Of a DNA stretch of 64,000 bases, positions 1 through 64,000 are shown one piece after another. This DNA is from Helicobacter cetorum (lineage in GTDB: Bacteria > Campylobacterota > Campylobacteria > Campylobacterales > UBA6016): positions 1-64,000 of the forward strand of contig DZAX01000006.1 in the NCBI GenBank assembly GCA_022729705.1, in the 5' to 3' direction. How positions within the stretch are numbered: the stretch's first letter is position 1; the number at the start of each line of letters is the position of its first letter. A program made the position numbers and the translations under genes. The notes below the pieces were generated by a model. The model was not told the origin of the DNA and made no database searches. It worked only from the letters and a program-made list of their open reading frames with translations.

Positions 1-108
1 TGGATGCAAAGATGTTGTCTCGCTGTATATCTATAGCAAGAGAGGGCGAGGTTAGAATACCTTGCGTAAACTGAAATGTCAACCCCTTTCCCAACAAACG
101 GATTTCAT

Positions 109-1026
109 TTAAGCGCATAGCTTAACCTCTGTTTCGTTTTTACTCAAGTTCCCTTTTTCAAAGTATCGCTTTTCATGCTCCGCCGGACTCATATTGCCAA
201 GCGCCGAGTGTAGCCTTTGTCTATTATAAAACACCTCTATATATTCAAATATCTGTTTTCTTACCTCATCAGGTGCTCTCTAGGATGGATTGGTTCTATA
301 CTCAGTTTTTAGCGTAGCAAAAAAGCTCTCCGAAACAGCGTTATCCCAGCAGTTACCTTTTCGACTCATACTTTGTATCACTCCATATCTTGCAAGCAGT
401 TCCCTATGCTCTTTTGAAGAGTACTGAGAGCCTCTATCTGTATGCCATAATAACCCTGGTCTTGGAGCTCTTGATTTAATAGCCGCTATTAGCGCATCGT
501 TTACTAAGAGTGTTTTCATATTTGATTTTAAAGACCAGCCTACTACTTTTCTTGAGAATAGATCTATAACGACGGCTAAATATAAAAAGCCTATTGTTGT
601 TGGTATATAAGTTATATCCCCAACAAACTTTTGGTTTGGCTTTATAGCTTTAAACTCTCTATTTAATAAGTTCTCAGCAGCTGTTCGTGTATGATTTGCA
701 TCAGGAGCTTGCAATCGAAACTTTCTTTTAGTCTTTACCTTGAGCCCACTCTTTTTCATTAGCTTTGTTATGCGTTTTCTAGATACAACAAGACCGCCCT
801 GTAAAAGCTTCGCCTTTAGTCTTCTTGCTCCTGAGTGTGAACGAGCGTTTATAAACTCTTTTTTAATAACATCGCAAAGAGCCGTATCTTCTTGTTGTTT
901 TTTAGACTCAGAGATAACGCCGTTTTTCTTATAGTAGTAATAGTTGTTTGCTTTAACGCCTAGTATTTTACACATGGTGCTAACGCTAAATAAATTACGA
1001 TGCTCTAATATAAAGGCGTATTTCAC
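109..1026 (-). pseudogene. IS3-family transposase orfB with in-frame TAG at 280-282
   Basis: Tracked ORF (280-1026) ends at TAG, but the same frame continues [44 protein letters not shown]... to a TAA at 109-111, which is the normal IS3 orfB C-terminus. GTG start overlaps the end of orfA. Confidence 0.85.
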
Positions 1027-1325
1027 TGAGCTTCTCTTGCAAAATACGCCGTAGCCTTTTTTAGAATCTCACACTCTTGCCTTAATCTGACGTTATCTTT
1101 TTTTAGATTTATGAGTTCTTGCTGTTGGGGTGTTCTATTCAGAGATGCCGGAGATTGAATATTGAGAGCTTTTCTGTGTTCTGTTATCCAGTTGTACAGC
1201 GTATTTGTTTTTAAGCCTAAATCTTTTGCTGTTTGGACTATGGATATAGAACCGTTTAGAGCTAAATCTACGGCTTCTTTTTTGAACTCTTTTGAGTATT
1301 GCGGTTTATTGTTTACTAGGCTCAT
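1023..1325 (-). CDS. IS3-family transposase orfA (HTH)
   Basis: YSKEFKKEAVDLALNGSISIVQTAKDLGLKTNTLYNWI: transposase_8/IS3 OrfA pattern, followed by a coiled coil. Confidence 0.9.
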   Translation of the reverse strand: MSLVNNKPQYSKEFKKEAVDLALNGSISIVQTAKDLGLKTNTLYNWITEHRKALNIQSPASLNRTPQQQELINLKKDNVRLRQECEILKKATAYFAREAQ

Positions 1326-1531
1326 GATGGAAACTCCCGTGTATTTCTTGGATTATAGACTATCTGTGTTTTTGGATAGGGTGTAATCCGTTTGTTGGGG
1401 ATATGGTAGCCATTTCACTGATGAGTGGGTGGAGTTTTTTTGGGAGAGGGATGGCGGGGATAGTTGATTTATACGCCACAAGATAAACCAAAAAATCAGT
1501 ATAATCAAATAATTTGTAGATAGGGTAAGAG

Positions 1532-2626
1532 ATGAAAAGCCATTTTTTAAAAAATGTTGAATTTGCTAATTTTAAATGTTTTGAAAAGATAGAAGTTAAA
1601 GGGCTGAAAAATGTAAACTTAGTAGGCGGTAAAAACAATATTGGTAAAACTTCTTTCTTGGAAGGTTTAGAAATATTAGTTAATCCAAAATCGGCACTTG
1701 GCTTGAGAATTAAGTGTGTAGATATTTTAAGACGAAGACAGACTAAGAAAAGTATGAATCTATTTCAACCAATAATTTATCAAGCATTAAAATTTGATTT
1801 TTTTGCCTCTTCGGATAAAATAATAAAATTTACAAGTAATGTGGCGAGTGCAAATATAAAATATATTCCTATCAATGAAAAAATTGAAGCTTCAAATATT
1901 CATGCTGTAAATCCTCAACAAATTCAAGATGTTTATACATCAAAAATCGCATCTATTCCATTTATGGAATTTACTCTTGGAGATGAAAAATTTGCTTCTC
2001 CGATGCAAGATGTAGAAAATAATTTTTTTAATGCAGATGAGGCAAATGTTAAAAACAATGTAGTATTTATTTCATCGTGCACAACTGATGAATCGGCTTT
2101 AGCTACTTATTATGGTTATTTATTGAGTTTAGATAAAGAAGATGATTTGAATGCTCATCTGAATAACTTTGACACAGATATTCTTTCCCTAAAGGCTATT
2201 CCGGTAAATATCCAAGGGAATTATACTAGTGAATTGAAATTGAAATTGAAAAGTAGAAATACTTTAGTTAAGCTCTCATCTTTGGGCGAAGGCATTAATC
2301 GGTACATAGCAATTTTATGTGCCATATGGGCTAGTAAGGATGGTTATTTATTTATTGATGAGATAGAAAATGGAATACATTATACAAACTATAAAAAGCT
2401 TTGGCGGATTATTTTTGAAGCTTCAAAAATGGCAAATTGTCAAGTGTTTGCGACAAGCCATTCGAAAGAGTGCATAGAAGCATTTAATGAAGTAAATACA
2501 GATAATAAAGGTATTTATATTGAGTTTTATAAAAATCAAAAAACGGGATTAATTACAGTAAATGAAAGAGATAATGAGCAGTTAAATTATGCGCTCACGC
2601 ATGGTGGGAGCGTAAGGGGTGAGTAG
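1532..2626 (+). CDS. OLD/AAA_15-type ABC-like ATPase, candidate defence ATPase
   Basis: FANFKCFEKIEVKGLKNVNLVGGKNNIGKTSFLEGLE (Walker A), LSSLGEGINR (signature), YLFIDEIENGIHY (Walker B), ATSHS (switch His). Confidence 0.85.
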   Translation: MKSHFLKNVEFANFKCFEKIEVKGLKNVNLVGGKNNIGKTSFLEGLEILVNPKSALGLRIKCVDILRRRQTKKSMNLFQPIIYQALKFDFFASSDKIIKFTSNVASANIKYIPINEKIEASNIHAVNPQQIQDVYTSKIASIPFMEFTLGDEKFASPMQDVENNFFNADEANVKNNVVFISSCTTDESALATYYGYLLSLDKEDDLNAHLNNFDTDILSLKAIPVNIQGNYTSELKLKLKSRNTLVKLSSLGEGINRYIAILCAIWASKDGYLFIDEIENGIHYTNYKKLWRIIFEASKMANCQVFATSHSKECIEAFNEVNTDNKGIYIEFYKNQKTGLITVNERDNEQLNYALTHGGSVRGE

Positions 2627-3305
2627 TCTTGCTATAGTGGAAAGTCATAACGATAAATTTTTTATCGAAAAGGTGTCCGAAACTTTAGGACTAGGCAATA
2701 TATCTATAGATGAGCCAACATGCAATCCTTATGACTTTGAATGCCTTGATGGTCTGACAAAATTAGGTCGTAAACTTAATGAAGTAAAAACTAGGGTTGA
2801 TAGGTATGAAAAAATTGGAATTATTTTAGATGCCGATGATGAGGGAGTTAAGAAACGGATTGAATTTATAAATAGGCATTTGGCGGACATTTGTTCCGAT
2901 GTGAAATTGACGCAAATAAATGAATTTGTAAAATCGGCAGAACTTGATGTTGAAATTGGTTGCTACATTATGAATGTTGATGGGAGCGGCGAGCTTGATA
3001 CGGTTTTGAAGGCTATCAAAAATAAAGAGTCCATACATGCAGATTGTTTAGAATCCTGGAAGGAGTGTCTAGAACAAAAAGGGAAAGAAATTACAAAAAA
3101 AGATTTTGATAAATTCTGGGTTAGTAATTATTTAAGATTCGATACTTGTAGCAAGGAAGAGAAAAAGCAAGCAGACAAAAAATGCAAAGGCGAAGTAGCT
3201 ATAAAAAAAGACATTTGGAATTTTGATAGTCCAGTTTTAGGAGACTTGAAATCTTTTTTATTGCAGTTGGCATCAATACACGGGAGTTATTATGACAAAT
3301 TCTAA
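2619..3305 (+). CDS. DUF3226/TOPRIM-like protein, partner of upstream ATPase
   Basis: SLAIVESHNDKFF...KIGIILDADDEG: conserved Glu and DxD of TOPRIM/DUF3226 folds; overlaps the ATPase ORF by 8 nt. Confidence 0.75.
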   Translation: MSSLAIVESHNDKFFIEKVSETLGLGNISIDEPTCNPYDFECLDGLTKLGRKLNEVKTRVDRYEKIGIILDADDEGVKKRIEFINRHLADICSDVKLTQINEFVKSAELDVEIGCYIMNVDGSGELDTVLKAIKNKESIHADCLESWKECLEQKGKEITKKDFDKFWVSNYLRFDTCSKEEKKQADKKCKGEVAIKKDIWNFDSPVLGDLKSFLLQLASIHGSYYDKF

Positions 3306-3447
3306 CACCGAAAAAATAACCTTTAATATGCCTGTAGAGCTAAAAAATCAGGCAATGCAACAAAAAGAGCTAAAGAAATGGAAGAGGGCGGCTGAAAGCA
3401 CCGCAAAGGATAAAAAATACACTGCCGATATGAAAGGGTTTGGGTAA
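3292..3447 (+). CDS. 51-aa small ORF, RHH-like N-terminus
   Basis: Read directly: MTNSNTEKITFNMPVELKNQAMQQKELKKWKRAAESTAKDKKYTADMKGFG*; overlaps the end of the TOPRIM ORF; below the ORF-track length cut-off. Confidence 0.45.
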   Translation: MTNSNTEKITFNMPVELKNQAMQQKELKKWKRAAESTAKDKKYTADMKGFG

Positions 3448-3547
3448 CCACTCACCTACCCACCAAAAACGGAACTAAAATTGCTCTTTGTTGAGCATGA
3501 AACGTGAAGAAGCTGATAAAAGAGTGCCTGACACTCATTTCATGCTT

Positions 3548-3646
3548 TTACTGCTTCTTTACTTGATATTCTTGATATTTCACCAAGAGCACAAAAGCCA
3601 ATCCCAATATGAAAATTGCTGTAGCACCTATTTCTAAGCTACTCAT
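3548..3646 (-). CDS. 32-aa single-TM small protein
   Basis: MSSLEIGATAIFILGLAFVLLVKYQEYQVKKQ*; start codon overlaps the stop of the 61-aa membrane ORF; AAGGGAGCT-type RBS region lies upstream. Confidence 0.45.
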   Translation of the reverse strand: MSSLEIGATAIFILGLAFVLLVKYQEYQVKKQ

Positions 3647-3824
3647 CTTTAGCTCCCTTATTAATAAGATATGTTCCCATTAGCACTATCAATATTGCTA
3701 CTGCAACAGTGTAAAGCGACAAGCCCTCGCCTTTTACCAGCGGAGTAATCAATGCTATGGCTACAATAATTTTTACGAAATCATAGAGAAGCTTTCCGAC
3801 TTCCTTCAGTGTCTCTTTTTTCAT
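3639..3824 (-). CDS. 61-aa two-TM membrane protein
   Basis: Two hydrophobic segments (IIVAIALITPLV, YTVAVAILIVLMGTYLI); reasonable start. Confidence 0.55.
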   Translation of the reverse strand: MKKETLKEVGKLLYDFVKIIVAIALITPLVKGEGLSLYTVAVAILIVLMGTYLINKGAKDE

Positions 3825-4048
3825 AATTCAATTATAGCAAAAAAATAAAATAAAAAGTTGAGATTTTTAAGAGAGAATCTGCATTATGTGAAAAAAAAGA
3901 GGGGAAGACGTTCCCCCCCCCTTGAGTGGGAACGAAGCAAGAAAAAAATAAGAAAATGCATCAATATCAGGGTCTGACCCCCATATTTAGTCTTTGGTGT
4001 TGCGCATAAAAGAGTGCCTTAAAAGAGTGCCTGACACCTTTTTTTATT

Positions 4049-6088
4049 TTAATCCTTAATCGTATAAACAAAATCATCACCACTTAATCCAAACTTTTCA
4101 CATATTAATTTTAGATAAGTCATTTTTGCATTAGCACCTAAATTTGTTTCTATAAAATAATTTTCTTTTATCTCATATGCTATTCTACAATCACTTTTAA
4201 TACTTGAAATAATTCTTTGTTTTTTCCCACTAAAATCATCATCGCTCAATAACGACTTTGCAATATCCCAGTTAGAATCAACTAAAATCTTTACAACATT
4301 TACGAATAAATCATTCCAAGATTTAGCACTATATTTTTCGTTCAATAGCTCAAAAGAAGATGGTTTTGTACCCGCAATATCAATATCATCGCCAAGAGTA
4401 TAAAAGTCTTTATCTGTGTTTTGCAAATCAAGTTTTAAGTCTAGCTCTTTTGGGTATTTCCATAATATTTTTGCATCCTCAAAGATAACACCTGCTCTTT
4501 TGTTTATCTCTGTATCATCCCAACTTATAGCATTAATAAAATATTGATTGAGTTTTAGTCTGCTTTGTTCATTTAAAATTTGTTTTTTCTCTTCAAAAGA
4601 TCTGTTTCCGAGTTGAGTATTATCGCCTGAAAGTGACAAGTTGCCGATATTATGCAAATATCTGTCATGAATTATTTGATATTTATCTCCAAGTTTTGCT
4701 TTCCAAGAGTTTGTCAAGGTTTGTGGCATAAAATGTTCTATTGAAAGGGTAGCAATGTCCACCTTTTCATTGTTATCTTTATTTTCAAGCCTGAGTAAAA
4801 TAAATTTTATATTTTTTAGATTATAAGCATCCCTTGAAGTAAAATCAGCCCTAAACTCTTCATTATCTGGAAAAATTGCAGAACCTCTTTTGGAAAATAA
4901 AAGTGTTGCAAAATATTTACTAAAATATTCATAACTAAAATTCTGAATCTCTAAAATATCACTAAACAAAGATGCAAAAACTTTATTTAGGGCATTGGTT
5001 GGCTTATTGCAAACCATTCTTCTGATTATGTAACTTTCAATAATTTCCAAAGTTGCAAACAACTCTTTTTCATTAATCAGTTGTTTATTGAAATTTTCTA
5101 CAACAGACAATAAAAAAGGATAAACGACCCCAATTTTAAGTTGTTTTAGATTTTTTAAATTTTGAGCATATATCTCATTATGTGGGAATAGAAAAGTTTT
5201 ATAAATTTTTGAATATTCTAAAAGTTCACCCAGTAGCTCTTTTGTTTGGATCTTTTGAGAAGAAACGAATAGTTTAAAAGCTTCATAAGTATCATCTTTG
5301 TTTGGTATTTTATTTTGTTTCATCGTCAAATAATCTCTTACAAAATTTGATATATTTTCACTTGTCAAATTCTCTTCTATTTTAAACCAATATTTTTCAA
5401 ACAGTTCAATTTGTTCATCAGCTTCTTTATCCATAAGTAAAAAATTTCTTATCAAATCCGATTGAGACAAACTAACCCCCGTTGAATTGATACTTTCAAA
5501 AATAAGCTGTGGATTATCATCTCTACGATTAAGGGCAATATGAACTATAAATAACTTTTTAAATCCAAGATAGAGTGTTTTATAATCTCCGAAACTTTGA
5601 ATTTTATTTTTAAAAAAATTATAGTTTTTGTAGATATTTGAATTTGTATCTATTGTGTCAAAGTCATTTTTTAGTAGTTTTTTGAAAACTTCATCGTCTT
5701 TTTTGATAGGCTTTAGTTTTAATTTATTTTTTTCATCAAGTCTTTTATTGATTAAAAAACTTTCAAGTATTTCATCTTTTAAGTCTTCATCGTCAATAAC
5801 ATCATGCAAAGCTTTTAGAAAAAGTGTCGAAGTTGTAAGCCGTTGTTGACCATCAATGATTACATATTCTTTAAAATCAATCGAATCAGTATCGCTGTTT
5901 GCAACATAAACAACAGAACCCATAAAATGACTTTTTCGTTCACTTTGAAGCCCTATATTTTTAATATCTTCAAACAGTTGCAAACAATTTTTTTCTTTCC
6001 AATCATAATTTCTTTGATACACTGGAATAATAAATCTTGTCTTATTTGAAGATAAAAAATCTTCTATACTTATTTGTCTTGCTTCCAC
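4049..6088 (-). CDS. DUF262 + DUF1524 (HNH) protein, GmrSD-like
   Basis: SNKTRFIIPVYQRNYDWKEKNCLQLFEDI...IDGQQRLTT (DUF262) and IEHFMPQTLTNSW...LHNIGNLSLSGDNTQLGNRSFEEKK (DUF1524). GTG start at 6088 with AAGGAGAAATA RBS; the tracked start at 6175 lies in the upstream repeat. Confidence 0.85.
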   Translation of the reverse strand: MEARQISIEDFLSSNKTRFIIPVYQRNYDWKEKNCLQLFEDIKNIGLQSERKSHFMGSVVYVANSDTDSIDFKEYVIIDGQQRLTTSTLFLKALHDVIDDEDLKDEILESFLINKRLDEKNKLKLKPIKKDDEVFKKLLKNDFDTIDTNSNIYKNYNFFKNKIQSFGDYKTLYLGFKKLFIVHIALNRRDDNPQLIFESINSTGVSLSQSDLIRNFLLMDKEADEQIELFEKYWFKIEENLTSENISNFVRDYLTMKQNKIPNKDDTYEAFKLFVSSQKIQTKELLGELLEYSKIYKTFLFPHNEIYAQNLKNLKQLKIGVVYPFLLSVVENFNKQLINEKELFATLEIIESYIIRRMVCNKPTNALNKVFASLFSDILEIQNFSYEYFSKYFATLLFSKRGSAIFPDNEEFRADFTSRDAYNLKNIKFILLRLENKDNNEKVDIATLSIEHFMPQTLTNSWKAKLGDKYQIIHDRYLHNIGNLSLSGDNTQLGNRSFEEKKQILNEQSRLKLNQYFINAISWDDTEINKRAGVIFEDAKILWKYPKELDLKLDLQNTDKDFYTLGDDIDIAGTKPSSFELLNEKYSAKSWNDLFVNVVKILVDSNWDIAKSLLSDDDFSGKKQRIISSIKSDCRIAYEIKENYFIETNLGANAKMTYLKLICEKFGLSGDDFVYTIKD

Positions 6089-6115
6089 TATTTCTCCTTT
6101 TTTATTAAAATATTG

Positions 6116-6245
6116 TAACCACTCACCTACATGCCAAAAAAGTTGATTTTGACCTAGATAAGCGTCAAAAAGCACTCATTTTGAAGTCAAATTTGGCAAA
6201 AACTAAGCAAAATAATTAAAAATTAAGAGGTAGGTGAGTGCTTAC
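6116..6245. repeat. ~130-bp element with 16-bp terminal inverted repeats (GTAACCACTCACCTAC / GTAGGTGAGTGCTTAC)
   Basis: 6116-6131 and 6230-6245 are inverse complements with one mismatch. The same left motif recurs at ~3444-3459. Confidence 0.6.
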
Positions 6246-6325
6246 GATTTTACTAGATGTTGGTTTGTTTGTCGCTTGCTTTTAGAGTGGTTGGCGACTA
6301 TAGTGTGATGAGGCTGGACACATAA

Positions 6326-6712
6326 CTAGATTAAATACTTCTCAAAAAGTCTCTTTAGTATAAGAGCTTCTTTGAGTCCGCCACCACTTTTTGCCCTCTC
6401 TTCAAGAGCCAATATCTCATCTTTTGATAGATTAAAATACACAACGCTAACAGCCGATTCAAACTCTTGTTCGGCAAGCTTTTTGGTAAGCGATGTTTTG
6501 CCTATGCCAATAGATATAGGCTTGTCGTCGTTTTCACCGTCATTTTCTTCAAACAAATGAATTAAGCCCATAAAGTTTGTATAAAAATCAACAATAAAAG
6601 CAATCTGCTCATTCGCAGAGTAGTGAGCCTTTTGCCTAAAAAAAGGTCCCGCCTCATCAATATAATCTTTTAACTTTGCGTATTTTTTCTTTATCTCTTC
6701 TTGTTTTTGCAT
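6326..6712 (-). CDS. hypothetical protein, 128 aa
   Basis: Intact ORF ending in SKDEILALEERAKSGGGLKEALILKRLFEKYL. Confidence 0.55.
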   Translation of the reverse strand: MQKQEEIKKKYAKLKDYIDEAGPFFRQKAHYSANEQIAFIVDFYTNFMGLIHLFEENDGENDDKPISIGIGKTSLTKKLAEQEFESAVSVVYFNLSKDEILALEERAKSGGGLKEALILKRLFEKYLI

Positions 6713-6847
6713 TTTTTTGCTTTACATTCAAATGGTATGCGATAACAAGCGAAGCCCGTCATCGCTACGCTAGCCGCTATAGCGCTAAAGCTAGCCGCGT
6801 AAGCGGCAGATTTTTTCATTTGTATCTAAATACCTGACAATTTTGCT

Positions 6848-8797
6848 CTATACAATACCGCAAAGCCTAAGAAGAGCCGTAGCATCAGCGTCTCTGCCCA
6901 TAAACTCTCTAAAAATCTCCCGCATATCCTCAGCGCCGCCTTTGGCAAATAGGGTCTCTCTAATTTTAGCGCCCTTAGAGTAATCAAGAGTTCCGTCTTT
7001 TCTCTCAAACGCATAAAAAGCGTCGGCACTCAACACCTCCGCCCATTTGTAGCTGTAATATCCAGCCGCGTAGCCTCCGGCAAAAATATGTGAAAATGAG
7101 TTTTTAAGCTTGTTGTAGCTTGGCGGCGTCATCACAGACGTCTCGGCTCTCACCTCTTTTAGTATCCGCTCCGCTCCGCTCTCGTCAGTCAAGGTCGAGT
7201 GTGTTTTCATATCGAAAATCCCAAACTCAAGCTGACGAAGCATAGCCATCGCTGATTGAAAGTTTCTTGCGGTTTGCAACTTGTCTATGTCTTCATCTTT
7301 TAACGCCTCTTTTGTTTTGTAATGAAACGAAAATAGTTTTAAAACCTCTTTTGAGTACGCAAAGTTTTCCAAAAACTGCGACGGAAACTCCACAACGTCC
7401 CACATAACGCCGTTTACGCCCGACACCGACGCTACGCTATTTTTTGCGAGCAGGTGATGAAGCGCGTGACCCATTTCATGAAATAGCGTCTCAATGTCGT
7501 TGTGTCTTAGCAGCGACGGCTCTTTTTTTGTCTGTTTTGGGAAGTTGCAGACTACAAACGCCACCGGCAGACTCTTTTTGCCTTTGTCGTCTATGTGCGC
7601 ATTTTCCCAGTTGTCCATCCAAGCGCCGCCTTTTTTGTCTTTTCTAGCGGACAAGTCCATATAGAGCCGTCCAATAACAACGCTATCTTCGTATATATCG
7701 TAAGTCTTAGCCGATTTATGCCACAAATCCGCCTCAACCGCTTCAAATTTTATACCAAACATCTTGCCCAAAAACTCAAACATACCTTTTAACACAGAGT
7801 TTAGCTCAAAATACTCTTTAAAGTACTCTTCATCTATATCAAAAGCCTCTTTTCTAAGCTTTTCAGAAAAGTAAGCGACGTCATAGCTTTGCAAATCATT
7901 CACGCCGTATTTGCTCGCAAAAGCCCTCAAATCTTCTATCTCTTTTTCGCCGGAAGCTTTTGACTTAACCGCCAAATCTTGCAAAAATTTGAGTACCTCG
8001 CCGCACGAACCAGCCATTTTGGTAGCTAAAGACAAAGAGGCGAAAGAGTCAAAACCAAGTAGTTTTGCTTTTTCATCTCTTAAAGTCAAAATCTTTGTGA
8101 TAAGCTCTGCATTTTTTTCGCCTCTAGTCACATACGCCCTATACAGCTCCTCTCTTTTTGTCCTATCAGCGCCGTAAGTCATAAACGATATAAAACTAGG
8201 CCCTTGAAGCGTAAACTTATATCCGCCCTCCACTTTTGCAGAGTTTTTTTCAAAAGTTGGCATCTCGGCCACCGCCGCCTCATCCACTATCATCTCAAAA
8301 GCGTTTGTGTCGTCCAAGACGTTTTGACTAAAGTCGTTTTCATACCCGCTTAACTCTTCGTTGATTACGGCGATACGTTTTTTTTGTTCTTTGCCAAGCG
8401 CCACGCCCTCTAGCTCAAAACCTTGTATCTCAAGCTTCAAAGCCATCTGCTCCTCTTTTGTGAGCGTCCTTTTTTCGGTTGCCTCAATAGCTTTTAAAGC
8501 TGCGTATATCTTCTCATTTTGCGCAAGCTCTGTGTGATAATCGCTTAGTACAGGCAAAAGCTCTTTAACCGCTTTTTGAGTTTTTATTGAGTTTTTGACG
8601 CCGTTTAGATGAAATATCGGCTGTGTGCAAAATGAAAGTTTCTCGTCAAGCTCTATTAAAGCAAGCGCAAAGGAAGCAAAACTTTTATTTGGTTCTTTTG
8701 TTAGTTTTTTTATTTTTTTTCTATTTTTTTCAACACGAACCAAGCTTTTTTGCTTAAGGACGTTTAGATAGCCTGGAAATTCTGGAAAATGACTCAT
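6848..8797 (-). CDS. M3-family oligopeptidase
   Basis: ETLFHEMGHALHHLL zinc motif and full-length M3 architecture. Confidence 0.95.
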   Translation of the reverse strand: MSHFPEFPGYLNVLKQKSLVRVEKNRKKIKKLTKEPNKSFASFALALIELDEKLSFCTQPIFHLNGVKNSIKTQKAVKELLPVLSDYHTELAQNEKIYAALKAIEATEKRTLTKEEQMALKLEIQGFELEGVALGKEQKKRIAVINEELSGYENDFSQNVLDDTNAFEMIVDEAAVAEMPTFEKNSAKVEGGYKFTLQGPSFISFMTYGADRTKREELYRAYVTRGEKNAELITKILTLRDEKAKLLGFDSFASLSLATKMAGSCGEVLKFLQDLAVKSKASGEKEIEDLRAFASKYGVNDLQSYDVAYFSEKLRKEAFDIDEEYFKEYFELNSVLKGMFEFLGKMFGIKFEAVEADLWHKSAKTYDIYEDSVVIGRLYMDLSARKDKKGGAWMDNWENAHIDDKGKKSLPVAFVVCNFPKQTKKEPSLLRHNDIETLFHEMGHALHHLLAKNSVASVSGVNGVMWDVVEFPSQFLENFAYSKEVLKLFSFHYKTKEALKDEDIDKLQTARNFQSAMAMLRQLEFGIFDMKTHSTLTDESGAERILKEVRAETSVMTPPSYNKLKNSFSHIFAGGYAAGYYSYKWAEVLSADAFYAFERKDGTLDYSKGAKIRETLFAKGGAEDMREIFREFMGRDADATALLRLCGIV

Positions 8798-8833
8798 ATT
8801 TTTTTACTCCGTTGTTTATGTATAGCTTATTTT

Positions 8834-10984
8834 TTAACCTAAAATGTCTCTATTGCCTTTACTGTTCACTTGCGACAAGACCCCCATTGTTTCTAGTTGC
8901 TCAACTATTTTAGCCGCTCTATTGTAGCCTATTTGTAATCTTTTTTGGATATGGCTGATAGATGATTTTCGCTCGCTCAATACTATATTTTTCGCCTCGT
9001 CATACATCTCGTCAAGCTCTCCCGCCCGAAACTCATCTTCAACCCCGCCAGATTTTGCGCCGACTTCCATAAGAAAGCTCTCGTCATACATCGGTTTTCT
9101 TTGTGATTTCAAAAACTCTACTAGGTTTTCTATCTCCGCCTCAGAGCTCCACGGCGCATGAAGTCTTACCACGCCGCTCATTCCCGGCGGCGTAAAGAGC
9201 ATATCGCCGCGTCCAAGCAGGCTCTCGGCGCCCATCTGATCTAAGATAACCTTTGAGTCTATCTTCTGCCCCACTTTGAAGCTCACACGCGATGGCAAGT
9301 TTGCTTTGATAAGCCCTGTTACCACATCCACGCTTGGGCGTTGCGTCGCCACTACCAGGTGTATACCCGAAGCCCTCGCCATCTGCGCTAGACGGGCGAT
9401 GGATAGCTCTACTTCTTTGCCGCTTGTCATCATCAGGTCGGCTAGTTCGTCGATGATGATGACGATATATGGAAGCTTATTTTCGCCGACGCTCAGTGCT
9501 TTGTCATTGAAGTTTTCTATGTTTTTGGCTCTCGTCTTGCTCATAAGCAAATATCTGCGCTCCATTTCAAGCACCATATTTGCCAAAGTGTTTATCGCCT
9601 GTTTTGGTTTTGTGATGACCGGCGTGAGCAGATGCGGAATGTCGTTGTACATAGAAAACTCAAGCATTTTTGGATCAATCATCACAAGACGAAGCTCGTC
9701 CGGCGAATTTTTGTACAAAAGCGAGAGTATCATCGCATTGATACCCACAGATTTACCGCTTCCCGTCGTTCCAGCGATTAGCAGGTGCGGAAGTTTTTTG
9801 AGGTCTGTGACAAACGGATTTCCGACTATGTCTTTGCCAAGTATAAGGGTCAGAGGCGAAAGAGATTTTTCAAATATCTCACTCTCTATAATCTCCCTCA
9901 TATAGATAGTCTCTATCTCTTTGTTTGGTATCTCTATACCCACAACGTCTTTTCCGGGGATTGGGGCTTGAATACGGATAGTTTGCGCTTTTAGAGCCAT
10001 CGCTATGTCGTCTTGAAGCGTGAGAATACGAGAGACTTTGATATGAGCGGCGGGTTTAAACTCAAAAGTCGTGACGACGGGACCTGTGTACGTTCTTATC
10101 ACATCCCCCTCTATCTTAAAGCGTTTTAGCTTTTCGATGAGTTCTCTTATATTCTCGTCCATCTCGTCTTCGTTTGTTTCGCATTTTTTTGCTTGTGATT
10201 TTGCAAAAAACTCGCTTGATGGAAGCTTCCACTCTTTTGGCTTATCGGCGTTTCCAAGCTCTATTTCATCAAGGAGAGCTCTATTTTCTTCTAGTTCTGT
10301 GACTATCTCTACTTCGCTATGAGACGCTTTTTTTGGTTTTTGCGGTTTTAGTTCCTTTTCTATGTGCGGCGGCTCTTCCCTCAAAGTCGGCGGCGGCGGG
10401 GTTGGTGTCGCGACTTGCCGTTTGTACGCCTCTCTTATCGGCTCTGGTCTCTCATAAGGTCTCATATAGTCGGCTTCTTTGTGACCCGCTATCTCAATTT
10501 TTTGCGCTTTTGTTTCTTTTTTGAAATTAAAAGTAGGCATTTTGATACGCTCAAGAAAAGGCGTAAACTTCTTAAATAACCCCTCCATCCCCTCTTCCAT
10601 CATCAAAGCCAAAGAGAGAATAAAAGAGCATATCCACACAATCCAAAACCCGCCCCTGCCAATGTACGGCGTAATACCATCCACAAGACCCGAACCGATA
10701 ACCCCCTCGTAGAGCGTGCCATCAAACAATACGGATTGGAGCATCAAAAAGAGGATAAAAAGCAAGGAAGAAGAGGCGATAAACGACACTCTCTCAAAAT
10801 CCATCGTACTGTTTTTGTAAAGCCTGTAAGCGGCGTAGATAAGAGTAAAAGGGTAGACATAGGCTGTTCCGCCAAAAAGCTCGATATTGCGCTCCGCAAA
10901 AGAGGCTCCAAAGCTGCCAACCAAAGCCTCAGAACCTATAAGAGTAGCAAATGCCAAAAATGTAAAAATGGCGACTCCCGCCAA
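8834..10984 (-). CDS. ftsK: DNA translocase FtsK
   Basis: N-terminal TM segments, HLLIAGTTGSGKSVGINAM, VIIIDELADLMM, ATQRPSVDVVTGLIKAN, C-terminal gamma winged helix (QKRLQIGYNRAAKIVEQLE). Confidence 0.96.
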   Translation of the reverse strand: MAGVAIFTFLAFATLIGSEALVGSFGASFAERNIELFGGTAYVYPFTLIYAAYRLYKNSTMDFERVSFIASSSLLFILFLMLQSVLFDGTLYEGVIGSGLVDGITPYIGRGGFWIVWICSFILSLALMMEEGMEGLFKKFTPFLERIKMPTFNFKKETKAQKIEIAGHKEADYMRPYERPEPIREAYKRQVATPTPPPPTLREEPPHIEKELKPQKPKKASHSEVEIVTELEENRALLDEIELGNADKPKEWKLPSSEFFAKSQAKKCETNEDEMDENIRELIEKLKRFKIEGDVIRTYTGPVVTTFEFKPAAHIKVSRILTLQDDIAMALKAQTIRIQAPIPGKDVVGIEIPNKEIETIYMREIIESEIFEKSLSPLTLILGKDIVGNPFVTDLKKLPHLLIAGTTGSGKSVGINAMILSLLYKNSPDELRLVMIDPKMLEFSMYNDIPHLLTPVITKPKQAINTLANMVLEMERRYLLMSKTRAKNIENFNDKALSVGENKLPYIVIIIDELADLMMTSGKEVELSIARLAQMARASGIHLVVATQRPSVDVVTGLIKANLPSRVSFKVGQKIDSKVILDQMGAESLLGRGDMLFTPPGMSGVVRLHAPWSSEAEIENLVEFLKSQRKPMYDESFLMEVGAKSGGVEDEFRAGELDEMYDEAKNIVLSERKSSISHIQKRLQIGYNRAAKIVEQLETMGVLSQVNSKGNRDILG

Positions 10985-11084
10985 AAAAGCTATGTCTTTA
11001 TTGATAAGTTTCCCTTACTCTTTTTTGTTGCAATTATAGCAAAAAGAGTGTTATGCTAAAATCTTCGCCAAGCTGTCGCAATTA

Positions 11085-11324
11085 CTACTGTAAAACTCCT
11101 TTGATATATAAAGTGTCAGGGCAAAAATCTTGACCATTTGGCCACTCTATTGTTCCATTTGCAGCTTTTACTCTATTGAAATACGATATATCTTTTAGCT
11201 CCATAAAAATTCCTTTCTCCAAATAAGGGGAGAGGTCAAATATCTTTTTTTCATGGGTATTAAAAGTAACTACAAGCTTCGGATACTCCAAAATTTCAAC
11301 AGATTCTACAGATATATTTATCAT
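11085..11324 (-). CDS. DUF2442-like protein
   Basis: VVTFNTHEKKIFDLSPYLEKGIFMELKD...GTIEWPNGQDFCPDTLY. Confidence 0.85.
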   Translation of the reverse strand: MINISVESVEILEYPKLVVTFNTHEKKIFDLSPYLEKGIFMELKDISYFNRVKAANGTIEWPNGQDFCPDTLYIKGVLQ

Positions 11325-11593
11325 TATTTCAGCGGATCAATTTTAAAAACTTGCTGACCTGTGCTAGCCAATTCCCAATCAGCAATCAAATCTTCTTTAT
11401 GAATTTCTATCCAAGCTTCCGTGAGTTTGACCTTATTTTTTGGCAAATCTCCCTCAATCATCTCTCCGCTTACAATATCAAACACCCCCGTAAACCCTTG
11501 ATATTTAGCGTGTATATGAGGAGTATGATGTTTTTCGTTATCGAAATAATATAGGCTAATAACTATCCCGTAAAACAGACTGATTGTTGGCAT
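11324..11593 (-). CDS. DUF4160 protein
   Basis: MPTISLFYGIVISLYYFDNEKHHTPHIHAKYQG, canonical DUF4160 start; abuts the DUF2442 gene. Confidence 0.9.
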   Translation of the reverse strand: MPTISLFYGIVISLYYFDNEKHHTPHIHAKYQGFTGVFDIVSGEMIEGDLPKNKVKLTEAWIEIHKEDLIADWELASTGQQVFKIDPLK

Positions 11594-11633
11594 TTTATAA
11601 TCTCCATTGATTTGCGGTAATTATATCTAAAGT

Positions 11634-11863
11634 ACACATCTTTCGCATCTAATTTTAAGCGGTATACATTGTGAAGTCGCAGTTAAGTAAGGCATTATAG
11701 AAATATATTCAATACTACTTGACACTAGATACCAACTTTTTTAAAGCCCCTATTTAAAGGCTTTAAAAAGATAGAAAAACATCTGTCAATAGATATGGCA
11801 AATACTCATAAAATGCCTATGCTGTCGAATATAACGCTATTTAATTAGGTGCGAAAGATGAGT
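11634..11863. mobile_element. MITE-like 230-bp element, copy 1
   Basis: Inverted-orientation homologue of 13679-13908; termini ACACATCTTTCGCATCTAATT and AATTAGGTGCGAAAGATGAGT; no ORF. Confidence 0.8.
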
Positions 11864-11886
11864 TATTGACTCATCTTTCGCACCTA
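11843..11886. repeat. Palindrome of two facing MITE termini
   Basis: TAGGTGCGAAAGATGAGT-tattg-ACTCATCTTTCGCACCTA, 18-bp perfect stem. Confidence 0.8.
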
Positions 11887-11887
11887 T

Positions 11888-12160
11888 CTAGGAGAATAGG
11901 TGACTATAATGTGGTGAAACTGGACAGGTATCTTTGTAATACGCATTAGCGCTTTGCCTAACAAACGCCGATTGGCGTTTGTTCGTTACTAGCATATAGA
12001 TAAAGTGAAGAAAGATTTGAAAGGGTAAATGCCCAACACTTCGTTTGATGAAGTTGCTTTGAATGAGTATTTTTGAGATGTTGATAGATCGTAAAACTTC
12101 TATGATTGGATTTTTGAGTATGTTTTTCATAGCAAATTCAATATAATTGTCAAGACCCAT
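11888..12160 (-). pseudogene. IS4-like transposase N-terminal remnant
   Basis: INISKILIQSNFIKRSVGHLPFQIFLHFIYMLVTNKRQSAFVRQSANAYYKDT resembles an IS4-type transposase N-terminus, then runs into unrelated sequence. Confidence 0.6.
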
Positions 12161-12296
12161 AAAAAAGTAGCTCCTTGTATAACTGTTTGTGATGAAGTAA
12201 TTATACCTTAAAGTGCTTATTTATGGGGCTTTCGTAGATGTTTTTAGCTAGATTGTTTGAATGAATTTGGAGCTGGGGTTATGTGTAAAAGTTGAG

Positions 12297-12336
12297 TATC
12301 TTAACCAAACTATTATCATACAGGTTGGTTAAGATA
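12297..12336. promoter_or_regulatory. 12-bp perfect inverted repeat upstream of DUF4189 gene (operator or hairpin)
   Basis: TATCTTAACCAA (12297-12308) / TTGGTTAAGATA (12325-12336), 16-nt loop. Confidence 0.5.
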
Positions 12337-12436
12337 GAATCCGCCTTTATTTTTTTGGTTATTTTGGCGGTGCTGGTATATTGAAAACTAATATACCAAT
12401 TTTATTTAGATTTTATCTACAAAATAATGATTATTT

Positions 12437-12796
12437 ATGAACAAAAAAATACGACTAGCTATGTTGGCGCTACTTATCGCGCCTAGTTTCTCATTTGCTA
12501 TAGGCGCAATCGCCGTTGACGACGAAGAGGGTCTTAAGGCTGACGAAGTCGGTTATTACTATGTAACAGGCGAAGATTCTGAAGCGGCCGCAAAAAAAGA
12601 GGCGTTAAAAGGGTGCAAAAAAGAGGGAAATAAAAACTGTAAAATTGCGGGCTGGTTTAAAAATTGCGGCGCATACGTCGGGTCTAAAAAATATAGCGGT
12701 TACGGCTATGGAAAGACTAAACAAGCGGCTATTGATATGGCGATGGAAGAGTGCGGCAACAATGCTTGCAAAGTAGTAGTCGCTCAGTGCGAATAG
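12437..12796 (+). CDS. DUF4189-like secreted protein
   Basis: Signal peptide (MNKKIRLAMLALLIAPSFSFA), paired Cys, GYGYGKTKQAAIDMAMEECGNNACKVVVAQC. Confidence 0.8.
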   Translation: MNKKIRLAMLALLIAPSFSFAIGAIAVDDEEGLKADEVGYYYVTGEDSEAAAKKEALKGCKKEGNKNCKIAGWFKNCGAYVGSKKYSGYGYGKTKQAAIDMAMEECGNNACKVVVAQCE

Positions 12797-12941
12797 CAGA
12801 GTCGTCAATCTTATAAACTTTTATTTAATAGTCCGCCTTGGCGAAAAAGAATCAATCGACGAGGACGCTTTGGATGAAATCATAAGCTCTAAAATCGGGT
12901 GAACGCCAAGGTAGCCCATCCCCAAACGGCTTGAAAGGAAT

Positions 12942-13391
12942 TTGAGCTTGAGAGTATTTATAGACGGCGACGCATTTCCAAATCTGCTAAAACAAATAGT
13001 AGTGCGGGCCGTAGAAAAAAAATCCCTAGAAACAATAGTCGTCTCAAACAAAAAAATCCACATAGGCGACTCAAAACTCATCACCTATCACATAGTAGCC
13101 CAAGGCGCTGACGTAGCCGACAACCTAATAGCCCAGATGGTAGCCGAGGGCGAACTAGTCATAACCGCCGACATCCCGCTAGCCGACAAGATAATAGCCA
13201 AAAAAGCACACGCCATAGACCACAGAGGCGAACTCTACAGCGCAGAAAATATCAAACAATACCTAGCGATGCGAAACCTGATGGAAGAGATAAGAAGCAT
13301 GGGGGAGATGACAAAAGGTCCCGCCCCGTTTGGCAAAAAAGATATTCATGCTTTTTCTAATCAGTTGCAGAGGTTTTTGGGGAAAATGTGA
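12942..13391 (+). CDS. YaiI/YqxD family (DUF188) protein
   Basis: RVFIDGDAFPNLLKQIVVRA...VITADIPLADKIIAKKAHAIDHRGELYSAENI. Confidence 0.92.
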   Translation: MSLRVFIDGDAFPNLLKQIVVRAVEKKSLETIVVSNKKIHIGDSKLITYHIVAQGADVADNLIAQMVAEGELVITADIPLADKIIAKKAHAIDHRGELYSAENIKQYLAMRNLMEEIRSMGEMTKGPAPFGKKDIHAFSNQLQRFLGKM

Positions 13392-13525
13392 TGGAATTAG
13401 CAGGGGCAGGTTTACAGTCTGTCTGCTAGGTGGCCGGAGTGCATTTTGAGAAAAGCTGATATACTTTTGTATAAATATTATTTTGCAGAAGCCAATATTG
13501 CTAAATATATTAAGGAGAAAGTCAA

Positions 13526-13705
13526 ATGATAAAAAGACTTTATGCGCATAATTTTAAGTGCTTACAAAACTTTGAATTTAATATAACCGGATTAAATTCT
13601 GTTTTTTTACTAAAAAGAGTGCCTGACACCCTTTATTTGACACCCTTTATTTCAAGCAAACTAAAACATTATTTTATAACTCATCTTTCGCACCTAATTA
13701 AATAG
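13526..13705 (+). pseudogene. Truncated AAA/ABC ATPase N-terminus
   Basis: AAGGAGAAAGTCAAATG RBS/start; MIKRLYAHNFKCLQNFEFNITGLNSVFLL then diverges into a REP-type motif and the MITE terminus; Walker A is lost. Confidence 0.7.
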
Positions 13706-13908
13706 CGTTATATCCGACAGTATAGGCATTTTATGCGTATTTGCCATATCTATTGACAGATGTTTTTCTCTCTTTTTAAAGCCTTTAAATAGGGGTTTTA
13801 AAAAAGTTAGTATCTAGTGTCAAGTAGTATTGAATATATTTCTATAATGCCCTACTTAACTGCGACTTCACAATGTATACCGCTTAAAATTAGGTGCGAA
13901 AGATGAGT
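13679..13908. mobile_element. MITE-like 230-bp element, copy 2
   Basis: Perfect 21-bp TIRs ACTCATCTTTCGCACCTAATT (13679-13699) / AATTAGGTGCGAAAGATGAGT (13888-13908); possible TAA target duplication (13677-13679 / 13908-13910). Confidence 0.85.
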
Positions 13909-14010
13909 AAAGTACACATCTAGTGTTTATAAAAATGGTGCCTCCACGCAGTCCGCATTTTGACTGTTTTCTTAAAATTTTGTCAAACCTCCTCAAATGC
14001 TTTTAAGAAT

Positions 14011-14076
14011 AAAATCCGTAATATACCTCTATAAATATCGTAATATATGTTTGTAAAATTCGTAAAGTATATATTC
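14011..14076 (+). promoter_or_regulatory. Three direct repeats spaced exactly 22 bp (candidate operator array)
   Basis: AAAATCCGTAATATACCTCTAT / AAATATCGTAATATATGTTTGT / AAAATTCGTAAAGTATATATTC; CGTAA cores at 14017, 14039, 14061. Confidence 0.55.
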
Positions 14077-14101
14077 TATTATCACTTAGCAAGGTTATAT
14101 A

Positions 14102-15352
14102 ATGGTACACAGAAAGCTAGAATCCACAATAGTTGAAATGTTAAATACATTTAGAATAGTCGCTATTAACGGTCCTAGACAATCTGGAAAGACAACTTTG
14201 CAAAAGAAAATTGCAAAAGAAAAAAATATGAAATACTATACATTTGACGATGTCGATATATTTAACGCCGCCTCAAATGACCCAAAAGGCTTTATCGCTC
14301 ACATAGCCAAAGACAATGTGGCCATAGATGAAGCGCAGCTTGTGCCCGATATTATCCCCGCAATAAAAATGAGCGCCGATGAGCAAAACAGAAAAGGGAT
14401 GTTTTTGCTCACAGGTTCATCAGATATGTTTAAAAACGGAAAAATCAAGGAATCTTTAGCGGGCAGAATGGTAAGCTTCAATCTATTTCCGCTTTCATAC
14501 TCAGAGATTAACAATAGAGATATTAATATCATAGACAAACTCTTTAGTGATGATTTCAGTAGCTTTAATGGCGATTTTGAGGCTATTTTTAAAGAAGAAC
14601 TTATCAGCGCCGTCATTAACGGGGGTTATCCTGAGGTTTATACGCTTCCTAGAAAAGCCAAAAAAGCTTGGTTTGATTTTTATATCAAGGCAAGAATTAC
14701 AAAAGATATAGCAACAATCGAAAATGTACAGCTAGATACGATTTCTCATCTCTCCAAGCTCTTAAAAGTTTTAGCGGCGCAAGTAGGCTCGCTTGTGAAC
14801 TACACAAATATCGCAAATAGCATAGGCATTGCAGACAAGACGGTAGCAAAATATGTTCAACTGCTAGAAGCGTTGTATATTATCAAACTTGTTCCCGCTT
14901 ATTCAAATAATATGCTAAAAAGAGTTATAAAAAGTCCAAAAGTACATTTCATAGATTCGGGACTTGCAAGCTTTTTGCTCAATGTGGATGTGGAGGCTTC
15001 AATGATTGGCAAAAATGATTTTTTAGGAAATATAGTAGAGACTTTTGTATATAGCGAACTGATTAAACACCAATCGTTTGCAAATACGGATGCGGAGATT
15101 TATCACTACAGAGATTTGCAACAAAAAGAGGTAGATTTTGTGCTGGAAGCTAGTAACGGCGACATCGTGGCTTTGGAAATCAAATCAGGCTCAAATCTCA
15201 AAAGCGAACATTTTAAAGGGCTTATAGCATTAGCCAAAACAATGAATCACAAAAATTTCAAAGGGATTGTTTTGTATGGCGGAGACAAAGCGCTTCCTTA
15301 CAAAATCGAAGAGTTTCAGTTTTGGGTGCTTCCCTTAAAGGCGTTAGTCTAA
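14102..15352 (+). CDS. AAA_14 + DUF4143 ATPase
   Basis: INGPRQSGKTTLQKKI, VAIDEAQLVPDIIPAIK, LLTGSSDMF, C-terminal ...YHYRDLQQKEVDFVLEASNGDIVALEIKSG. Confidence 0.93.
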   Translation: MVHRKLESTIVEMLNTFRIVAINGPRQSGKTTLQKKIAKEKNMKYYTFDDVDIFNAASNDPKGFIAHIAKDNVAIDEAQLVPDIIPAIKMSADEQNRKGMFLLTGSSDMFKNGKIKESLAGRMVSFNLFPLSYSEINNRDINIIDKLFSDDFSSFNGDFEAIFKEELISAVINGGYPEVYTLPRKAKKAWFDFYIKARITKDIATIENVQLDTISHLSKLLKVLAAQVGSLVNYTNIANSIGIADKTVAKYVQLLEALYIIKLVPAYSNNMLKRVIKSPKVHFIDSGLASFLLNVDVEASMIGKNDFLGNIVETFVYSELIKHQSFANTDAEIYHYRDLQQKEVDFVLEASNGDIVALEIKSGSNLKSEHFKGLIALAKTMNHKNFKGIVLYGGDKALPYKIEEFQFWVLPLKALV

Positions 15353-15379
15353 AAAAGTGAGTGACTCTCCACTACTGCG

Positions 15380-15406
15380 TTAGCCGCAAAAAGCGGCTAA
15401 TTTTTA
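15380..15406. terminator. Rho-independent-like terminator between convergent genes
   Basis: TTAGCCGC-AAAAA-GCGGCTAA followed by TTTTTA. Confidence 0.75.
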
Positions 15407-15407
15407 C

Positions 15408-18191
15408 TTATAGATAATTTAAAATGCTAAGACCGTTTATTTTGCTCACAGTCGATAGCAGAGCTTGATAGTTTTGTGTTCTTTGTGTTAGCTCCAAATA
15501 AGCGCTTGCTATGTCGGTATCCAGCACCTCCGAACGAACGGTTTTGATGTTTAGCCCTAGCGTCGTCGTCCTATCGGCGCTTGTCTGAAACGCATTACTT
15601 ACCGCGCCTATCTCTGTGTGCTTTCTGATAGTGTGGTCTAGTAGATGGTCTATCGCAAAAAGCGCGTTTTGTATACCGACATTTCTAGGGTCTGTGCCGT
15701 CGCTTGTCGCTCTGGTTTTATTGGCGCTTACCGCATCTATCGCCATTTGCATCTGGTCAAAGATAGACACATAAGGGTCGTCTATCGTAATCGCATTGTT
15801 TGAATTTAGCGTAACGGATGACGTGTTGTATGTCAGCGTATTGGTGAAAGCTGTGTTTGTGCTTGTGTCATACATTGACAAGCTCGCTTTTGTGGCTGTG
15901 CTTGTTTTGTCTTCTATTACTATTCTGCCGTTATTGTCTAGTGTTACGGCGGCTTGTGTTTTTGCTGCTTTTACGGCACTGTTATAGTCTGTCGCCGTTG
16001 CTACCGTAGCCGGAAGCACATTGCTTACAACCATACTCATCACGTCCATTAGCTGTCTATAAGTCACTTGGTCGGGAGGCGTAATCGCTTGAGGTGACGC
16101 CGCATTAAATATAGTGTATGTGTTTGCTCCAACCTTAAAAGTAGAACCAGTAGCCGCAAAATCTACCGTGACCGTTTGGCTAGCGCCTGTTAACGTCTGC
16201 ACCTGCATTGTAAGCTGTTCACCAACCATCGTAGTTAAGCCGGAAGCTGAAAGAACCGTGTCTACAGGCGCCACATACGCATTTGTTGTTTTAACTATTT
16301 GAGATACGTTTGACGTTAGTCTTGAACCGCTTTTCTCAAAGTACGCTTTATCGGACTCTATGCCGTTTACGCTAGCAAATGTGTTTGCCGGAAAGTCTAG
16401 CGTCATTTTGGTCAAAGCGGACGATTGTGTGGAGCTATAAGTGGGGTTAATGGTCAAATCTTTTACCACTACTTTACCGTCTATGAGGCTAGCCGCAAAC
16501 TTATCAGATCCAAACTTTGTGTTTAAAGCCGTTTGAACTGAATTTACAAAATCTCCAACCGTACTAGTCGCACCTAATGCAAAAGCATAATTGGTACCAT
16601 TTAAGTTTATACTGGCTGGCGCTAGTAAGCCGCCAGTAGCCGTGCTAAGCAACTCTTGAGATTGAGAAGCGGCGCCTGTGCTTCTATTTTTTAGCTCAAT
16701 ATTAAAATTAAACTGAGCGTGATCCATTCTATCATTCCAAGCGCTAACAGCTCCTGCAACAGGCGGCGTATTTAGAGGTCCCATTCCGCTTTTAACAAAC
16801 TCTGTGATAGCTGTGCCGGACGATGATAAATCTGAAATATCTGCAACAAAATTGACGTTATCACCAATACTAACGGAACTTGCAGAAGTAGCATTAAAAG
16901 TAATACTGGTGGCAGTCAATCCAGTAACTGTAAATGCGCCTGCATTTCCTATGGCTATTGATTGACCAACCACTAAGCCGTTTGTAGAGTTAACATTTAT
17001 CGTATTTGCACCAACGGCTATTGCACTATTTGCTGTAACATTTGTAGACAAAACTTTTTTTACATTTACTTCTGTTACCCCAAATTCAGCGCCTGCTGGA
17101 AGCGGAGTTGTTGCAAAAGTTATAGTACCTGGTGCGCTATTGCTTCTAGCACTGACAAGAACCTGCCCCAATCCCTCTATATTTAGCAAGTCGCCAACTT
17201 CAATACCAGGAGCAGTAGCATCTTTAACAGTCAAACTCGTAGACCCAGCCGTAAATCCAGCCGTAGCCTTAGTCAAAGCCGTACTATTATCCGTAGCGAC
17301 CATATGAAACTGCAACTTACTACTACCACTCCTCAAATCTTTAACCTCTATCTGACCATGCTTATTCAGCGATACATCCACATTGTCTTTGTAGATATTT
17401 TTGATTTTATCCATCAAATCGCCGATTGTCGAGCCTATGTCTATGTCTAGTCTCTGCTTGAAGCTTGTGCCATCGGAGAGTGCGCCGGAGACGTAGAAAT
17501 AGCTTTTTTTACCATCGCCATTATTTCCTGTCATATCCTGAATAGTATCTTCTGTTGTGATATATCTATCGGTTGAGGGTGTCTCGTGCAAAAGGGTCAT
17601 ATTTTTTTTCGCTACGTTTGTGCTCACTACTCTATTGTAATCGCTATCTGAGCCTAGAAACAGACCTTTTCCGTCTACATTAAACGGCAACTGTACGCCT
17701 GCGCTGACAAGTGCCTTTACGTCTTCGCCGTTGCCGTGGTAGTCGCCGTTTGAATCTATCGGTTTTTGGGTAAAGGCGGAGCCGGAGAATAGATGTTGAC
17801 CGTCTATCGATGTGTTCGCAAGATTCATAAAATTCTGTCTAATAGCCGTAAGCTCTTGTGCTATCGCTCTTCTACTGGTCACGCTATTGCTCTCATTGGC
17901 CGCGCCAACAAGCTTTGTTTTAAAATCCGTCAACGCCGTCACCATATCATTCATAGTGGTGTCCGTAGTAGCGGCAAACTGCCTTGCCGTTTCGGCGCCT
18001 TTTGTGTTTTGAGCCAACGTATACGCTTCTTTATCTAGTCTCAACGTGTCGATAAAGATATTTGTATCCTGATATCCATACTCTATTTTAGTATTGCTTG
18101 CCATCTGGTTATTGACGTTATTTAGCTGCCTCATGCTTGTTTCTTGATTCTTATTAAAGTTGTAATACATTGTAAATGTGCCTACTCTCAT
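15408..18191 (-). CDS. flgL: Flagellar hook-associated protein FlgL (large Campylobacterota type)
   Basis: N-term MRVGTFTMYYNFNKNQETSMRQLNNVNNQMASNTKIEYGYQD; C-term flagellin-like DTDIASAYLELTQRTQNYQALLSTVSKINGLSILNYL. Confidence 0.9.
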   Translation of the reverse strand: MRVGTFTMYYNFNKNQETSMRQLNNVNNQMASNTKIEYGYQDTNIFIDTLRLDKEAYTLAQNTKGAETARQFAATTDTTMNDMVTALTDFKTKLVGAANESNSVTSRRAIAQELTAIRQNFMNLANTSIDGQHLFSGSAFTQKPIDSNGDYHGNGEDVKALVSAGVQLPFNVDGKGLFLGSDSDYNRVVSTNVAKKNMTLLHETPSTDRYITTEDTIQDMTGNNGDGKKSYFYVSGALSDGTSFKQRLDIDIGSTIGDLMDKIKNIYKDNVDVSLNKHGQIEVKDLRSGSSKLQFHMVATDNSTALTKATAGFTAGSTSLTVKDATAPGIEVGDLLNIEGLGQVLVSARSNSAPGTITFATTPLPAGAEFGVTEVNVKKVLSTNVTANSAIAVGANTINVNSTNGLVVGQSIAIGNAGAFTVTGLTATSITFNATSASSVSIGDNVNFVADISDLSSSGTAITEFVKSGMGPLNTPPVAGAVSAWNDRMDHAQFNFNIELKNRSTGAASQSQELLSTATGGLLAPASINLNGTNYAFALGATSTVGDFVNSVQTALNTKFGSDKFAASLIDGKVVVKDLTINPTYSSTQSSALTKMTLDFPANTFASVNGIESDKAYFEKSGSRLTSNVSQIVKTTNAYVAPVDTVLSASGLTTMVGEQLTMQVQTLTGASQTVTVDFAATGSTFKVGANTYTIFNAASPQAITPPDQVTYRQLMDVMSMVVSNVLPATVATATDYNSAVKAAKTQAAVTLDNNGRIVIEDKTSTATKASLSMYDTSTNTAFTNTLTYNTSSVTLNSNNAITIDDPYVSIFDQMQMAIDAVSANKTRATSDGTDPRNVGIQNALFAIDHLLDHTIRKHTEIGAVSNAFQTSADRTTTLGLNIKTVRSEVLDTDIASAYLELTQRTQNYQALLSTVSKINGLSILNYL

Positions 18192-18343
18192 ACCAAAGCC
18201 TCCAAATACTTTTTTTTTATTTTAAAGCAAATAAAGTTCCAATCAGGTTTAATACAAATCATAGTAATAATATATGTGTAAATATATTTTAAGCTTTCAT
18301 CAGATAAGATTTCACCTCTTATTTACCATAAGACCCTGCACAA

Positions 18344-18428
18344 GCCGGAGTGGTGGAACTGGTAGACGCGCTCGACTCAAAATCGAGTACCGAAAGGTGT
18401 GTCGGTTCGATTCCGACCTTCGGCACCA
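18344..18428 (+). tRNA. tRNA-Leu(CAA)
   Basis: GCCGGAG...CTTCGGC-A-CCA acceptor, anticodon stem CTCGA/TCGAG with CTCAAAA loop, variable arm, GGTTCGATTCC T arm. Confidence 0.95.
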
Positions 18429-18452
18429 CCTGATTTTAAGGCTCTCACTCTC

Positions 18453-18746
18453 CTACGCCTCCCTTTTCAAAATTTTAGTATTTATGTCTTGTGACACATT
18501 TGTGACATCTTGTGACACGAAGCCATATTTTTCTAGAAATTCACCACGTTTTATTCGATTGTCGTTGATGAATTTCGCATAGTACTTTTCAGTTGTCGCC
18601 ATAAAGGCAAAAATCTTACCGCCCGCTCTATAAACCCGTACTCTATCATCAAAATGGCGCCTTTTTTGGATAACAGATAAGTGTATTGTATTTTTATTAA
18701 AAATATCGGCTAGAACTGCTGATGATTTCCAAAAAACACTTGACAT
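18453..18746 (-). CDS. hypothetical protein, 97 aa
   Basis: Intact ORF convergent with the tRNA. Confidence 0.45.
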   Translation of the reverse strand: MSSVFWKSSAVLADIFNKNTIHLSVIQKRRHFDDRVRVYRAGGKIFAFMATTEKYYAKFINDNRIKRGEFLEKYGFVSQDVTNVSQDINTKILKREA

Positions 18747-18804
18747 AAACTCTTTAAACCCCTAAAATAAGCACAAAATACTCAAAAAAAGGCGGAACCA
18801 CTAA

Positions 18805-19959
18805 ATGGTCAGATCGTTGTTTTTTAGAACGAGGCTAGTGCATTGGATTGGCGTGTTGCTTTTAATTGTGAGCGCGCTATTTTTTACGGATAATATTATC
18901 GGACAAACTGTGCAAATTGTGGTCGCTATAGTTGTATTGATACATGACTTTGACGAAAAAAAGTGGGGTGTAAATCCAATACGTCAGGCGATAGCAAACT
19001 TTCAAAAACTAGCCAAAAAAGACCTTTCTAGGTCAGAACCAATCAACACCTCCTATAATGCGGAAGCCAAAAAGATGTTGGACGCCGCAGACGCCTTTAG
19101 AAAACAAACTCAAGAGCTTATAGTGTCAGCTTCAGATTTGGCAAAAACCGGAGATAAAGCCGCATCCAAGCTTTCTTTGCTCTCTCAAACATTTGAACAG
19201 ATTGGGCTAAAAGAAGAAAAACTTTTATCTTCGGTGGTTGAAAATACCGAAAACACACTATTGTCCGCAGAGAAGTCGGTCAAAGAAGCTCAAAAAACAA
19301 ACGAAGCAACAAAATCAACACAGAAGCAGTTGGAAAACGCCCAAAAACAAATATCTACAATGAGCGTTCAGATAGAAGATAGCGTAAGAACCGAAACGGA
19401 ACTCTCTTTAAAATTAAACGAACTATCAAATAACGCCGAGCAGGTAAAAGAGGTGTTGACGGTCATAGCCGATATAGCCGATCAGACAAATCTTTTGGCG
19501 CTAAATGCGGCGATAGAAGCGGCTAGAGCCGGAGACGCCGGAAGAGGTTTTGCGGTAGTCGCCGACGAAGTACGAAAACTAGCCGAAAAAACGCAAACAA
19601 GCCTCGTGGAGATAGACGCTACAATCGCAACTATTGTAAACGCTATAGCCGCCGTAGGTAGCGATATGAAAACAAACGCATACAAAATAAAAACCCTTAT
19701 AAACTCCTCGCAAACTATTGAAATAACAATAGCGGACATATCAAAAACAATTATAAATCTTTCAAGCTACGCCGCAAACTCTGCAAATATAGCGACAAAT
19801 TCGCGAGAGAGAATAAGCGCCGTAGTCGATTTGATAAAAGAGCTGTATGATATTGCTGGTTCAAAAATATCAAACGTGAAAGAGATTTCAATAATAGCTA
19901 TAGAAATAGGCGACACTACGACGACTTTACACGCAAAGCTTGGGGAGTTCAAAGTTTAG
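18805..19959 (+). CDS. Methyl-accepting chemotaxis protein lacking an evident sensor domain
   Basis: Two closely spaced N-terminal TM helices and MCP hairpin [41 protein letters not shown]. Confidence 0.93.
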
Positions 19960-20056
19960 CGCCAAAACTAAAATATTTCTTTATCTTAATATCTGATATA
20001 ATCTAGCAAACTATGTTATTTATACAAAAGATTTATATGAAAAAAGAAACACAACA

Positions 20057-20917
20057 ATGAGTGAGTTCAGCGTCACAGAGGCGGAAGCAGAGGCTATTGT
20101 CACAGAGTTTTTAAACAATCACTTCAAAAACATAAAAGAGGTTGTGGAGTTTGAACAGGAGTTTGTGGAGTCAAACGGGCTAGACGGTGCGCAAATAGAC
20201 TACTTTAAACTCAAAAGATTTATAGAGACCGCCGTAAGAAACCTAAAAGCGATAGATATTCGATTACTTACCGGCGTCGTCTACAAGCTTTATAAAGACG
20301 CTATGAGTCTTTATACTTTCTATTTTGAGTCCGTGACAAAAACGGCGATGCCAAAGCTGATATTTGAAAGAGATTTTTTAAAAACTATCAAATACTACAG
20401 AGAACTAGAGCATAAAATCGAAGAGCTAAAATCTATGAAAAACACATATGAAGTAAAGATGCGATACTTTGAAGGTTCTTTGAAAAAAGCGGAGCTTGAG
20501 CTGGATGGAAGCGACGCAAAAAAAAAAGAGTACAACAGCATAAAAGTTAGATACGCCGAAGCTACACACTACTTTGCCACGGCAAGAGACGAAATTCCAA
20601 AAGTATATCAAAAGCTCAAAGACGTCGAGTCGTTTTTCTCTCGTATGTTTTTGACAATGTTTGACGAGCATAAGGCGTACTACCTAAGCGAGCTAAAAAG
20701 TTGCACAAACACAAAGCTATACTATCTTGATAAGCTACTTTGGTATAGAGCGGAAAGAAGTCCCGAGATAAGGCGCTTTTTTAAAGAGGCGGATATCAAA
20801 GGCGGATATGAGGCAAAAACTTTTATAAATTACTACATAAGAAATATAGATATTAGTAAAACTTTTGACAAGGGATGGCATAACTATCTAAAAGAAATTT
20901 TGGATATTTTGGAGTAG
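20057..20917 (+). CDS. hypothetical protein, 286 aa, helical/coiled coil
   Basis: Long intact ORF directly preceding the cNMP-domain-like gene. Confidence 0.65.
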   Translation: MSEFSVTEAEAEAIVTEFLNNHFKNIKEVVEFEQEFVESNGLDGAQIDYFKLKRFIETAVRNLKAIDIRLLTGVVYKLYKDAMSLYTFYFESVTKTAMPKLIFERDFLKTIKYYRELEHKIEELKSMKNTYEVKMRYFEGSLKKAELELDGSDAKKKEYNSIKVRYAEATHYFATARDEIPKVYQKLKDVESFFSRMFLTMFDEHKAYYLSELKSCTNTKLYYLDKLLWYRAERSPEIRRFFKEADIKGGYEAKTFINYYIRNIDISKTFDKGWHNYLKEILDILE

Positions 20918-20924
20918 ATGAAAG

Positions 20925-21437
20925 ATGTTTACTAACTATACACCAGACGAGGTGCAGGAAATTGTAACGGCGGGTTCTTCAAAAAAGAAAGGGGCTTCGG
21001 TCTCATATATATCCCAAGAAGAAAAACTATTTTATGCTACAAAGCATGTGAGACTTTTTGACGGTATAGAGATGGAGTATATCCAAAAAATAGTCTCAGA
21101 CGTCAAAATAGACAGATACCAAAGCGGCGACACCATGGATATGGGCGGGGGAAACACGCAGATGATACACTATGTGATGTCAGGGTGTATTACGATGCCG
21201 CTAGAGGGCGAAACACAAGTAGAGTTGGGGAAAGATCAGGTATTTGGCGAAGTCGGAGCTTTTACAAAAACAAATAGCCAAAAGATAATAAATATCGCAG
21301 ACAATAATACAATGATTTTTTCTTTTAAGATAAATAAAAACGAGCTATCAAAAGATACGGCTGAGGCTTTTGTAAAACTGTATGAGGCGCTGTTGATGCA
21401 TACTACTAATAAGCTTTTGTGGTTTGATTTGATTTGA
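20925..21437 (+). CDS. Cyclic-nucleotide-binding-domain-like protein
   Basis: YQSGDTMDMGGGNTQMIHYVMSGCITM...LGKDQVFGEVGAFT, CNB-type beta roll. Confidence 0.6.
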   Translation: MFTNYTPDEVQEIVTAGSSKKKGASVSYISQEEKLFYATKHVRLFDGIEMEYIQKIVSDVKIDRYQSGDTMDMGGGNTQMIHYVMSGCITMPLEGETQVELGKDQVFGEVGAFTKTNSQKIINIADNNTMIFSFKINKNELSKDTAEAFVKLYEALLMHTTNKLLWFDLI

Positions 21438-21443
21438 TGTAAT

Positions 21444-21530
21444 ACGTCAAGACGGGCAAAGCCCGTCTTGACGGCAGGGACATAAATGTCCCTTGCAACC
21501 CCCTGAAGCTACCCGCATAAATGCGGGAGA
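21444..21530 (-). repeat. Mosaic palindromic intergenic repeat, family A
   Basis: CAAGACGGGCAAAGCCCGTCTTG / GGGACATAAATGTCCC / CCCGCATAAATGCGGG; inverse orientation of 36382-36466. Confidence 0.85.
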
Positions 21531-21616
21531 GTAAGGAGGGTCTGAAAAAAAAGCGACTAGTCGCGCGAGCCCTCACGCTGAAGACCTCATTTTGGGCTTT
21601 GCCCAAGATGTGAGAA

Positions 21617-21973
21617 TTAATCAGATAGAGCGGCTTTTGCTTTTTCTACGATTTGTTTGAAAGTTTCAGGCTCGTGCATAGCCATATTTGCAAGGATTTT
21701 TCTATCAAGTTGAATGTCAGCTTTTAGTAGTCCGTTTATAAATCTTGAATAGCTAATTCCGTTTAGTCTACAAGCGGCGTTAATTCTAACGATCCATAGT
21801 TTTCTAAACTCTCTTTTTTTCTGTTTTCTATCTCTAAATCCGTAATAGAGACTTCTTTCTAGTTGCTCTTTTGCTTTTCTAAAGTGTTTATGTCTACCGC
21901 TAAAGAAACCTCTAGCAAGTTTTAATACTTTTTTGTGTCGTCTTCTTCTGACGACCCCTGTTTTTACTCTCAT
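21617..21973 (-). CDS. rplT: 50S ribosomal protein L20
   Basis: [37 protein letters not shown]. Confidence 0.98.
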
Positions 21974-22072
21974 TTGTTTTGGTCCTTTACCATTGTTTTC
22001 TAACTTAGGCGCCGCACTTTAAGCGGACTTGCCCCGATACGTTAGTATTTCGGGAGGTTGGGTTTTAATTAA

Positions 22073-22140
22073 TCCTCAAATTTCCAGCAAAGCTAGAAAT
22101 TAGCTCTTCAGCAGAGGACTCACGCAACTAGTCGCTTTTA
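22073..22140. repeat. Palindromic intergenic repeat, family B
   Basis: AATCCTCAAATTTCCAGCAAAGCTAGAAATTAGCTCTTCAGCAGAGG...CTAGTCGCT; second copy at 22441-22512 and related sequence near 21548-21600. Confidence 0.8.
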
Positions 22141-22155
22141 AAAAAGCGGCTTCAA

Positions 22156-22347
22156 TTACATACAAAGCATAGCGTTGACAGAGTCAATGTTTGCGCTGTG
22201 TACAGTTTTTGGTGATTTTAGATTTCTCATTTTTTGTGGGCTTTTTTTGGTTAGAATGTGGCTTCTAAAGGCCGCACCTCTTTTGATTGAGGATTTTCTA
22301 ACTTTAAATCTCTTAGCCGCACTTTTGACCGTCTTCATTTTCGGCAT
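22156..22347 (-). CDS. rpmI: 50S ribosomal protein L35
   Basis: [38 protein letters not shown]. Confidence 0.98.
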
Positions 22348-22440
22348 TCGGCTTCTCCTTGCAAATATTAAATCAGCCCCTAAGGGCAGATTTTAAGGAG
22401 GCAATTATATCTAATGAAGTTTTAAAGTTTTTATATTTTG

Positions 22441-22512
22441 ATAAATCCTCAAATTTCCGGCAAAGCCAGAAATTAGCTCTTCAGCAGAGGGCTCTCGCGA
22501 CTAGTCGCTCTT
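22441..22512. repeat. Palindromic intergenic repeat, family B, copy 2
   Basis: AATCCTCAAATTTCCGGCAAAGCCAGAAATTAGCTCTTCAGCAGAGGGCTCTCGCGACTAGTCGCT. Confidence 0.8.
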
Positions 22513-22530
22513 ATAATCAAAAAAGTTCAA

Positions 22531-23076
22531 TTATTCCGCAGTAGCGGCGGTTTTGATTGCGCTTTTTTTCGGCAACACTGTCATGTTGACATATCTTCCC
22601 TCTAGGCTAGGCTCTTTTTCCATGTCGCCCATATCTTTTACCATCTCATATATCTGGTGAAGAAGCGTTGCGCCGACTTGAGGATTCGCCATCTCTCTAC
22701 CGCTTAGAAACACTCTAAAACGAACATGTTTTTTCTCTTCCAAAAACTCTCTTGCGTGCTTGATTTTGTAGTTTATATCGTTTTGCGCAATTTTTGGAGA
22801 TAGTTTTATCTCTTTTATTTCGATAATTATCTGTTTTTTTCTAGCTTCTTTAGCTTTTTTGGCTTGCTGGTATTTGAACTTGCTATAATCCATCACTTTG
22901 CAAACGGGAGGTTTTGCGTCGGCCGAAATTAGTACGAGGTCAAGACCTTTTTCATTGGCTATCTTCATAGCCTCCATCGGAGTTATAATGCCGTGTTGTT
23001 CGCCCTCTTCGCCGACACATCTAATTTCGTCAAACCTTATCTTCTCGTTTAGTAATACATCATCTTTTTTGCTCAA
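22531..23076 (-). CDS. infC: Translation initiation factor IF-3
   Basis: [66 protein letters not shown] start overlapping the thrS stop. Confidence 0.97.
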
Positions 23077-24887
23077 ATAAATACCTCATTATTTTTAGCG
23101 ACAAGCTCTGCGATAAAGTCGTTTGCGCCCATCTCATATTGTCGTTTCTCGCGCCTATCTCTAAGCGCCACCTTGTTTTCCGCCACTTCTTGATCGCCTA
23201 TTACGGCTATTAGAGGAACCCTCTCTTTTTCGGCGTTTCTTATTTTTTTTGATAAACTCTCGTTTTTATCGAAAACTTTTGCCGAGACATCGACTTTTAT
23301 CAATTCTTTTTGAATCTTTTTTGCAAATTCTATATGGGATTCGCCTATCGGAACCAAAATCACCTGCGTAGGGGCAATAAAGAAAGGAAACTCTCCGCCA
23401 AAATGCTCGGTCAAAATAGCTATAAATCTCTCAAACGACCCGATAATAGCTCTATGAATCATAACCGGTCTTACTTTTTGGTTATTCTCATCCGTATAGC
23501 TAATATCAAATCTTTCAGGTAGATTTAAATCCACTTGAATCGTGCCGCACTGCCATTTTCTGCCTATGCAGTCTGTGATTTTTATATCTATTTTTGGTCC
23601 ATAAAACGCACCGCCGCCTTCGTCCATCTGATAAGCCATACCTCGCTCGTCAAGAGCTTCTCTTATAGCGAGAGTCGCTTTATCCCAAAACTCGTCTGAA
23701 CCTATAGCTTTTTGCGGTTTTGTCGCAACCTCTATCGAGTAGTTAAAATCAAACGCTTTTAGTACGCCGTCCACAAAATCCATTACTTCATAAATCACGG
23801 ATTTGATTTGCGCCTCAGTACAAAATATGTGCGCATCGTCTTGCGTAAACTCTCTAACGCGAAGCAGTCCGTGAAGTACGCCGCTTTTTTCGTGTCTATG
23901 CACCATCCCAAACTCAAAAAACTTAAGCGGCAACTCTCTATGCCCTCTAGTCTCAGAGTCAAATATTTTGATGTGACTTAGACAGTTCATCGGTTTGATA
24001 CCGTATTCAGCCTCTTCAATATTTGTAAAGTACATATTTTGACCATAGTTTTGATAGTGTCCGCTTAGCTTCCAAAGGTCTGATTTTAACATCTCAGGTC
24101 CTCTTACAGGCTCATACCCACGTGCTAAGTGCGCTTGATAAAGCAGCTTTTCAAGTCTTCCTCTGAGCCTAGCCCCCGCTGGAAGCCATATAGGCATACC
24201 GCCGCCGATGTCCTCGTCAAAAGCGAAAAGCTTCATATCGTGACCGACTTTTCTATGGTCTCTTTTTTTTGCCTCTTCAAGCATTGTGATGTAGCTTTTG
24301 AGCGTCTCTTTATCAGCAAAAGCTATACCATATATACGAGTCAGCATCTCTTTTGTCTCATCACCGCCCAAATAGGCTCCGGCGACCCTGATTAGCTTGA
24401 AGTTTCTAAGATATTTTGTATTTGGAGCGTGCGGTCCGCGACAAAGGTCTTCAAAAGAGCCCTGCGCATATATGCCTATCTCATCCGAATCAATCTTTTT
24501 TAATACTTCAAGTTTTAGCTCGTCGTTTTCAAACTTTTTTAGAGCTTCTTCTTTTGTTATGGTGTATTTGGTTATCTCTTTTGCCGCCTCTGCGAGCTCT
24601 TTCATCTTCTTTTCTATAGCGCCTAGCTCGTCTTCGCCGATTTTTGCGCTAGTCTTGAAGTCGTAATAAAACCCTTCTTCAACGGTTGGTCCAACAAAAA
24701 ACTTAGCGTCAGCATAAAGCTCTTTTATAGCCTCCGCCATAAGGTGCGCCGCACTGTGTCTGATGATTTCTAACGCTTCTTGTGAGTTGTCGAAAGGGAT
24801 TTCCTGTAGATTTTGAGTGTCTATATTTTGCGCGCTCTGAGTATCAACTATCTGATCCTCTAGCTTAAAACCAAGTATATCTTTCAA
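23073..24887 (-). CDS. thrS: Threonyl-tRNA synthetase
   Basis: [25 protein letters not shown], full-length class II aaRS core. Confidence 0.98.
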
Positions 24888-25100
24888 TTGTCGCCTTGTG
24901 TGGTTTTTGATTAAAATCGGAAATAAAGCCTAATTATACACAAAAACAACAATAAAAGCGGCTTAGGCGATTTATCTTTTATCTGCGGCGAGCGGTCTTT
25001 AATTTTTTTGCATAATAATAACCAAGCGATCTATTATTGAACCCTCATGCGAGAATTAATCAGAGGGTTTAATAATCTAAAAATCAGATCGGTAAAACTA

Positions 25101-26033
25101 TCAACGTAACTGTTTTTTATGCTTATCCAGCCAAACCATTATCCCTTTTTGGGCATGGAGTCTATTTTCCGCCTCTTGCCAAACGTAGCTTTGCGAACCC
25201 TCTAATACGCCGGCACTTACCTCTTCGCCCCTGTGAGCGGGCAAGCAGTGCAAAAATATAGCGTTCTCTTTGGCCAGAGCCATCAAAGCCTCGTCTATGA
25301 TAAATCCATCAAACGCCGCTAATCTTTTTTGATACTCGTCCTCTTGTCCCATGCTAGTCCACACATCGGTAGTTAGCACATCGGCGCCGTTTGCCGCCTC
25401 TTTTGGGTTGTTTGTGATTACTATTGTCGCTCCGCTTATCCTAGCAAACTCTTTTGCCTCTTTTACGATAAACTCTTGCGGCTCATACCCTTTTGGTGAG
25501 GCAATTCGTATCTCAAAGCCCAGTTTTGCGGCTAGATTTAGCCAGCTGTTTGCCATATTGTTGCCGTCTCCTATATATGCGACCACGGGATTTTTATCCT
25601 TGCCAAGCTCAACCATCGTCATATAATCAGCCATTAGCTGCACCGGATGATAGAGATCCGTAAGTCCGTTTATAAGAGGAACTTTTGAGTGTTTGGCAAA
25701 CTCTTCAATCTTCTCTTGCTCATACGTCCTTATCATCACCATATCGCACATAGAGCTAATTACTATCGCCGTATCGGCAATAGGCTCGCCGCGTCCTAGT
25801 TGAAGATCTCTGCTGGATAGAAAAAGCCCCACCCCACCAAGCTGATATATGCCAACCTCAAAGCTAACCCTTGTTCTAGTCGAGCTTTTTTCAAATATCA
25901 TAGCAAGCGTCTTGCCCTCCAAATACGGCACATGCTCGCCCTTTTTTGCATCGCACTTTATACGCAGACCAATGTCTACAATCTCCAATATCTCTTCTTT
26001 TGTAAAATCCCTCAGACTCAAAAAATGTCTCAC
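25101..26033 (-). CDS. argF: Ornithine carbamoyltransferase
   Basis: [35 protein letters not shown]. Confidence 0.97.
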
Positions 26034-26051
26034 TACAATTTTCCTTATATC

Positions 26052-27026
26052 TTAACTGTTTATTAGTTTTGCGGCTTCTTTGGCGTGATAACTTATAATT
26101 ATAGCGGCTCCAGCCCTTTTAATAGAGAGTAGAGTCTCCATCATCGCCTTATTATAATCAATCAAACCCATTTTCCCCGCCATTTTCAACATTGCGTATT
26201 CGCCCGAGACATTGTAGGCGGCTATTGGAGTATTTGTTCTTTCTTTAATATCTCTAATTATATCAAGATAGGCTAAAGCGGGCTTTACCATAAGTATATC
26301 AGCGCCTTGCCTCTCATCTTCAAGGCTTTCTTCTATCGCCTCTAAGCGGTTTGCCGGATTCATCTGGTAGCTTCTTCTATCTCCAAAGCTGGGTGCAGAC
26401 TCAGCTACGTCTCGAAAAGGCCCATAATAAGCGCTAGCAAACTTCGTAGAGTAAGCCATCAACGGCAGATGCGAATAACCGCCGTTATCAAGAGCGGCTC
26501 TTAGCGTCTCTATCGTTCCGTCCATCATTCCGCTAGGAGCTATCAAATCAGCCCCGTGTTTTGCGTGAATAATGGCTTGTCTCGCCAAAATCTCCAGTGT
26601 TGCGTCGTTGTCAACCGTCTGAAGTTTTGTATTCAAAATACCGCAATGCCCATGGTCTGTGTATTCGCAAAAACACAAATCAGTAGCTATCATAGCGCTA
26701 GGATGAGCGTCTTTAATAGCTTTTAGAGCCTCGGCTATAATCCCATGCTCACATAACGCATCGCTACCTATAGAGTCTTTGACGCTTGGAATTCCAAACA
26801 GTATAAACGAGTTTACGCCAAGTTTTTGGCACTCTCTTATCTCCTCTATCGCCGTATCTACGCTCATTTGATACACGCCGGGCATTGACGACACTTCGTT
26901 TTTTATCCCCTTGCCTTCTCTGATAAAGAGTGGATAGATAAAGTCGCTCACGGCTAGTCTTGTCTCCGTAAGCGCTTCTCTTATTTGTGGGTTCAAACGA
27001 ACCCTTCTAAATCTCTTAAAACTCAA
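26052..27026 (-). CDS. hemB: Delta-aminolevulinic acid dehydratase
   Basis: [35 protein letters not shown]. Confidence 0.98.
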
Positions 27027-27204
27027 AATGCGCCTTATAACTTGAATTGAGGCGATTTTAGCAGAAATAATTAGTGGAAAAGTTTAAAGCGCATAAGGTT
27101 AGTTACCAGCTTTGCCGTAATTTTGGATAATTTGTGCAGGGTAAGCCTAATCTCACCGATACTAAGATAAAATAAAAAAGATTGAACACCATTAAGGATT
27201 TAAG

Positions 27205-27777
27205 ATTTTACCTATCGAAGTTTCCAACGTCGCAAAGTTGCCCTCACAATTTGGCGATTTTTTGATACAAGCATTCAAAGAGGGCGACAAAGAGCATTTG
27301 GCGATAATGACAAAAGATTTAGATTGCGATACTCCGCTTGTCAGAGTGCATTCCGAATGTCTCACAGGCGATGCGCTTGGGAGTCTCAGGTGTGATTGCA
27401 GAGATCAGCTTGTAAAGGCTCTTAAGCAGATAGGTCAAGAGGGGTGCGGCATTGTGCTTTATTTGCGTCAAGAAGGGCGCGGAATAGGACTTTTAAACAA
27501 AGTAAACGCCTATAAGTTGCAAGACGAGGGTTTTAATACTTACGAAGCAAACCATCAACTAGGCTTTGGCTCAGACGAGCGAAACTTTGACATAGTCGAA
27601 TATATGCTCTCATACTACAAGGTCAAAAAAATAAGACTACTTACAAATAATCCAAAAAAACTATCCTCGATTAAAGGCGTAGAGATTATCCAAAGGGTGC
27701 CGATAATAAGCGAACCTCACGAGCACAACAAAAACTATCTAAAAACAAAACAAGAACAGGGCGGACACTTATTTTGA
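27205..27777 (+). CDS. ribA: GTP cyclohydrolase II, probable non-canonical ATT start
   Basis: VHSECLTGDALGSLRCDC, YLRQEGRGIGLLNK. Conserved IEVSNVAKLPSQFGDF begins upstream of the tracked TTG (27238); only ATT 27205-27207 follows AAGGA at good spacing. Confidence 0.85.
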   Translation: MLPIEVSNVAKLPSQFGDFLIQAFKEGDKEHLAIMTKDLDCDTPLVRVHSECLTGDALGSLRCDCRDQLVKALKQIGQEGCGIVLYLRQEGRGIGLLNKVNAYKLQDEGFNTYEANHQLGFGSDERNFDIVEYMLSYYKVKKIRLLTNNPKKLSSIKGVEIIQRVPIISEPHEHNKNYLKTKQEQGGHLF

Positions 27778-28364
27778 GTATGATTGCAGACGCTTTACTC
27801 GCGCAAGAGATAGAGATTGACAAAGAGGCGGCAAAAAAGCTGTTTAGATTTTGCGAACTGCTAAAAAGCTGGAATAAAACACATAGCCTAACCTCACTTA
27901 GAACCGATGAAGAGTATACGGAGGCTATTCTTGATAGCGTATACCCTCTGAAATTTTTAGGCGAATTTAAAAGCACCCTTGATATAGGAAGCGGTGCTGG
28001 TTTTCCAGCCTATGCGTTAGCTATTGTCAAAAAAAATGCGCATTTTACGCTTTGCGAGCCGCTAGTGAAAAAATACGCTTTTTTGCAGTTTGCAAAAATT
28101 GAGTTAGGGCTAGCAAACATAACGGTTAAAAAAAATAGAGTCGAAGAGTTGCAAACAGACGAGTTTGAACTAATCACATCAAGGGCGGTGGCAAACTCTC
28201 AAACTTTGGTCGATTTGTCCTCAAGACTCTTAAAAGAGGACGGCTATTGGCTTTTTTATAAAGGCGATCTATCGGAAAGAGAAATACGAGGTGAAAACGT
28301 CCGCGTATATTCAAGAGAGAGAAGACGCTACGTCCTAATACATAAGGAGAAAGAGCATTGCTAA
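27774..28364 (+). CDS. rsmG: 16S rRNA (guanine-N7) methyltransferase RsmG
   Basis: KSWNKTHSLTSLRTDEEYTEAILDSVYPL...LDIGSGAGFPAYALAI. Confidence 0.95.
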   Translation: MSMIADALLAQEIEIDKEAAKKLFRFCELLKSWNKTHSLTSLRTDEEYTEAILDSVYPLKFLGEFKSTLDIGSGAGFPAYALAIVKKNAHFTLCEPLVKKYAFLQFAKIELGLANITVKKNRVEELQTDEFELITSRAVANSQTLVDLSSRLLKEDGYWLFYKGDLSEREIRGENVRVYSRERRRYVLIHKEKEHC

Positions 28365-28591
28365 AATTTTTATTTAATTTGGCGGTCATTGTCATCGTAG
28401 GCTATATCATATATATAAAGTTTTTTAAAAAACCAAAACAAACCATAAAGCAAGATAGAGATGAGTTTAGACAAGTGGACAACTCTATAATGGTGGGTTG
28501 CGATAAATGCGGAACTTTCGTCGAAACAGGCGACTCAATAGCAAAAGACGGTAAATTTTACTGTTCAAAAGAGTGTGCGGGAGTAAAATAG
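28358..28591 (+). CDS. PP0621-like small protein
   Basis: N-terminal TM plus MVGCDKCGTFVETGDSIAKDGKFYCSKECA. Confidence 0.8.
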   Translation: MLKFLFNLAVIVIVGYIIYIKFFKKPKQTIKQDRDEFRQVDNSIMVGCDKCGTFVETGDSIAKDGKFYCSKECAGVK

Positions 28592-28954
28592 ATGGTAATT
28601 ATAGGCGGACCAAAAGAAGTTTGCATCGCTTGCGAGCTCTCTTTTGACAAAGAAGGGGCTTTAAGATACTTCAAATTTGATGCAAAAGAGCTTGCAAAGT
28701 ACAAAAAACTAGTCGATGAGGGCGAAGATATAGCGCTTGGAGTCTCAGACATTAAAGAGCTTATATACGCTTGCAACATAGGCGTCAAATATGCGATAGC
28801 CAACAAAGAAGATGCGGCGATAATGCAAAAAATAGTAGACTCTTATCTATACGATACAAAACTTTTAGCTATTATCTACGAAGAAGATGAGATAGAGTGG
28901 GCGGCTACGGCTGAAATAGACGGAGTTGTATTTGACGAGGACGAACAGCTGTGA
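28592..28954 (+). CDS. hypothetical protein, 120 aa
   Basis: Contiguous ORF in an operon-like cluster. Confidence 0.7.
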   Translation: MVIIGGPKEVCIACELSFDKEGALRYFKFDAKELAKYKKLVDEGEDIALGVSDIKELIYACNIGVKYAIANKEDAAIMQKIVDSYLYDTKLLAIIYEEDEIEWAATAEIDGVVFDEDEQL

Positions 28955-29904
28955 AGATTTACGATATAGCCATCATCGGAGCCGGATCCGCCGGAATAGC
29001 GGCGGCTGTAGAGGCGTATGCGCTTGGAATTACAAAGATTATTTTGATAGAAAAAGCGGGGAACCACTCGACTACGATAAGAAACTTTTATAAAGACGGT
29101 AAAAGAGTTGACAAAGAGTGGCAAGGTCAAAAACTAGAAAATAGCGGAACTATCACTTTTTTGGACGGCTCCAAAGAGTCTACGCTTGATTTTTTCGACG
29201 AACTACTATCGTCTCACAAAATAGAGTCGGTATTTAACGAGGAAGCGGAAAAAGTTGAGAAAAACGGCGATATGTTTGACATAGCCACAACCGCCTCAAA
29301 CTACCATGCAAAAAGCGTAATACTAGCAATCGGCAAAATGGGAAAGCCAAATAAGCCTACTTGTCAAATATCAGCAGGAGCAAAAAATAGAGTTCACTAC
29401 AATCTTGACGCTTGTAGCGAAAACGAGAGCGTGCTAGTGGTGGGCGGCGGCAACTCAGCGGCGGAGTACGCCGTGGATTTGGCGGAAAAAAACGACTCCG
29501 CTTTATCATACAGAAGAGCCAACTTCACAAGACTAAACGCCGTAAACCTGCTATATCTCGAAAGACTCAGCTCTCGCGGCAAAATAAGAAAGCTTATGAG
29601 CACAGATATTACGTCGATAGAAGAGAAAAATGGCAAATTAAAAGTCTCTTTTGCACAAATAGAGCCTGAAATATTCGATAGAGTAGTATTTGCAATCGGT
29701 GGCTCAACTCCCGTCGATTTTTTGAAAAAATGCGGTGTAGAGCTACTTGATGGCGAGCCGGTACTATCAAGCGAGTTTGAGACGCGCCACAAAGGAATGT
29801 TTATCTCAGGAGATATAGCGTTTAAAAACGGCGGCTCTATTGTGGTAGCTCTTGATATGAGCTATAAAATCGTGAAAAAGATAAAAGAGGAAAATTTAAT
29901 TTAA
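28951..29904 (+). CDS. NAD(P)/FAD-dependent oxidoreductase (YpdA/thioredoxin-reductase-like)
   Basis: IIGAGSAGIAAAVEA, VLVVGGGNSAAEYAVDLAE, FISGDIAFKNGGSIVVALDMSYK. Confidence 0.88.
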   Translation: MKIYDIAIIGAGSAGIAAAVEAYALGITKIILIEKAGNHSTTIRNFYKDGKRVDKEWQGQKLENSGTITFLDGSKESTLDFFDELLSSHKIESVFNEEAEKVEKNGDMFDIATTASNYHAKSVILAIGKMGKPNKPTCQISAGAKNRVHYNLDACSENESVLVVGGGNSAAEYAVDLAEKNDSALSYRRANFTRLNAVNLLYLERLSSRGKIRKLMSTDITSIEEKNGKLKVSFAQIEPEIFDRVVFAIGGSTPVDFLKKCGVELLDGEPVLSSEFETRHKGMFISGDIAFKNGGSIVVALDMSYKIVKKIKEENLI

Positions 29905-30251
29905 ATAGAGAGCCACTTTTGTTTGGGTGTTTGTTTTGTTAAGAGAATTATGTCTAAAACATCAGAAACTTTAGCTTTAACGACTCTTTTTTAAACTTCC
30001 AAAAACCTTAAATTGAATGGTTTATTTGGGGATTTGCAAGAGGTTCTCTACTTTGAAAAAGTGTTGGGGTTGGGTGGTGAATGGTTACCTCTTTTAAATG
30101 GGATGGTATAATGTGGTAAAACTTGACGAGAGAGAATATGATATTTTTCTAAAAACCGTGCATTATACGCCTCTTTGGTTGTCTTGACAATTTCATGTCG
30201 GCTTCCAAAGTCTTTTTTGGGCAAAATACGCTTAAAAAATAAGGCTTTTGT

Positions 30252-31970
30252 ATGGCTTCCACTTTAGGATTTCTGGATACCGCTTATGAATTTACAAAAG
30301 AAACACCGATAGTCAAAGACGAGTTTACGCACGCTCTTTGTATCGGCGAAACAGGATCCGGCAAAACAACCGGTTTTATACTTCCAAACATCAAAGATAG
30401 AATAGGTAAAAATCACGGAATACTTATCTATGACTTCAAAGGAAATCTCCATCTTGGGGTCAAAAAACTCTCTCTTGAGGCGGGTAGGCTAGAGGATGTG
30501 ATAGAGATAGGCACGCCCTGGGGTAAAAAGACAAATCCGTTTGAGTATATGACGGTAAAAGAGATATACGGATTGTTGTTTGCGCTTATTAGCCAAAGAG
30601 ATACGGAGGGTGTTTTTTGGCACTCTGCGGCGGCTACGCTTGGCTCAAATATTGTGCGCGTTATCCGAAAAATTGGCAAGGTAAAAGAGTCTTTTCTTGA
30701 GCTTGGAGTAGAGTTTCCAAAGCTTTCTTTTAGGTATTCTGTAGATTTTAACGACAAAATATCCAAGATAGAGCACTATCTTTTGCCCGTGAGCGATTAC
30801 CACTCTGAGCAGTTTGAGTATCCTAGCGCCGCCTCTTTTGCGTCTTTGTATAGCTGTGTGCGAACCGTCAAAAAGCTTTGTATGTTTACCGACGGACACC
30901 CGATAATGAGCGCTTTTTTGAAAGATAGGCTAATATCCGCATTTGCTTCAAGGATGAAAAAAGAGCTTTCCAAAGAGAGCGTTGAGAGTGAATGGATTAG
31001 GGTGCAAAAGGGGTTTGAAGAGGCTCTTTTGAGAGTAGAGGAGCTAAACAATAGCTTTGCTATGCTAGATAGCTACAAATCCATGGCGGTATCCATAAGC
31101 GACGACTTTTCGGGCAACTATGGCGTTATCTTTTCGCTTGAGTCCTCTCTAAAGCACTTTTATGACTACAGCTTTTTTAGCGAGCATGAGTGCGACGTGG
31201 TGGAGGAGCTAAAGAGCGGCAAAATAGTTGTGATAAACACCTCTCTTTTGACAAACCAGATGATAAACGCCCTCAATCAATCAATAGTCCTCAATCTATC
31301 CAAAAGAGCAAAACAGCACGACAAAAAGCCGGTCTCCATCTTCATAGACGAAGCAAACAGGGTGGTGGACAAAAATACAGAACTTGCCACGGATATTTTG
31401 AGAGAGGCAAAAGTGGAGCTAATTTTAGCTATCCAAAACGAGTCCCAAATGATATACAAAATGGGTATGGATAGATACAAAGAGCTAAAGGGAAATCTAA
31501 CCGAGCAGATAATCTTTAGAAACAACGATGAAAATCATATACTAAAAACCGACAAAGACGTCGAAAGACTCGATACGCACACATATCTTTCCGGAGAGCT
31601 AAAAGAGATAAAAGCTACGCTGCCTATATTTTTTGGCGAAGACGAGCTGCTGAATGCAGAATTTGAGTATCAAAAAAATCTTCCAATCACCGTAGAGCTA
31701 CTACGAATGAACGAAATCACTGCGCCTACTATAGCCGTGTTTGACGACATAGTGTTTGAAAGAGACGACTCTGTATTTTTGCAAAATCTTGAGACAAAAG
31801 CTATGCAAAAGGTGATATTTAGAAGCGAAAGCGACTACAAAAACGCAAGAGAAGAGCTGGCAAAAATCTACAAATACGTCTTTGGGGATAACGGGATTGC
31901 TGAAGAAAAAGAGAGTGAAGCCGCCGGATTTATGTCTAAGTGGCGGAGGTTTACTAGAGAACAGAAGTAG
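30252..31970 (+). CDS. TraG/VirD4-like ATPase (orphan coupling-protein-like)
   Basis: CIGETGSGKTTGFILPNI, ILIYDFKGNLH, VSIFIDEANRVVD; no T4SS genes adjacent. Confidence 0.75.
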   Translation: MASTLGFLDTAYEFTKETPIVKDEFTHALCIGETGSGKTTGFILPNIKDRIGKNHGILIYDFKGNLHLGVKKLSLEAGRLEDVIEIGTPWGKKTNPFEYMTVKEIYGLLFALISQRDTEGVFWHSAAATLGSNIVRVIRKIGKVKESFLELGVEFPKLSFRYSVDFNDKISKIEHYLLPVSDYHSEQFEYPSAASFASLYSCVRTVKKLCMFTDGHPIMSAFLKDRLISAFASRMKKELSKESVESEWIRVQKGFEEALLRVEELNNSFAMLDSYKSMAVSISDDFSGNYGVIFSLESSLKHFYDYSFFSEHECDVVEELKSGKIVVINTSLLTNQMINALNQSIVLNLSKRAKQHDKKPVSIFIDEANRVVDKNTELATDILREAKVELILAIQNESQMIYKMGMDRYKELKGNLTEQIIFRNNDENHILKTDKDVERLDTHTYLSGELKEIKATLPIFFGEDELLNAEFEYQKNLPITVELLRMNEITAPTIAVFDDIVFERDDSVFLQNLETKAMQKVIFRSESDYKNAREELAKIYKYVFGDNGIAEEKESEAAGFMSKWRRFTREQK

Positions 31971-32085
31971 GACGCCCATCGCCCGCTTTGACTCTTTGGT
32001 CAATAAAATAAGATTGCCGTTTTTGTGTTAAACAACTTTTAAGCGCTAAACAAATACATTACAATAAAAACTTGAAGGTTTTAGA

Positions 32086-32388
32086 ATGCCTATTCCTTTT
32101 ACAGACGAAGAACTTTTTCCAGCTGCGGAACGTTCTATATTAAAAATAGAACCGATGCTGGCGCTAGACGGCGGAAGCATTAAGCTATTAACGGTGAGAG
32201 ACGGCGTTGTATACGTCCAGCTACAAGGAGCGTGCATAGGTTGTCCAAGTAGCTCTAATACGCTTAAATATGGTGTTGAAAAAAAAATAAGAGAAGATAT
32301 TCATCAAGAGCTATGTGTAGTTAATGTGCCAATCGGTGCGGAGTTGGAGCTTGATAAGTTTATCAAGAGCTTGGAAAATAGAAAATGA
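32086..32388 (+). CDS. NifU C-terminal-domain (Nfu-type) Fe-S scaffold
   Basis: ALDGGSIKLLTVRDGVVYVQLQGACIGCPSSSNTLKYGVEKKIRE. Confidence 0.92.
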   Translation: MPIPFTDEELFPAAERSILKIEPMLALDGGSIKLLTVRDGVVYVQLQGACIGCPSSSNTLKYGVEKKIREDIHQELCVVNVPIGAELELDKFIKSLENRK

Positions 32389-32996
32389 AAAAGAGTTTTT
32401 TTATAAATTATGTTGAAACTGCCGAGAAGCTATTTGTGTCAAGAAATTACGAAAAAGCCCTCTTTTATTATTCGCTAGCGAGCGAGCGGCAACCGACCAG
32501 TCAAGACGTAAGGGTCGGCGTTTTGCTTTGCGATTTGGCTTACGAGATGGAGAGTGAAGCTCACTCGCTATTTGATTATTATATTATAGCAAAAAAAGAG
32601 AACTCTGAAAATGCGGTGGAGTTGATTGAGAAGATCATTTTTTCAATAGATGGAGTGCTTAACGCAACGGCTGAAGTGCTAATGCCGACTCTGTTTGATA
32701 GAATTCAATATGAAAACGCCATCTCATACCAAGATTTTCAAAGCATAGTGGAAAAACGAGGCGAATTTAAACGCGCATTTGAAGATATAATGTTTTCTAC
32801 AAAAGTCGTTATATCTGAAAAAAGAGATTTTATAAGTTTTTTAGATGATCTTGTTATGAACGGCTTTAATGAAATGGCGCTAAACTATCTTGAGGGTGCT
32901 ACGGCTATTTTCCCTTCAAGTAAAAAGATTAGAGACTTATTTGACAAAATACATCAGAAAGATTTAATTGAAACTAAAACTCCCAAAAAACTCTAA
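32385..32996 (+). CDS. hypothetical protein, TPR-like helical
   Basis: YVETAEKLFVSRNYEKALFYYSLASERQPTSQDVRVGVLL. Confidence 0.7.
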   Translation: MKKSFFINYVETAEKLFVSRNYEKALFYYSLASERQPTSQDVRVGVLLCDLAYEMESEAHSLFDYYIIAKKENSENAVELIEKIIFSIDGVLNATAEVLMPTLFDRIQYENAISYQDFQSIVEKRGEFKRAFEDIMFSTKVVISEKRDFISFLDDLVMNGFNEMALNYLEGATAIFPSSKKIRDLFDKIHQKDLIETKTPKKL

Positions 32997-34275
32997 TTTA
33001 TCAGCTCTGTATATAAGCGACAACTCTGCCGAGTGCGATGTTGACACTCTATTTTTGATGACTCCTCTCTCTGTAAAGTATATAGACGACGCTAGAGAGA
33101 GGGGGGCGACTGGGTTTGTATCGGCAAATGAGTTAAAAGATATATTTGACCTATCTTCTATCAAAATAGTCGGAATAACCGGAACAAACGGCAAAACAAC
33201 AACTGCGGCCGCAATATACTCTCTCTTGTTGGACTTGGGTAAAAAAGTTGCAATGCAGGGCACGAGAGGTTTTTTTATTAACGAAAATAGAGTTGAAGAA
33301 AAATCCCTCACAACGCCGATGCAGCTTAATATTTTTTCAAATATTTTAAAAGCTATTGAAGAGGGGTGCGAGTATTTTGTAATGGAAGTAAGTTCGCATG
33401 CAATCGCACAAAAACGCATAGAGGGGCTCAATTTTAATCTTAAAATTATTACGAATATCACTCAAGACCATTTAGACTTTCATAAAACATTTGAAAACTA
33501 TTGCGACGTAAAAAATGAGTTTTTGAGAGACGATACTCCAAAGCTAATAAACGCCGACGACAAAAATATCTCATATAACCAAAAAAATGCAAAAACATAT
33601 GGACTTGAAAAATCATCAGATTACAAAGTCGGCGCATACTCTTTAAATGAAGGTATATTTGCCGTATTTGAAAATAGCGGAGCTAACTACTCATTTTGCG
33701 CTTCAATGGCGGGCGTATTTAATATTTATAATTTAACGGCGGCGGTTGCGGCTGTAAATATACTTGCCAATGAGGGTATTCAAAAAATTTGCGACAACGT
33801 AGAAAATTTTGGCGGAGTCGGCGGTAGAATGGAGATTGTGAGCACCTCGCCGATGGTGATTGTAGATTTTGCCCATACGCCGGACGGTATAACGAAAGTA
33901 TTAGAAGCGCTAGGCGGCTCGAAAATTACGGCTGTATTTGGCGCCGGCGGCGATAGGGATAGGAGCAAAAGGGCTCAAATGGGCAAAGAAGCGGCGCTAA
34001 GGGCTTCAAAAATTATTGTGACAAGCGATAATCCTAGAAGCGAAGAGCCTGAAATGATTATAGAAGATATATTGAGCGGCATAGACGATAAAACAAAAGT
34101 AAGCGTTGTTATAGATAGATACAAAGCGATTGAAAAAGCGATATTAGAGCAAAAAGATGGAGAGATAGTCGCAATACTCGGCAAAGGTGACGAAACAACC
34201 CAGATTTTTAAAGATAAAATCGTACATTTTGACGACCGCGAGGTCGCAAGAGAGATTTTGAAACAAAATAGATAA
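32968..34275 (+). CDS. murE: UDP-MurNAc-tripeptide synthetase MurE
   Basis: GITGTNGKTTTAAAIYSLL, DFAHTPDGI, TSDNPRSEEPEMII, ILGKGDE. Confidence 0.96.
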   Translation: MKLKLPKNSNLSALYISDNSAECDVDTLFLMTPLSVKYIDDARERGATGFVSANELKDIFDLSSIKIVGITGTNGKTTTAAAIYSLLLDLGKKVAMQGTRGFFINENRVEEKSLTTPMQLNIFSNILKAIEEGCEYFVMEVSSHAIAQKRIEGLNFNLKIITNITQDHLDFHKTFENYCDVKNEFLRDDTPKLINADDKNISYNQKNAKTYGLEKSSDYKVGAYSLNEGIFAVFENSGANYSFCASMAGVFNIYNLTAAVAAVNILANEGIQKICDNVENFGGVGGRMEIVSTSPMVIVDFAHTPDGITKVLEALGGSKITAVFGAGGDRDRSKRAQMGKEAALRASKIIVTSDNPRSEEPEMIIEDILSGIDDKTKVSVVIDRYKAIEKAILEQKDGEIVAILGKGDETTQIFKDKIVHFDDREVAREILKQNR

Positions 34276-34357
34276 ATTTTTAATTATTAAGACTTATTTT
34301 ATCCCATTTAAAAACTTTCTTTTGTAAAATATATAAAAATTATTTTAGGAGGTAGCT

Positions 34358-34738
34358 ATGGCGGGCATACCACAACCAGCGTTTTATTTGTTTATGTGTC
34401 AGGTCGAAAGACCGGAGGGTTTCCCTAAGGGTTCATGTGTTAAGCCGTATAATAGGGATATGTTTGGTTATTTAAGCGAGGCTCTTATGAGAAGCGGTAC
34501 TATGGGTACTGTAGTTCCCGTTCAAACGGGGTGTCAAAATAGATGCAATATGGGTCCTGTGATGCTAGTTGAGCCGGGTCACACTATGTATGTTGGACTC
34601 ACTAAAGAAAAAATTGATAAAATTATAGAAGAGCACATCATCGGCGGAAACGTTGTAGAAGAGTTTGTGATACCAAAAGAGATGTGGGCGGACGCTATAA
34701 GTCCTGAACAAATGAGAAAAATGGCTGGAGTTAGTTAA
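34358..34738 (+). CDS. (2Fe-2S) thioredoxin-like ferredoxin
   Basis: [19 protein letters not shown]...[19 protein letters not shown]. Confidence 0.88.
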
Positions 34739-34743
34739 AAATT

Positions 34744-35109
34744 ATGCAAATCGAAATGCTTTACTCAAAAATTCATAGAGCGACCGTTACGGATGCCAAC
34801 CTCAATTATGTAGGTTCCATCACTATAGATAGGGAGCTAATGGACGCGGCAAAACTTCGAGTAGGGCAAAAAGTAGAGATATTAAACATCAATAACGGCG
34901 AGAGATTTTCGACGTATACTATAGAGGGGGCGAGAGGCAAAAGAGATATTTGTCTCAACGGCGCCGCCGCTAGAAAAGTGCATGTTGGAGACAAGATAAT
35001 CGTTGTGGCTTACGCTTCTTTTGAAGAATCAGAGCTTATGAGCTATGCTCCGGCAATCGTTATCGTGGACGACAAAAATGATATAGTTGAAATTGGGAGC
35101 GGTCTTTAA
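34744..35109 (+). CDS. panD: Aspartate 1-decarboxylase
   Basis: [25 protein letters not shown]...INGA-type [20 protein letters not shown]. Confidence 0.97.
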
Positions 35110-35426
35110 TGTTTGAAGGTTTTGATATGTCTAAGCTTGGAGCCGTGTTTGAAGAGGCTCAAAAAAAAGCGAAAGAGATGGAGACGCGAAGCTCTACGCT
35201 AACTTTTAGCGCAAAAAGCGGAGGCGGTCTTGTGAGTGCTACCGTAAATGGAAAGTTTGAGGTGCTTGATATTGGTATAGACGACTCCTTGCTTGAAGAT
35301 AAGGAGTCACTGCAAATACTTCTAATGAGCGCTATAAACGACGCCATGAAATCCGCTACGGAAAATCAAAAAAATGAAGCCATGTCTATGCTTGGGGGAT
35401 TAAACCCGTTTGCCAAAAACGGTTAA
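35109..35426 (+). CDS. YbaB/EbfC nucleoid-associated protein
   Basis: SGGGLVSATVNGKFEVLDIGIDDSLLEDKESLQILLMSAINDAMKSA. Confidence 0.92.
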   Translation: MFEGFDMSKLGAVFEEAQKKAKEMETRSSTLTFSAKSGGGLVSATVNGKFEVLDIGIDDSLLEDKESLQILLMSAINDAMKSATENQKNEAMSMLGGLNPFAKNG

Positions 35427-35435
35427 TTCGCCGTT

Positions 35436-36287
35436 ATGTTAGAGCGTTTTGAAGAGTATCTCAAAAAAAATTCAATAAAAGCGGCTTCTTTTCACCCAAA
35501 TTTTGAAGATGCCGTCAATAAGATGTTAAACGTTGGCGGCAAAAGATTTAGACCGCTTCTTCTTTTATCTGTCGTAAATGCAATTGACGAGAGAGTTCTT
35601 CAAAACGCTTTTGCTCCGGCTTTGGCTATTGAGTGTCTGCATACGTACTCACTTATACATGACGATTTACCTTGTATGGACGATTCTCCGCTTAGAAGAG
35701 GATGCCCAACTCTGCATACTGTGTACGGCGAAGCAATGGCTGTGCTTGCTGGAGATGCGCTAAACACTCATGCTTTTTATATTATCTCTGAAGCAAAGCT
35801 GTCAAGCGATGTTAAGGTAGAGCTTATAAAAATACTATCAAGAGACGGCGGAGTGTCGGGAATGGTTCTTGGTCAAGCGATTGATCTGTTTTTTGAGCAT
35901 AAAAAACTATCCATCGAAGAGCTAAAATTTTTACACACCCACAAAACCGCAAAACTCATAGCCGCTTCTATCGCAATGGGAGCCGTTGTTGCGGGGGCAA
36001 AAAATGATTTGGTGGAAAAGCTATATAATTTCGGCTCCAAACTGGGGCTTTTCTTTCAAATTAGAGATGATTTATTGGACGCTCTATCTAGCGAAGAAAA
36101 AGAGGGCAAAAAAGTTCAAAACGACGGCGTAAAAAATAGTTTTGTAAATCTTTTGGGCGTTGAGGGCGCAAAAGAGGAGTTTAATATTTTTAAAGCAGAG
36201 CTAATAAGCGAACTTCAAATGTTTGAACCAAAACTATCAAAGGCTCTTTGGGATGTTTGCGAAAGATATTTCGCAGATATTTCATAG
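35436..36287 (+). CDS. ispA: Polyprenyl (farnesyl/geranyl) diphosphate synthase
   Basis: LIHDDLPCMDDSPLRRG, FFQIRDDLLD. Confidence 0.95.
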   Translation: MLERFEEYLKKNSIKAASFHPNFEDAVNKMLNVGGKRFRPLLLLSVVNAIDERVLQNAFAPALAIECLHTYSLIHDDLPCMDDSPLRRGCPTLHTVYGEAMAVLAGDALNTHAFYIISEAKLSSDVKVELIKILSRDGGVSGMVLGQAIDLFFEHKKLSIEELKFLHTHKTAKLIAASIAMGAVVAGAKNDLVEKLYNFGSKLGLFFQIRDDLLDALSSEEKEGKKVQNDGVKNSFVNLLGVEGAKEEFNIFKAELISELQMFEPKLSKALWDVCERYFADIS

Positions 36288-36381
36288 CCTCGTCTTCAGT
36301 CAAAAAAAGTCACAAACTAGACTCAGACTACCTCGCCGCCTTTGGCGGCTTAAAAGCTTATATATCTGACCTTATTATTTT

Positions 36382-36466
36382 CCCGCAAAAGCGGGTAACT
36401 TTAGGGGGTTGTAAGGGACATTCATGTCCCTGCCGCCAAGACGGGCTTTGCTCGTTTTGGCGTGTA
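36382..36466 (+). repeat. Mosaic palindromic intergenic repeat, family A, full copy
   Basis: CCCGCAAAAGCGGGTAACTTTAGGGGGTTGTAAGGGACATTCATGTCCCTGCCGCCAAGACGGGCTTTGCTCGTTTTGGCG. Confidence 0.9.
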
Positions 36467-36495
36467 AAATAAGTAAATATTTTAAGGAGAATAAA

Positions 36496-38445
36496 TTGCC
36501 CGGAACAAATATGTTAAAAAAGATGTCGGATACTATAAAGTTTTTGGCTTGTGATATGGTGCAAGCCGCAAATTCTGGACACCCCGGAATGCCTATGGGG
36601 CTTAGCGATATTATGAGCGTGTTTAATTCGTTTTATAAACACAACCCGTTAAATCCAAATTGGCTTAATAGAGACAGGGTTGTTTTCTCCGGCGGACATG
36701 GTAGCTCTATGATTTACTCTCTTTTGCATCTATGGGGATACGATGTCTCTATGGATGACATTAAGAGCTTTAGACAACTTGGCTCAAAGACGCCGGGACA
36801 TCCAGAATTTGGGCATACGCCGGGTATTGAAGTGACTACGGGACCACTTGGGCAAGGTTTTGCAAATGCGGTTGGTTTTGCTTTTGCGGCAAAATATGCG
36901 GCCAATCTACTGAATACTCCGACCGCCAAAGTGATAGACCACAAAGTCTACTGCTTTTGCGGAGACGGCGATATAGAAGAGGGGATTAGCTATGAGGCGG
37001 CAAGTCTTGCGGGTCACCATGCTCTTGAGAATTTGGTGATAGTGTATGATAGCAATAATATCACAATAGAGGGCGATGTCAGCGTAGCTCTCTCGGAAGA
37101 TGTTAAAGCTAGATTTGAGTCTCAGGGGTGGAGCGTGCTATCGATAGACGGTCACGACTATGCGCAGATTGAAAACGCATTTAGCGAAGCGATTAGCGCA
37201 AAAAGCGCCAAACCAACGTTGATTATAGCAAGGACAAAAATCGCAAAAGGCTCCGCAACGCTTGAGGGCTCTCATCATACACACGGTGCGCCTTTGGGTG
37301 AAGAGGAGATAAAAGCCTCAAAAATGGCTGCTGGATTTGACCCTGAGGCTAAGTTTACTATTCCTGAAGAGGTTTTAATTAGATTTAGATGCGCAAAGGA
37401 AAAAGGCGAACTTGAAGAGAAGATTTGGAAAAAAATACTTCTTGAATTGCCTGAGAGAGAAAAAAACGACTATCTAAACGCCCTGTTAAATCCTGATTTT
37501 AGTGCGGTGGCTTATCCTCTATTTGAAATCGGCGCCAAAGTAGCCACAAGAGATTCAAATGGCAAGATTATGAATGCGATAGCAAAAGCATACCCTGGTT
37601 TTATCGGCGGCAGTGCGGACCTTTCTCCGTCCAACAAAACAGAGCTAAACGGACTTGGCGATTTTCCAAACGGTAGAAATATAAGATTTGGCATAAGAGA
37701 ACACGCGATGGGAGCCATGACAAACGCCATCTCATTGTATGGTTTGTTTAGACCGTTTTGCTCAACGTTTTTTGTCTTTTCCGATTATCTAAAACCAGCG
37801 ATTAGGGTAGCCGCTTTGATGGGTGCGAGAGAGTATTTCGTATTTACGCATGACAGCATCGGCGTAGGCGAAGACGGGCCTACTCATCAGCCGATAGAGC
37901 ATTTAAGCGCCCTTAGAGCCGTACCAAATCTTTTTGTATTCAGACCGTGCGATGCAAACGAAAATATCGCCTCTTGGCAAACAGCGCTAAGCCTAAATGC
38001 GCCAAGCGTATTTGTGTGTTCAAGACAAGGGCTTGAGGTGTTGTCTGCCAGTAAAAACGTAGATATTTCAAAAGGCGCATATAAAGTCGTTGAAAAAGAA
38101 AACGCAATACTAACTCTTATGGCAAGCGGAAGCGAAGTTCATACAGCGATTGCGGCGGCGAAACTTTTGGAAAACGATAATATAGCGGCAAACGTCGTGA
38201 GTGTACCGTGCTTAGATTTATTTGTTAATGCCGGAAAAGAGTATCAAACTAGCTTGCTAGGAGATACAAAAACGCTTGCAGTTGAAGCGGCAAGCGCTCA
38301 AGAGTGGTATAGATTTGCAGACGATGTCGTCTGCATGGAGAGCTTCGGAGCAAGCGGTAAAGACTCCGCTTTGTTTGCTAAATTTGGTTTTACAGCGGAA
38401 AATGTCGCCATGAGAGCCAAAAAAATAATCGATGCTACACACTAA
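36496..38445 (+). CDS. tkt: Transketolase
   Basis: ANSGHPGMPMGLSDI, GDGDIEEGISYEAASLAGH. TTG start with AAGGAG RBS; the tracked start at 36424 lies in the repeat. Confidence 0.97.
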   Translation: MPGTNMLKKMSDTIKFLACDMVQAANSGHPGMPMGLSDIMSVFNSFYKHNPLNPNWLNRDRVVFSGGHGSSMIYSLLHLWGYDVSMDDIKSFRQLGSKTPGHPEFGHTPGIEVTTGPLGQGFANAVGFAFAAKYAANLLNTPTAKVIDHKVYCFCGDGDIEEGISYEAASLAGHHALENLVIVYDSNNITIEGDVSVALSEDVKARFESQGWSVLSIDGHDYAQIENAFSEAISAKSAKPTLIIARTKIAKGSATLEGSHHTHGAPLGEEEIKASKMAAGFDPEAKFTIPEEVLIRFRCAKEKGELEEKIWKKILLELPEREKNDYLNALLNPDFSAVAYPLFEIGAKVATRDSNGKIMNAIAKAYPGFIGGSADLSPSNKTELNGLGDFPNGRNIRFGIREHAMGAMTNAISLYGLFRPFCSTFFVFSDYLKPAIRVAALMGAREYFVFTHDSIGVGEDGPTHQPIEHLSALRAVPNLFVFRPCDANENIASWQTALSLNAPSVFVCSRQGLEVLSASKNVDISKGAYKVVEKENAILTLMASGSEVHTAIAAAKLLENDNIAANVVSVPCLDLFVNAGKEYQTSLLGDTKTLAVEAASAQEWYRFADDVVCMESFGASGKDSALFAKFGFTAENVAMRAKKIIDATH

Positions 38446-38466
38446 CAAAAGCCAGATCAAATACAA

Positions 38467-38550
38467 ATAAATTCTGCCGCCAAACGGCGGCTAGCTTTAG
38501 TGGCTTAGCGCCAGCGTAGCCAAGACGGGCTTTGCTCGTTTTGGCGTACT
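38467..38550. repeat. Composite family C + family A palindromic fragment
   Basis: CTGCCGCCAAACGGCGGCTAGCTTTAGTGGCTTAGCGCCAGCGTAGCCAAGACGGGCTTTGCTCGTTTTGGCG. Confidence 0.75.
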
Positions 38551-38624
38551 AATTAGCATTGTGTAACACTATCGCAATCAAAGTTTTGTTACAATCACAC
38601 AAACCAGTCAAAAAAGGGGAAACA

Positions 38625-39617
38625 ATGGCATTAAGAGTTGCAATTAACGGCTTTGGAAGAATCGGTAGATGTGTGGCTAGAGTAATCGCAAATAGAAGCG
38701 ACATAGAGTTGGTGGCTATAAACGACCTAGCGGACATCGAAGAGCTTGCGTATTTGATGAGATACGACACTATTCATGGCAAATTCAACCAAGATGTGGC
38801 GGTTGAAAACGGCAATCTAGTCATCGGCGGTAAAACGGTAAAAGTATTTAGCGAAAAAGACCCGAACGCTTTAAAATTTGCCGACGCTGGTGCCGAAATA
38901 ATGCTTGAGTGTACAGGGCTTTTCTTGGAACAAGACAAAGTGCAGTGCCACTTAGATAACGGCGTCAAAAAAGTAATTTTTTCTGCTCCAGCAAAAGACA
39001 ACACACCAACATTTGTACTAGGCGTCAATGACAGCGCATACAACGGCGAAAAAATCATCTCAAACGCATCTTGCACGACAAACTGCCTTGCTCCGATGGT
39101 AAAAGTGCTTGACGATGCGTTTGGTATTGAAAACGGACTTATGACGACTATTCACTCATATACAAACGACCAAGCAATTCTTGATATTATTCACAAAAAA
39201 GAGAGACGAAGAGGAAGAGCGGGTGCGGCTAACATTATCCCTACTACTACCGGCGCCGCAAAAGCTATCGGTCTAGTCCTTCCACACCTAAAAGGCAAGC
39301 TAGACGGCTTATCCGTGAGAGTTCCGACACCAGATGTATCTATGACAGACCTAAGCGCAACGCTCAAAAGACCCGCTACGGTGGAAGAGGTTAACGAGCT
39401 ATTTAGAGCTGCGGCAAAAGACGCTTTCAAAGATATAATCACTGTGGACGATGAAAAAAGAGTATCTATGGACTTTAGAACAGATCCATCAAGCTGTATT
39501 TTTGTGACAGACACAACAAAAGTAATCGGCAACACACTAAAAGTAATGGCGTGGTATGACAACGAGTGGGGTTATTCAAACAGACTTGTAGATATGGCTA
39601 TTAGAATAGGCGCTTAA
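38625..39617 (+). CDS. gap: Glyceraldehyde-3-phosphate dehydrogenase
   Basis: RVAINGFGRIGRCVARV, SNASCTTNCLAPM, WYDNEWGYSNRLVDM. Confidence 0.98.
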   Translation: MALRVAINGFGRIGRCVARVIANRSDIELVAINDLADIEELAYLMRYDTIHGKFNQDVAVENGNLVIGGKTVKVFSEKDPNALKFADAGAEIMLECTGLFLEQDKVQCHLDNGVKKVIFSAPAKDNTPTFVLGVNDSAYNGEKIISNASCTTNCLAPMVKVLDDAFGIENGLMTTIHSYTNDQAILDIIHKKERRRGRAGAANIIPTTTGAAKAIGLVLPHLKGKLDGLSVRVPTPDVSMTDLSATLKRPATVEEVNELFRAAAKDAFKDIITVDDEKRVSMDFRTDPSSCIFVTDTTKVIGNTLKVMAWYDNEWGYSNRLVDMAIRIGA

Positions 39618-39631
39618 TATTATTTGCCAAA

Positions 39632-39672
39632 TCTCCTTTTAGGTTTTACCTATAAGGAGAAGGCTTTTTTTA
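39632..39672 (+). terminator. Rho-independent terminator after gap
   Basis: TCTCCTTTTAGGT-TTT-ACCTATAAGGAGA followed by a T run. Confidence 0.85.
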
Positions 39673-39755
39673 ACCACAAAACCCTGCATCAATCATCATA
39701 CACACTTTTTTGTATCAAACTTTGTGTATAATAACCAACACAGATATTTAATCAT

Positions 39756-39808
39756 AAGGGACATTCATGTCCATGCCGCCAATACGGGCTTTGCTCGTAT
39801 TGGCGGCA
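39756..39808 (+). repeat. Palindromic intergenic repeat, family A, partial
   Basis: AAGGGACATTCATGTCCATGCCGCCAATACGGGCTTTGCTCGTATTGGCGG. Confidence 0.85.
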
Positions 39809-39841
39809 AACATCGATATTTTAAAGAGAGAGGAAAACACA

Positions 39842-41158
39842 TTGGATCCTGATAGTCAGACGATTTTTATGTTGCTATTCGCATTTTTTTTAGTTTTGCT
39901 AAACGGCTTTTTTGTTTTATCGGAGTTTGCTATTGTTAAGGTAAGGAGAACAAAACTAGAGGAGTTGGCGAAAAATGGCAAGCCAAACGCAGAGTTGGCT
40001 CTCAAGATATCAAATTCACTCGACACATATCTAAGCGCGACACAGCTAGGAATAACGCTTTCATCCCTAGCACTTGGCTGGATAGGCGAACCGGCTCTAG
40101 CTAGACTACTTGAACAACCTTTTTTAATCATCATTGGCGACAATCCCACTCTTTTGCACTCTATTAGTTTTGTTTTAGCTTTTGCGACAATAACCCTTTT
40201 GCATGTTGTGGCTGGAGAGCTTATTCCAAAGTCGATAGCAATTGCTAAAGCGGAACAGGCGGCGTTAATAGTGGCTAGACCGCTGTATTGGTTTTGGCTT
40301 TTGTTTTATCCGCTTATTAGATTCTTTGATATTTTAGCATCGTTTTTTCTTCGCAAAATGGGTATTCAGCCATCCTCTGAGCATGATAATGCACACTCTG
40401 ATGAGGAGTTAAAGATGATTGTTAGCGAGAGCCTTAAGGGTGGTTTTATCGACTCTATGGAGGGTGAGATTATCAAAAACGCCGTCAATTTTTCAGATAC
40501 AGTCGCAAAAGAGATAATGACGCCGCGAAAAGATATTACCTGTATAGACGCCGATATATCGTATGAAGAGAATATGAAAATCGTCACAAGCACAAGACAC
40601 ACAAGGTATCCGTATTGTCACGGCAATAAAGACAATATAACTGGTATGTTGCATATTAGGGATCTGTTGAATAATATGCTCTCTGAAACTCCAAAACTCT
40701 TATCGGGACTGGAACGACCAATTATTGTTGTCCCTGAAAACGCCTCTATTTCTGATATTTTAATCAAAATGAATCGTGAACGAGTTCATATGGCTTTAGT
40801 AGTTGACGAATACGGTGGTACCGCCGGACTTTTGACTATGGAGGATATTGTAGAAGAGATTATTGGTGACACTTCGGATGAGCACGATACAAAAAGCGAA
40901 AAAATAAAACAGATAGACGAATACACCTTCGAGTTTGACGGTATGATTGATATAGAGAGCGTCGCTGAGGCTCTAAATATTGAGTTAGAGGACGAGCAAG
41001 CCGTTACTCTTGGCGGACATATTTTTAATCTTTTAGGCAGAATGCCAACTATTGGAGATAAGATAAAAGACGGCTCATGTGAGTATGAGGTGCTAGAAGT
41101 TGAGAACAATCGTATTCAGAAGCTTCTGTGTAGAAAAATAGACGAGCGGACGGCGTAA
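39842..41158 (+). CDS. CNNM/CorC (hemolysin C) family transporter with CBS domains
   Basis: DUF21 TM region, IMTPRKDITCID, MALVVDEYGGTAGLLTMEDIVEEIIGD. Probable TTG start at 39842; the tracked start lies in the repeat. Confidence 0.93.
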   Translation: MDPDSQTIFMLLFAFFLVLLNGFFVLSEFAIVKVRRTKLEELAKNGKPNAELALKISNSLDTYLSATQLGITLSSLALGWIGEPALARLLEQPFLIIIGDNPTLLHSISFVLAFATITLLHVVAGELIPKSIAIAKAEQAALIVARPLYWFWLLFYPLIRFFDILASFFLRKMGIQPSSEHDNAHSDEELKMIVSESLKGGFIDSMEGEIIKNAVNFSDTVAKEIMTPRKDITCIDADISYEENMKIVTSTRHTRYPYCHGNKDNITGMLHIRDLLNNMLSETPKLLSGLERPIIVVPENASISDILIKMNRERVHMALVVDEYGGTAGLLTMEDIVEEIIGDTSDEHDTKSEKIKQIDEYTFEFDGMIDIESVAEALNIELEDEQAVTLGGHIFNLLGRMPTIGDKIKDGSCEYEVLEVENNRIQKLLCRKIDERTA

Positions 41159-41184
41159 TTTTTACCATCCGCTTTTTGTGTCGT

Positions 41185-41375
41185 TTTTATTCCATCTCCA
41201 TCTCCAGCTCTTGGTATTTGATAATTTATTCTCTCCAAGATTCTGTGTTGTTCATAATACGGCTCTTTTAATAATAGCGGAGTGATGGAGCAAAAACCTC
41301 CGATACGGCTTGCAGAAATTCAGGCTGATGAGGGTAGTTTTTGGTTAGGTTGTCCAAAACGCTTTGTATGTACAA
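41185..41375 (-). pseudogene. NADP-glutamate dehydrogenase (gdhA) N-terminal remnant
   Basis: Reverse strand: YIQSVLDNLTKNYPHQPEFLQAVSEVFAPSL(frameshift)KEPYYEQHRILERI, matching GdhA N-terminal organisation; nothing downstream. Confidence 0.75.
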
Positions 41376-41439
41376 TTTCGTATCCTTTTTGCTTACTGAC
41401 CAAAAGGATACGATAGAGCTACTTTAATTTGTGTTCAAA

Positions 41440-41859
41440 TTAAGGATTCTCTTTTTTTGCTTTTTTAAGAATTTTGCACTCTTCTTTTGAAGATAAAGCC
41501 TCTTTTTCAATCAAAAACCAGTCGTCATTCATATTTTCATCGTGGCACGGGGGGGAGAGTTCGTCGCATTGAGCCAATGCTTGGGCTTTGTCTGGACAAA
41601 CTCTCACACACTCGGCGCAGTAGATGCAAAGATATGGGTTGTAATGGTATGTAAACTTAAAGCTCTCTCTATCTTGCGTAAAACGTATCGCCCCTGGAGG
41701 GCAAACATCCTCGCATTGAAGACACCAGATACACTTTGGCTCCTCAAAAAGAATAAGACCTCTAGCCTCTTTATTTTTAGGACTTTTCTCAAAAGGATAA
41801 TTGATTGTGGCGGGAGAGCCAAAAAGGTTTTGGAATGCGTTTAGGCTTGCTTTTATCAT
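41440..41859 (-). CDS. echF: Ech hydrogenase EchF-like polyferredoxin subunit
   Basis: CIWCLQCEDVCPPGAI and CIYCAECVRVCPDKA 4Fe-4S motifs. Confidence 0.8.
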   Translation of the reverse strand: MIKASLNAFQNLFGSPATINYPFEKSPKNKEARGLILFEEPKCIWCLQCEDVCPPGAIRFTQDRESFKFTYHYNPYLCIYCAECVRVCPDKAQALAQCDELSPPCHDENMNDDWFLIEKEALSSKEECKILKKAKKENP

Positions 41860-41866
41860 CTGTTGG

Positions 41867-42952
41867 TTACCTCGCCGTACAAGATAGACATGGATCAAAG
41901 GAGGCTATGATTGCGGGCGCATCGGCATAGTTTTGTCCTTTTAACGCCTCTATCATACCCGGTACTGAGCCAAATGTAGGCGTTTTGATACGCACTCTAT
42001 CCAAAAACTGCCCCTTGGAGGCTTTGAGGTAGTAAAAACACTCGCCTCTTGGAGCCTCTACTCTCATGTAGCTCTCTCCGTCCGGCGTACCGCGTACTTT
42101 TGACGCTATAGCGCCTTCCGGCATAGCGTCAAAAGCTGTTTCTATAAGCCTAATACTCTCAAGTAGCTCTTCTAAGCGAACCATATTTCTAGCGTGTATA
42201 TCGCCGCTCTCCATAACTACGCTTTTAAATCCAAGTTCTCCATATGGAAGGTAGTCGCTCTCTTTTCGTACGTCAAAATCTACGCCGCTAGCTCTAGTTA
42301 GCGGTCCCAATACAGAACGATTAAGTGCGCTCTCTTTTGTAATAACGCCTACGCCTTTGTATTTTAAAGATAAACTCCAGTTATTTAAAAAAAGCTCTTT
42401 TATTTCGCCTACTTTTTGTTTTAAAACGCTTAGTTTCTCTCTTATGTAGCTCTCCATTTCGGAAGTTATATCTTTGTTGACGCCACCTATTGAGATATAA
42501 TCAAATTGTATGCGGTTACCAGTCATCGTCTCTTGTACTTCCATGACAAGCTCTCTATCTTTCATCGTTCTCATAAAAAGAGCTTCAAAACCGGCATTTT
42601 CAGCGGTATGCGCTAGGCATAGAAGATGTGAATGGATGCGATCTAGTTCATTTGCGATAATACGAAGATATGACGCTTTTTTTGGAACTTCTATATTAAG
42701 TAGCTCTTCAACCGCCAGCGTATAGCAGGTGGAGTGTACAATAGCGCAAAGTCCGCACACTCTAGCTACGACGTAGCCTACTTGTTTAAACTTAAATTTT
42801 GTTGTGCAGGCAAGCTCTATCCCCCTATGCACATAACTGACGTCGGCTTCCACGCCTATAATTTTCTCGTTTTCGCATTCAAAGCTAAACCTTACAGGCT
42901 CCAATAGAGCTATATGCTGAGAGCCTAGCGGAATATTTATCGTTTTACTCAT
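41867..42952 (-). CDS. echE: Group 4 [NiFe] hydrogenase large subunit EchE-like
   Basis: RVCGLCAIVHSTC (proximal) and DPCLSCTAR* (distal) NiFe ligand motifs. Confidence 0.88.
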   Translation of the reverse strand: MSKTINIPLGSQHIALLEPVRFSFECENEKIIGVEADVSYVHRGIELACTTKFKFKQVGYVVARVCGLCAIVHSTCYTLAVEELLNIEVPKKASYLRIIANELDRIHSHLLCLAHTAENAGFEALFMRTMKDRELVMEVQETMTGNRIQFDYISIGGVNKDITSEMESYIREKLSVLKQKVGEIKELFLNNWSLSLKYKGVGVITKESALNRSVLGPLTRASGVDFDVRKESDYLPYGELGFKSVVMESGDIHARNMVRLEELLESIRLIETAFDAMPEGAIASKVRGTPDGESYMRVEAPRGECFYYLKASKGQFLDRVRIKTPTFGSVPGMIEALKGQNYADAPAIIASFDPCLSCTAR

Positions 42953-43296
42953 CTTTTGATCCTTAACGGAGCTTCAAGCCCGTCAACTTCGATAAACATT
43001 CCTTTAACGGAGTTTTCAAATTTTGCGTCAAGCAAGTCTCTAAGCTCTCCCTCATACATTTTGGCAGTCGGCAAAATATCGGCGAGACTAGGCAAAATAG
43101 CGTCTTCCGGAGTTTTTGCGACAAAAACTTTCCATTCGTCTTTTGCGTTTAGTTTTGTAAAACACCATTGAATCTCTAACTCATTAGTTTCGTAAAGACC
43201 ATTTATGGAAACAAAATGCCATATATTTGGGTTGTAGAACTCTACTATTTTTGCTTTTATTTCGCCTATCTCTACGGCTGTTTTATCTATTTTCAT
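42949..43296 (-). CDS. echD: EchD-like (NuoC-like) subunit
   Basis: Position in operon; LADILPTAKMYEGELRDLLDAKFENS. Confidence 0.75.
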   Translation of the reverse strand: MKIDKTAVEIGEIKAKIVEFYNPNIWHFVSINGLYETNELEIQWCFTKLNAKDEWKVFVAKTPEDAILPSLADILPTAKMYEGELRDLLDAKFENSVKGMFIEVDGLEAPLRIKR

Positions 43297-43811
43297 ATTT
43301 TTCCCGCCATCTTTGTTTTATCTGTCTGTCCGTCGAATTCTGAGATTTTACCTAGTAGTTTTTTTGGTTTTTCTATCTCTTTTGTTTTTTGCTCTAGTAT
43401 CGCCAGCGCTTTTGCCACTCCGTCTATTATCTGTTCCGGATGAGGAGCGCAACCGCCGACGTAGACGTCTACCGGAACATATCTATCTATACCGTCTTCC
43501 GAGCCGTACATTCCTCGAAAGACGCCGCCTGTAGCCGCGCAAGAGCCGCAAGCTACGACTACTTTTGGTTCCGGCATTTGCGAATACAGCTCTACTATTC
43601 TCTCTCTGCTTCTTTTTGTTACGGGCCCCGTAACTAGAAAAATATCTGATTGTTTTGGATTTCCCGTGTTTTTTACGCCGAGTCTCTCAAGGTCGTACTT
43701 TGGAGCCAGACACGCTAATATTTCTATGTCGCAACCATTGCAGCTACCTGCGTTGTAGTGTAGAAGCCACGGTGATTTTGCTCGAAACTTTTTTAAAAAC
43801 TCTTTTATCAT
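43293..43811 (-). CDS. echC: EchC-like (NuoB-type) small subunit
   Basis: LHYNAGSCNGCDIEILACLAPKYDLERLGV...VACGSCAATGGVF...VYVGGCAPHPEQIIDG. Confidence 0.88.
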   Translation of the reverse strand: MIKEFLKKFRAKSPWLLHYNAGSCNGCDIEILACLAPKYDLERLGVKNTGNPKQSDIFLVTGPVTKRSRERIVELYSQMPEPKVVVACGSCAATGGVFRGMYGSEDGIDRYVPVDVYVGGCAPHPEQIIDGVAKALAILEQKTKEIEKPKKLLGKISEFDGQTDKTKMAGKI

Positions 43812-44629
43812 AAAAGTACACCCAAAATAATATTTGCTCCCGCAAGGGTAAAAGCTGATTTGTAAAGCATGCGAACCATATCCGAATAGCATACCCTAGC
43901 GGTTGAGTTGTCGATTATTAAAACGACAAAAAAAGCGAAGACAGCGAGTGCTGCGCCAATTGCAAAGCTACTTCCGCCAAACAAAAACACAAGTGTAAAG
44001 ACAAAAAGCATATCCAGCCACTTTGCCGTATAGACCGCCTCATAAAAAATTCCCGAAAACTCTATCTCCGCTCCACCGACTATCTCTTGATGCGCCTCAG
44101 CCGCGTCAAAAGGGGATTTTTTGAGAAGCCCCGGAAGAGCTATAAGCAACGCCGCAAAACCTAAAATAGATGGAAGAAACGAGGCGGGAGCGTTAAGAAT
44201 TTTTGAGACTTCAAAGCTTCCCGTGTGTAGATAAAACGCTATCGCCGTAAGTATCAGTATAGGCTCTAAAGCCGATATAGCGATAAGTTCTCTTGTGGAA
44301 CCAATGCGACTATACGTCGATTTTGCCGAATATCCGGCGACAATCAAAAGCGACGTTGAGAGTAGGTGAAAAAATATAGCGACAAGCAAGTCCCCGCCAA
44401 AAAATAGCACAGACAAAGCGACCCACGCCGCCAAAAAGTGCATAACGCCCATAAAAGCGTGATATGAGTGAAGTATCATCGGACGCTTATCTGCAAGCTT
44501 AAAAAGGTCGTAAAAGGGTTGCAAAATAGGGGGACCTTTTCGCGATTGCATTCTAGCCTTTAGCTTTCGCTCCACACCGTAAAGTAGCCCTCCAAAAATT
44601 GGAGCTAAGAGTATAAGAAGCCAGCTCAT
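43808..44629 (-). CDS. echB: EchB-like (NuoH-type) subunit
   Basis: GVERKLKARMQSRKGPPILQPFYDLFKL...KSPFDAAEAHQEIVGGAEIEFSG. Confidence 0.88.
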   Translation of the reverse strand: MSWLLILLAPIFGGLLYGVERKLKARMQSRKGPPILQPFYDLFKLADKRPMILHSYHAFMGVMHFLAAWVALSVLFFGGDLLVAIFFHLLSTSLLIVAGYSAKSTYSRIGSTRELIAISALEPILILTAIAFYLHTGSFEVSKILNAPASFLPSILGFAALLIALPGLLKKSPFDAAEAHQEIVGGAEIEFSGIFYEAVYTAKWLDMLFVFTLVFLFGGSSFAIGAALAVFAFFVVLIIDNSTARVCYSDMVRMLYKSAFTLAGANIILGVLL

Positions 44630-46464
44630 ATATTTAACGCTCCTATTATGATGATTAGAGCAAACAGCGCCAACGAAACCATATTGGCGGATTTTTCTAT
44701 ATTTTTTGCGGGGTTAAAATAAAAAGAGTAAGCGTTTGCCTCTATTCGCTCTCCGCAAGTATAAGGGGTTGCCTTGTCTACGCCCTTGAATCTTATCCTT
44801 GTCGCAAGAATTGGAGCGACTCCAAGCAGTAAAAACGCCGCCAAAATGTGCCAAAACTCCAATGTTCCAAACGGCAAAACAATACCCCAAAAATCACCGC
44901 TAATCGGTACTGCCGCAGAGGCTACAAAGGCGGCGTTTTCTTTGAAAAAGCCGCCGATTACAGGAGAGATAAAGACGGCAAAACCCAATAGGAAGATACC
45001 CAACACAAGCGGCGCTATAAGATAAGAGTACTCCTCCAAACCTTTTTTGGCGTCGTCGTTTGCAATAAATCTACCGACTGTTTTGAAGTATAAAAGCGTA
45101 AGGGCTACGCTCCCAACTGCTATAAAAAAGATGAGCAACATAACAAGTGCTCCATTAAATCCGACGACGCCTTCGTATGCGAGCCATTTTGCAAAGAATA
45201 CGCCAAAAGGCGGAAGAGCTATGCTTAAAAATCCAAGGATTATGAGAGAGGTAAGTATCGGTGCCCTGGTAATGAGACCCTCTACGGACTCTATACTTTT
45301 AATATGATACTGTTTTTCCAAAATTCCGGCGCACATAAAAAGCATCGCTTTTGAAACGCCGTGAAAAATAATAAGCAACATACAAGCAAGTATAGTAAGA
45401 GGCGTTCCAAGCGAGGCCGTCATAACCATCAAACCAAGTAGCGAAATAGTCGAATATGCGAGTATCTTTTTGAAGCTATCTTCTCTTAGGGCTAAGGCGG
45501 CGGAGATTAAAAACGATATAGCTCCGATAAGAGCCACCCCCGCTCCTACGGCTGTTCCTGCAATTACCGGAGAGATTTTTAGGATTAGATACGGAGCTAT
45601 TTTTACCATTGTGGAGGAGTGAAGTATCGCGCTAACCGGAGTGGGCGCCACCATCGCCCCAAGAAGCCACGGTGAAAAAGGCGCCTGAGCTCCTTTGATA
45701 AGAGCGGCTACCGATATAAGAGCGGCAAAAAGCGCCAAATACTCTCCGCCGTGCGATAAAATCTCAGATATGTATACAGTATGAAATTGCGACTTTGCGA
45801 TAAGGGCGGCAAGCAAAAGCGCAACGCCCCCTATTTGATTCATCCAAAGAGCCGTGCGGGCGTTTTGTTTTGACTCTTCGTTGTTTCTAAAGCCGATTAG
45901 CCAGAAGCTAGCTAGCGTAGTCATCTCAAAAAATAGAAACAGCCATTTGATATTGTCGGCTGATACAAGTAGATTCATAACGCCCAAAAATGCGGTCAAA
46001 ATAGCCAAAAACACCGCTTGTTTTGATGTGTCATCGGTTTCATCTTTGATGTATCGAACGGCGTAGATAAGTATTAGCGAGCCTACTATATTGATAAGTA
46101 AAAACATAAATACGGAGAGCTTATCAACTACAATGTCATACCCTTCTTTTGAAGAGAAACTCTCAAGCGCAAACAAAAAAGCTACTTGGGTGAGACTGAG
46201 TAACAAAATTCTTTTATCTTTACTTTTGAAGCCTATATATGTAAAGTAGCCCAAAAGAGCTATGTCCAAAAGAAGAAATGGAAAATTCAGATATGAGGCT
46301 GATAGTTTAAAGCTCGCCTCGTACGAGGTATAGACAAGCGTAGAAGCCGCTATCAAAAATATAGAGGCACCAAGAACCGCATAAGAGGCGTATCGTTTAA
46401 GCGTTACGGCGCCGATGGCGGCAAAAAAAGGAAAAAGGAAGAGAACAATCAGATATTCTTGCAT
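44626..46464 (-). CDS. echA: EchA-like (NuoL-type) subunit
   Basis: FFEMTTLASFWLIGF, APFSPWLLGAMVAPTPVSAILHSSTMVKI. Confidence 0.88.
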   Translation of the reverse strand: MQEYLIVLFLFPFFAAIGAVTLKRYASYAVLGASIFLIAASTLVYTSYEASFKLSASYLNFPFLLLDIALLGYFTYIGFKSKDKRILLLSLTQVAFLFALESFSSKEGYDIVVDKLSVFMFLLINIVGSLILIYAVRYIKDETDDTSKQAVFLAILTAFLGVMNLLVSADNIKWLFLFFEMTTLASFWLIGFRNNEESKQNARTALWMNQIGGVALLLAALIAKSQFHTVYISEILSHGGEYLALFAALISVAALIKGAQAPFSPWLLGAMVAPTPVSAILHSSTMVKIAPYLILKISPVIAGTAVGAGVALIGAISFLISAALALREDSFKKILAYSTISLLGLMVMTASLGTPLTILACMLLIIFHGVSKAMLFMCAGILEKQYHIKSIESVEGLITRAPILTSLIILGFLSIALPPFGVFFAKWLAYEGVVGFNGALVMLLIFFIAVGSVALTLLYFKTVGRFIANDDAKKGLEEYSYLIAPLVLGIFLLGFAVFISPVIGGFFKENAAFVASAAVPISGDFWGIVLPFGTLEFWHILAAFLLLGVAPILATRIRFKGVDKATPYTCGERIEANAYSFYFNPAKNIEKSANMVSLALFALIIIIGALNI

Positions 46465-46613
46465 TTGAGCGCTCTTTTTTTGGGTTTGGTTTATTCTAGC
46501 ATAAATAGTTTACCAATAGGTTATGTTTGGCTTATTAGGGAGCTTTAAGCAAATAAGAAGAAAAAAAATACTAATATATCCGCATATATAGATACATTGG
46601 AAAATTATAAAAT

Positions 46614-46949
46614 ATGGAAGAGTTTCTAAGAGCCGTTGCGGCGTTAAATGATGAGAGCAGGGTGAGAATAGCGGCTTTTTTGGCGCGAAACGGAAAGTGT
46701 TGCGTGTGCGAGCTTGAAGCCTCTCTTTCAATGCCGCAATCAACGCTCTCAAGGCATCTAAAAATACTAAAAGACGCAGGATTTTTGATAATTTCAAAAG
46801 TCGGTGCTAGGAGCTACTATGAACTATCCGCACGAGCGTCGCTACAAAAAAATCTACTAGTTAATATGGAAGCTATAGAGCTAGAACTCCCACAAAAAAT
46901 AGACGCAGACGATATAGGTAAAATTAAAATTTTAAGGAGACAACAATGA
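46614..46949 (+). CDS. arsR: ArsR-family regulator
   Basis: ARNGKCCVCELEASLSMPQSTLSRHLKILKDAGFL. Confidence 0.92.
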   Translation: MEEFLRAVAALNDESRVRIAAFLARNGKCCVCELEASLSMPQSTLSRHLKILKDAGFLIISKVGARSYYELSARASLQKNLLVNMEAIELELPQKIDADDIGKIKILRRQQ

Positions 46950-47359
46950 AAAACGTATTGATACTTTGCACCGGAAACTCATGTCGTTCTATTATGGCGG
47001 AAGCTCTCGTAAACGCCTATTTGGGCGAGCTTGATATAAAAGCCTACTCTAGCGGAGTGGCTCCAAGCGGAGAGGTAAACCCTGACGCTATTGAAGCGTT
47101 GCAAAAAGAGGGGATTAATGTAGAGGGACTACACTCAAAGACGCTAGCTACTTTGGATGGTATAAATTTTGAACTAGTCGTTACCGTGTGCGACCACGCC
47201 AAAGAGACGTGCCCAATGTTTCCGGGCATGGTTAAAGTTCTGCACGTCGGTTTTGAAGACCCTAGCGGTAAAGCGAAAGAGGAGTATACAAAAACGCTTT
47301 TTGAGATAAAAGAGGGGTTGCTTGTAAAAATCAAAGACGCTTTAGGGCTGGGTGCTTAA
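46946..47359 (+). CDS. arsC: Arsenate reductase (LMW-PTP type)
   Basis: ILCTGNSCRSIMAEALVNAYLG, VVTVCDHAKETCPMFPG. Confidence 0.93.
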   Translation: MKNVLILCTGNSCRSIMAEALVNAYLGELDIKAYSSGVAPSGEVNPDAIEALQKEGINVEGLHSKTLATLDGINFELVVTVCDHAKETCPMFPGMVKVLHVGFEDPSGKAKEEYTKTLFEIKEGLLVKIKDALGLGA

Positions 47360-47362
47360 TCT

Positions 47363-48313
47363 ATGTGGCAAGAGGTGGTAGATGTTTTTGTATATGATTG
47401 GCTCGCTATGTCAAAAGACGATAAGCTCTCTAATGCGCTAAACTTTTTCGTCTATGATAGCGTCAAAATCATCTTTCTCTTAACCATCATAATTTTTTTT
47501 GTGACGCTTTTGCGCTCCTATTTTTCTACGGAGAAAGTAAGAGCGTATCTCTCAAAAAAACATGAGTTTGTAGGTAATGTCTTCGCGGCTCTTTTTGGGA
47601 TTATCACGCCCTTTTGCTCATGCTCGGCTATCCCCTTGTTTCTTGGTTTTTTGCAAGCCCGTATTCCGCTTGGCGTGACGTTTAGCTATCTTATCTCTGC
47701 GCCTTTGAACAATGAAATTGCGATTGCTATGCTCTTTACGATGTTTGGCTGGAAAGTGACGGCTCTTTATATAGGTTTTGGGCTTTTGGTTGCGATAATC
47801 GGCGGTATCATCATCGGTAGGCTGGGGCTGGAAAAAGAGATATTGATAGAGGTAAAACCGATAGATGGCGAGATAACGGCTCAAATACAGAAAATAGCGT
47901 TTAAGACAAGAGTAAAAGACGCTATGGAGTATACAAAAGATATTTTACGCAAAATTTGGATTTATATACTCCTTGGCGTCGGCGTAGGTGCGTTTATCCA
48001 CGGGTATGTGCCGACTGAGTTTATAGCGTCTATCGCCGGAGCAAATAATCCTTTTGCCGTGCCTATCGCCACGCTTCTCGGTGTTCCGATGTACTCAAAC
48101 GCCGCAGGAGTAATGCCACTTATAGAAGTGTTGACCGCAAAAGGAATGCTTATAGGCACTGCTCTAAGCTTTATGATGGCCATAACGGCTCTTAGCTTGC
48201 CGGAGGCGGTGATACTAAAGAGAGTGATGAGCGTAAAACTTATCGGAATATTTTTCGGTATTGTGACGCTGGGGATTATTGGCGTTGGATATTTGTTTAA
48301 CGCTATTTTATAA
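47363..48313 (+). CDS. Permease (DUF318/ArsP-like)
   Basis: FGIITPFCSCSAIPLFLGFLQARIPLGVTFSYLISAPLNNE. Confidence 0.88.
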   Translation: MWQEVVDVFVYDWLAMSKDDKLSNALNFFVYDSVKIIFLLTIIIFFVTLLRSYFSTEKVRAYLSKKHEFVGNVFAALFGIITPFCSCSAIPLFLGFLQARIPLGVTFSYLISAPLNNEIAIAMLFTMFGWKVTALYIGFGLLVAIIGGIIIGRLGLEKEILIEVKPIDGEITAQIQKIAFKTRVKDAMEYTKDILRKIWIYILLGVGVGAFIHGYVPTEFIASIAGANNPFAVPIATLLGVPMYSNAAGVMPLIEVLTAKGMLIGTALSFMMAITALSLPEAVILKRVMSVKLIGIFFGIVTLGIIGVGYLFNAIL

Positions 48314-48414
48314 ATGGTTCCAAGCTTATAAGATTATACTGGCGGCGGCACTTGACAAAGATATAAAATAGGCGTTGCCCTACCTTTTAAAAAAATAAAG
48401 ACTAAGGTTTCATT

Positions 48415-49896
48415 ATGTTTACACTAAAAAATTACGACACAAGCAATGTCAAAAATGACTTGTTATCAGGTTTGGTTGTCGCAATAGCTCTTATCCCCGA
48501 AGCTATCGCCTTTTCGTTTGTCGCCGGACTTAGCCCGATTGTCGGGCTATATACGGTTTTTATACTTGGTCTCGTGACCGCTCTTATGGGCGGCAAACCC
48601 GGAATGATTAGCGGGGCTACGGGGGCGGTCGTCGTCGTTCTCGCCTCTTTGGCGATAAACTACGGATTGGAGTATGTACTAGCGACTGCCGTAATGGCGG
48701 GACTTATTCAGATAACTTTTGGAGTGTTGAAGCTCGGTAAGCTTATCCGCCTAGTCCCGCAACCGGCGATATTCGGTTTTGTAAACGGTCTAGCAATAGT
48801 CATCGCCATGAGTCAGCTTAAGATGTTTGATGGTGAGGGGGCTACTATGTATGCTCTTGTAGCGTTCACAATGGCAATTATGTTTTTCTTGCCCAAATAC
48901 ACAAAAGCGGTACCTGCAGGACTTGTGGCTATTGTTGCGGTGACGCTTATCGTGATATTTGGCGATTTGCATACAAAACAAGTAGGAGATCTAGCAAATA
49001 TAGGCGGCTCTTTCCCAACTTTTCATCTGCCAGGTGTACCTCTTGATTTGAACACTCTATTTATCATCGCTCCATATGCGTTTATTGTCGCCATGGTAGG
49101 TCTCATCGAGTCGCTTTTGACTCTTGCTGTGCTTGATGAGATGAGCGAAAAAAGAGGAAGCGGCAATAAAGAGTGCGTGGCACAAGGGATTGGTAATACT
49201 CTATGCGGAATTTTTGGAGCAATGCCGGGATGTGCGATGATAGGTCAATCCATCATCAACTTCACATCAGGCGGTCTTACTCGTCTATCTTCCACAACCG
49301 CCGCAATACTCGTTATTATCTTTGTCGTTAGTATCTCCGATGTTATCTCTCAAATCGCTATCGCTGCGCTTGTAGGCATCATGTTTATGGTATCCGTCGA
49401 GACTTTTGAGTGGGCGAGCGTGAATAGGCTAAAGAGGATGAAAAGGGCGGATGCACTGATTTTGGTGAGCGTGACCGTGATTACTGTATTTGCAGATCTT
49501 GCTATTGCTGTTGCGTCAGGCGTTATTATCTCTGCTCTCGTGTTTGCATGGGAGCATGCGAAGATCACTTATACGGCAAAAACAGAAGAGGACGGCACAA
49601 AAGTGTATGAGCTTGACGGACCTCTGTTTTTTGGTTCCGCAACGAGATTTGCCAATGAGATTTTCAAAGCAGAGAGCGACCCCGATAATATCGTGATAGA
49701 CTTTAGTAATTCAAGAGTGATGGACTCAAGCGGCGTCGAGGCGATAGATAAGGTGAGCAAAAAATATACAGAAAGCGGCAAAAGCGTAAAACTAAGACAC
49801 CTCAGTAACGACTGCATGCAGGCTCTTAAAGACGCCGGACCGTATTGTGTGCATGAGCTTGACGATCCGACTTATAAGGTGGCGAGAGACGTTTAA
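48415..49896 (+). CDS. SulP-family anion permease with STAS domain
   Basis: VVAIALIPEAIAFSFVAGLSPIVGLYT...DFSNSRVMDSSGVEAIDKV. Confidence 0.95.
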   Translation: MFTLKNYDTSNVKNDLLSGLVVAIALIPEAIAFSFVAGLSPIVGLYTVFILGLVTALMGGKPGMISGATGAVVVVLASLAINYGLEYVLATAVMAGLIQITFGVLKLGKLIRLVPQPAIFGFVNGLAIVIAMSQLKMFDGEGATMYALVAFTMAIMFFLPKYTKAVPAGLVAIVAVTLIVIFGDLHTKQVGDLANIGGSFPTFHLPGVPLDLNTLFIIAPYAFIVAMVGLIESLLTLAVLDEMSEKRGSGNKECVAQGIGNTLCGIFGAMPGCAMIGQSIINFTSGGLTRLSSTTAAILVIIFVVSISDVISQIAIAALVGIMFMVSVETFEWASVNRLKRMKRADALILVSVTVITVFADLAIAVASGVIISALVFAWEHAKITYTAKTEEDGTKVYELDGPLFFGSATRFANEIFKAESDPDNIVIDFSNSRVMDSSGVEAIDKVSKKYTESGKSVKLRHLSNDCMQALKDAGPYCVHELDDPTYKVARDV

Positions 49897-49939
49897 AAAC
49901 CCAAAATGTGAGAATTAATCAGAGGGTTCAATTATAAGT

Positions 49940-50020
49940 CTAAAGTTAATTACGGTATTTTTCTCTACCGTAACTTTTGGAATAATCGGTGTTGGATATT
50001 TATTTAATGCAATTTTATAA
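49940..50020 (+). pseudogene. C-terminal remnant of a second DUF318/ArsP-like permease
   Basis: LKLITVFFSTVTFGIIGVGYLFNAIL* versus intact VKLIGIFFGIVTLGIIGVGYLFNAIL*. Confidence 0.85.
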
Positions 50021-50029
50021 GGGGACAAA

Positions 50030-50260
50030 ATGACAATAGAGATACTCGGAACCGGTTGTACAAAGTGTAAAATGTTATACGAAATTACTCAAAACGCTGT
50101 AAATAAAGCCGGAATAGATGCGCAGATAATAAAGGTGGAAGATCCGTTGGCTATCTTGAGTTATGGAGTTATGACGACGCCCGCCCTTGTTGTGGATACA
50201 ATTGTAAAGACGCAAGGCAAGCTTCCTAGCGCCGATGAGATTATAGAAATGTTAAGGTGA
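50030..50260 (+). CDS. Thioredoxin-family small redox protein
   Basis: EILGTGCTKCKMLYEITQNAVNKAG...GVMTTPALVVD. Confidence 0.93.
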   Translation: MTIEILGTGCTKCKMLYEITQNAVNKAGIDAQIIKVEDPLAILSYGVMTTPALVVDTIVKTQGKLPSADEIIEMLR

Positions 50261-50437
50261 AATTGTTACTTTTTTTATTGAGCTACTTGCAAATATTCTT
50301 CTTGTGATAGCGTTTATTCATCTTCAAGGCGTGGCGTTGCATATTGCGCTACATAAAGATGGTATTGCAATAGGTTCTTTGAATTTTTGGCAAAAAGCGA
50401 TAGCCGCTATTTGGTTTGTTATAAAGGAGTAGATAGT

Positions 50438-51118
50438 TTGCAAGAAGAGTATTTTGCAAGGCAATACGCCCTTTGGGGCAATGAGACTCAAGAGGGATTA
50501 AAAACAAAAAAAATCGCAATTATCGGTTGCGGCGGGCTTGGTTCCACGCTTGCCATTACGCTAGGCTCTAGCGGAATAGGCGAGATACATTTGGTGGATT
50601 TTGACGTTGTCAGCGTACACAATATTCATCGGCAGATAGCTTTTAGGCTTGGCGACGAGGGGCGTTATAAAGCCGAGGTTGTCGGCGAACTACTAAAAAG
50701 TAGGTATGAGGGCGCCGAAGTAACGACGCATACCGCCACATTTTGTGAGTTTGTCAAAAAAAATATAGAAATAGACTTACTGATAGACGCAACCGACAAT
50801 TTGCCAAGTAGGGCGTCTTTGGAGGAGTACGCAAAAGCTCATAATATTCCTTGGCTATACGCCTCCGTTGAGGCGTGGCACGGACAAGTGTGCTTGTTTG
50901 AAAACGGCGAGTTTGCAAAATCTATGGTGATAAACGATAGAAAACCAGAGGGCATAGCTCCGCCGATAGTAGCCTTTATCGCGGCGTTTGAAGCAAATAT
51001 CGCCCTTCGTTACCTCGCCGGATTGCCCGTTGCCTCCGATATACTAAATTATCTCTACTTTGACGCAAATGGAGAGCTTTGCCACAAAAAGTTTACCACA
51101 CCAAGACGCGATAATTAA
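50438..51118 (+). CDS. ThiF/MoeB/HesA-family adenylyltransferase
   Basis: YFARQYALWGNETQEGLKTKKIAIIGCGGLGSTLAITL; probable TTG start with AAGGAG RBS. Confidence 0.88.
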   Translation: MQEEYFARQYALWGNETQEGLKTKKIAIIGCGGLGSTLAITLGSSGIGEIHLVDFDVVSVHNIHRQIAFRLGDEGRYKAEVVGELLKSRYEGAEVTTHTATFCEFVKKNIEIDLLIDATDNLPSRASLEEYAKAHNIPWLYASVEAWHGQVCLFENGEFAKSMVINDRKPEGIAPPIVAFIAAFEANIALRYLAGLPVASDILNYLYFDANGELCHKKFTTPRRDN

Positions 51119-51340
51119 ATGGTATACCGATTTTCTGGAGCCTTTTTGCATATTTTCAAGAGTTGCACTCATATTTTGCAGTTCTGATTTTGCCTGATTT
51201 GCGGCGGCTGTTTCGGCTTCTGATTTGAGCGTAAAAAGCGGAGCGTCTTTGGCGACTCGCTCTCCTTTTTTGACAAATATTTTCTCCACTCTACCGCTTT
51301 GAGAAGAGGCAATATTGACAAAATCACCCCCTATGTAGCC
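51119..51340 (-). pseudogene. HlyD-type membrane-fusion protein remnant
   Basis: GYIGGDFVNIASSQSGRVEKIFVKKGERVAKDAPLFTLKSEAETAAANQAKSELQNMSATLENMQKG; truncated at both ends. Confidence 0.7.
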
Positions 51341-51445
51341 CTAACAACGTAGCGTTTTTTTATTGTACACCAAAAACGCTCATGCCCCTATTTAGCTGTT
51401 TTGTGCTATATTCCGCCTAAAACTAACTGTAATTAAAGGCTAAAA

Positions 51446-52546
51446 ATGGGATTAGGAGTAGGACTTGTAGGCTTGCCAAACGTGGGCAAATCAACGACTT
51501 TTAATGCGCTAACAAAAGCGCAAAACGCAGAGGCGGCAAACTATCCATTTTGTACGATAGAGCCAAATAAGGCTGTGGTTCCGGTACCGGATAAGAGACT
51601 AGACGAGCTCGCAAAAATCGTAAATCCTGAGAGAATCCAGCACTCCACGGTAGATTTTGTGGATATTGCGGGGCTTGTCAAGGGCGCTAGTAAGGGCGAG
51701 GGGCTTGGAAACCAGTTTTTGGGGCATATCAAAGATGTTGGCGTGGTGCTTCACGTCGTTAGATGTTTTGAGGATGGCAATATTACGCACGTTGAAAACT
51801 CTGTAGACCCTTTGCGCGATATTGAGATTATTGAGACTGAGCTACTTTTGGCGGATATTCAGAGTCTTGAAAAAAGAATAGAAAGATTAGAAAAACAGGC
51901 AAAAACCGACAAAAACGCCGCCGCAATGCTGGAAGTTGCAAAAAAACTGCTTGCATACCTAAACAACGGCGGTATGGCGAGAGAGTTTGAGGGCAGGGAT
52001 GAGGAGGCGTGCTTGGAGCTTAACCGCGAACTAAAACTTATCACCTCAAAAGAGATAATGTACGCCGCAAATGTAGACGAAGAGGCTCTTACAGGCACAA
52101 ATGCACACTACGAAAATCTTTTGAAGTTTGCAAACGAAAAAGGCGCGGATGTAATCAAAATATGCGCCAAAATCGAAGAAGAGCTAGCCGGACTAAGCGA
52201 TGAAGAGAGAGCGGAGATGCTAGAGGGGCTTGGCATAGAGGAGTCGGGACTTGAGCAGATAATAAGAAAAGGTTTCTCAAAGCTAGGTCTTGCCAGTTAT
52301 TTTACCGCCGGAGTCAAAGAGGTAAGGGCGTGGACTATTGAAAAAGGCTGGAAAGCCCCAAAAGCCGCAAGCGTTATCCACAACGATTTTGAAAAAGGGT
52401 TTATCCGCGCGGAGGTAATCGCATACGATGATTTCGTGTCAAACGGAGGAGAGCAGGGCGCAAAAGAAAAAGGCAAAATGAGATTAGAGGGCAAAGAGTA
52501 TGTGGTCGCCGATGGGGACGTGATGCACTTTAGGTTTAACGTCTAA
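51446..52546 (+). CDS. ychF: Ribosome-binding ATPase YchF
   Basis: GLVGLPNVGKSTTFNALTKAQNAEAANYPFCTIEPN, VDIAGLVKGASKGEGLGNQFL. Confidence 0.98.
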   Translation: MGLGVGLVGLPNVGKSTTFNALTKAQNAEAANYPFCTIEPNKAVVPVPDKRLDELAKIVNPERIQHSTVDFVDIAGLVKGASKGEGLGNQFLGHIKDVGVVLHVVRCFEDGNITHVENSVDPLRDIEIIETELLLADIQSLEKRIERLEKQAKTDKNAAAMLEVAKKLLAYLNNGGMAREFEGRDEEACLELNRELKLITSKEIMYAANVDEEALTGTNAHYENLLKFANEKGADVIKICAKIEEELAGLSDEERAEMLEGLGIEESGLEQIIRKGFSKLGLASYFTAGVKEVRAWTIEKGWKAPKAASVIHNDFEKGFIRAEVIAYDDFVSNGGEQGAKEKGKMRLEGKEYVVADGDVMHFRFNV

Positions 52547-53319
52547 TGAGCGGTGTGACCTGTATTATTCCGGTCTACAACGACCCATCAAATCTGCCAA
52601 GAGCTGTATATTCGGCGCTAAATCAAGACGGGTGCGAAAAAGTTGTTATCGTGGATGACGCAAGTAGCGACAACACTTTGGCAATAGCCAAGGAGCTTGA
52701 GGCAAAAGAGAGCAGGGTTGAAGTGTTTGCTTTACCGGCTAACAGAGGTCAAGCTTTTGCTAGAAATATTGGCGTTATGTTGGCCGATACGCACTACATC
52801 ACATTTTTGGACGCAGACGACGAGCATTTGAGCGGGTTTTATAAGGTCGCCTTAAAGGCTCTTAACGACCGCCCTAAAGCTTCTTTGGTTCGCGGCTCAA
52901 TAGAGTATGTCGGAGAGCTCACAAACGATGATTTTGAGCCTGACGATGATAGATTAAATCAATCTTTGTTTGTAAATCCTAATACGCTAATAATGAGGAA
53001 GCATATTTTTTTACAGATAGGCGGCTTTCCCGTTTCTAATGAGTTTAGAGGTAAATATGGCGGTGAAGATATTGCGTTTAGTCATATTTTGAACACCTAT
53101 TTTGAAGGTATGCTGACAAAAGCCCCAGTTCTTAAATATTACGTTAGAAGCGGCGGCGCTTTTCATAAATATATCTCAAGAACAAAATGGGAGAATGGGC
53201 GTATTGTCATCTTGAAAAACGACGCTGACGACGAAATGTTCATCAAAGCTTTTGAGAAATATGTCGAAGATAGAAAGTACTGCTTAGGGCAAAGCCTAGC
53301 CAGCATCAAAACCGAATAG
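52546..53319 (+). CDS. Glycosyltransferase family 2
   Basis: CIIPVYNDPSNLPRAVYSAL...VIVDDASSDNT...FLDADDEHL. Confidence 0.92.
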   Translation: MSGVTCIIPVYNDPSNLPRAVYSALNQDGCEKVVIVDDASSDNTLAIAKELEAKESRVEVFALPANRGQAFARNIGVMLADTHYITFLDADDEHLSGFYKVALKALNDRPKASLVRGSIEYVGELTNDDFEPDDDRLNQSLFVNPNTLIMRKHIFLQIGGFPVSNEFRGKYGGEDIAFSHILNTYFEGMLTKAPVLKYYVRSGGAFHKYISRTKWENGRIVILKNDADDEMFIKAFEKYVEDRKYCLGQSLASIKTE

Positions 53320-53330
53320 TTATATGCACT

Positions 53331-53467
53331 TTGCCGCTAATACGGGCTTTGCTCGTGTTAGCGTCTAACATCTAACTCTCCCGCGAATGCGGGTAGCTTT
53401 AGGGGGATGCAAGGGACATTTATGTCCTTTGCCGCCAATACGGGCTTTGCTCGTATTGGCGTCTAAC
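53331..53467 (+). repeat. Palindromic intergenic repeat, family A: partial copy followed by full copy
   Basis: CCGCTAATACGGGCTTTGCTCGTGTTAGCG, then CCCGCGAATGCGGGTAGCTTTAGGGGGATGCAAGGGACATTTATGTCCTTTGCCGCCAATACGGGCTTTGCTCGTATTGGCG. Confidence 0.9.
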
Positions 53468-53469
53468 AT

Positions 53470-54318
53470 CTAGTAAAACGGACACTCCGTAAGGGGTTCT
53501 ACTCCCGCTTTTTTTAGCAGTTCGAAATCTTTTGAGGCTTCTTGTCCGCCAGTTGTGAGATAGTCGCCGACTATGATGGCGTCGCATCCGGCTTCAAATA
53601 TTTCGTGTTGTCTATCGTCAAGTATATACTCTCTGCCGCCAGCCGCCATAATTACGCTATTTTCAAGCTCTTTTTTTGCCATTCTTAGCACACCTAGCAC
53701 TTCACCTGCATTGATGTGCGTTTTTTTGATAGGTAGGGCTTGGTTTGGATGGTAGAAGTTGATTGGTGAACTCATTGGATTTAGGGATTTTAGCGACGCA
53801 AATAGTGACGCTCTATCCTCACGACTCTCTCCAAGCCCAAATATCCCGCCTGAACACAAAAACAGTCCAACCTCTTTTACATTTTCACAAGTAGCGTATC
53901 GCTCATTCCATGAGTGCGTGGAGCAGATGGTTGGATAAAACTCTTTTGAAGTCTCTAAGTTGTGATTATAGCTATCCACTCCGGCTTTTTTGAGTTCCGT
54001 CAAGCTTTTTGTATCGGCGATTCCGGCTGAAGCTATCAAAAAAAGCCCGTTAACCTCTTTTTTGATGCGTGACGCCAAAGTGCATAAATACTCCGTTTTT
54101 TCGCTATCCAGCCCAAGTCCGCTTGTCACCAGACAAAAGCCTATGGCTCCGGCTTTTTTTGCGTTTTTCGCCTCTTGCAAAACTATTTTTGGCTCTTTAA
54201 AACCAAAAACTTCCACCCCTGTTTTGTACTTAGCGCTTTGGGCGCAAAAAGCGCAATCCTCTTCGCAAGCTCCGCTTTGAACGTTTGAAATTGCGCAAAG
54301 TAGTATTTTTTTTGTCAT
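53470..54318 (-). CDS. bioB: Biotin synthase
   Basis: GACEEDCAFCAQSAKY radical SAM motif; AAGGREYILDDRQ. Confidence 0.96.
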   Translation of the reverse strand: MTKKILLCAISNVQSGACEEDCAFCAQSAKYKTGVEVFGFKEPKIVLQEAKNAKKAGAIGFCLVTSGLGLDSEKTEYLCTLASRIKKEVNGLFLIASAGIADTKSLTELKKAGVDSYNHNLETSKEFYPTICSTHSWNERYATCENVKEVGLFLCSGGIFGLGESREDRASLFASLKSLNPMSSPINFYHPNQALPIKKTHINAGEVLGVLRMAKKELENSVIMAAGGREYILDDRQHEIFEAGCDAIIVGDYLTTGGQEASKDFELLKKAGVEPLTECPFY

Positions 54319-54827
54319 CTTAGAAACTCCGTATCGTGCCTATTCCATGTGCTCGTTTTTATTTTTCTATAAAAGTATGAGATTTTATAGCTCTCATCGC
54401 TAGTCTCTAGTAGCAGGCACTCCGAGAGGTCTTTATTTCTTGCGCACGCTTCGCCGGGGTTTAGAAATAGCGTTTTGCCTGTGAAATTAATATATTTTTT
54501 GTGCGTATGCCCAAAGATTATCACATCTGCATCAGGTTTTAGATATATCGGAATGTGCATAAGCTTGAATTTTAGCCCGCCAAGCTCGAAATAATACGGT
54601 TCATATACTAAGTCGTATTCATCTTTAAGGTTTCTTAAGTGCCTATCGTTGTTGCCAAACACAGCCGTGAATGGCAGGGCGTTTTTCTTTAATTCTAGTA
54701 GCGTCTCCTCTTCTACTATATCTCCGGCGTGAATTAGATATTCGCTTCCCAAAGAGGAGAGTAGTTCGATGATTTTTTTTGCTCTTCCCGCTTTTCTGTG
54801 CGTGTCTGAGAAAATACCTATTTTCAT
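54315..54827 (-). CDS. YfcE/MJ0936-type metallophosphoesterase
   Basis: GIFSDTHRKAGRAKKI, HAGDIVEE, FGNNDRH, IFGHTHKKY. Confidence 0.93.
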   Translation of the reverse strand: MKIGIFSDTHRKAGRAKKIIELLSSLGSEYLIHAGDIVEEETLLELKKNALPFTAVFGNNDRHLRNLKDEYDLVYEPYYFELGGLKFKLMHIPIYLKPDADVIIFGHTHKKYINFTGKTLFLNPGEACARNKDLSECLLLETSDESYKISYFYRKIKTSTWNRHDTEFLR

Positions 54828-54837
54828 CTTATGAGTA

Positions 54838-54915
54838 CGCCGTGACGAGCTAAGCCCGTCACGGCTACGCTGAGCGCTGAGCTACTAAAGCTAGCCGCGT
54901 TGCGCGGCAGATTGG
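54838..54915. repeat. Palindromic intergenic repeat, family C
   Basis: AGCCCGTCACGGCTACGCTGAGCGCTGAGCTACTAAAGCTAGCCGCGTTGCGCGGCAGAT; cf. 6750-6812. Confidence 0.7.
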
Positions 54916-54933
54916 CTGTGGGGTGTTTGTAAG

Positions 54934-57171
54934 TCACTTGGGCTTTACCTCTGTTTTGTGTTTGCATTCTGCGTTTAGGCATTCGAAATACTCTTTTGTT
55001 TTTAGTTTTTTGTGGATTGTTGCGCCGTTGCACGCTTCGCATTTTGTTTCGCTAAGTTCGTGTCTTGAGGTAAATTTGCATTTTGGATAGTTCTCGCAAC
55101 CAAAAAAAGCGCCTCTTTTTGAGATTCTCTCCAGTACTTTGCCGCCACATAGCGGACAAGGTATTTTTAACGTTTTTGGTTCTTTGAGCGAGCGTGTGTT
55201 TTTGCATTCAGGATACGCTGAGCACGCTAGAAAATCTCCTCTTTTTGAGGATTTTATCACCATTTTGGAGCCGCACTTGTCGCAATCTATGTCGGTTTCT
55301 TGCGGTTTTGCTCTCTCCTCTTCGCCCTCTTTTTTGATATTTCTAGTGTATTTACATTTTGGATAAGTAGAGCATGAGATAAATTCGCCGAATCTTCCCG
55401 CTCTTCTTACAAGCGGAGCGCCGCAAGTAGGGCAGTCTTCGTCTATCGGAATCATTATTTTTTGACTCTCAATATTTTTTTTACCAAGGTCTATTTTTTT
55501 GATAAACCCCTCGTAAAACTCAAATAGCAGTTTTTGCCAATCTTTTTGCTCTCCCTCTACTTTGTCAAGCTCCTCTTCCATCTTTGCCGTAAAGCCACTG
55601 TCTACTATCTCCTCAAAATGCTTTTCAAGCATATCTATGACTTTGAAAGCTATCTCTTCGGGTACAATCTGCTTGTTTTCTATCTTGATATAGCCTCTAT
55701 CGTCAAGCGTAGATATGGTTGGCGCATATGTGCTTGGGCGTCCTATGCCGAGGCTTTCAAGCTGTTTTACCAGTCCGGCTTCTGAGTATCTGCTTGGCGG
55801 CTCTGTAAACTTTTGATCAGCGGTTATTTTGTGTAGTTTTAGGCTCTCGTTTGCGTCTACGTTTGGCAGTAACTTGTCTTTGTCCTCAGAGCCTAACACC
55901 TTATAAAAACCGTCAAAAATGAGCTTAGTACCGCTAGCTTTAAACACAAGACTTTTTGAACTGATAAAGATATTTTGACTTTCAAACTCCGCATCTTTCA
56001 TCTGTGACGCCATAAATCTGTTGTAAATAAGCGTGTATAGCCTAAGTTCATCCGCTTTTAGGTATCTTTTGGCGTCGTCAGGCGTTAGCTCTATCATTGT
56101 CGGACGTATAGCTTCGTGAGCTTCTTGCGCACCTTGTGTTTTGGTTTTGTACACTTTTGGAGTTTTTGGCAGGTATTTTTCGCCGTGTAGTTTTCCTATC
56201 AGCTCTCTTGCCAGCTCCTGCGCCTCGCTAGCGATATTGAGACTGTCTGTTCTCATGTATGTGATTACGCCGCTCACGCCTTTGTGCGTCTCTACGCCCT
56301 CATATAGCTTTTGCGCCACTATCATCGTCTTTTTGGGAGAAAACCCAAGCTGTGAAGAGGCGGCTTGCTGCAGTGTGGAGGTCATAAAAGGGGCGGGGGC
56401 GGCTGATATTTTTTTCTTTTTCTCTATTTTTGACGCCGTAAAACTCTCAAGAGAAGCCGCCGCTACTATTTTGTCCGCTTCCTCTTTGGTTTTTACGCTT
56501 AATTTGTCTATCTTTTCGCCAAACGCCTCAAACAGCACTCCGTCTATTTTTTTGTCAAACAGCGCTTTTACGTCGTAGTACTCTACCGGAATAAAAGCTC
56601 TTATCTCTCTTTCTCTATCGACTACAATTTTTAGAGACGCCGATTGCACTCTTCCCGCACTAAGCCCTTTTTGGATTTTTGAGGAGATAAGTGGAGATAG
56701 TTTGTAACCCACGATTCTATCGAGAAGCCTTCTTGCCTGTTGTGCGTTTACCATGTCCATATTGAGTCTTCTAGGCGTTTCAAGGGCTTTTAAGATGGCG
56801 GTTTTGGTTATCTCATGAAAAACTATTCTTGGTAAAGCTGTTTCGTCTTTATCAAGCACCTTTGCTATATGGTAGGCTATCGCCTCTCCCTCTCTATCCT
56901 CGTCCGTCGCTAGATAGATTGTATCTGCGTCTTTTGCGAGTTTTTTGAGTTCTGCGGCTATCGCTTTATGGTCGTCTGTGACGGTGTATTCCGGAACAAA
57001 AGACTCTTTATTTATTTTGATGCCAAAAGAGCTTTTAGGCAAATCCCTGATATGTCCTTTGCTGGCGACTACCGCAAAATCATCGCCCAAAAAGCCTTTT
57101 AGCGTCTTAGCTTTTGCAGGTGATTCTACTATTATTAAATTTTTCAAATATATGGCCTTATTTTTGTACAA
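54934..57171 (-). CDS. topA: DNA topoisomerase I
   Basis: IVESPAKAKTLKGFLGDDFAVVASKGHIRDLP, SAGRVQSASLKIV, ITYMRTDS, C-terminal zinc motifs. Confidence 0.97.
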   Translation of the reverse strand: MYKNKAIYLKNLIIVESPAKAKTLKGFLGDDFAVVASKGHIRDLPKSSFGIKINKESFVPEYTVTDDHKAIAAELKKLAKDADTIYLATDEDREGEAIAYHIAKVLDKDETALPRIVFHEITKTAILKALETPRRLNMDMVNAQQARRLLDRIVGYKLSPLISSKIQKGLSAGRVQSASLKIVVDREREIRAFIPVEYYDVKALFDKKIDGVLFEAFGEKIDKLSVKTKEEADKIVAAASLESFTASKIEKKKKISAAPAPFMTSTLQQAASSQLGFSPKKTMIVAQKLYEGVETHKGVSGVITYMRTDSLNIASEAQELARELIGKLHGEKYLPKTPKVYKTKTQGAQEAHEAIRPTMIELTPDDAKRYLKADELRLYTLIYNRFMASQMKDAEFESQNIFISSKSLVFKASGTKLIFDGFYKVLGSEDKDKLLPNVDANESLKLHKITADQKFTEPPSRYSEAGLVKQLESLGIGRPSTYAPTISTLDDRGYIKIENKQIVPEEIAFKVIDMLEKHFEEIVDSGFTAKMEEELDKVEGEQKDWQKLLFEFYEGFIKKIDLGKKNIESQKIMIPIDEDCPTCGAPLVRRAGRFGEFISCSTYPKCKYTRNIKKEGEEERAKPQETDIDCDKCGSKMVIKSSKRGDFLACSAYPECKNTRSLKEPKTLKIPCPLCGGKVLERISKRGAFFGCENYPKCKFTSRHELSETKCEACNGATIHKKLKTKEYFECLNAECKHKTEVKPK

Positions 57172-57265
57172 AGTAGAAAATTCTACTTAAAAAAAATTAA
57201 ATTGTGATTTTGATATTTCGGCGCTCTTTTTGCTTTTGTTGTCTCTAAAGCACTAATTCAAGGAA

Positions 57266-58828
57266 ATGGGCATGAGTTTTAGAATAAATACAAACGTAGC
57301 CTCTATGCGCTCTCACGCCTCTGGCGTTCAAAACAACAGAGAGCTTGATCTATCGTTGCAAAAGCTCTCATCAGGGCTTAGAATCAACAGTTCAGCCGAT
57401 GACGCATCCGGAATGGTTATCGCCGATAGTTTAAGGTCGCAGGCAAATTCGCTAGGACAGGCTATTAGAAACGCCAATGATGCGATAGGCGTCATTCAGA
57501 CGGCGGATAACGCCATGGATCAGCAGATAAAGATATTGGATACGATAAAAGTCAAGGCTACGCAAGCGGCGGCGGATGGACAAAGTACCCAATCAAGACA
57601 GGCGATACAAGAGGATATAGCCAGACTCTTAGAGGAGCTTGACACTATCGCCAATACTACGGCTTTTAACGGTATGCAGCTACTCTCCGGCTCTTTTATC
57701 AATAAAGAGTTTCAGATAGGGGCATACTCCAGAGAGGCTGTCAAAATATCTATCGGAAATACGTCCTCCGCCACAATAGGCGCCGTAAGAAGTGAAACGT
57801 CAGGACTTATCTCCTCTGCTGTAAGTAGCGGACTTGTGTTTATAAATACCGACGGCACCAGAACATCCGTAGCCGCCGTCAAAATTTCTACATCTGTCGG
57901 CACGGGGCTTGGAGCTATGGCGGAAGCTATCAATAGGGTTTCAGATCAAACCGGAGTTAGGGCAAACGCTATAGTGCGCATGACTGGCTCAAATAGCGTC
58001 GCCGCCGGAAGCATCAGGGGTCTTGTGATAAATGGTATCACTCTTGGCACCATAAGCACCTCCGCAAACGACTCAAACGGGCACCTTAGAAATACGATAA
58101 ACGCCGCTACCACATTTACAGGCGTAACTGCTACGGTGGATGGCATGGGTAGGCTATCATTGAATGCTTCAGATGGTAGGGGCGTTATAGTAAAAACCTC
58201 CGCCTCGACTGTTCTAGGTTTTAATAAAACAGCGGGTGTGGACGGCTCCGCTATGTCCTCAACTACCGGAAAAATGCACTTTGGCAGAATAACGCTCACT
58301 TCGCTAGGTTCCAGAGATATACTAATAAGCGGGGCAACGGGTGCCAGTGGTTTGGTGAATAGCGCCTTTATGAATAAAATGACGATTTCCTCACAAGGAG
58401 CCGCCTTTTCCACCGTAAACCTAAAAGGAACACTGGGGGTTTTTAGCAATAAAACAGGGGCGTCCATTGGGGCTTTTGCCAATGCGGCAGAGTCTGCTGC
58501 AGCGGGGCAGAGCGGAACGTTTTTGGGGCCCGGGGTCACCACGAGAGTAGGCGCTATGCTTGTCATGGATATAGCTGAATCGGCTATGAAGATGCTAGAC
58601 AAAATAAGATCAAATCTAGGTTCTGTGCAAAATCAACTAACCGTAACAATAAACAATATAACAGTAACAGAGGTAAACATCAGAGCCGCAGAGTCTCAAA
58701 TAAGAGACGCCGATTTCGCCTTGGAGTCCGCTAACTTTTCAAAAAGAAACCTTCTCGCCCAATCTGGTTCATTTGCGCTCAGTCAAGCCAGTTCGATACC
58801 TCAAAACGTTTTGAAGCTACTTCAATAA
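57266..58828 (+). CDS. Flagellin paralogue 1
   Basis: MSFRINTNVASMRSHASGVQNNRELDLSLQKLSSGLRINSSADDASGMVIADSLRSQA; conserved C-terminal D0/D1. Confidence 0.95.
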   Translation: MGMSFRINTNVASMRSHASGVQNNRELDLSLQKLSSGLRINSSADDASGMVIADSLRSQANSLGQAIRNANDAIGVIQTADNAMDQQIKILDTIKVKATQAAADGQSTQSRQAIQEDIARLLEELDTIANTTAFNGMQLLSGSFINKEFQIGAYSREAVKISIGNTSSATIGAVRSETSGLISSAVSSGLVFINTDGTRTSVAAVKISTSVGTGLGAMAEAINRVSDQTGVRANAIVRMTGSNSVAAGSIRGLVINGITLGTISTSANDSNGHLRNTINAATTFTGVTATVDGMGRLSLNASDGRGVIVKTSASTVLGFNKTAGVDGSAMSSTTGKMHFGRITLTSLGSRDILISGATGASGLVNSAFMNKMTISSQGAAFSTVNLKGTLGVFSNKTGASIGAFANAAESAAAGQSGTFLGPGVTTRVGAMLVMDIAESAMKMLDKIRSNLGSVQNQLTVTINNITVTEVNIRAAESQIRDADFALESANFSKRNLLAQSGSFALSQASSIPQNVLKLLQ

Positions 58829-58840
58829 GTAGCTTCACCC
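58813..58840 (+). terminator. Hairpin overlapping flagellin 1 stop codon
   Basis: GAAGCTACTT-CAAT-AAGTAGCTTC. Confidence 0.6.
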
Positions 58841-58903
58841 CTTTAAAATATTACAATCTTGTAATAAATCCTACATAAAATCCTCAAAATATAAAAATTT
58901 CTC

Positions 58904-58930
58904 TAAAACAAATTAGGAAAGTTTCGATAT
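58904..58930 (+). promoter_or_regulatory. Putative sigma-28 promoter of flagellin 2
   Basis: TAAA (58904-58907) ... CGATAT (58925-58930), matching the Campylobacterota FliA-type -10. Confidence 0.6.
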
Positions 58931-58980
58931 AGTCATTGTACGGCAAGGATGCCGAAACTAAAAGCAAAAAAGGATTTACA

Positions 58981-60618
58981 ATGGGTTTCAGACTCAATAC
59001 TAACATCGCTGCGATGAACTCTCACTCATCTGCTCTTATGAATAATAGAGAACTTGATCTTTCTCTAGGTAGAATATCAACTGGTCTTAGAATCAACTCA
59101 GCGGCTGATGATGCATCTGGTATGGTTATTGCCGATACGCTAAAATCTCAAGCTAACGGCTTAGGTCAAGCTGTCAAAAATGCAAATGACGCTATCGGTA
59201 TAGTTCAAATAGCTGACAAAGCTATGGATGAGCAGATAAAAATTCTTGACACTATCAAAACAAAAGCTACTCAAGCTGCATCAGATGGTCAAAGTCGCGC
59301 ATCAAGATCGGCTATCCAAGAAGACATCGTAAAACTTATGACTGAACTTGACAATATCGCCGCTACAACTTCTTTTAACGGGTTAAATCTTCTTTCTGGT
59401 AACTTTGCAAACAAAGAGTTTCAAATCGGAGCCTACTCAAGAGAGACTATCAAGCTTTCAATAGGCGATACATCATCTGCTACTATTGGGGCCGTAAGAA
59501 GTGAGACTTCAGGCGTTATCTCCAACGCCGTAGCTAGTGGTATGGTATTTATCAACGCAGATGGTTCTAGAACCACTATAGCAAAAGTAAATATCTCCGC
59601 CTCTGCTGGTACTGGTCTTGGTGCGCTTGCAGAAGCCATCAATAGAGTTTCTGATACCACGGGAGTAAGAGCTTCTGCGAAAGTTGAGCTTACAGGTTCT
59701 AACTCTGTTGCTGCCGGTAGCGTAAGAGGTCTTGCTATTAACGGTATCACAATTGGAACTATATCTACGTCACTTAACGACTCTAACGGTAACCTAAGAA
59801 ACGCCATTAATGCCGTTACTACTCAAACTGGTGTTCTTGCGACTGTAGATGGAAACGGTAAATTAACTTTAACGTCTCAAGATGGAAGAGGTATTATAGC
59901 TAAAACAGTATCTTCTTCTGCCAACTTGGGTATGTATAGAGCAGGAAATAAAATAGAGGGTGGTTATATATCTTCTTCTACAGGTAAAGTATTTATGGGT
60001 AGAATCACACTTACTTCTTTAGGTGCAAGAGATATTCTAGTATCTGGTAGTGTGGGTACTACTGCCGCTAACCAAATTCACTCTGGTATTTATAATAAAA
60101 TGACTTACTCTGCGGGTGCCGCCATGAATGTCGCAGGTTCAAATGGTCTCAAATATAGCGGTTCTTCAGCGGCTTCATTTAGCACTTCAAACCTAAGACA
60201 AGTTGGTGGTGCTTTCACAAATCAAAACGCAGTTGCGATGGGCGTGTTCGGGAGTGGTGGTACGTCTGCAGCTGTTACGACAGGTACTGCCGCTACAACT
60301 AGAGCTGCGGCTTATGGGGCTGGCGTTACTACAAGAGCAGGTGCTTTGATGGTTATGGATATAGCTGAATCAGCCATGAAGCAACTAGATAAAATCAGAG
60401 CTGGACTAGGTTCTGTACAACAACAACTTACGTCTACAATCAATAACATCACTATTACTCAAGTAAACGTAACTGCGGCAGAGTCTCAAATCAGAGACGT
60501 AGACTTCGCGGCTGAGTCTACAAACTTCTCAAAAAGAAATCTACTTGCTCAATCAGGTGCATACGCTATGAGCCAAGCAAACCAAGTACAACAAAACGTA
60601 ATGAGACTTCTACAGTAG
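58981..60618 (+). CDS. Flagellin paralogue 2
   Basis: MGFRLNTNIAAMNSHSSALMNNRELDLSLGRISTGLRINSAADDASGMVIADTLKSQA; start preceded by an AAAGGATTTACA RBS region. Confidence 0.96.
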   Translation: MGFRLNTNIAAMNSHSSALMNNRELDLSLGRISTGLRINSAADDASGMVIADTLKSQANGLGQAVKNANDAIGIVQIADKAMDEQIKILDTIKTKATQAASDGQSRASRSAIQEDIVKLMTELDNIAATTSFNGLNLLSGNFANKEFQIGAYSRETIKLSIGDTSSATIGAVRSETSGVISNAVASGMVFINADGSRTTIAKVNISASAGTGLGALAEAINRVSDTTGVRASAKVELTGSNSVAAGSVRGLAINGITIGTISTSLNDSNGNLRNAINAVTTQTGVLATVDGNGKLTLTSQDGRGIIAKTVSSSANLGMYRAGNKIEGGYISSSTGKVFMGRITLTSLGARDILVSGSVGTTAANQIHSGIYNKMTYSAGAAMNVAGSNGLKYSGSSAASFSTSNLRQVGGAFTNQNAVAMGVFGSGGTSAAVTTGTAATTRAAAYGAGVTTRAGALMVMDIAESAMKQLDKIRAGLGSVQQQLTSTINNITITQVNVTAAESQIRDVDFAAESTNFSKRNLLAQSGAYAMSQANQVQQNVMRLLQ

Positions 60619-60644
60619 TCTTTTTTACAATTTACCTCGATACT

Positions 60645-60677
60645 GGCTCCGCAACTTATGTTGCGGAGCCTTTTTTT
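60645..60677 (+). terminator. Strong rho-independent terminator after flagellin 2
   Basis: GGCTCCGCAAC-TTAT-GTTGCGGAGCC-TTTTTTT. Confidence 0.93.
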
Positions 60678-60763
60678 GTTTGATGTCGTGCAAGGGATGA
60701 AAAAGGAAGATTTTTTTATGGCGCCGCTTTTGCCTATTTATTGGCGTAGCGGCGGTTCTATTT

Positions 60764-62716
60764 CTATTTTTCTTTTGACTCTTCTTTTACTTTCTCTTCT
60801 TTCGGTAAATATTTTGCGATTTTTTTTGCTTCGTTGAAGATTTGTTTTTTGTTTTTCTCCAAAATTTCGATTACCGCATCTATTCCTCCGGCGAGCATAA
60901 ATAGCCAAGGTTTATGCCCAAACAAAAACTCCACCATCTTAACCTCTTGCTCCTCTTTTGTTTTCGAGGGTTTAACCGCTATGGCAGCAAGGTCTAGTTC
61001 TTGAGACATTATGTACGATTGGACAATATCCCAAAATAATCCTCTAAAAGTCTCCTCTGGAAACATATCTTTAATAATATCTATACGTTCGAGTAGCTTT
61101 GCTATTTTCTTGAAGCTTACTTTGCTTAGTTCATTTTCTTTATTCAGTTTTTCTAGTTTATCGCACTCGCTAGCTACATCCAAAAATAGTTTTTCGATCA
61201 TTTTTTTTGTTTTTTTTGCGTATTTCAAAAGTTCGATTAACTTCTCTTTTGCCTCCATCAGAAGCTTTGCATACTCTGCTTCGCTAGGCTTAGAAAGCTC
61301 TATTCGCTCTTTTTTATGCTCTCTGCTTACCAAGGTCTTTACCGCCTCTTCAAAGCTTACCTCAACTGTTCCTTCTATTTTAGCTCCGCCTTCTGTGCAG
61401 TTGTAAGCTATAGTAAAATCTTTTGATTCGGAGATTGCGGATACGAAAAATCCCATAAATAGCTTCCAAACAAGCGTTGTTCTCACAAGCCCTTTGCCGC
61501 CGTAAGCTGTAACATAGCTATCATCGTAAGTTAGCTTTACCTCATCCTCTCCGTAGACGTGATGGGTGGCGTGACTATTGCCGTCATTCCCATAAGCCAA
61601 ATCTTGCCCAATAAAAATGGCATGATCATAATTCATCAAAAATGCAATTTCATAAGCCATATTTGCAGAACTCATCCCTATACCTACATATCCATAGTCA
61701 TCAAACTTTAGTATCTGCATATAGCCAAAAGGTCTCATCGCAACGACAAGTTGCCCGTCTTTGATGTTTTCATATATTTTCTTGTGTTGCAAGGCTGAGG
61801 ATACGAACACTACATCTTTTTGAAACTCAGCACTAGTTTTTTCAAAAAACTTTGCAGTCTCTTCGACGCGCTCTATTGAGGTTACTATATCAGGCTTTAT
61901 TCCCCATTTTTCTAAGATCGGCACACTTGCGTCGACGCTTATGATTGTTACATAATCTTGTATCTCTTTTAGAAGGGGCAGTTGCTTTGTTAGTGAGGGA
62001 CCCGTTGATACTATGATTGCGACATTTGTATTTTGCTTTGTCGTTAGTTCGTAAAAACACGGGTTTCGTAGCATTTTAGGCACATTAGTCCAAAAATGAT
62101 CCAGTCCTATTAGCGAGTCGATAGCATCGTTGCCGTGCGATCTTATAAAGTGTAGTATCGCTTCCGTGAATATCTTATTTATTCTCATTATTCCTAGCTG
62201 ATATTTGCCGTAGTAAGAGTTGGAAATATGTAAAATATATGTTTTCAAAAACTGCCCTATTTTGTTTAGACCAACATACTCTCTGATAGTCGGATAATCA
62301 ACGTCCTCATCTAAGAATATTTTTAGTCTTCCGCTCTCTATATCTTCGCTGAAATCCAAAAAGTGCATGGCAATAAAAACTATCTCAAGCTCCGGCTCAA
62401 TCATAATAATTTTTTGATGTGTCTCTCTTTGTAAAGTAGCTTTCAAAAAAAGACCGTTGCCAAAACCGTAAAACGCCAAAAACGGGTATCGATAAAAAGG
62501 TTCAAAAGCTGTTATTTGTCTTGCGACCTCTTCTAGCGGCTTTTGATATATTTTTATTTTCGAGGTTTTTTCAATAATATTAACGTCAAGCGCATCAATA
62601 TTTGAGACGCTAACATCGTATTTGACGTTTTCTTCTACATTGGATAGTCTATAGTGCAGACGCGGATTTGTTTTCTGTATCGCCGTTAAATTTTTATAGT
62701 AAATATCAATATTCAT
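60764..62716 (-). CDS. Motility accessory factor (Maf)/DUF115 MptE-like
   Basis: NVAIIVSTGPSLTKQLPLLKEIQDYVTIISVDASVPILEKWGIKPDIVTSIERVE...IFIGQDLAYGNDGNSHA. Confidence 0.88.
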   Translation of the reverse strand: MNIDIYYKNLTAIQKTNPRLHYRLSNVEENVKYDVSVSNIDALDVNIIEKTSKIKIYQKPLEEVARQITAFEPFYRYPFLAFYGFGNGLFLKATLQRETHQKIIMIEPELEIVFIAMHFLDFSEDIESGRLKIFLDEDVDYPTIREYVGLNKIGQFLKTYILHISNSYYGKYQLGIMRINKIFTEAILHFIRSHGNDAIDSLIGLDHFWTNVPKMLRNPCFYELTTKQNTNVAIIVSTGPSLTKQLPLLKEIQDYVTIISVDASVPILEKWGIKPDIVTSIERVEETAKFFEKTSAEFQKDVVFVSSALQHKKIYENIKDGQLVVAMRPFGYMQILKFDDYGYVGIGMSSANMAYEIAFLMNYDHAIFIGQDLAYGNDGNSHATHHVYGEDEVKLTYDDSYVTAYGGKGLVRTTLVWKLFMGFFVSAISESKDFTIAYNCTEGGAKIEGTVEVSFEEAVKTLVSREHKKERIELSKPSEAEYAKLLMEAKEKLIELLKYAKKTKKMIEKLFLDVASECDKLEKLNKENELSKVSFKKIAKLLERIDIIKDMFPEETFRGLFWDIVQSYIMSQELDLAAIAVKPSKTKEEQEVKMVEFLFGHKPWLFMLAGGIDAVIEILEKNKKQIFNEAKKIAKYLPKEEKVKEESKEK

Positions 62717-62816
62717 CTAAAGCCTTAAAATTGCAAAAACAAAAAAGTGTGGTGCCTTTTTGTTTTTTGCGTTGTAATGTAAGGGTTATTATACTATAGA
62801 AGTTTTAGTATGTTTA

Positions 62817-63920
62817 TTAAAAGCTTTGGTTTTTTACCGTTTGCAATCTCCCTATAGCCTCTTTTACCTCATCCGCCCCTATCTGAAGCATGCACTTTTG
62901 ATATTTGCAAAGTTTACTTATGCAAGGTTCGCATGTTTTGGGTTTTTTGATTTCGATATGTATCTCTTTGTTGTACACGGCGCCTGATTTTACAGGATCT
63001 GCCACGGCAAAAAGGGCGACGCTTGGGACGCCTAGACTGATTGCTATGTGCATGGGTCCGGTATCGGGCGCTACAAAGACGGAGAACTCGCCGATTAAGG
63101 CGGCGGCGGCTCCTATCTGCAAAGCTCCGGCGGCGTTGACGACCCTGCCGTGCGGCAAAGACTCTTTTATCTTTTGTGCGGCGACTCTCTCGTTTGGCGA
63201 ACCTGTTAGTATGATTTTGATATTTTTATTTTCGGCTAGTAGTAGTTTTGCTAGACTAATCCACTTATCTTCAAACCACATTCTGCTTCTTGTGGAAGCC
63301 CCTATCTGAAAGCCTATAAGCAAGGAGTCGTCAAAGCCGTTTTGACGCAAAAACTCTTTTGCCTCACTCTTTTGCTCCTCTTTCAAAAAAAGCTCCATTT
63401 TTGGATTTTCAGACTCAACGCCTAAAAATTTAAGCTGTTCAAGTCTATCAAATACGCCGTGCCTATCAGAGGGAGAGGCGGTTTTTGGATTTGCGTGAAA
63501 AGCGGCGAACGGGTTTTTGTCGTTTGGGATTTTGACGATTTTTTGAGCTCCGCCGAAAACGGCTAGAGGCGTCGCTTGCGGTTCGTTGGAGTGAAGCAAA
63601 AGCGCTGCGTCTACGCCAAGCGCCCTAAGTTTTGCCGCCGTCTTCCAAAACCCTCTCCAGCCGCCGTTATACAAAAGCGTCTCGTCGATATAAGGGTTAT
63701 TTGCAAACAATGCGGCGTTTGCGGGGTTTAGGACGGCTACGACTTTTATATGCGGTTTTGCCAGCTTTAGTGCTCTAAACGCCGGAGTAGCCATCAGCGT
63801 GTCGCCTATGGCGGTGTTTGAGATAAGGGCTACGGTTTTTATCTCGTGCTCTTCTTTTTTGCCGCGCAAGGCAACGCAAAGCTTTAGAAGCGCTTTTAAA
63901 GCTAAATTTTTAAGAGACAT
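62817..63920 (-). CDS. Glycosyltransferase family 9 (heptosyltransferase)
   Basis: ALISNTAIGDTLMATPAFRALK...VFVAPDTGPMHIAISLGVPSVALF. Confidence 0.92.
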   Translation of the reverse strand: MSLKNLALKALLKLCVALRGKKEEHEIKTVALISNTAIGDTLMATPAFRALKLAKPHIKVVAVLNPANAALFANNPYIDETLLYNGGWRGFWKTAAKLRALGVDAALLLHSNEPQATPLAVFGGAQKIVKIPNDKNPFAAFHANPKTASPSDRHGVFDRLEQLKFLGVESENPKMELFLKEEQKSEAKEFLRQNGFDDSLLIGFQIGASTRSRMWFEDKWISLAKLLLAENKNIKIILTGSPNERVAAQKIKESLPHGRVVNAAGALQIGAAAALIGEFSVFVAPDTGPMHIAISLGVPSVALFAVADPVKSGAVYNKEIHIEIKKPKTCEPCISKLCKYQKCMLQIGADEVKEAIGRLQTVKNQSF

Positions 63921-64000
63921 ACTGTTTTAAAGCCAAAAAGACGCTTTTCACGTCCACGTCGTCCGCTTTTTTGCTCTCAGCCGTTAAGAGTGTAGCCATT

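What the first reader, a model, noticed from the sequence alone, without database searches (positions are those of the whole stretch)
1532..3447. Candidate two-gene defence module: OLD-type ATPase + TOPRIM/DUF3226-like effector, with an untracked small RHH-like ORF
The ATPase has complete Walker A, signature and Walker B motifs. It overlaps by 8 nt a protein with TOPRIM-like residues (VES near the N-terminus, DADD). ATPase + TOPRIM pairs are the architecture of OLD/Gabija/PARIS-type antiphage systems, but the ~365 + 228 aa sizes do not obviously match the canonical versions. A 51-aa ORF (3292-3447) overlapping the effector end begins like a ribbon-helix-helix protein and may be a third component or a truncated antitoxin. 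It sits directly beside an IS3 element.
Basis: partly seen in the sequence, partly recalled or inferred. Interest (0 to 1): 0.72.

Follow-up and report, generated by a model that had tools for sequence, protein, structure and literature searches.

The report
AbiL-like ATPase–TOPRIM defence gene pair
This is an intact two-gene unit, found across several bacterial phyla, that probably acts as a phage alarm: an ATPase with a rapidly changing, swappable middle section senses infection and releases a nuclease-like partner; the proposed third gene is a dead fragment of an unrelated toxin–antitoxin pair.

Summary
The ATPase (1532-2626, 364 aa) and the second protein (2619-3305, 228 aa) are intact and overlap by 8 nt, as described. 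The second protein is Pfam DUF3226 (E 1e-22), a TOPRIM-superfamily domain keeping the Glu and DxD residues. All 32 effectors tested match PADLOC's PDC-M38B, and all 29 ATPases match PDC-M38A and AbiLi. The pair is therefore an AbiL/PARIS-like split ATPase–TOPRIM module, already listed as the untested candidate PDC-M38. It is not OLD, Gabija or PARIS proper. Homologues are always paired and occur in several phyla.

The third ORF is not a component. It is an internally deleted RHH antitoxin relic of a MazF-type pair, with its stop supplied by an IS66 end.

New here: the ATPase middle (about residues 47-235) is hypervariable and swappable. Two orthologous loci share 98% effector identity, 100% of the N-terminal 46 residues and near-identical flanks, but only 37% in that segment. 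That points to a sensor cassette. Tandem arrays of pairs, insertion into housekeeping operons and a conserved GTG-in-overlap junction were also seen. Defence function and effector target are inferred, not shown.

The parts
72..1417 (-). IS3-family element (orfA 1023-1325, orfB 280-1026), upstream neighbour, not part of the module
   Evidence: Pfam HTH_Tnp_1, HTH_21, rve; boundaries from other copies in the genome
1500..1505 (+). Possible -10 box TATAAT, 26 nt upstream of the ATPase ATG; weak inference
   Evidence: Sequence; the sigma-70 scan did not list it
1532..2626 (+). ATPase/sensor gene, 364 aa: SMC/Rad50/RecF-type ABC ATPase, AbiLi/PDC-M38A family; core about residues 1-46 and 236-364, hypervariable segment about 47-235, invariant C-terminal RG(E)
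   Evidence: Pfam AAA_15 3.7e-22; PADLOC AbiLi 4.7e-52, PDC-M38A 1.2e-49; model pLDDT 85, Foldseek E 2.6e-13 PtuA, 2.8e-11 AriA
1670..2236 (+). Variable (putative sensor) segment of the ATPase, about residues 47-235
   Evidence: Lowest identity in 374 of 378 homologue pairs; swapped between L103 and L104
2606..2626 (+). Coupled junction: SD-like GGGAG inside ATPase codons, then GTGAGTAG with the effector GTG start and ATPase TAG stop overlapping by 8 nt
   Evidence: Same GTGARTAR overlap in 25 of 28 loci across phyla
2619..3305 (+). Effector gene, 228 aa: DUF3226 (TOPRIM superfamily), PDC-M38B; candidate catalytic E8, D71, D73, E125/E127. Last ~11 residues are not conserved and run into the relic's start
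   Evidence: PF11536 1e-22; 32/32 family members match DUF3226 and PDC-M38B; model pLDDT 88.5
3292..3447 (+). 51-aa ORF: relic of an RHH antitoxin gene of a MazF/PemK-type pair (internal deletion, truncated 3' end); not part of the module
   Evidence: Intact 79-85 aa relatives sit directly before mazF in G021, G026, G052
3444..3516 (+). IS66-family end fragment (GTAACCACTCACC... and first codons of the transposase); supplies the relic's TAA stop
   Evidence: 73 bp shared with C17 and C41; TIR alignment
4049..6175 (-). GmrSD/DUF262-DUF1524 type IV restriction-like protein, 708 aa, neighbouring defence-type gene
   Evidence: PF03235 8.5e-39, PF07510 1.2e-22; PADLOC Orf5 5.8e-142, HEC-06 1e-66

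Best explanation
An AbiL-like (PADLOC PDC-M38) abortive-infection/toxin–antitoxin-type defence module. The ABC-type ATPase is made first. Through its conserved core and invariant C-terminal tail it oligomerises and holds the DUF3226/TOPRIM effector inactive; the effector is made only by translational coupling. The hypervariable ATPase middle segment recognises a phage product. That changes the ATPase state and releases or activates the effector, a two-metal nuclease (E8, D71, D73, E125/E127), which cuts a cellular nucleic acid (more likely RNA/tRNA, as AriB does, than DNA) and stops the infected cell. Shown: intactness, family, obligatory pairing, co-evolution, coupled junction, catalytic-residue conservation, hypervariable and swappable segment, patchy cross-phylum spread, copies broken in several genomes. 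Inferred: phage sensing by that segment, holding of the effector by the ATPase, nuclease activity and its target, abortive outcome.
For: Family matches to known and candidate defence ATPases and effectors. ATPase fold matches PtuA, retron-Eco8 OLD and AriA. All evaluable homologues are paired, ATPase upstream: all loci with enough upstream contig, and 28/28 DUF3226 loci. GTG-in-overlap coupling in 25/28. Mantel r 0.74. Variable segment lowest in 374/378 pairs. Cassette swap between L103 and L104: flanks, N-terminus, C-terminus and effector mostly 92-100% nt, middle 40-64% nt, with dS 0.04 vs 1.11. Patchy: 9 of 150 relatives with P0002 homologues; cross-phylum. Multicopy and tandem arrays. Literature: AbiL and AAA:TOPRIM pairs behave as antitoxin:toxin (PMC10440598); PARIS mechanism (PMC12409363, PMC11455837).
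Against: No experiment on any DUF3226 pair was found: the held library has no paper naming DUF3226, and PDC candidates are described as mostly unvalidated (PMC12988326). Many homologues sit in housekeeping operons (hisH-hisA, purE, rluB, fdhD) rather than defence islands. None was found in viral contigs. Foldseek gave no significant TOPRIM match. In the C55/C61 paralogue the ATPase is broken by an IS while the effector ORF stays intact, so the effector may not be freely toxic, unless coupling silences it.
Confidence: 0.75

Rival explanations
1. A plain addiction/stress toxin–antitoxin pair (ATPase antitoxin, TOPRIM toxin) with no phage sensing, kept by toxicity on loss.
For: Antitoxin-first order with coupled overlap; NetFlax pairs neutralise in E. 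coli, and the related A. guerrae AAA pair gave no phage protection in its screen (PMC10440598); insertion into unrelated operons.
Against: The hypervariable, swapped ATPase segment alongside a conserved effector is not expected if the ATPase only binds its own effector; closest named systems are antiphage.
Confidence: 0.13
2. A DNA-repair or chromosome-maintenance pair analogous to RecF (ABC ATPase) plus RecR (TOPRIM), or to the archaeal Cran1 OLD protein with a cell-cycle role.
For: RecF, Rad50 and SMC profile and fold matches; embedding in housekeeping operons; an OLD-family protein with a non-defence role is known (PMC12796447).
Against: Patchy presence, cross-phylum spread, several copies per genome, and copies broken by IS or frameshift point to a dispensable accessory unit; the RecF match is far below its cut-off (32 of 172 bits).
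Confidence: 0.08
3. Three-component system with the RHH-like ORF as regulator or antitoxin.
For: Overlaps the effector end by 14 nt and begins like an RHH protein.
Against: Intact relatives are the antitoxin of a MazF-type toxin, not of this pair; the window copy lacks about 24 internal residues and its 3' end; pair relatives have unrelated downstream genes.
Confidence: 0.02

Closest known systems
PDC-M38 (PADLOC-DB candidate, M38A ATPase + M38B)
   Same: Both proteins match: window PDC-M38A 1.2e-49 and PDC-M38B 3.2e-8; 29/29 and 32/32 of the wider family match.
   Different: Only a candidate; no experimental study found. The window effector covers about two thirds of the best M38B profile, so it is a divergent branch.
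AbiL of Lactococcus (AbiLi ATPase + AbiLii RloB/OLD_TOPRIM)
   Same: ATPase matches AbiLi full length (4.7e-52); same two-gene ATPase + TOPRIM architecture (PMC10440598).
   Different: Window effector does not match AbiLii; only 2 of 32 relatives do, weakly (9.9e-5). It is DUF3226, not RloB.
PARIS (AriA + AriB)
   Same: Split ABC ATPase sensor + TOPRIM effector; ATPase fold match to AriA 2.8e-11.
   Different: AriB is DUF4435; the window effector does not match AriB. The same genome has a separate PARIS-like pair on C10 that does.
OLD / Gabija GajA / retron-Eco8 OLD
   Same: ABC ATPase plus TOPRIM chemistry.
   Different: Those are single fused polypeptides, with a helicase (Gabija) or RT/ncRNA (retron); no fusion or such partner in the window.
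MADS mad3/mad4
   Same: Weak matches: mad3 to 9 of 29 ATPases, mad4 to 4 of 32 effectors.
   Different: No other MADS genes next to the window pair.

Membership tests
PDC-M38 (PADLOC candidate) | Gene matching PDC-M38A | tested here: met
   1.2e-49, residues 6-361 to 2-382/383
PDC-M38 (PADLOC candidate) | Adjacent gene matching PDC-M38B | tested here: met
   3.2e-8 best profile, 5-138 to 6-149/219; all 32 relatives match. PADLOC's own coverage threshold was not applied.
PDC-M38 (PADLOC candidate) | Antiphage activity | not testable with these tools
   No experiment found in the held library; PDCs described as mostly unvalidated (PMC12988326)
AbiL | AbiLi-type ATPase | tested here: met
   4.7e-52, 5-356 to 1-334/340
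AbiL | AbiLii (RloB/OLD_TOPRIM) partner | tested here: not met
   No AbiLii match for the window effector up to E 1
PARIS | AriB (DUF4435) effector | tested here: not met
   No AriB or DUF4435 match up to E 1
OLD / Gabija | ATPase and TOPRIM fused in one protein; GajB helicase for Gabija | tested here: not met
   Two separate ORFs; downstream is a relic and a GmrSD gene
TOPRIM superfamily (effector) | Glu after beta-1 and DxD after beta-3 conserved | tested here: met
   E8, D71, D73 invariant in 32; predicted strands 2-7 and 63-71 precede them
TOPRIM superfamily (effector) | Profile match to TOPRIM models | tested here: met
   Window protein itself only 0.014, under cut-off; relatives to Toprim 1.3e-4 and OLD-like_TOPRIM 1.9e-4/8.6e-4
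TOPRIM superfamily (effector) | Fold match to solved TOPRIM structures | tested here: inconclusive
   No hit at E<=0.001; topoisomerase II core 0.05 and a PARIS complex chain 0.14 among non-significant hits
SMC/Rad50/RecF-type ABC ATPase | Walker A, signature, Walker B, switch His and fold | tested here: met
   Invariant motif residues; Foldseek 271 hits at E<=0.001
MazEF/PemIK antitoxin (51-aa ORF) | Complete RHH antitoxin followed by a MazF toxin gene | tested here: not met
   Window copy lacks an internal segment and its 3' end; no toxin gene follows

The most novel reading that the evidence does not exclude
DUF3226 modules are a broad, uncharacterised class of ATPase–TOPRIM immune units whose specificity evolves by swapping a roughly 190-residue sensor cassette inside the ATPase while core, tail and effector stay fixed, and which are often hidden in housekeeping operons and tandem arrays outside defence islands.
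Probability: 0.4. Interest if true: 0.72.

Novelty: new member of a known kind. Interest (0 to 1): 0.5.

Why it matters
It ties an uncharacterised domain family (DUF3226) to the split ATPase–TOPRIM immune systems and gives a concrete, testable idea of where phage recognition resides. If the middle segment is the sensor, natural pairs such as L103/L104 are ready-made swaps for finding phage triggers. The housekeeping-operon settings and the poor match of the window effector to existing profiles suggest that defence-island searches under-count this class.

Tried and rejected
Direct sequence search of PDB with the effector and its profile found no relative. Foldseek of the effector against PDB and viral models gave no significant hit. 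hhalign of the effector profile against three OLD TOPRIM domains and against AriB-like proteins was uninformative, having too few template sequences; with OLD it aligned only motif I. Viral contigs: none. The 'phage' hit was an Acinetobacter record whose stretch carries glyQ/glyS, probably mis-filed host DNA; the 'plasmid' hit is on a 4.1 Mb record, likely a chromosome. Promoter scan: no excess over shuffles. Rejected: third-component role of the 51-aa ORF; OLD, Gabija and PARIS membership.

Full report
WHAT IS THERE. The ATPase matches Pfam AAA_15 (3.7e-22) and AAA_21; the second protein matches DUF3226 (1e-22) and, below cut-off, Toprim (0.014). In PADLOC the ATPase matches AbiLi (4.7e-52) and PDC-M38A (1.2e-49), and the second protein matches PDC-M38B (3.2e-8).

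THE ATPASE. Predicted structure: mean pLDDT 85, pTM 0.86. Foldseek places it with SMC/Rad50 heads and with the defence ATPases PtuA (2.6e-13), retron-Eco8 OLD (1.3e-12) and AriA (2.8e-11). Walker A, signature, Walker B and switch-His residues are invariant in 29 homologues, as are R362 and G363 at the very C-terminus.

THE EFFECTOR. Predicted structure: pLDDT 88.5, pTM 0.85. The strand order and the invariant E8 (end of strand 1) and D71/D73 (end of strand 3) follow the TOPRIM pattern. Support from profiles is transitive: relatives match Toprim at 1.3e-4 (4 of 32), OLD-like_TOPRIM at 8.6e-4 (1 of 32), and more distant DUF3226 proteins match OLD-like_TOPRIM at 1.9e-4. Foldseek found nothing significant in PDB or viral models, so the fold assignment is good but not proven.

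PAIRING AND SPREAD. A profile-guided scan of named genomes found 38 loci in Campylobacterota, Brachyspira, Beggiatoa/Marithrix/Thiothrix-type Gammaproteobacteria, methylotrophs and Cyanobacteria; none in viral contigs. Each locus with enough upstream contig has the ATPase directly upstream. Among more distant DUF3226 loci of the phylum, 28 of 28 that could be evaluated also do. Distribution is patchy: 9 of 150 relatives have P0002 homologues and 46 of 298 genomes of the phylum have any DUF3226. The window's own genome has four DUF3226 loci.

JUNCTION. In 25 of 28 loci the effector start is a GTG inside an 8-nt overlap GTGARTAR that also encodes the ATPase ending ...RGE-stop; the exceptions are two ATGA overlaps and one near-abutting pair (L094 was listed with a GAG first codon because the reference was started one codon early; its junction GGTGAATAA is the same). 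SD-like GGGAG/GGAGA sequences sit a few bases upstream, within ATPase codons. This implies strict coupling and modest effector synthesis (inference). ATPase and effector distances co-vary (Mantel r 0.74, 0 of 2000 shuffles).

THE VARIABLE SEGMENT. In 374 of 378 homologue pairs the ATPase middle (residues 47-235) is the least conserved part. The clearest case is L103 vs L104, the same chromosomal place in two species. The N-terminal 46 residues are identical, the effector is 98% identical and the upstream flank is about 94-97% at DNA level, but the middle is 37% identical in protein and 40-64% in DNA, with dS 0.04, 1.11 and 0.30 for N-terminal, middle and C-terminal parts. That is replacement of a cassette. 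L084 vs L089 shows another mode: near-uniform dS (0.53-0.67) but dN 0.00, 0.46 and 0.03, i.e. accelerated change in the middle only. L099 vs L100, both upstream of hisA, share 74% in the effector but 13% in the middle. In the tandem arrays the first 46 residues are 76-91% identical while residues 47-175 are 9-49%. A segment that diversifies while the partner effector stays fixed is best read as a sensor under arms-race selection; this is inference.

GENOMIC SETTING. The window pair lies between an IS3-family element (72-1417) and an IS66 end fragment (3444-3516), about 0.75 kb from a GmrSD-type gene. Elsewhere the pair is often embedded between co-directional housekeeping genes with gaps near zero: between hisH and hisA (L099, L108, L111; L100 and L118 also abut hisA), next to rluB-like and ABC-F genes (L093), asnB-like (L098), and in the own genome between a U32-peptidase gene and purE on C38, with 4-nt overlaps on the peptidase side. 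Gene names in this paragraph were read from the sequences by eye and not confirmed by a family search. L058 carries four pairs head to tail and L056 two. Copies are also broken: the C55/C61 ATPase by an IS66 element (TIR TGTAACCATTCACCACCC, apparent 8-bp duplication AAAAAAAT) and effector frames split in L112, L116 and L120.

THE SMALL ORF. Relatives of 79-85 aa sit directly before a MazF-type toxin gene in G021, G026 and G052. The window copy aligns to their N-terminal and C-terminal parts but lacks about 24 residues in between. Its TAA stop (3445-3447) lies in the IS66 end that begins at 3444. It is a relic. The effector's last ~11 residues, absent or unconserved in relatives, run into this relic's start.

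MECHANISM. AbiL and PARIS are two-gene systems in which the ATPase restrains or controls a TOPRIM effector; AAA:TOPRIM pairs neutralise in E. coli (PMC10440598); AriA binds a phage trigger and AriB cleaves tRNA (PMC12409363; PMC11455837). The window pair most likely works in the same way with a different effector family. The step least certain is the substrate.

NOVELTY. PADLOC lists PDC-M38, so the pair is a new, divergent member of a known candidate kind. The sensor-cassette swap, the conserved GTG overlap and the housekeeping-operon habit were not found in the literature held here, but that library lacks most subscription papers and preprints.

Noticed in passing
window 4049-6175 (-) and 6115: GmrSD-type gene whose annotated first ~20 codons (including VGEWLQ) come from an IS66-like mobile end at 6115; a complete 131-bp version of that element sits at C40:65600-65730. 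The true start is probably downstream of it.
   Followed up: partly
G000:C40:65600-65730, C58:99821, window 6115: Short non-coding element with inverted GTAACCACTCACC ends, apparently a MITE carried by IS66-type transposase; the 12-base end motif occurs 34 times in the genome against 1 for the reversed control.
   Followed up: partly
window 3517-4060; G000:C17:1-8000; C58:99354-99981; C48:16751-19213: Arrays of repeated ~26-base units (AGAGTGCCTGACAC and GGGTCTGACCC types), resembling REP/RAYT-type sequences, with one copy of the stretch at C19:645-1190 (92%).
   Followed up: no
G000:C10 (L150: 87-1424 and 1411-2277): A separate PARIS-like AriA + AriB (DUF4435) pair in the same genome.
   Followed up: partly
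G000:C58:65.6-66.9 kb, just beyond the window end (L158): Septu-like pair: AAA_15 ATPase followed by a protein with an HNH-like CSYCE...EIEH motif, overlapping by 4 nt.
   Followed up: no
G000:C19 (L014: 4598-6754 and 6751-7638): Long variant of the module: 718-aa ATPase with an extra ~380-aa N-terminal part, full match to PDC-M38A profile PDLC04607 (2.8e-274), plus a 295-aa PDC-M38B effector; the extra part weakly matches PD-Lambda-5_A.
   Followed up: partly
L011: 6179-6659 (-), downstream of the C55 pair: DUF4160/DUF2442-like small gene pair downstream of the effector (by eye).
   Followed up: no
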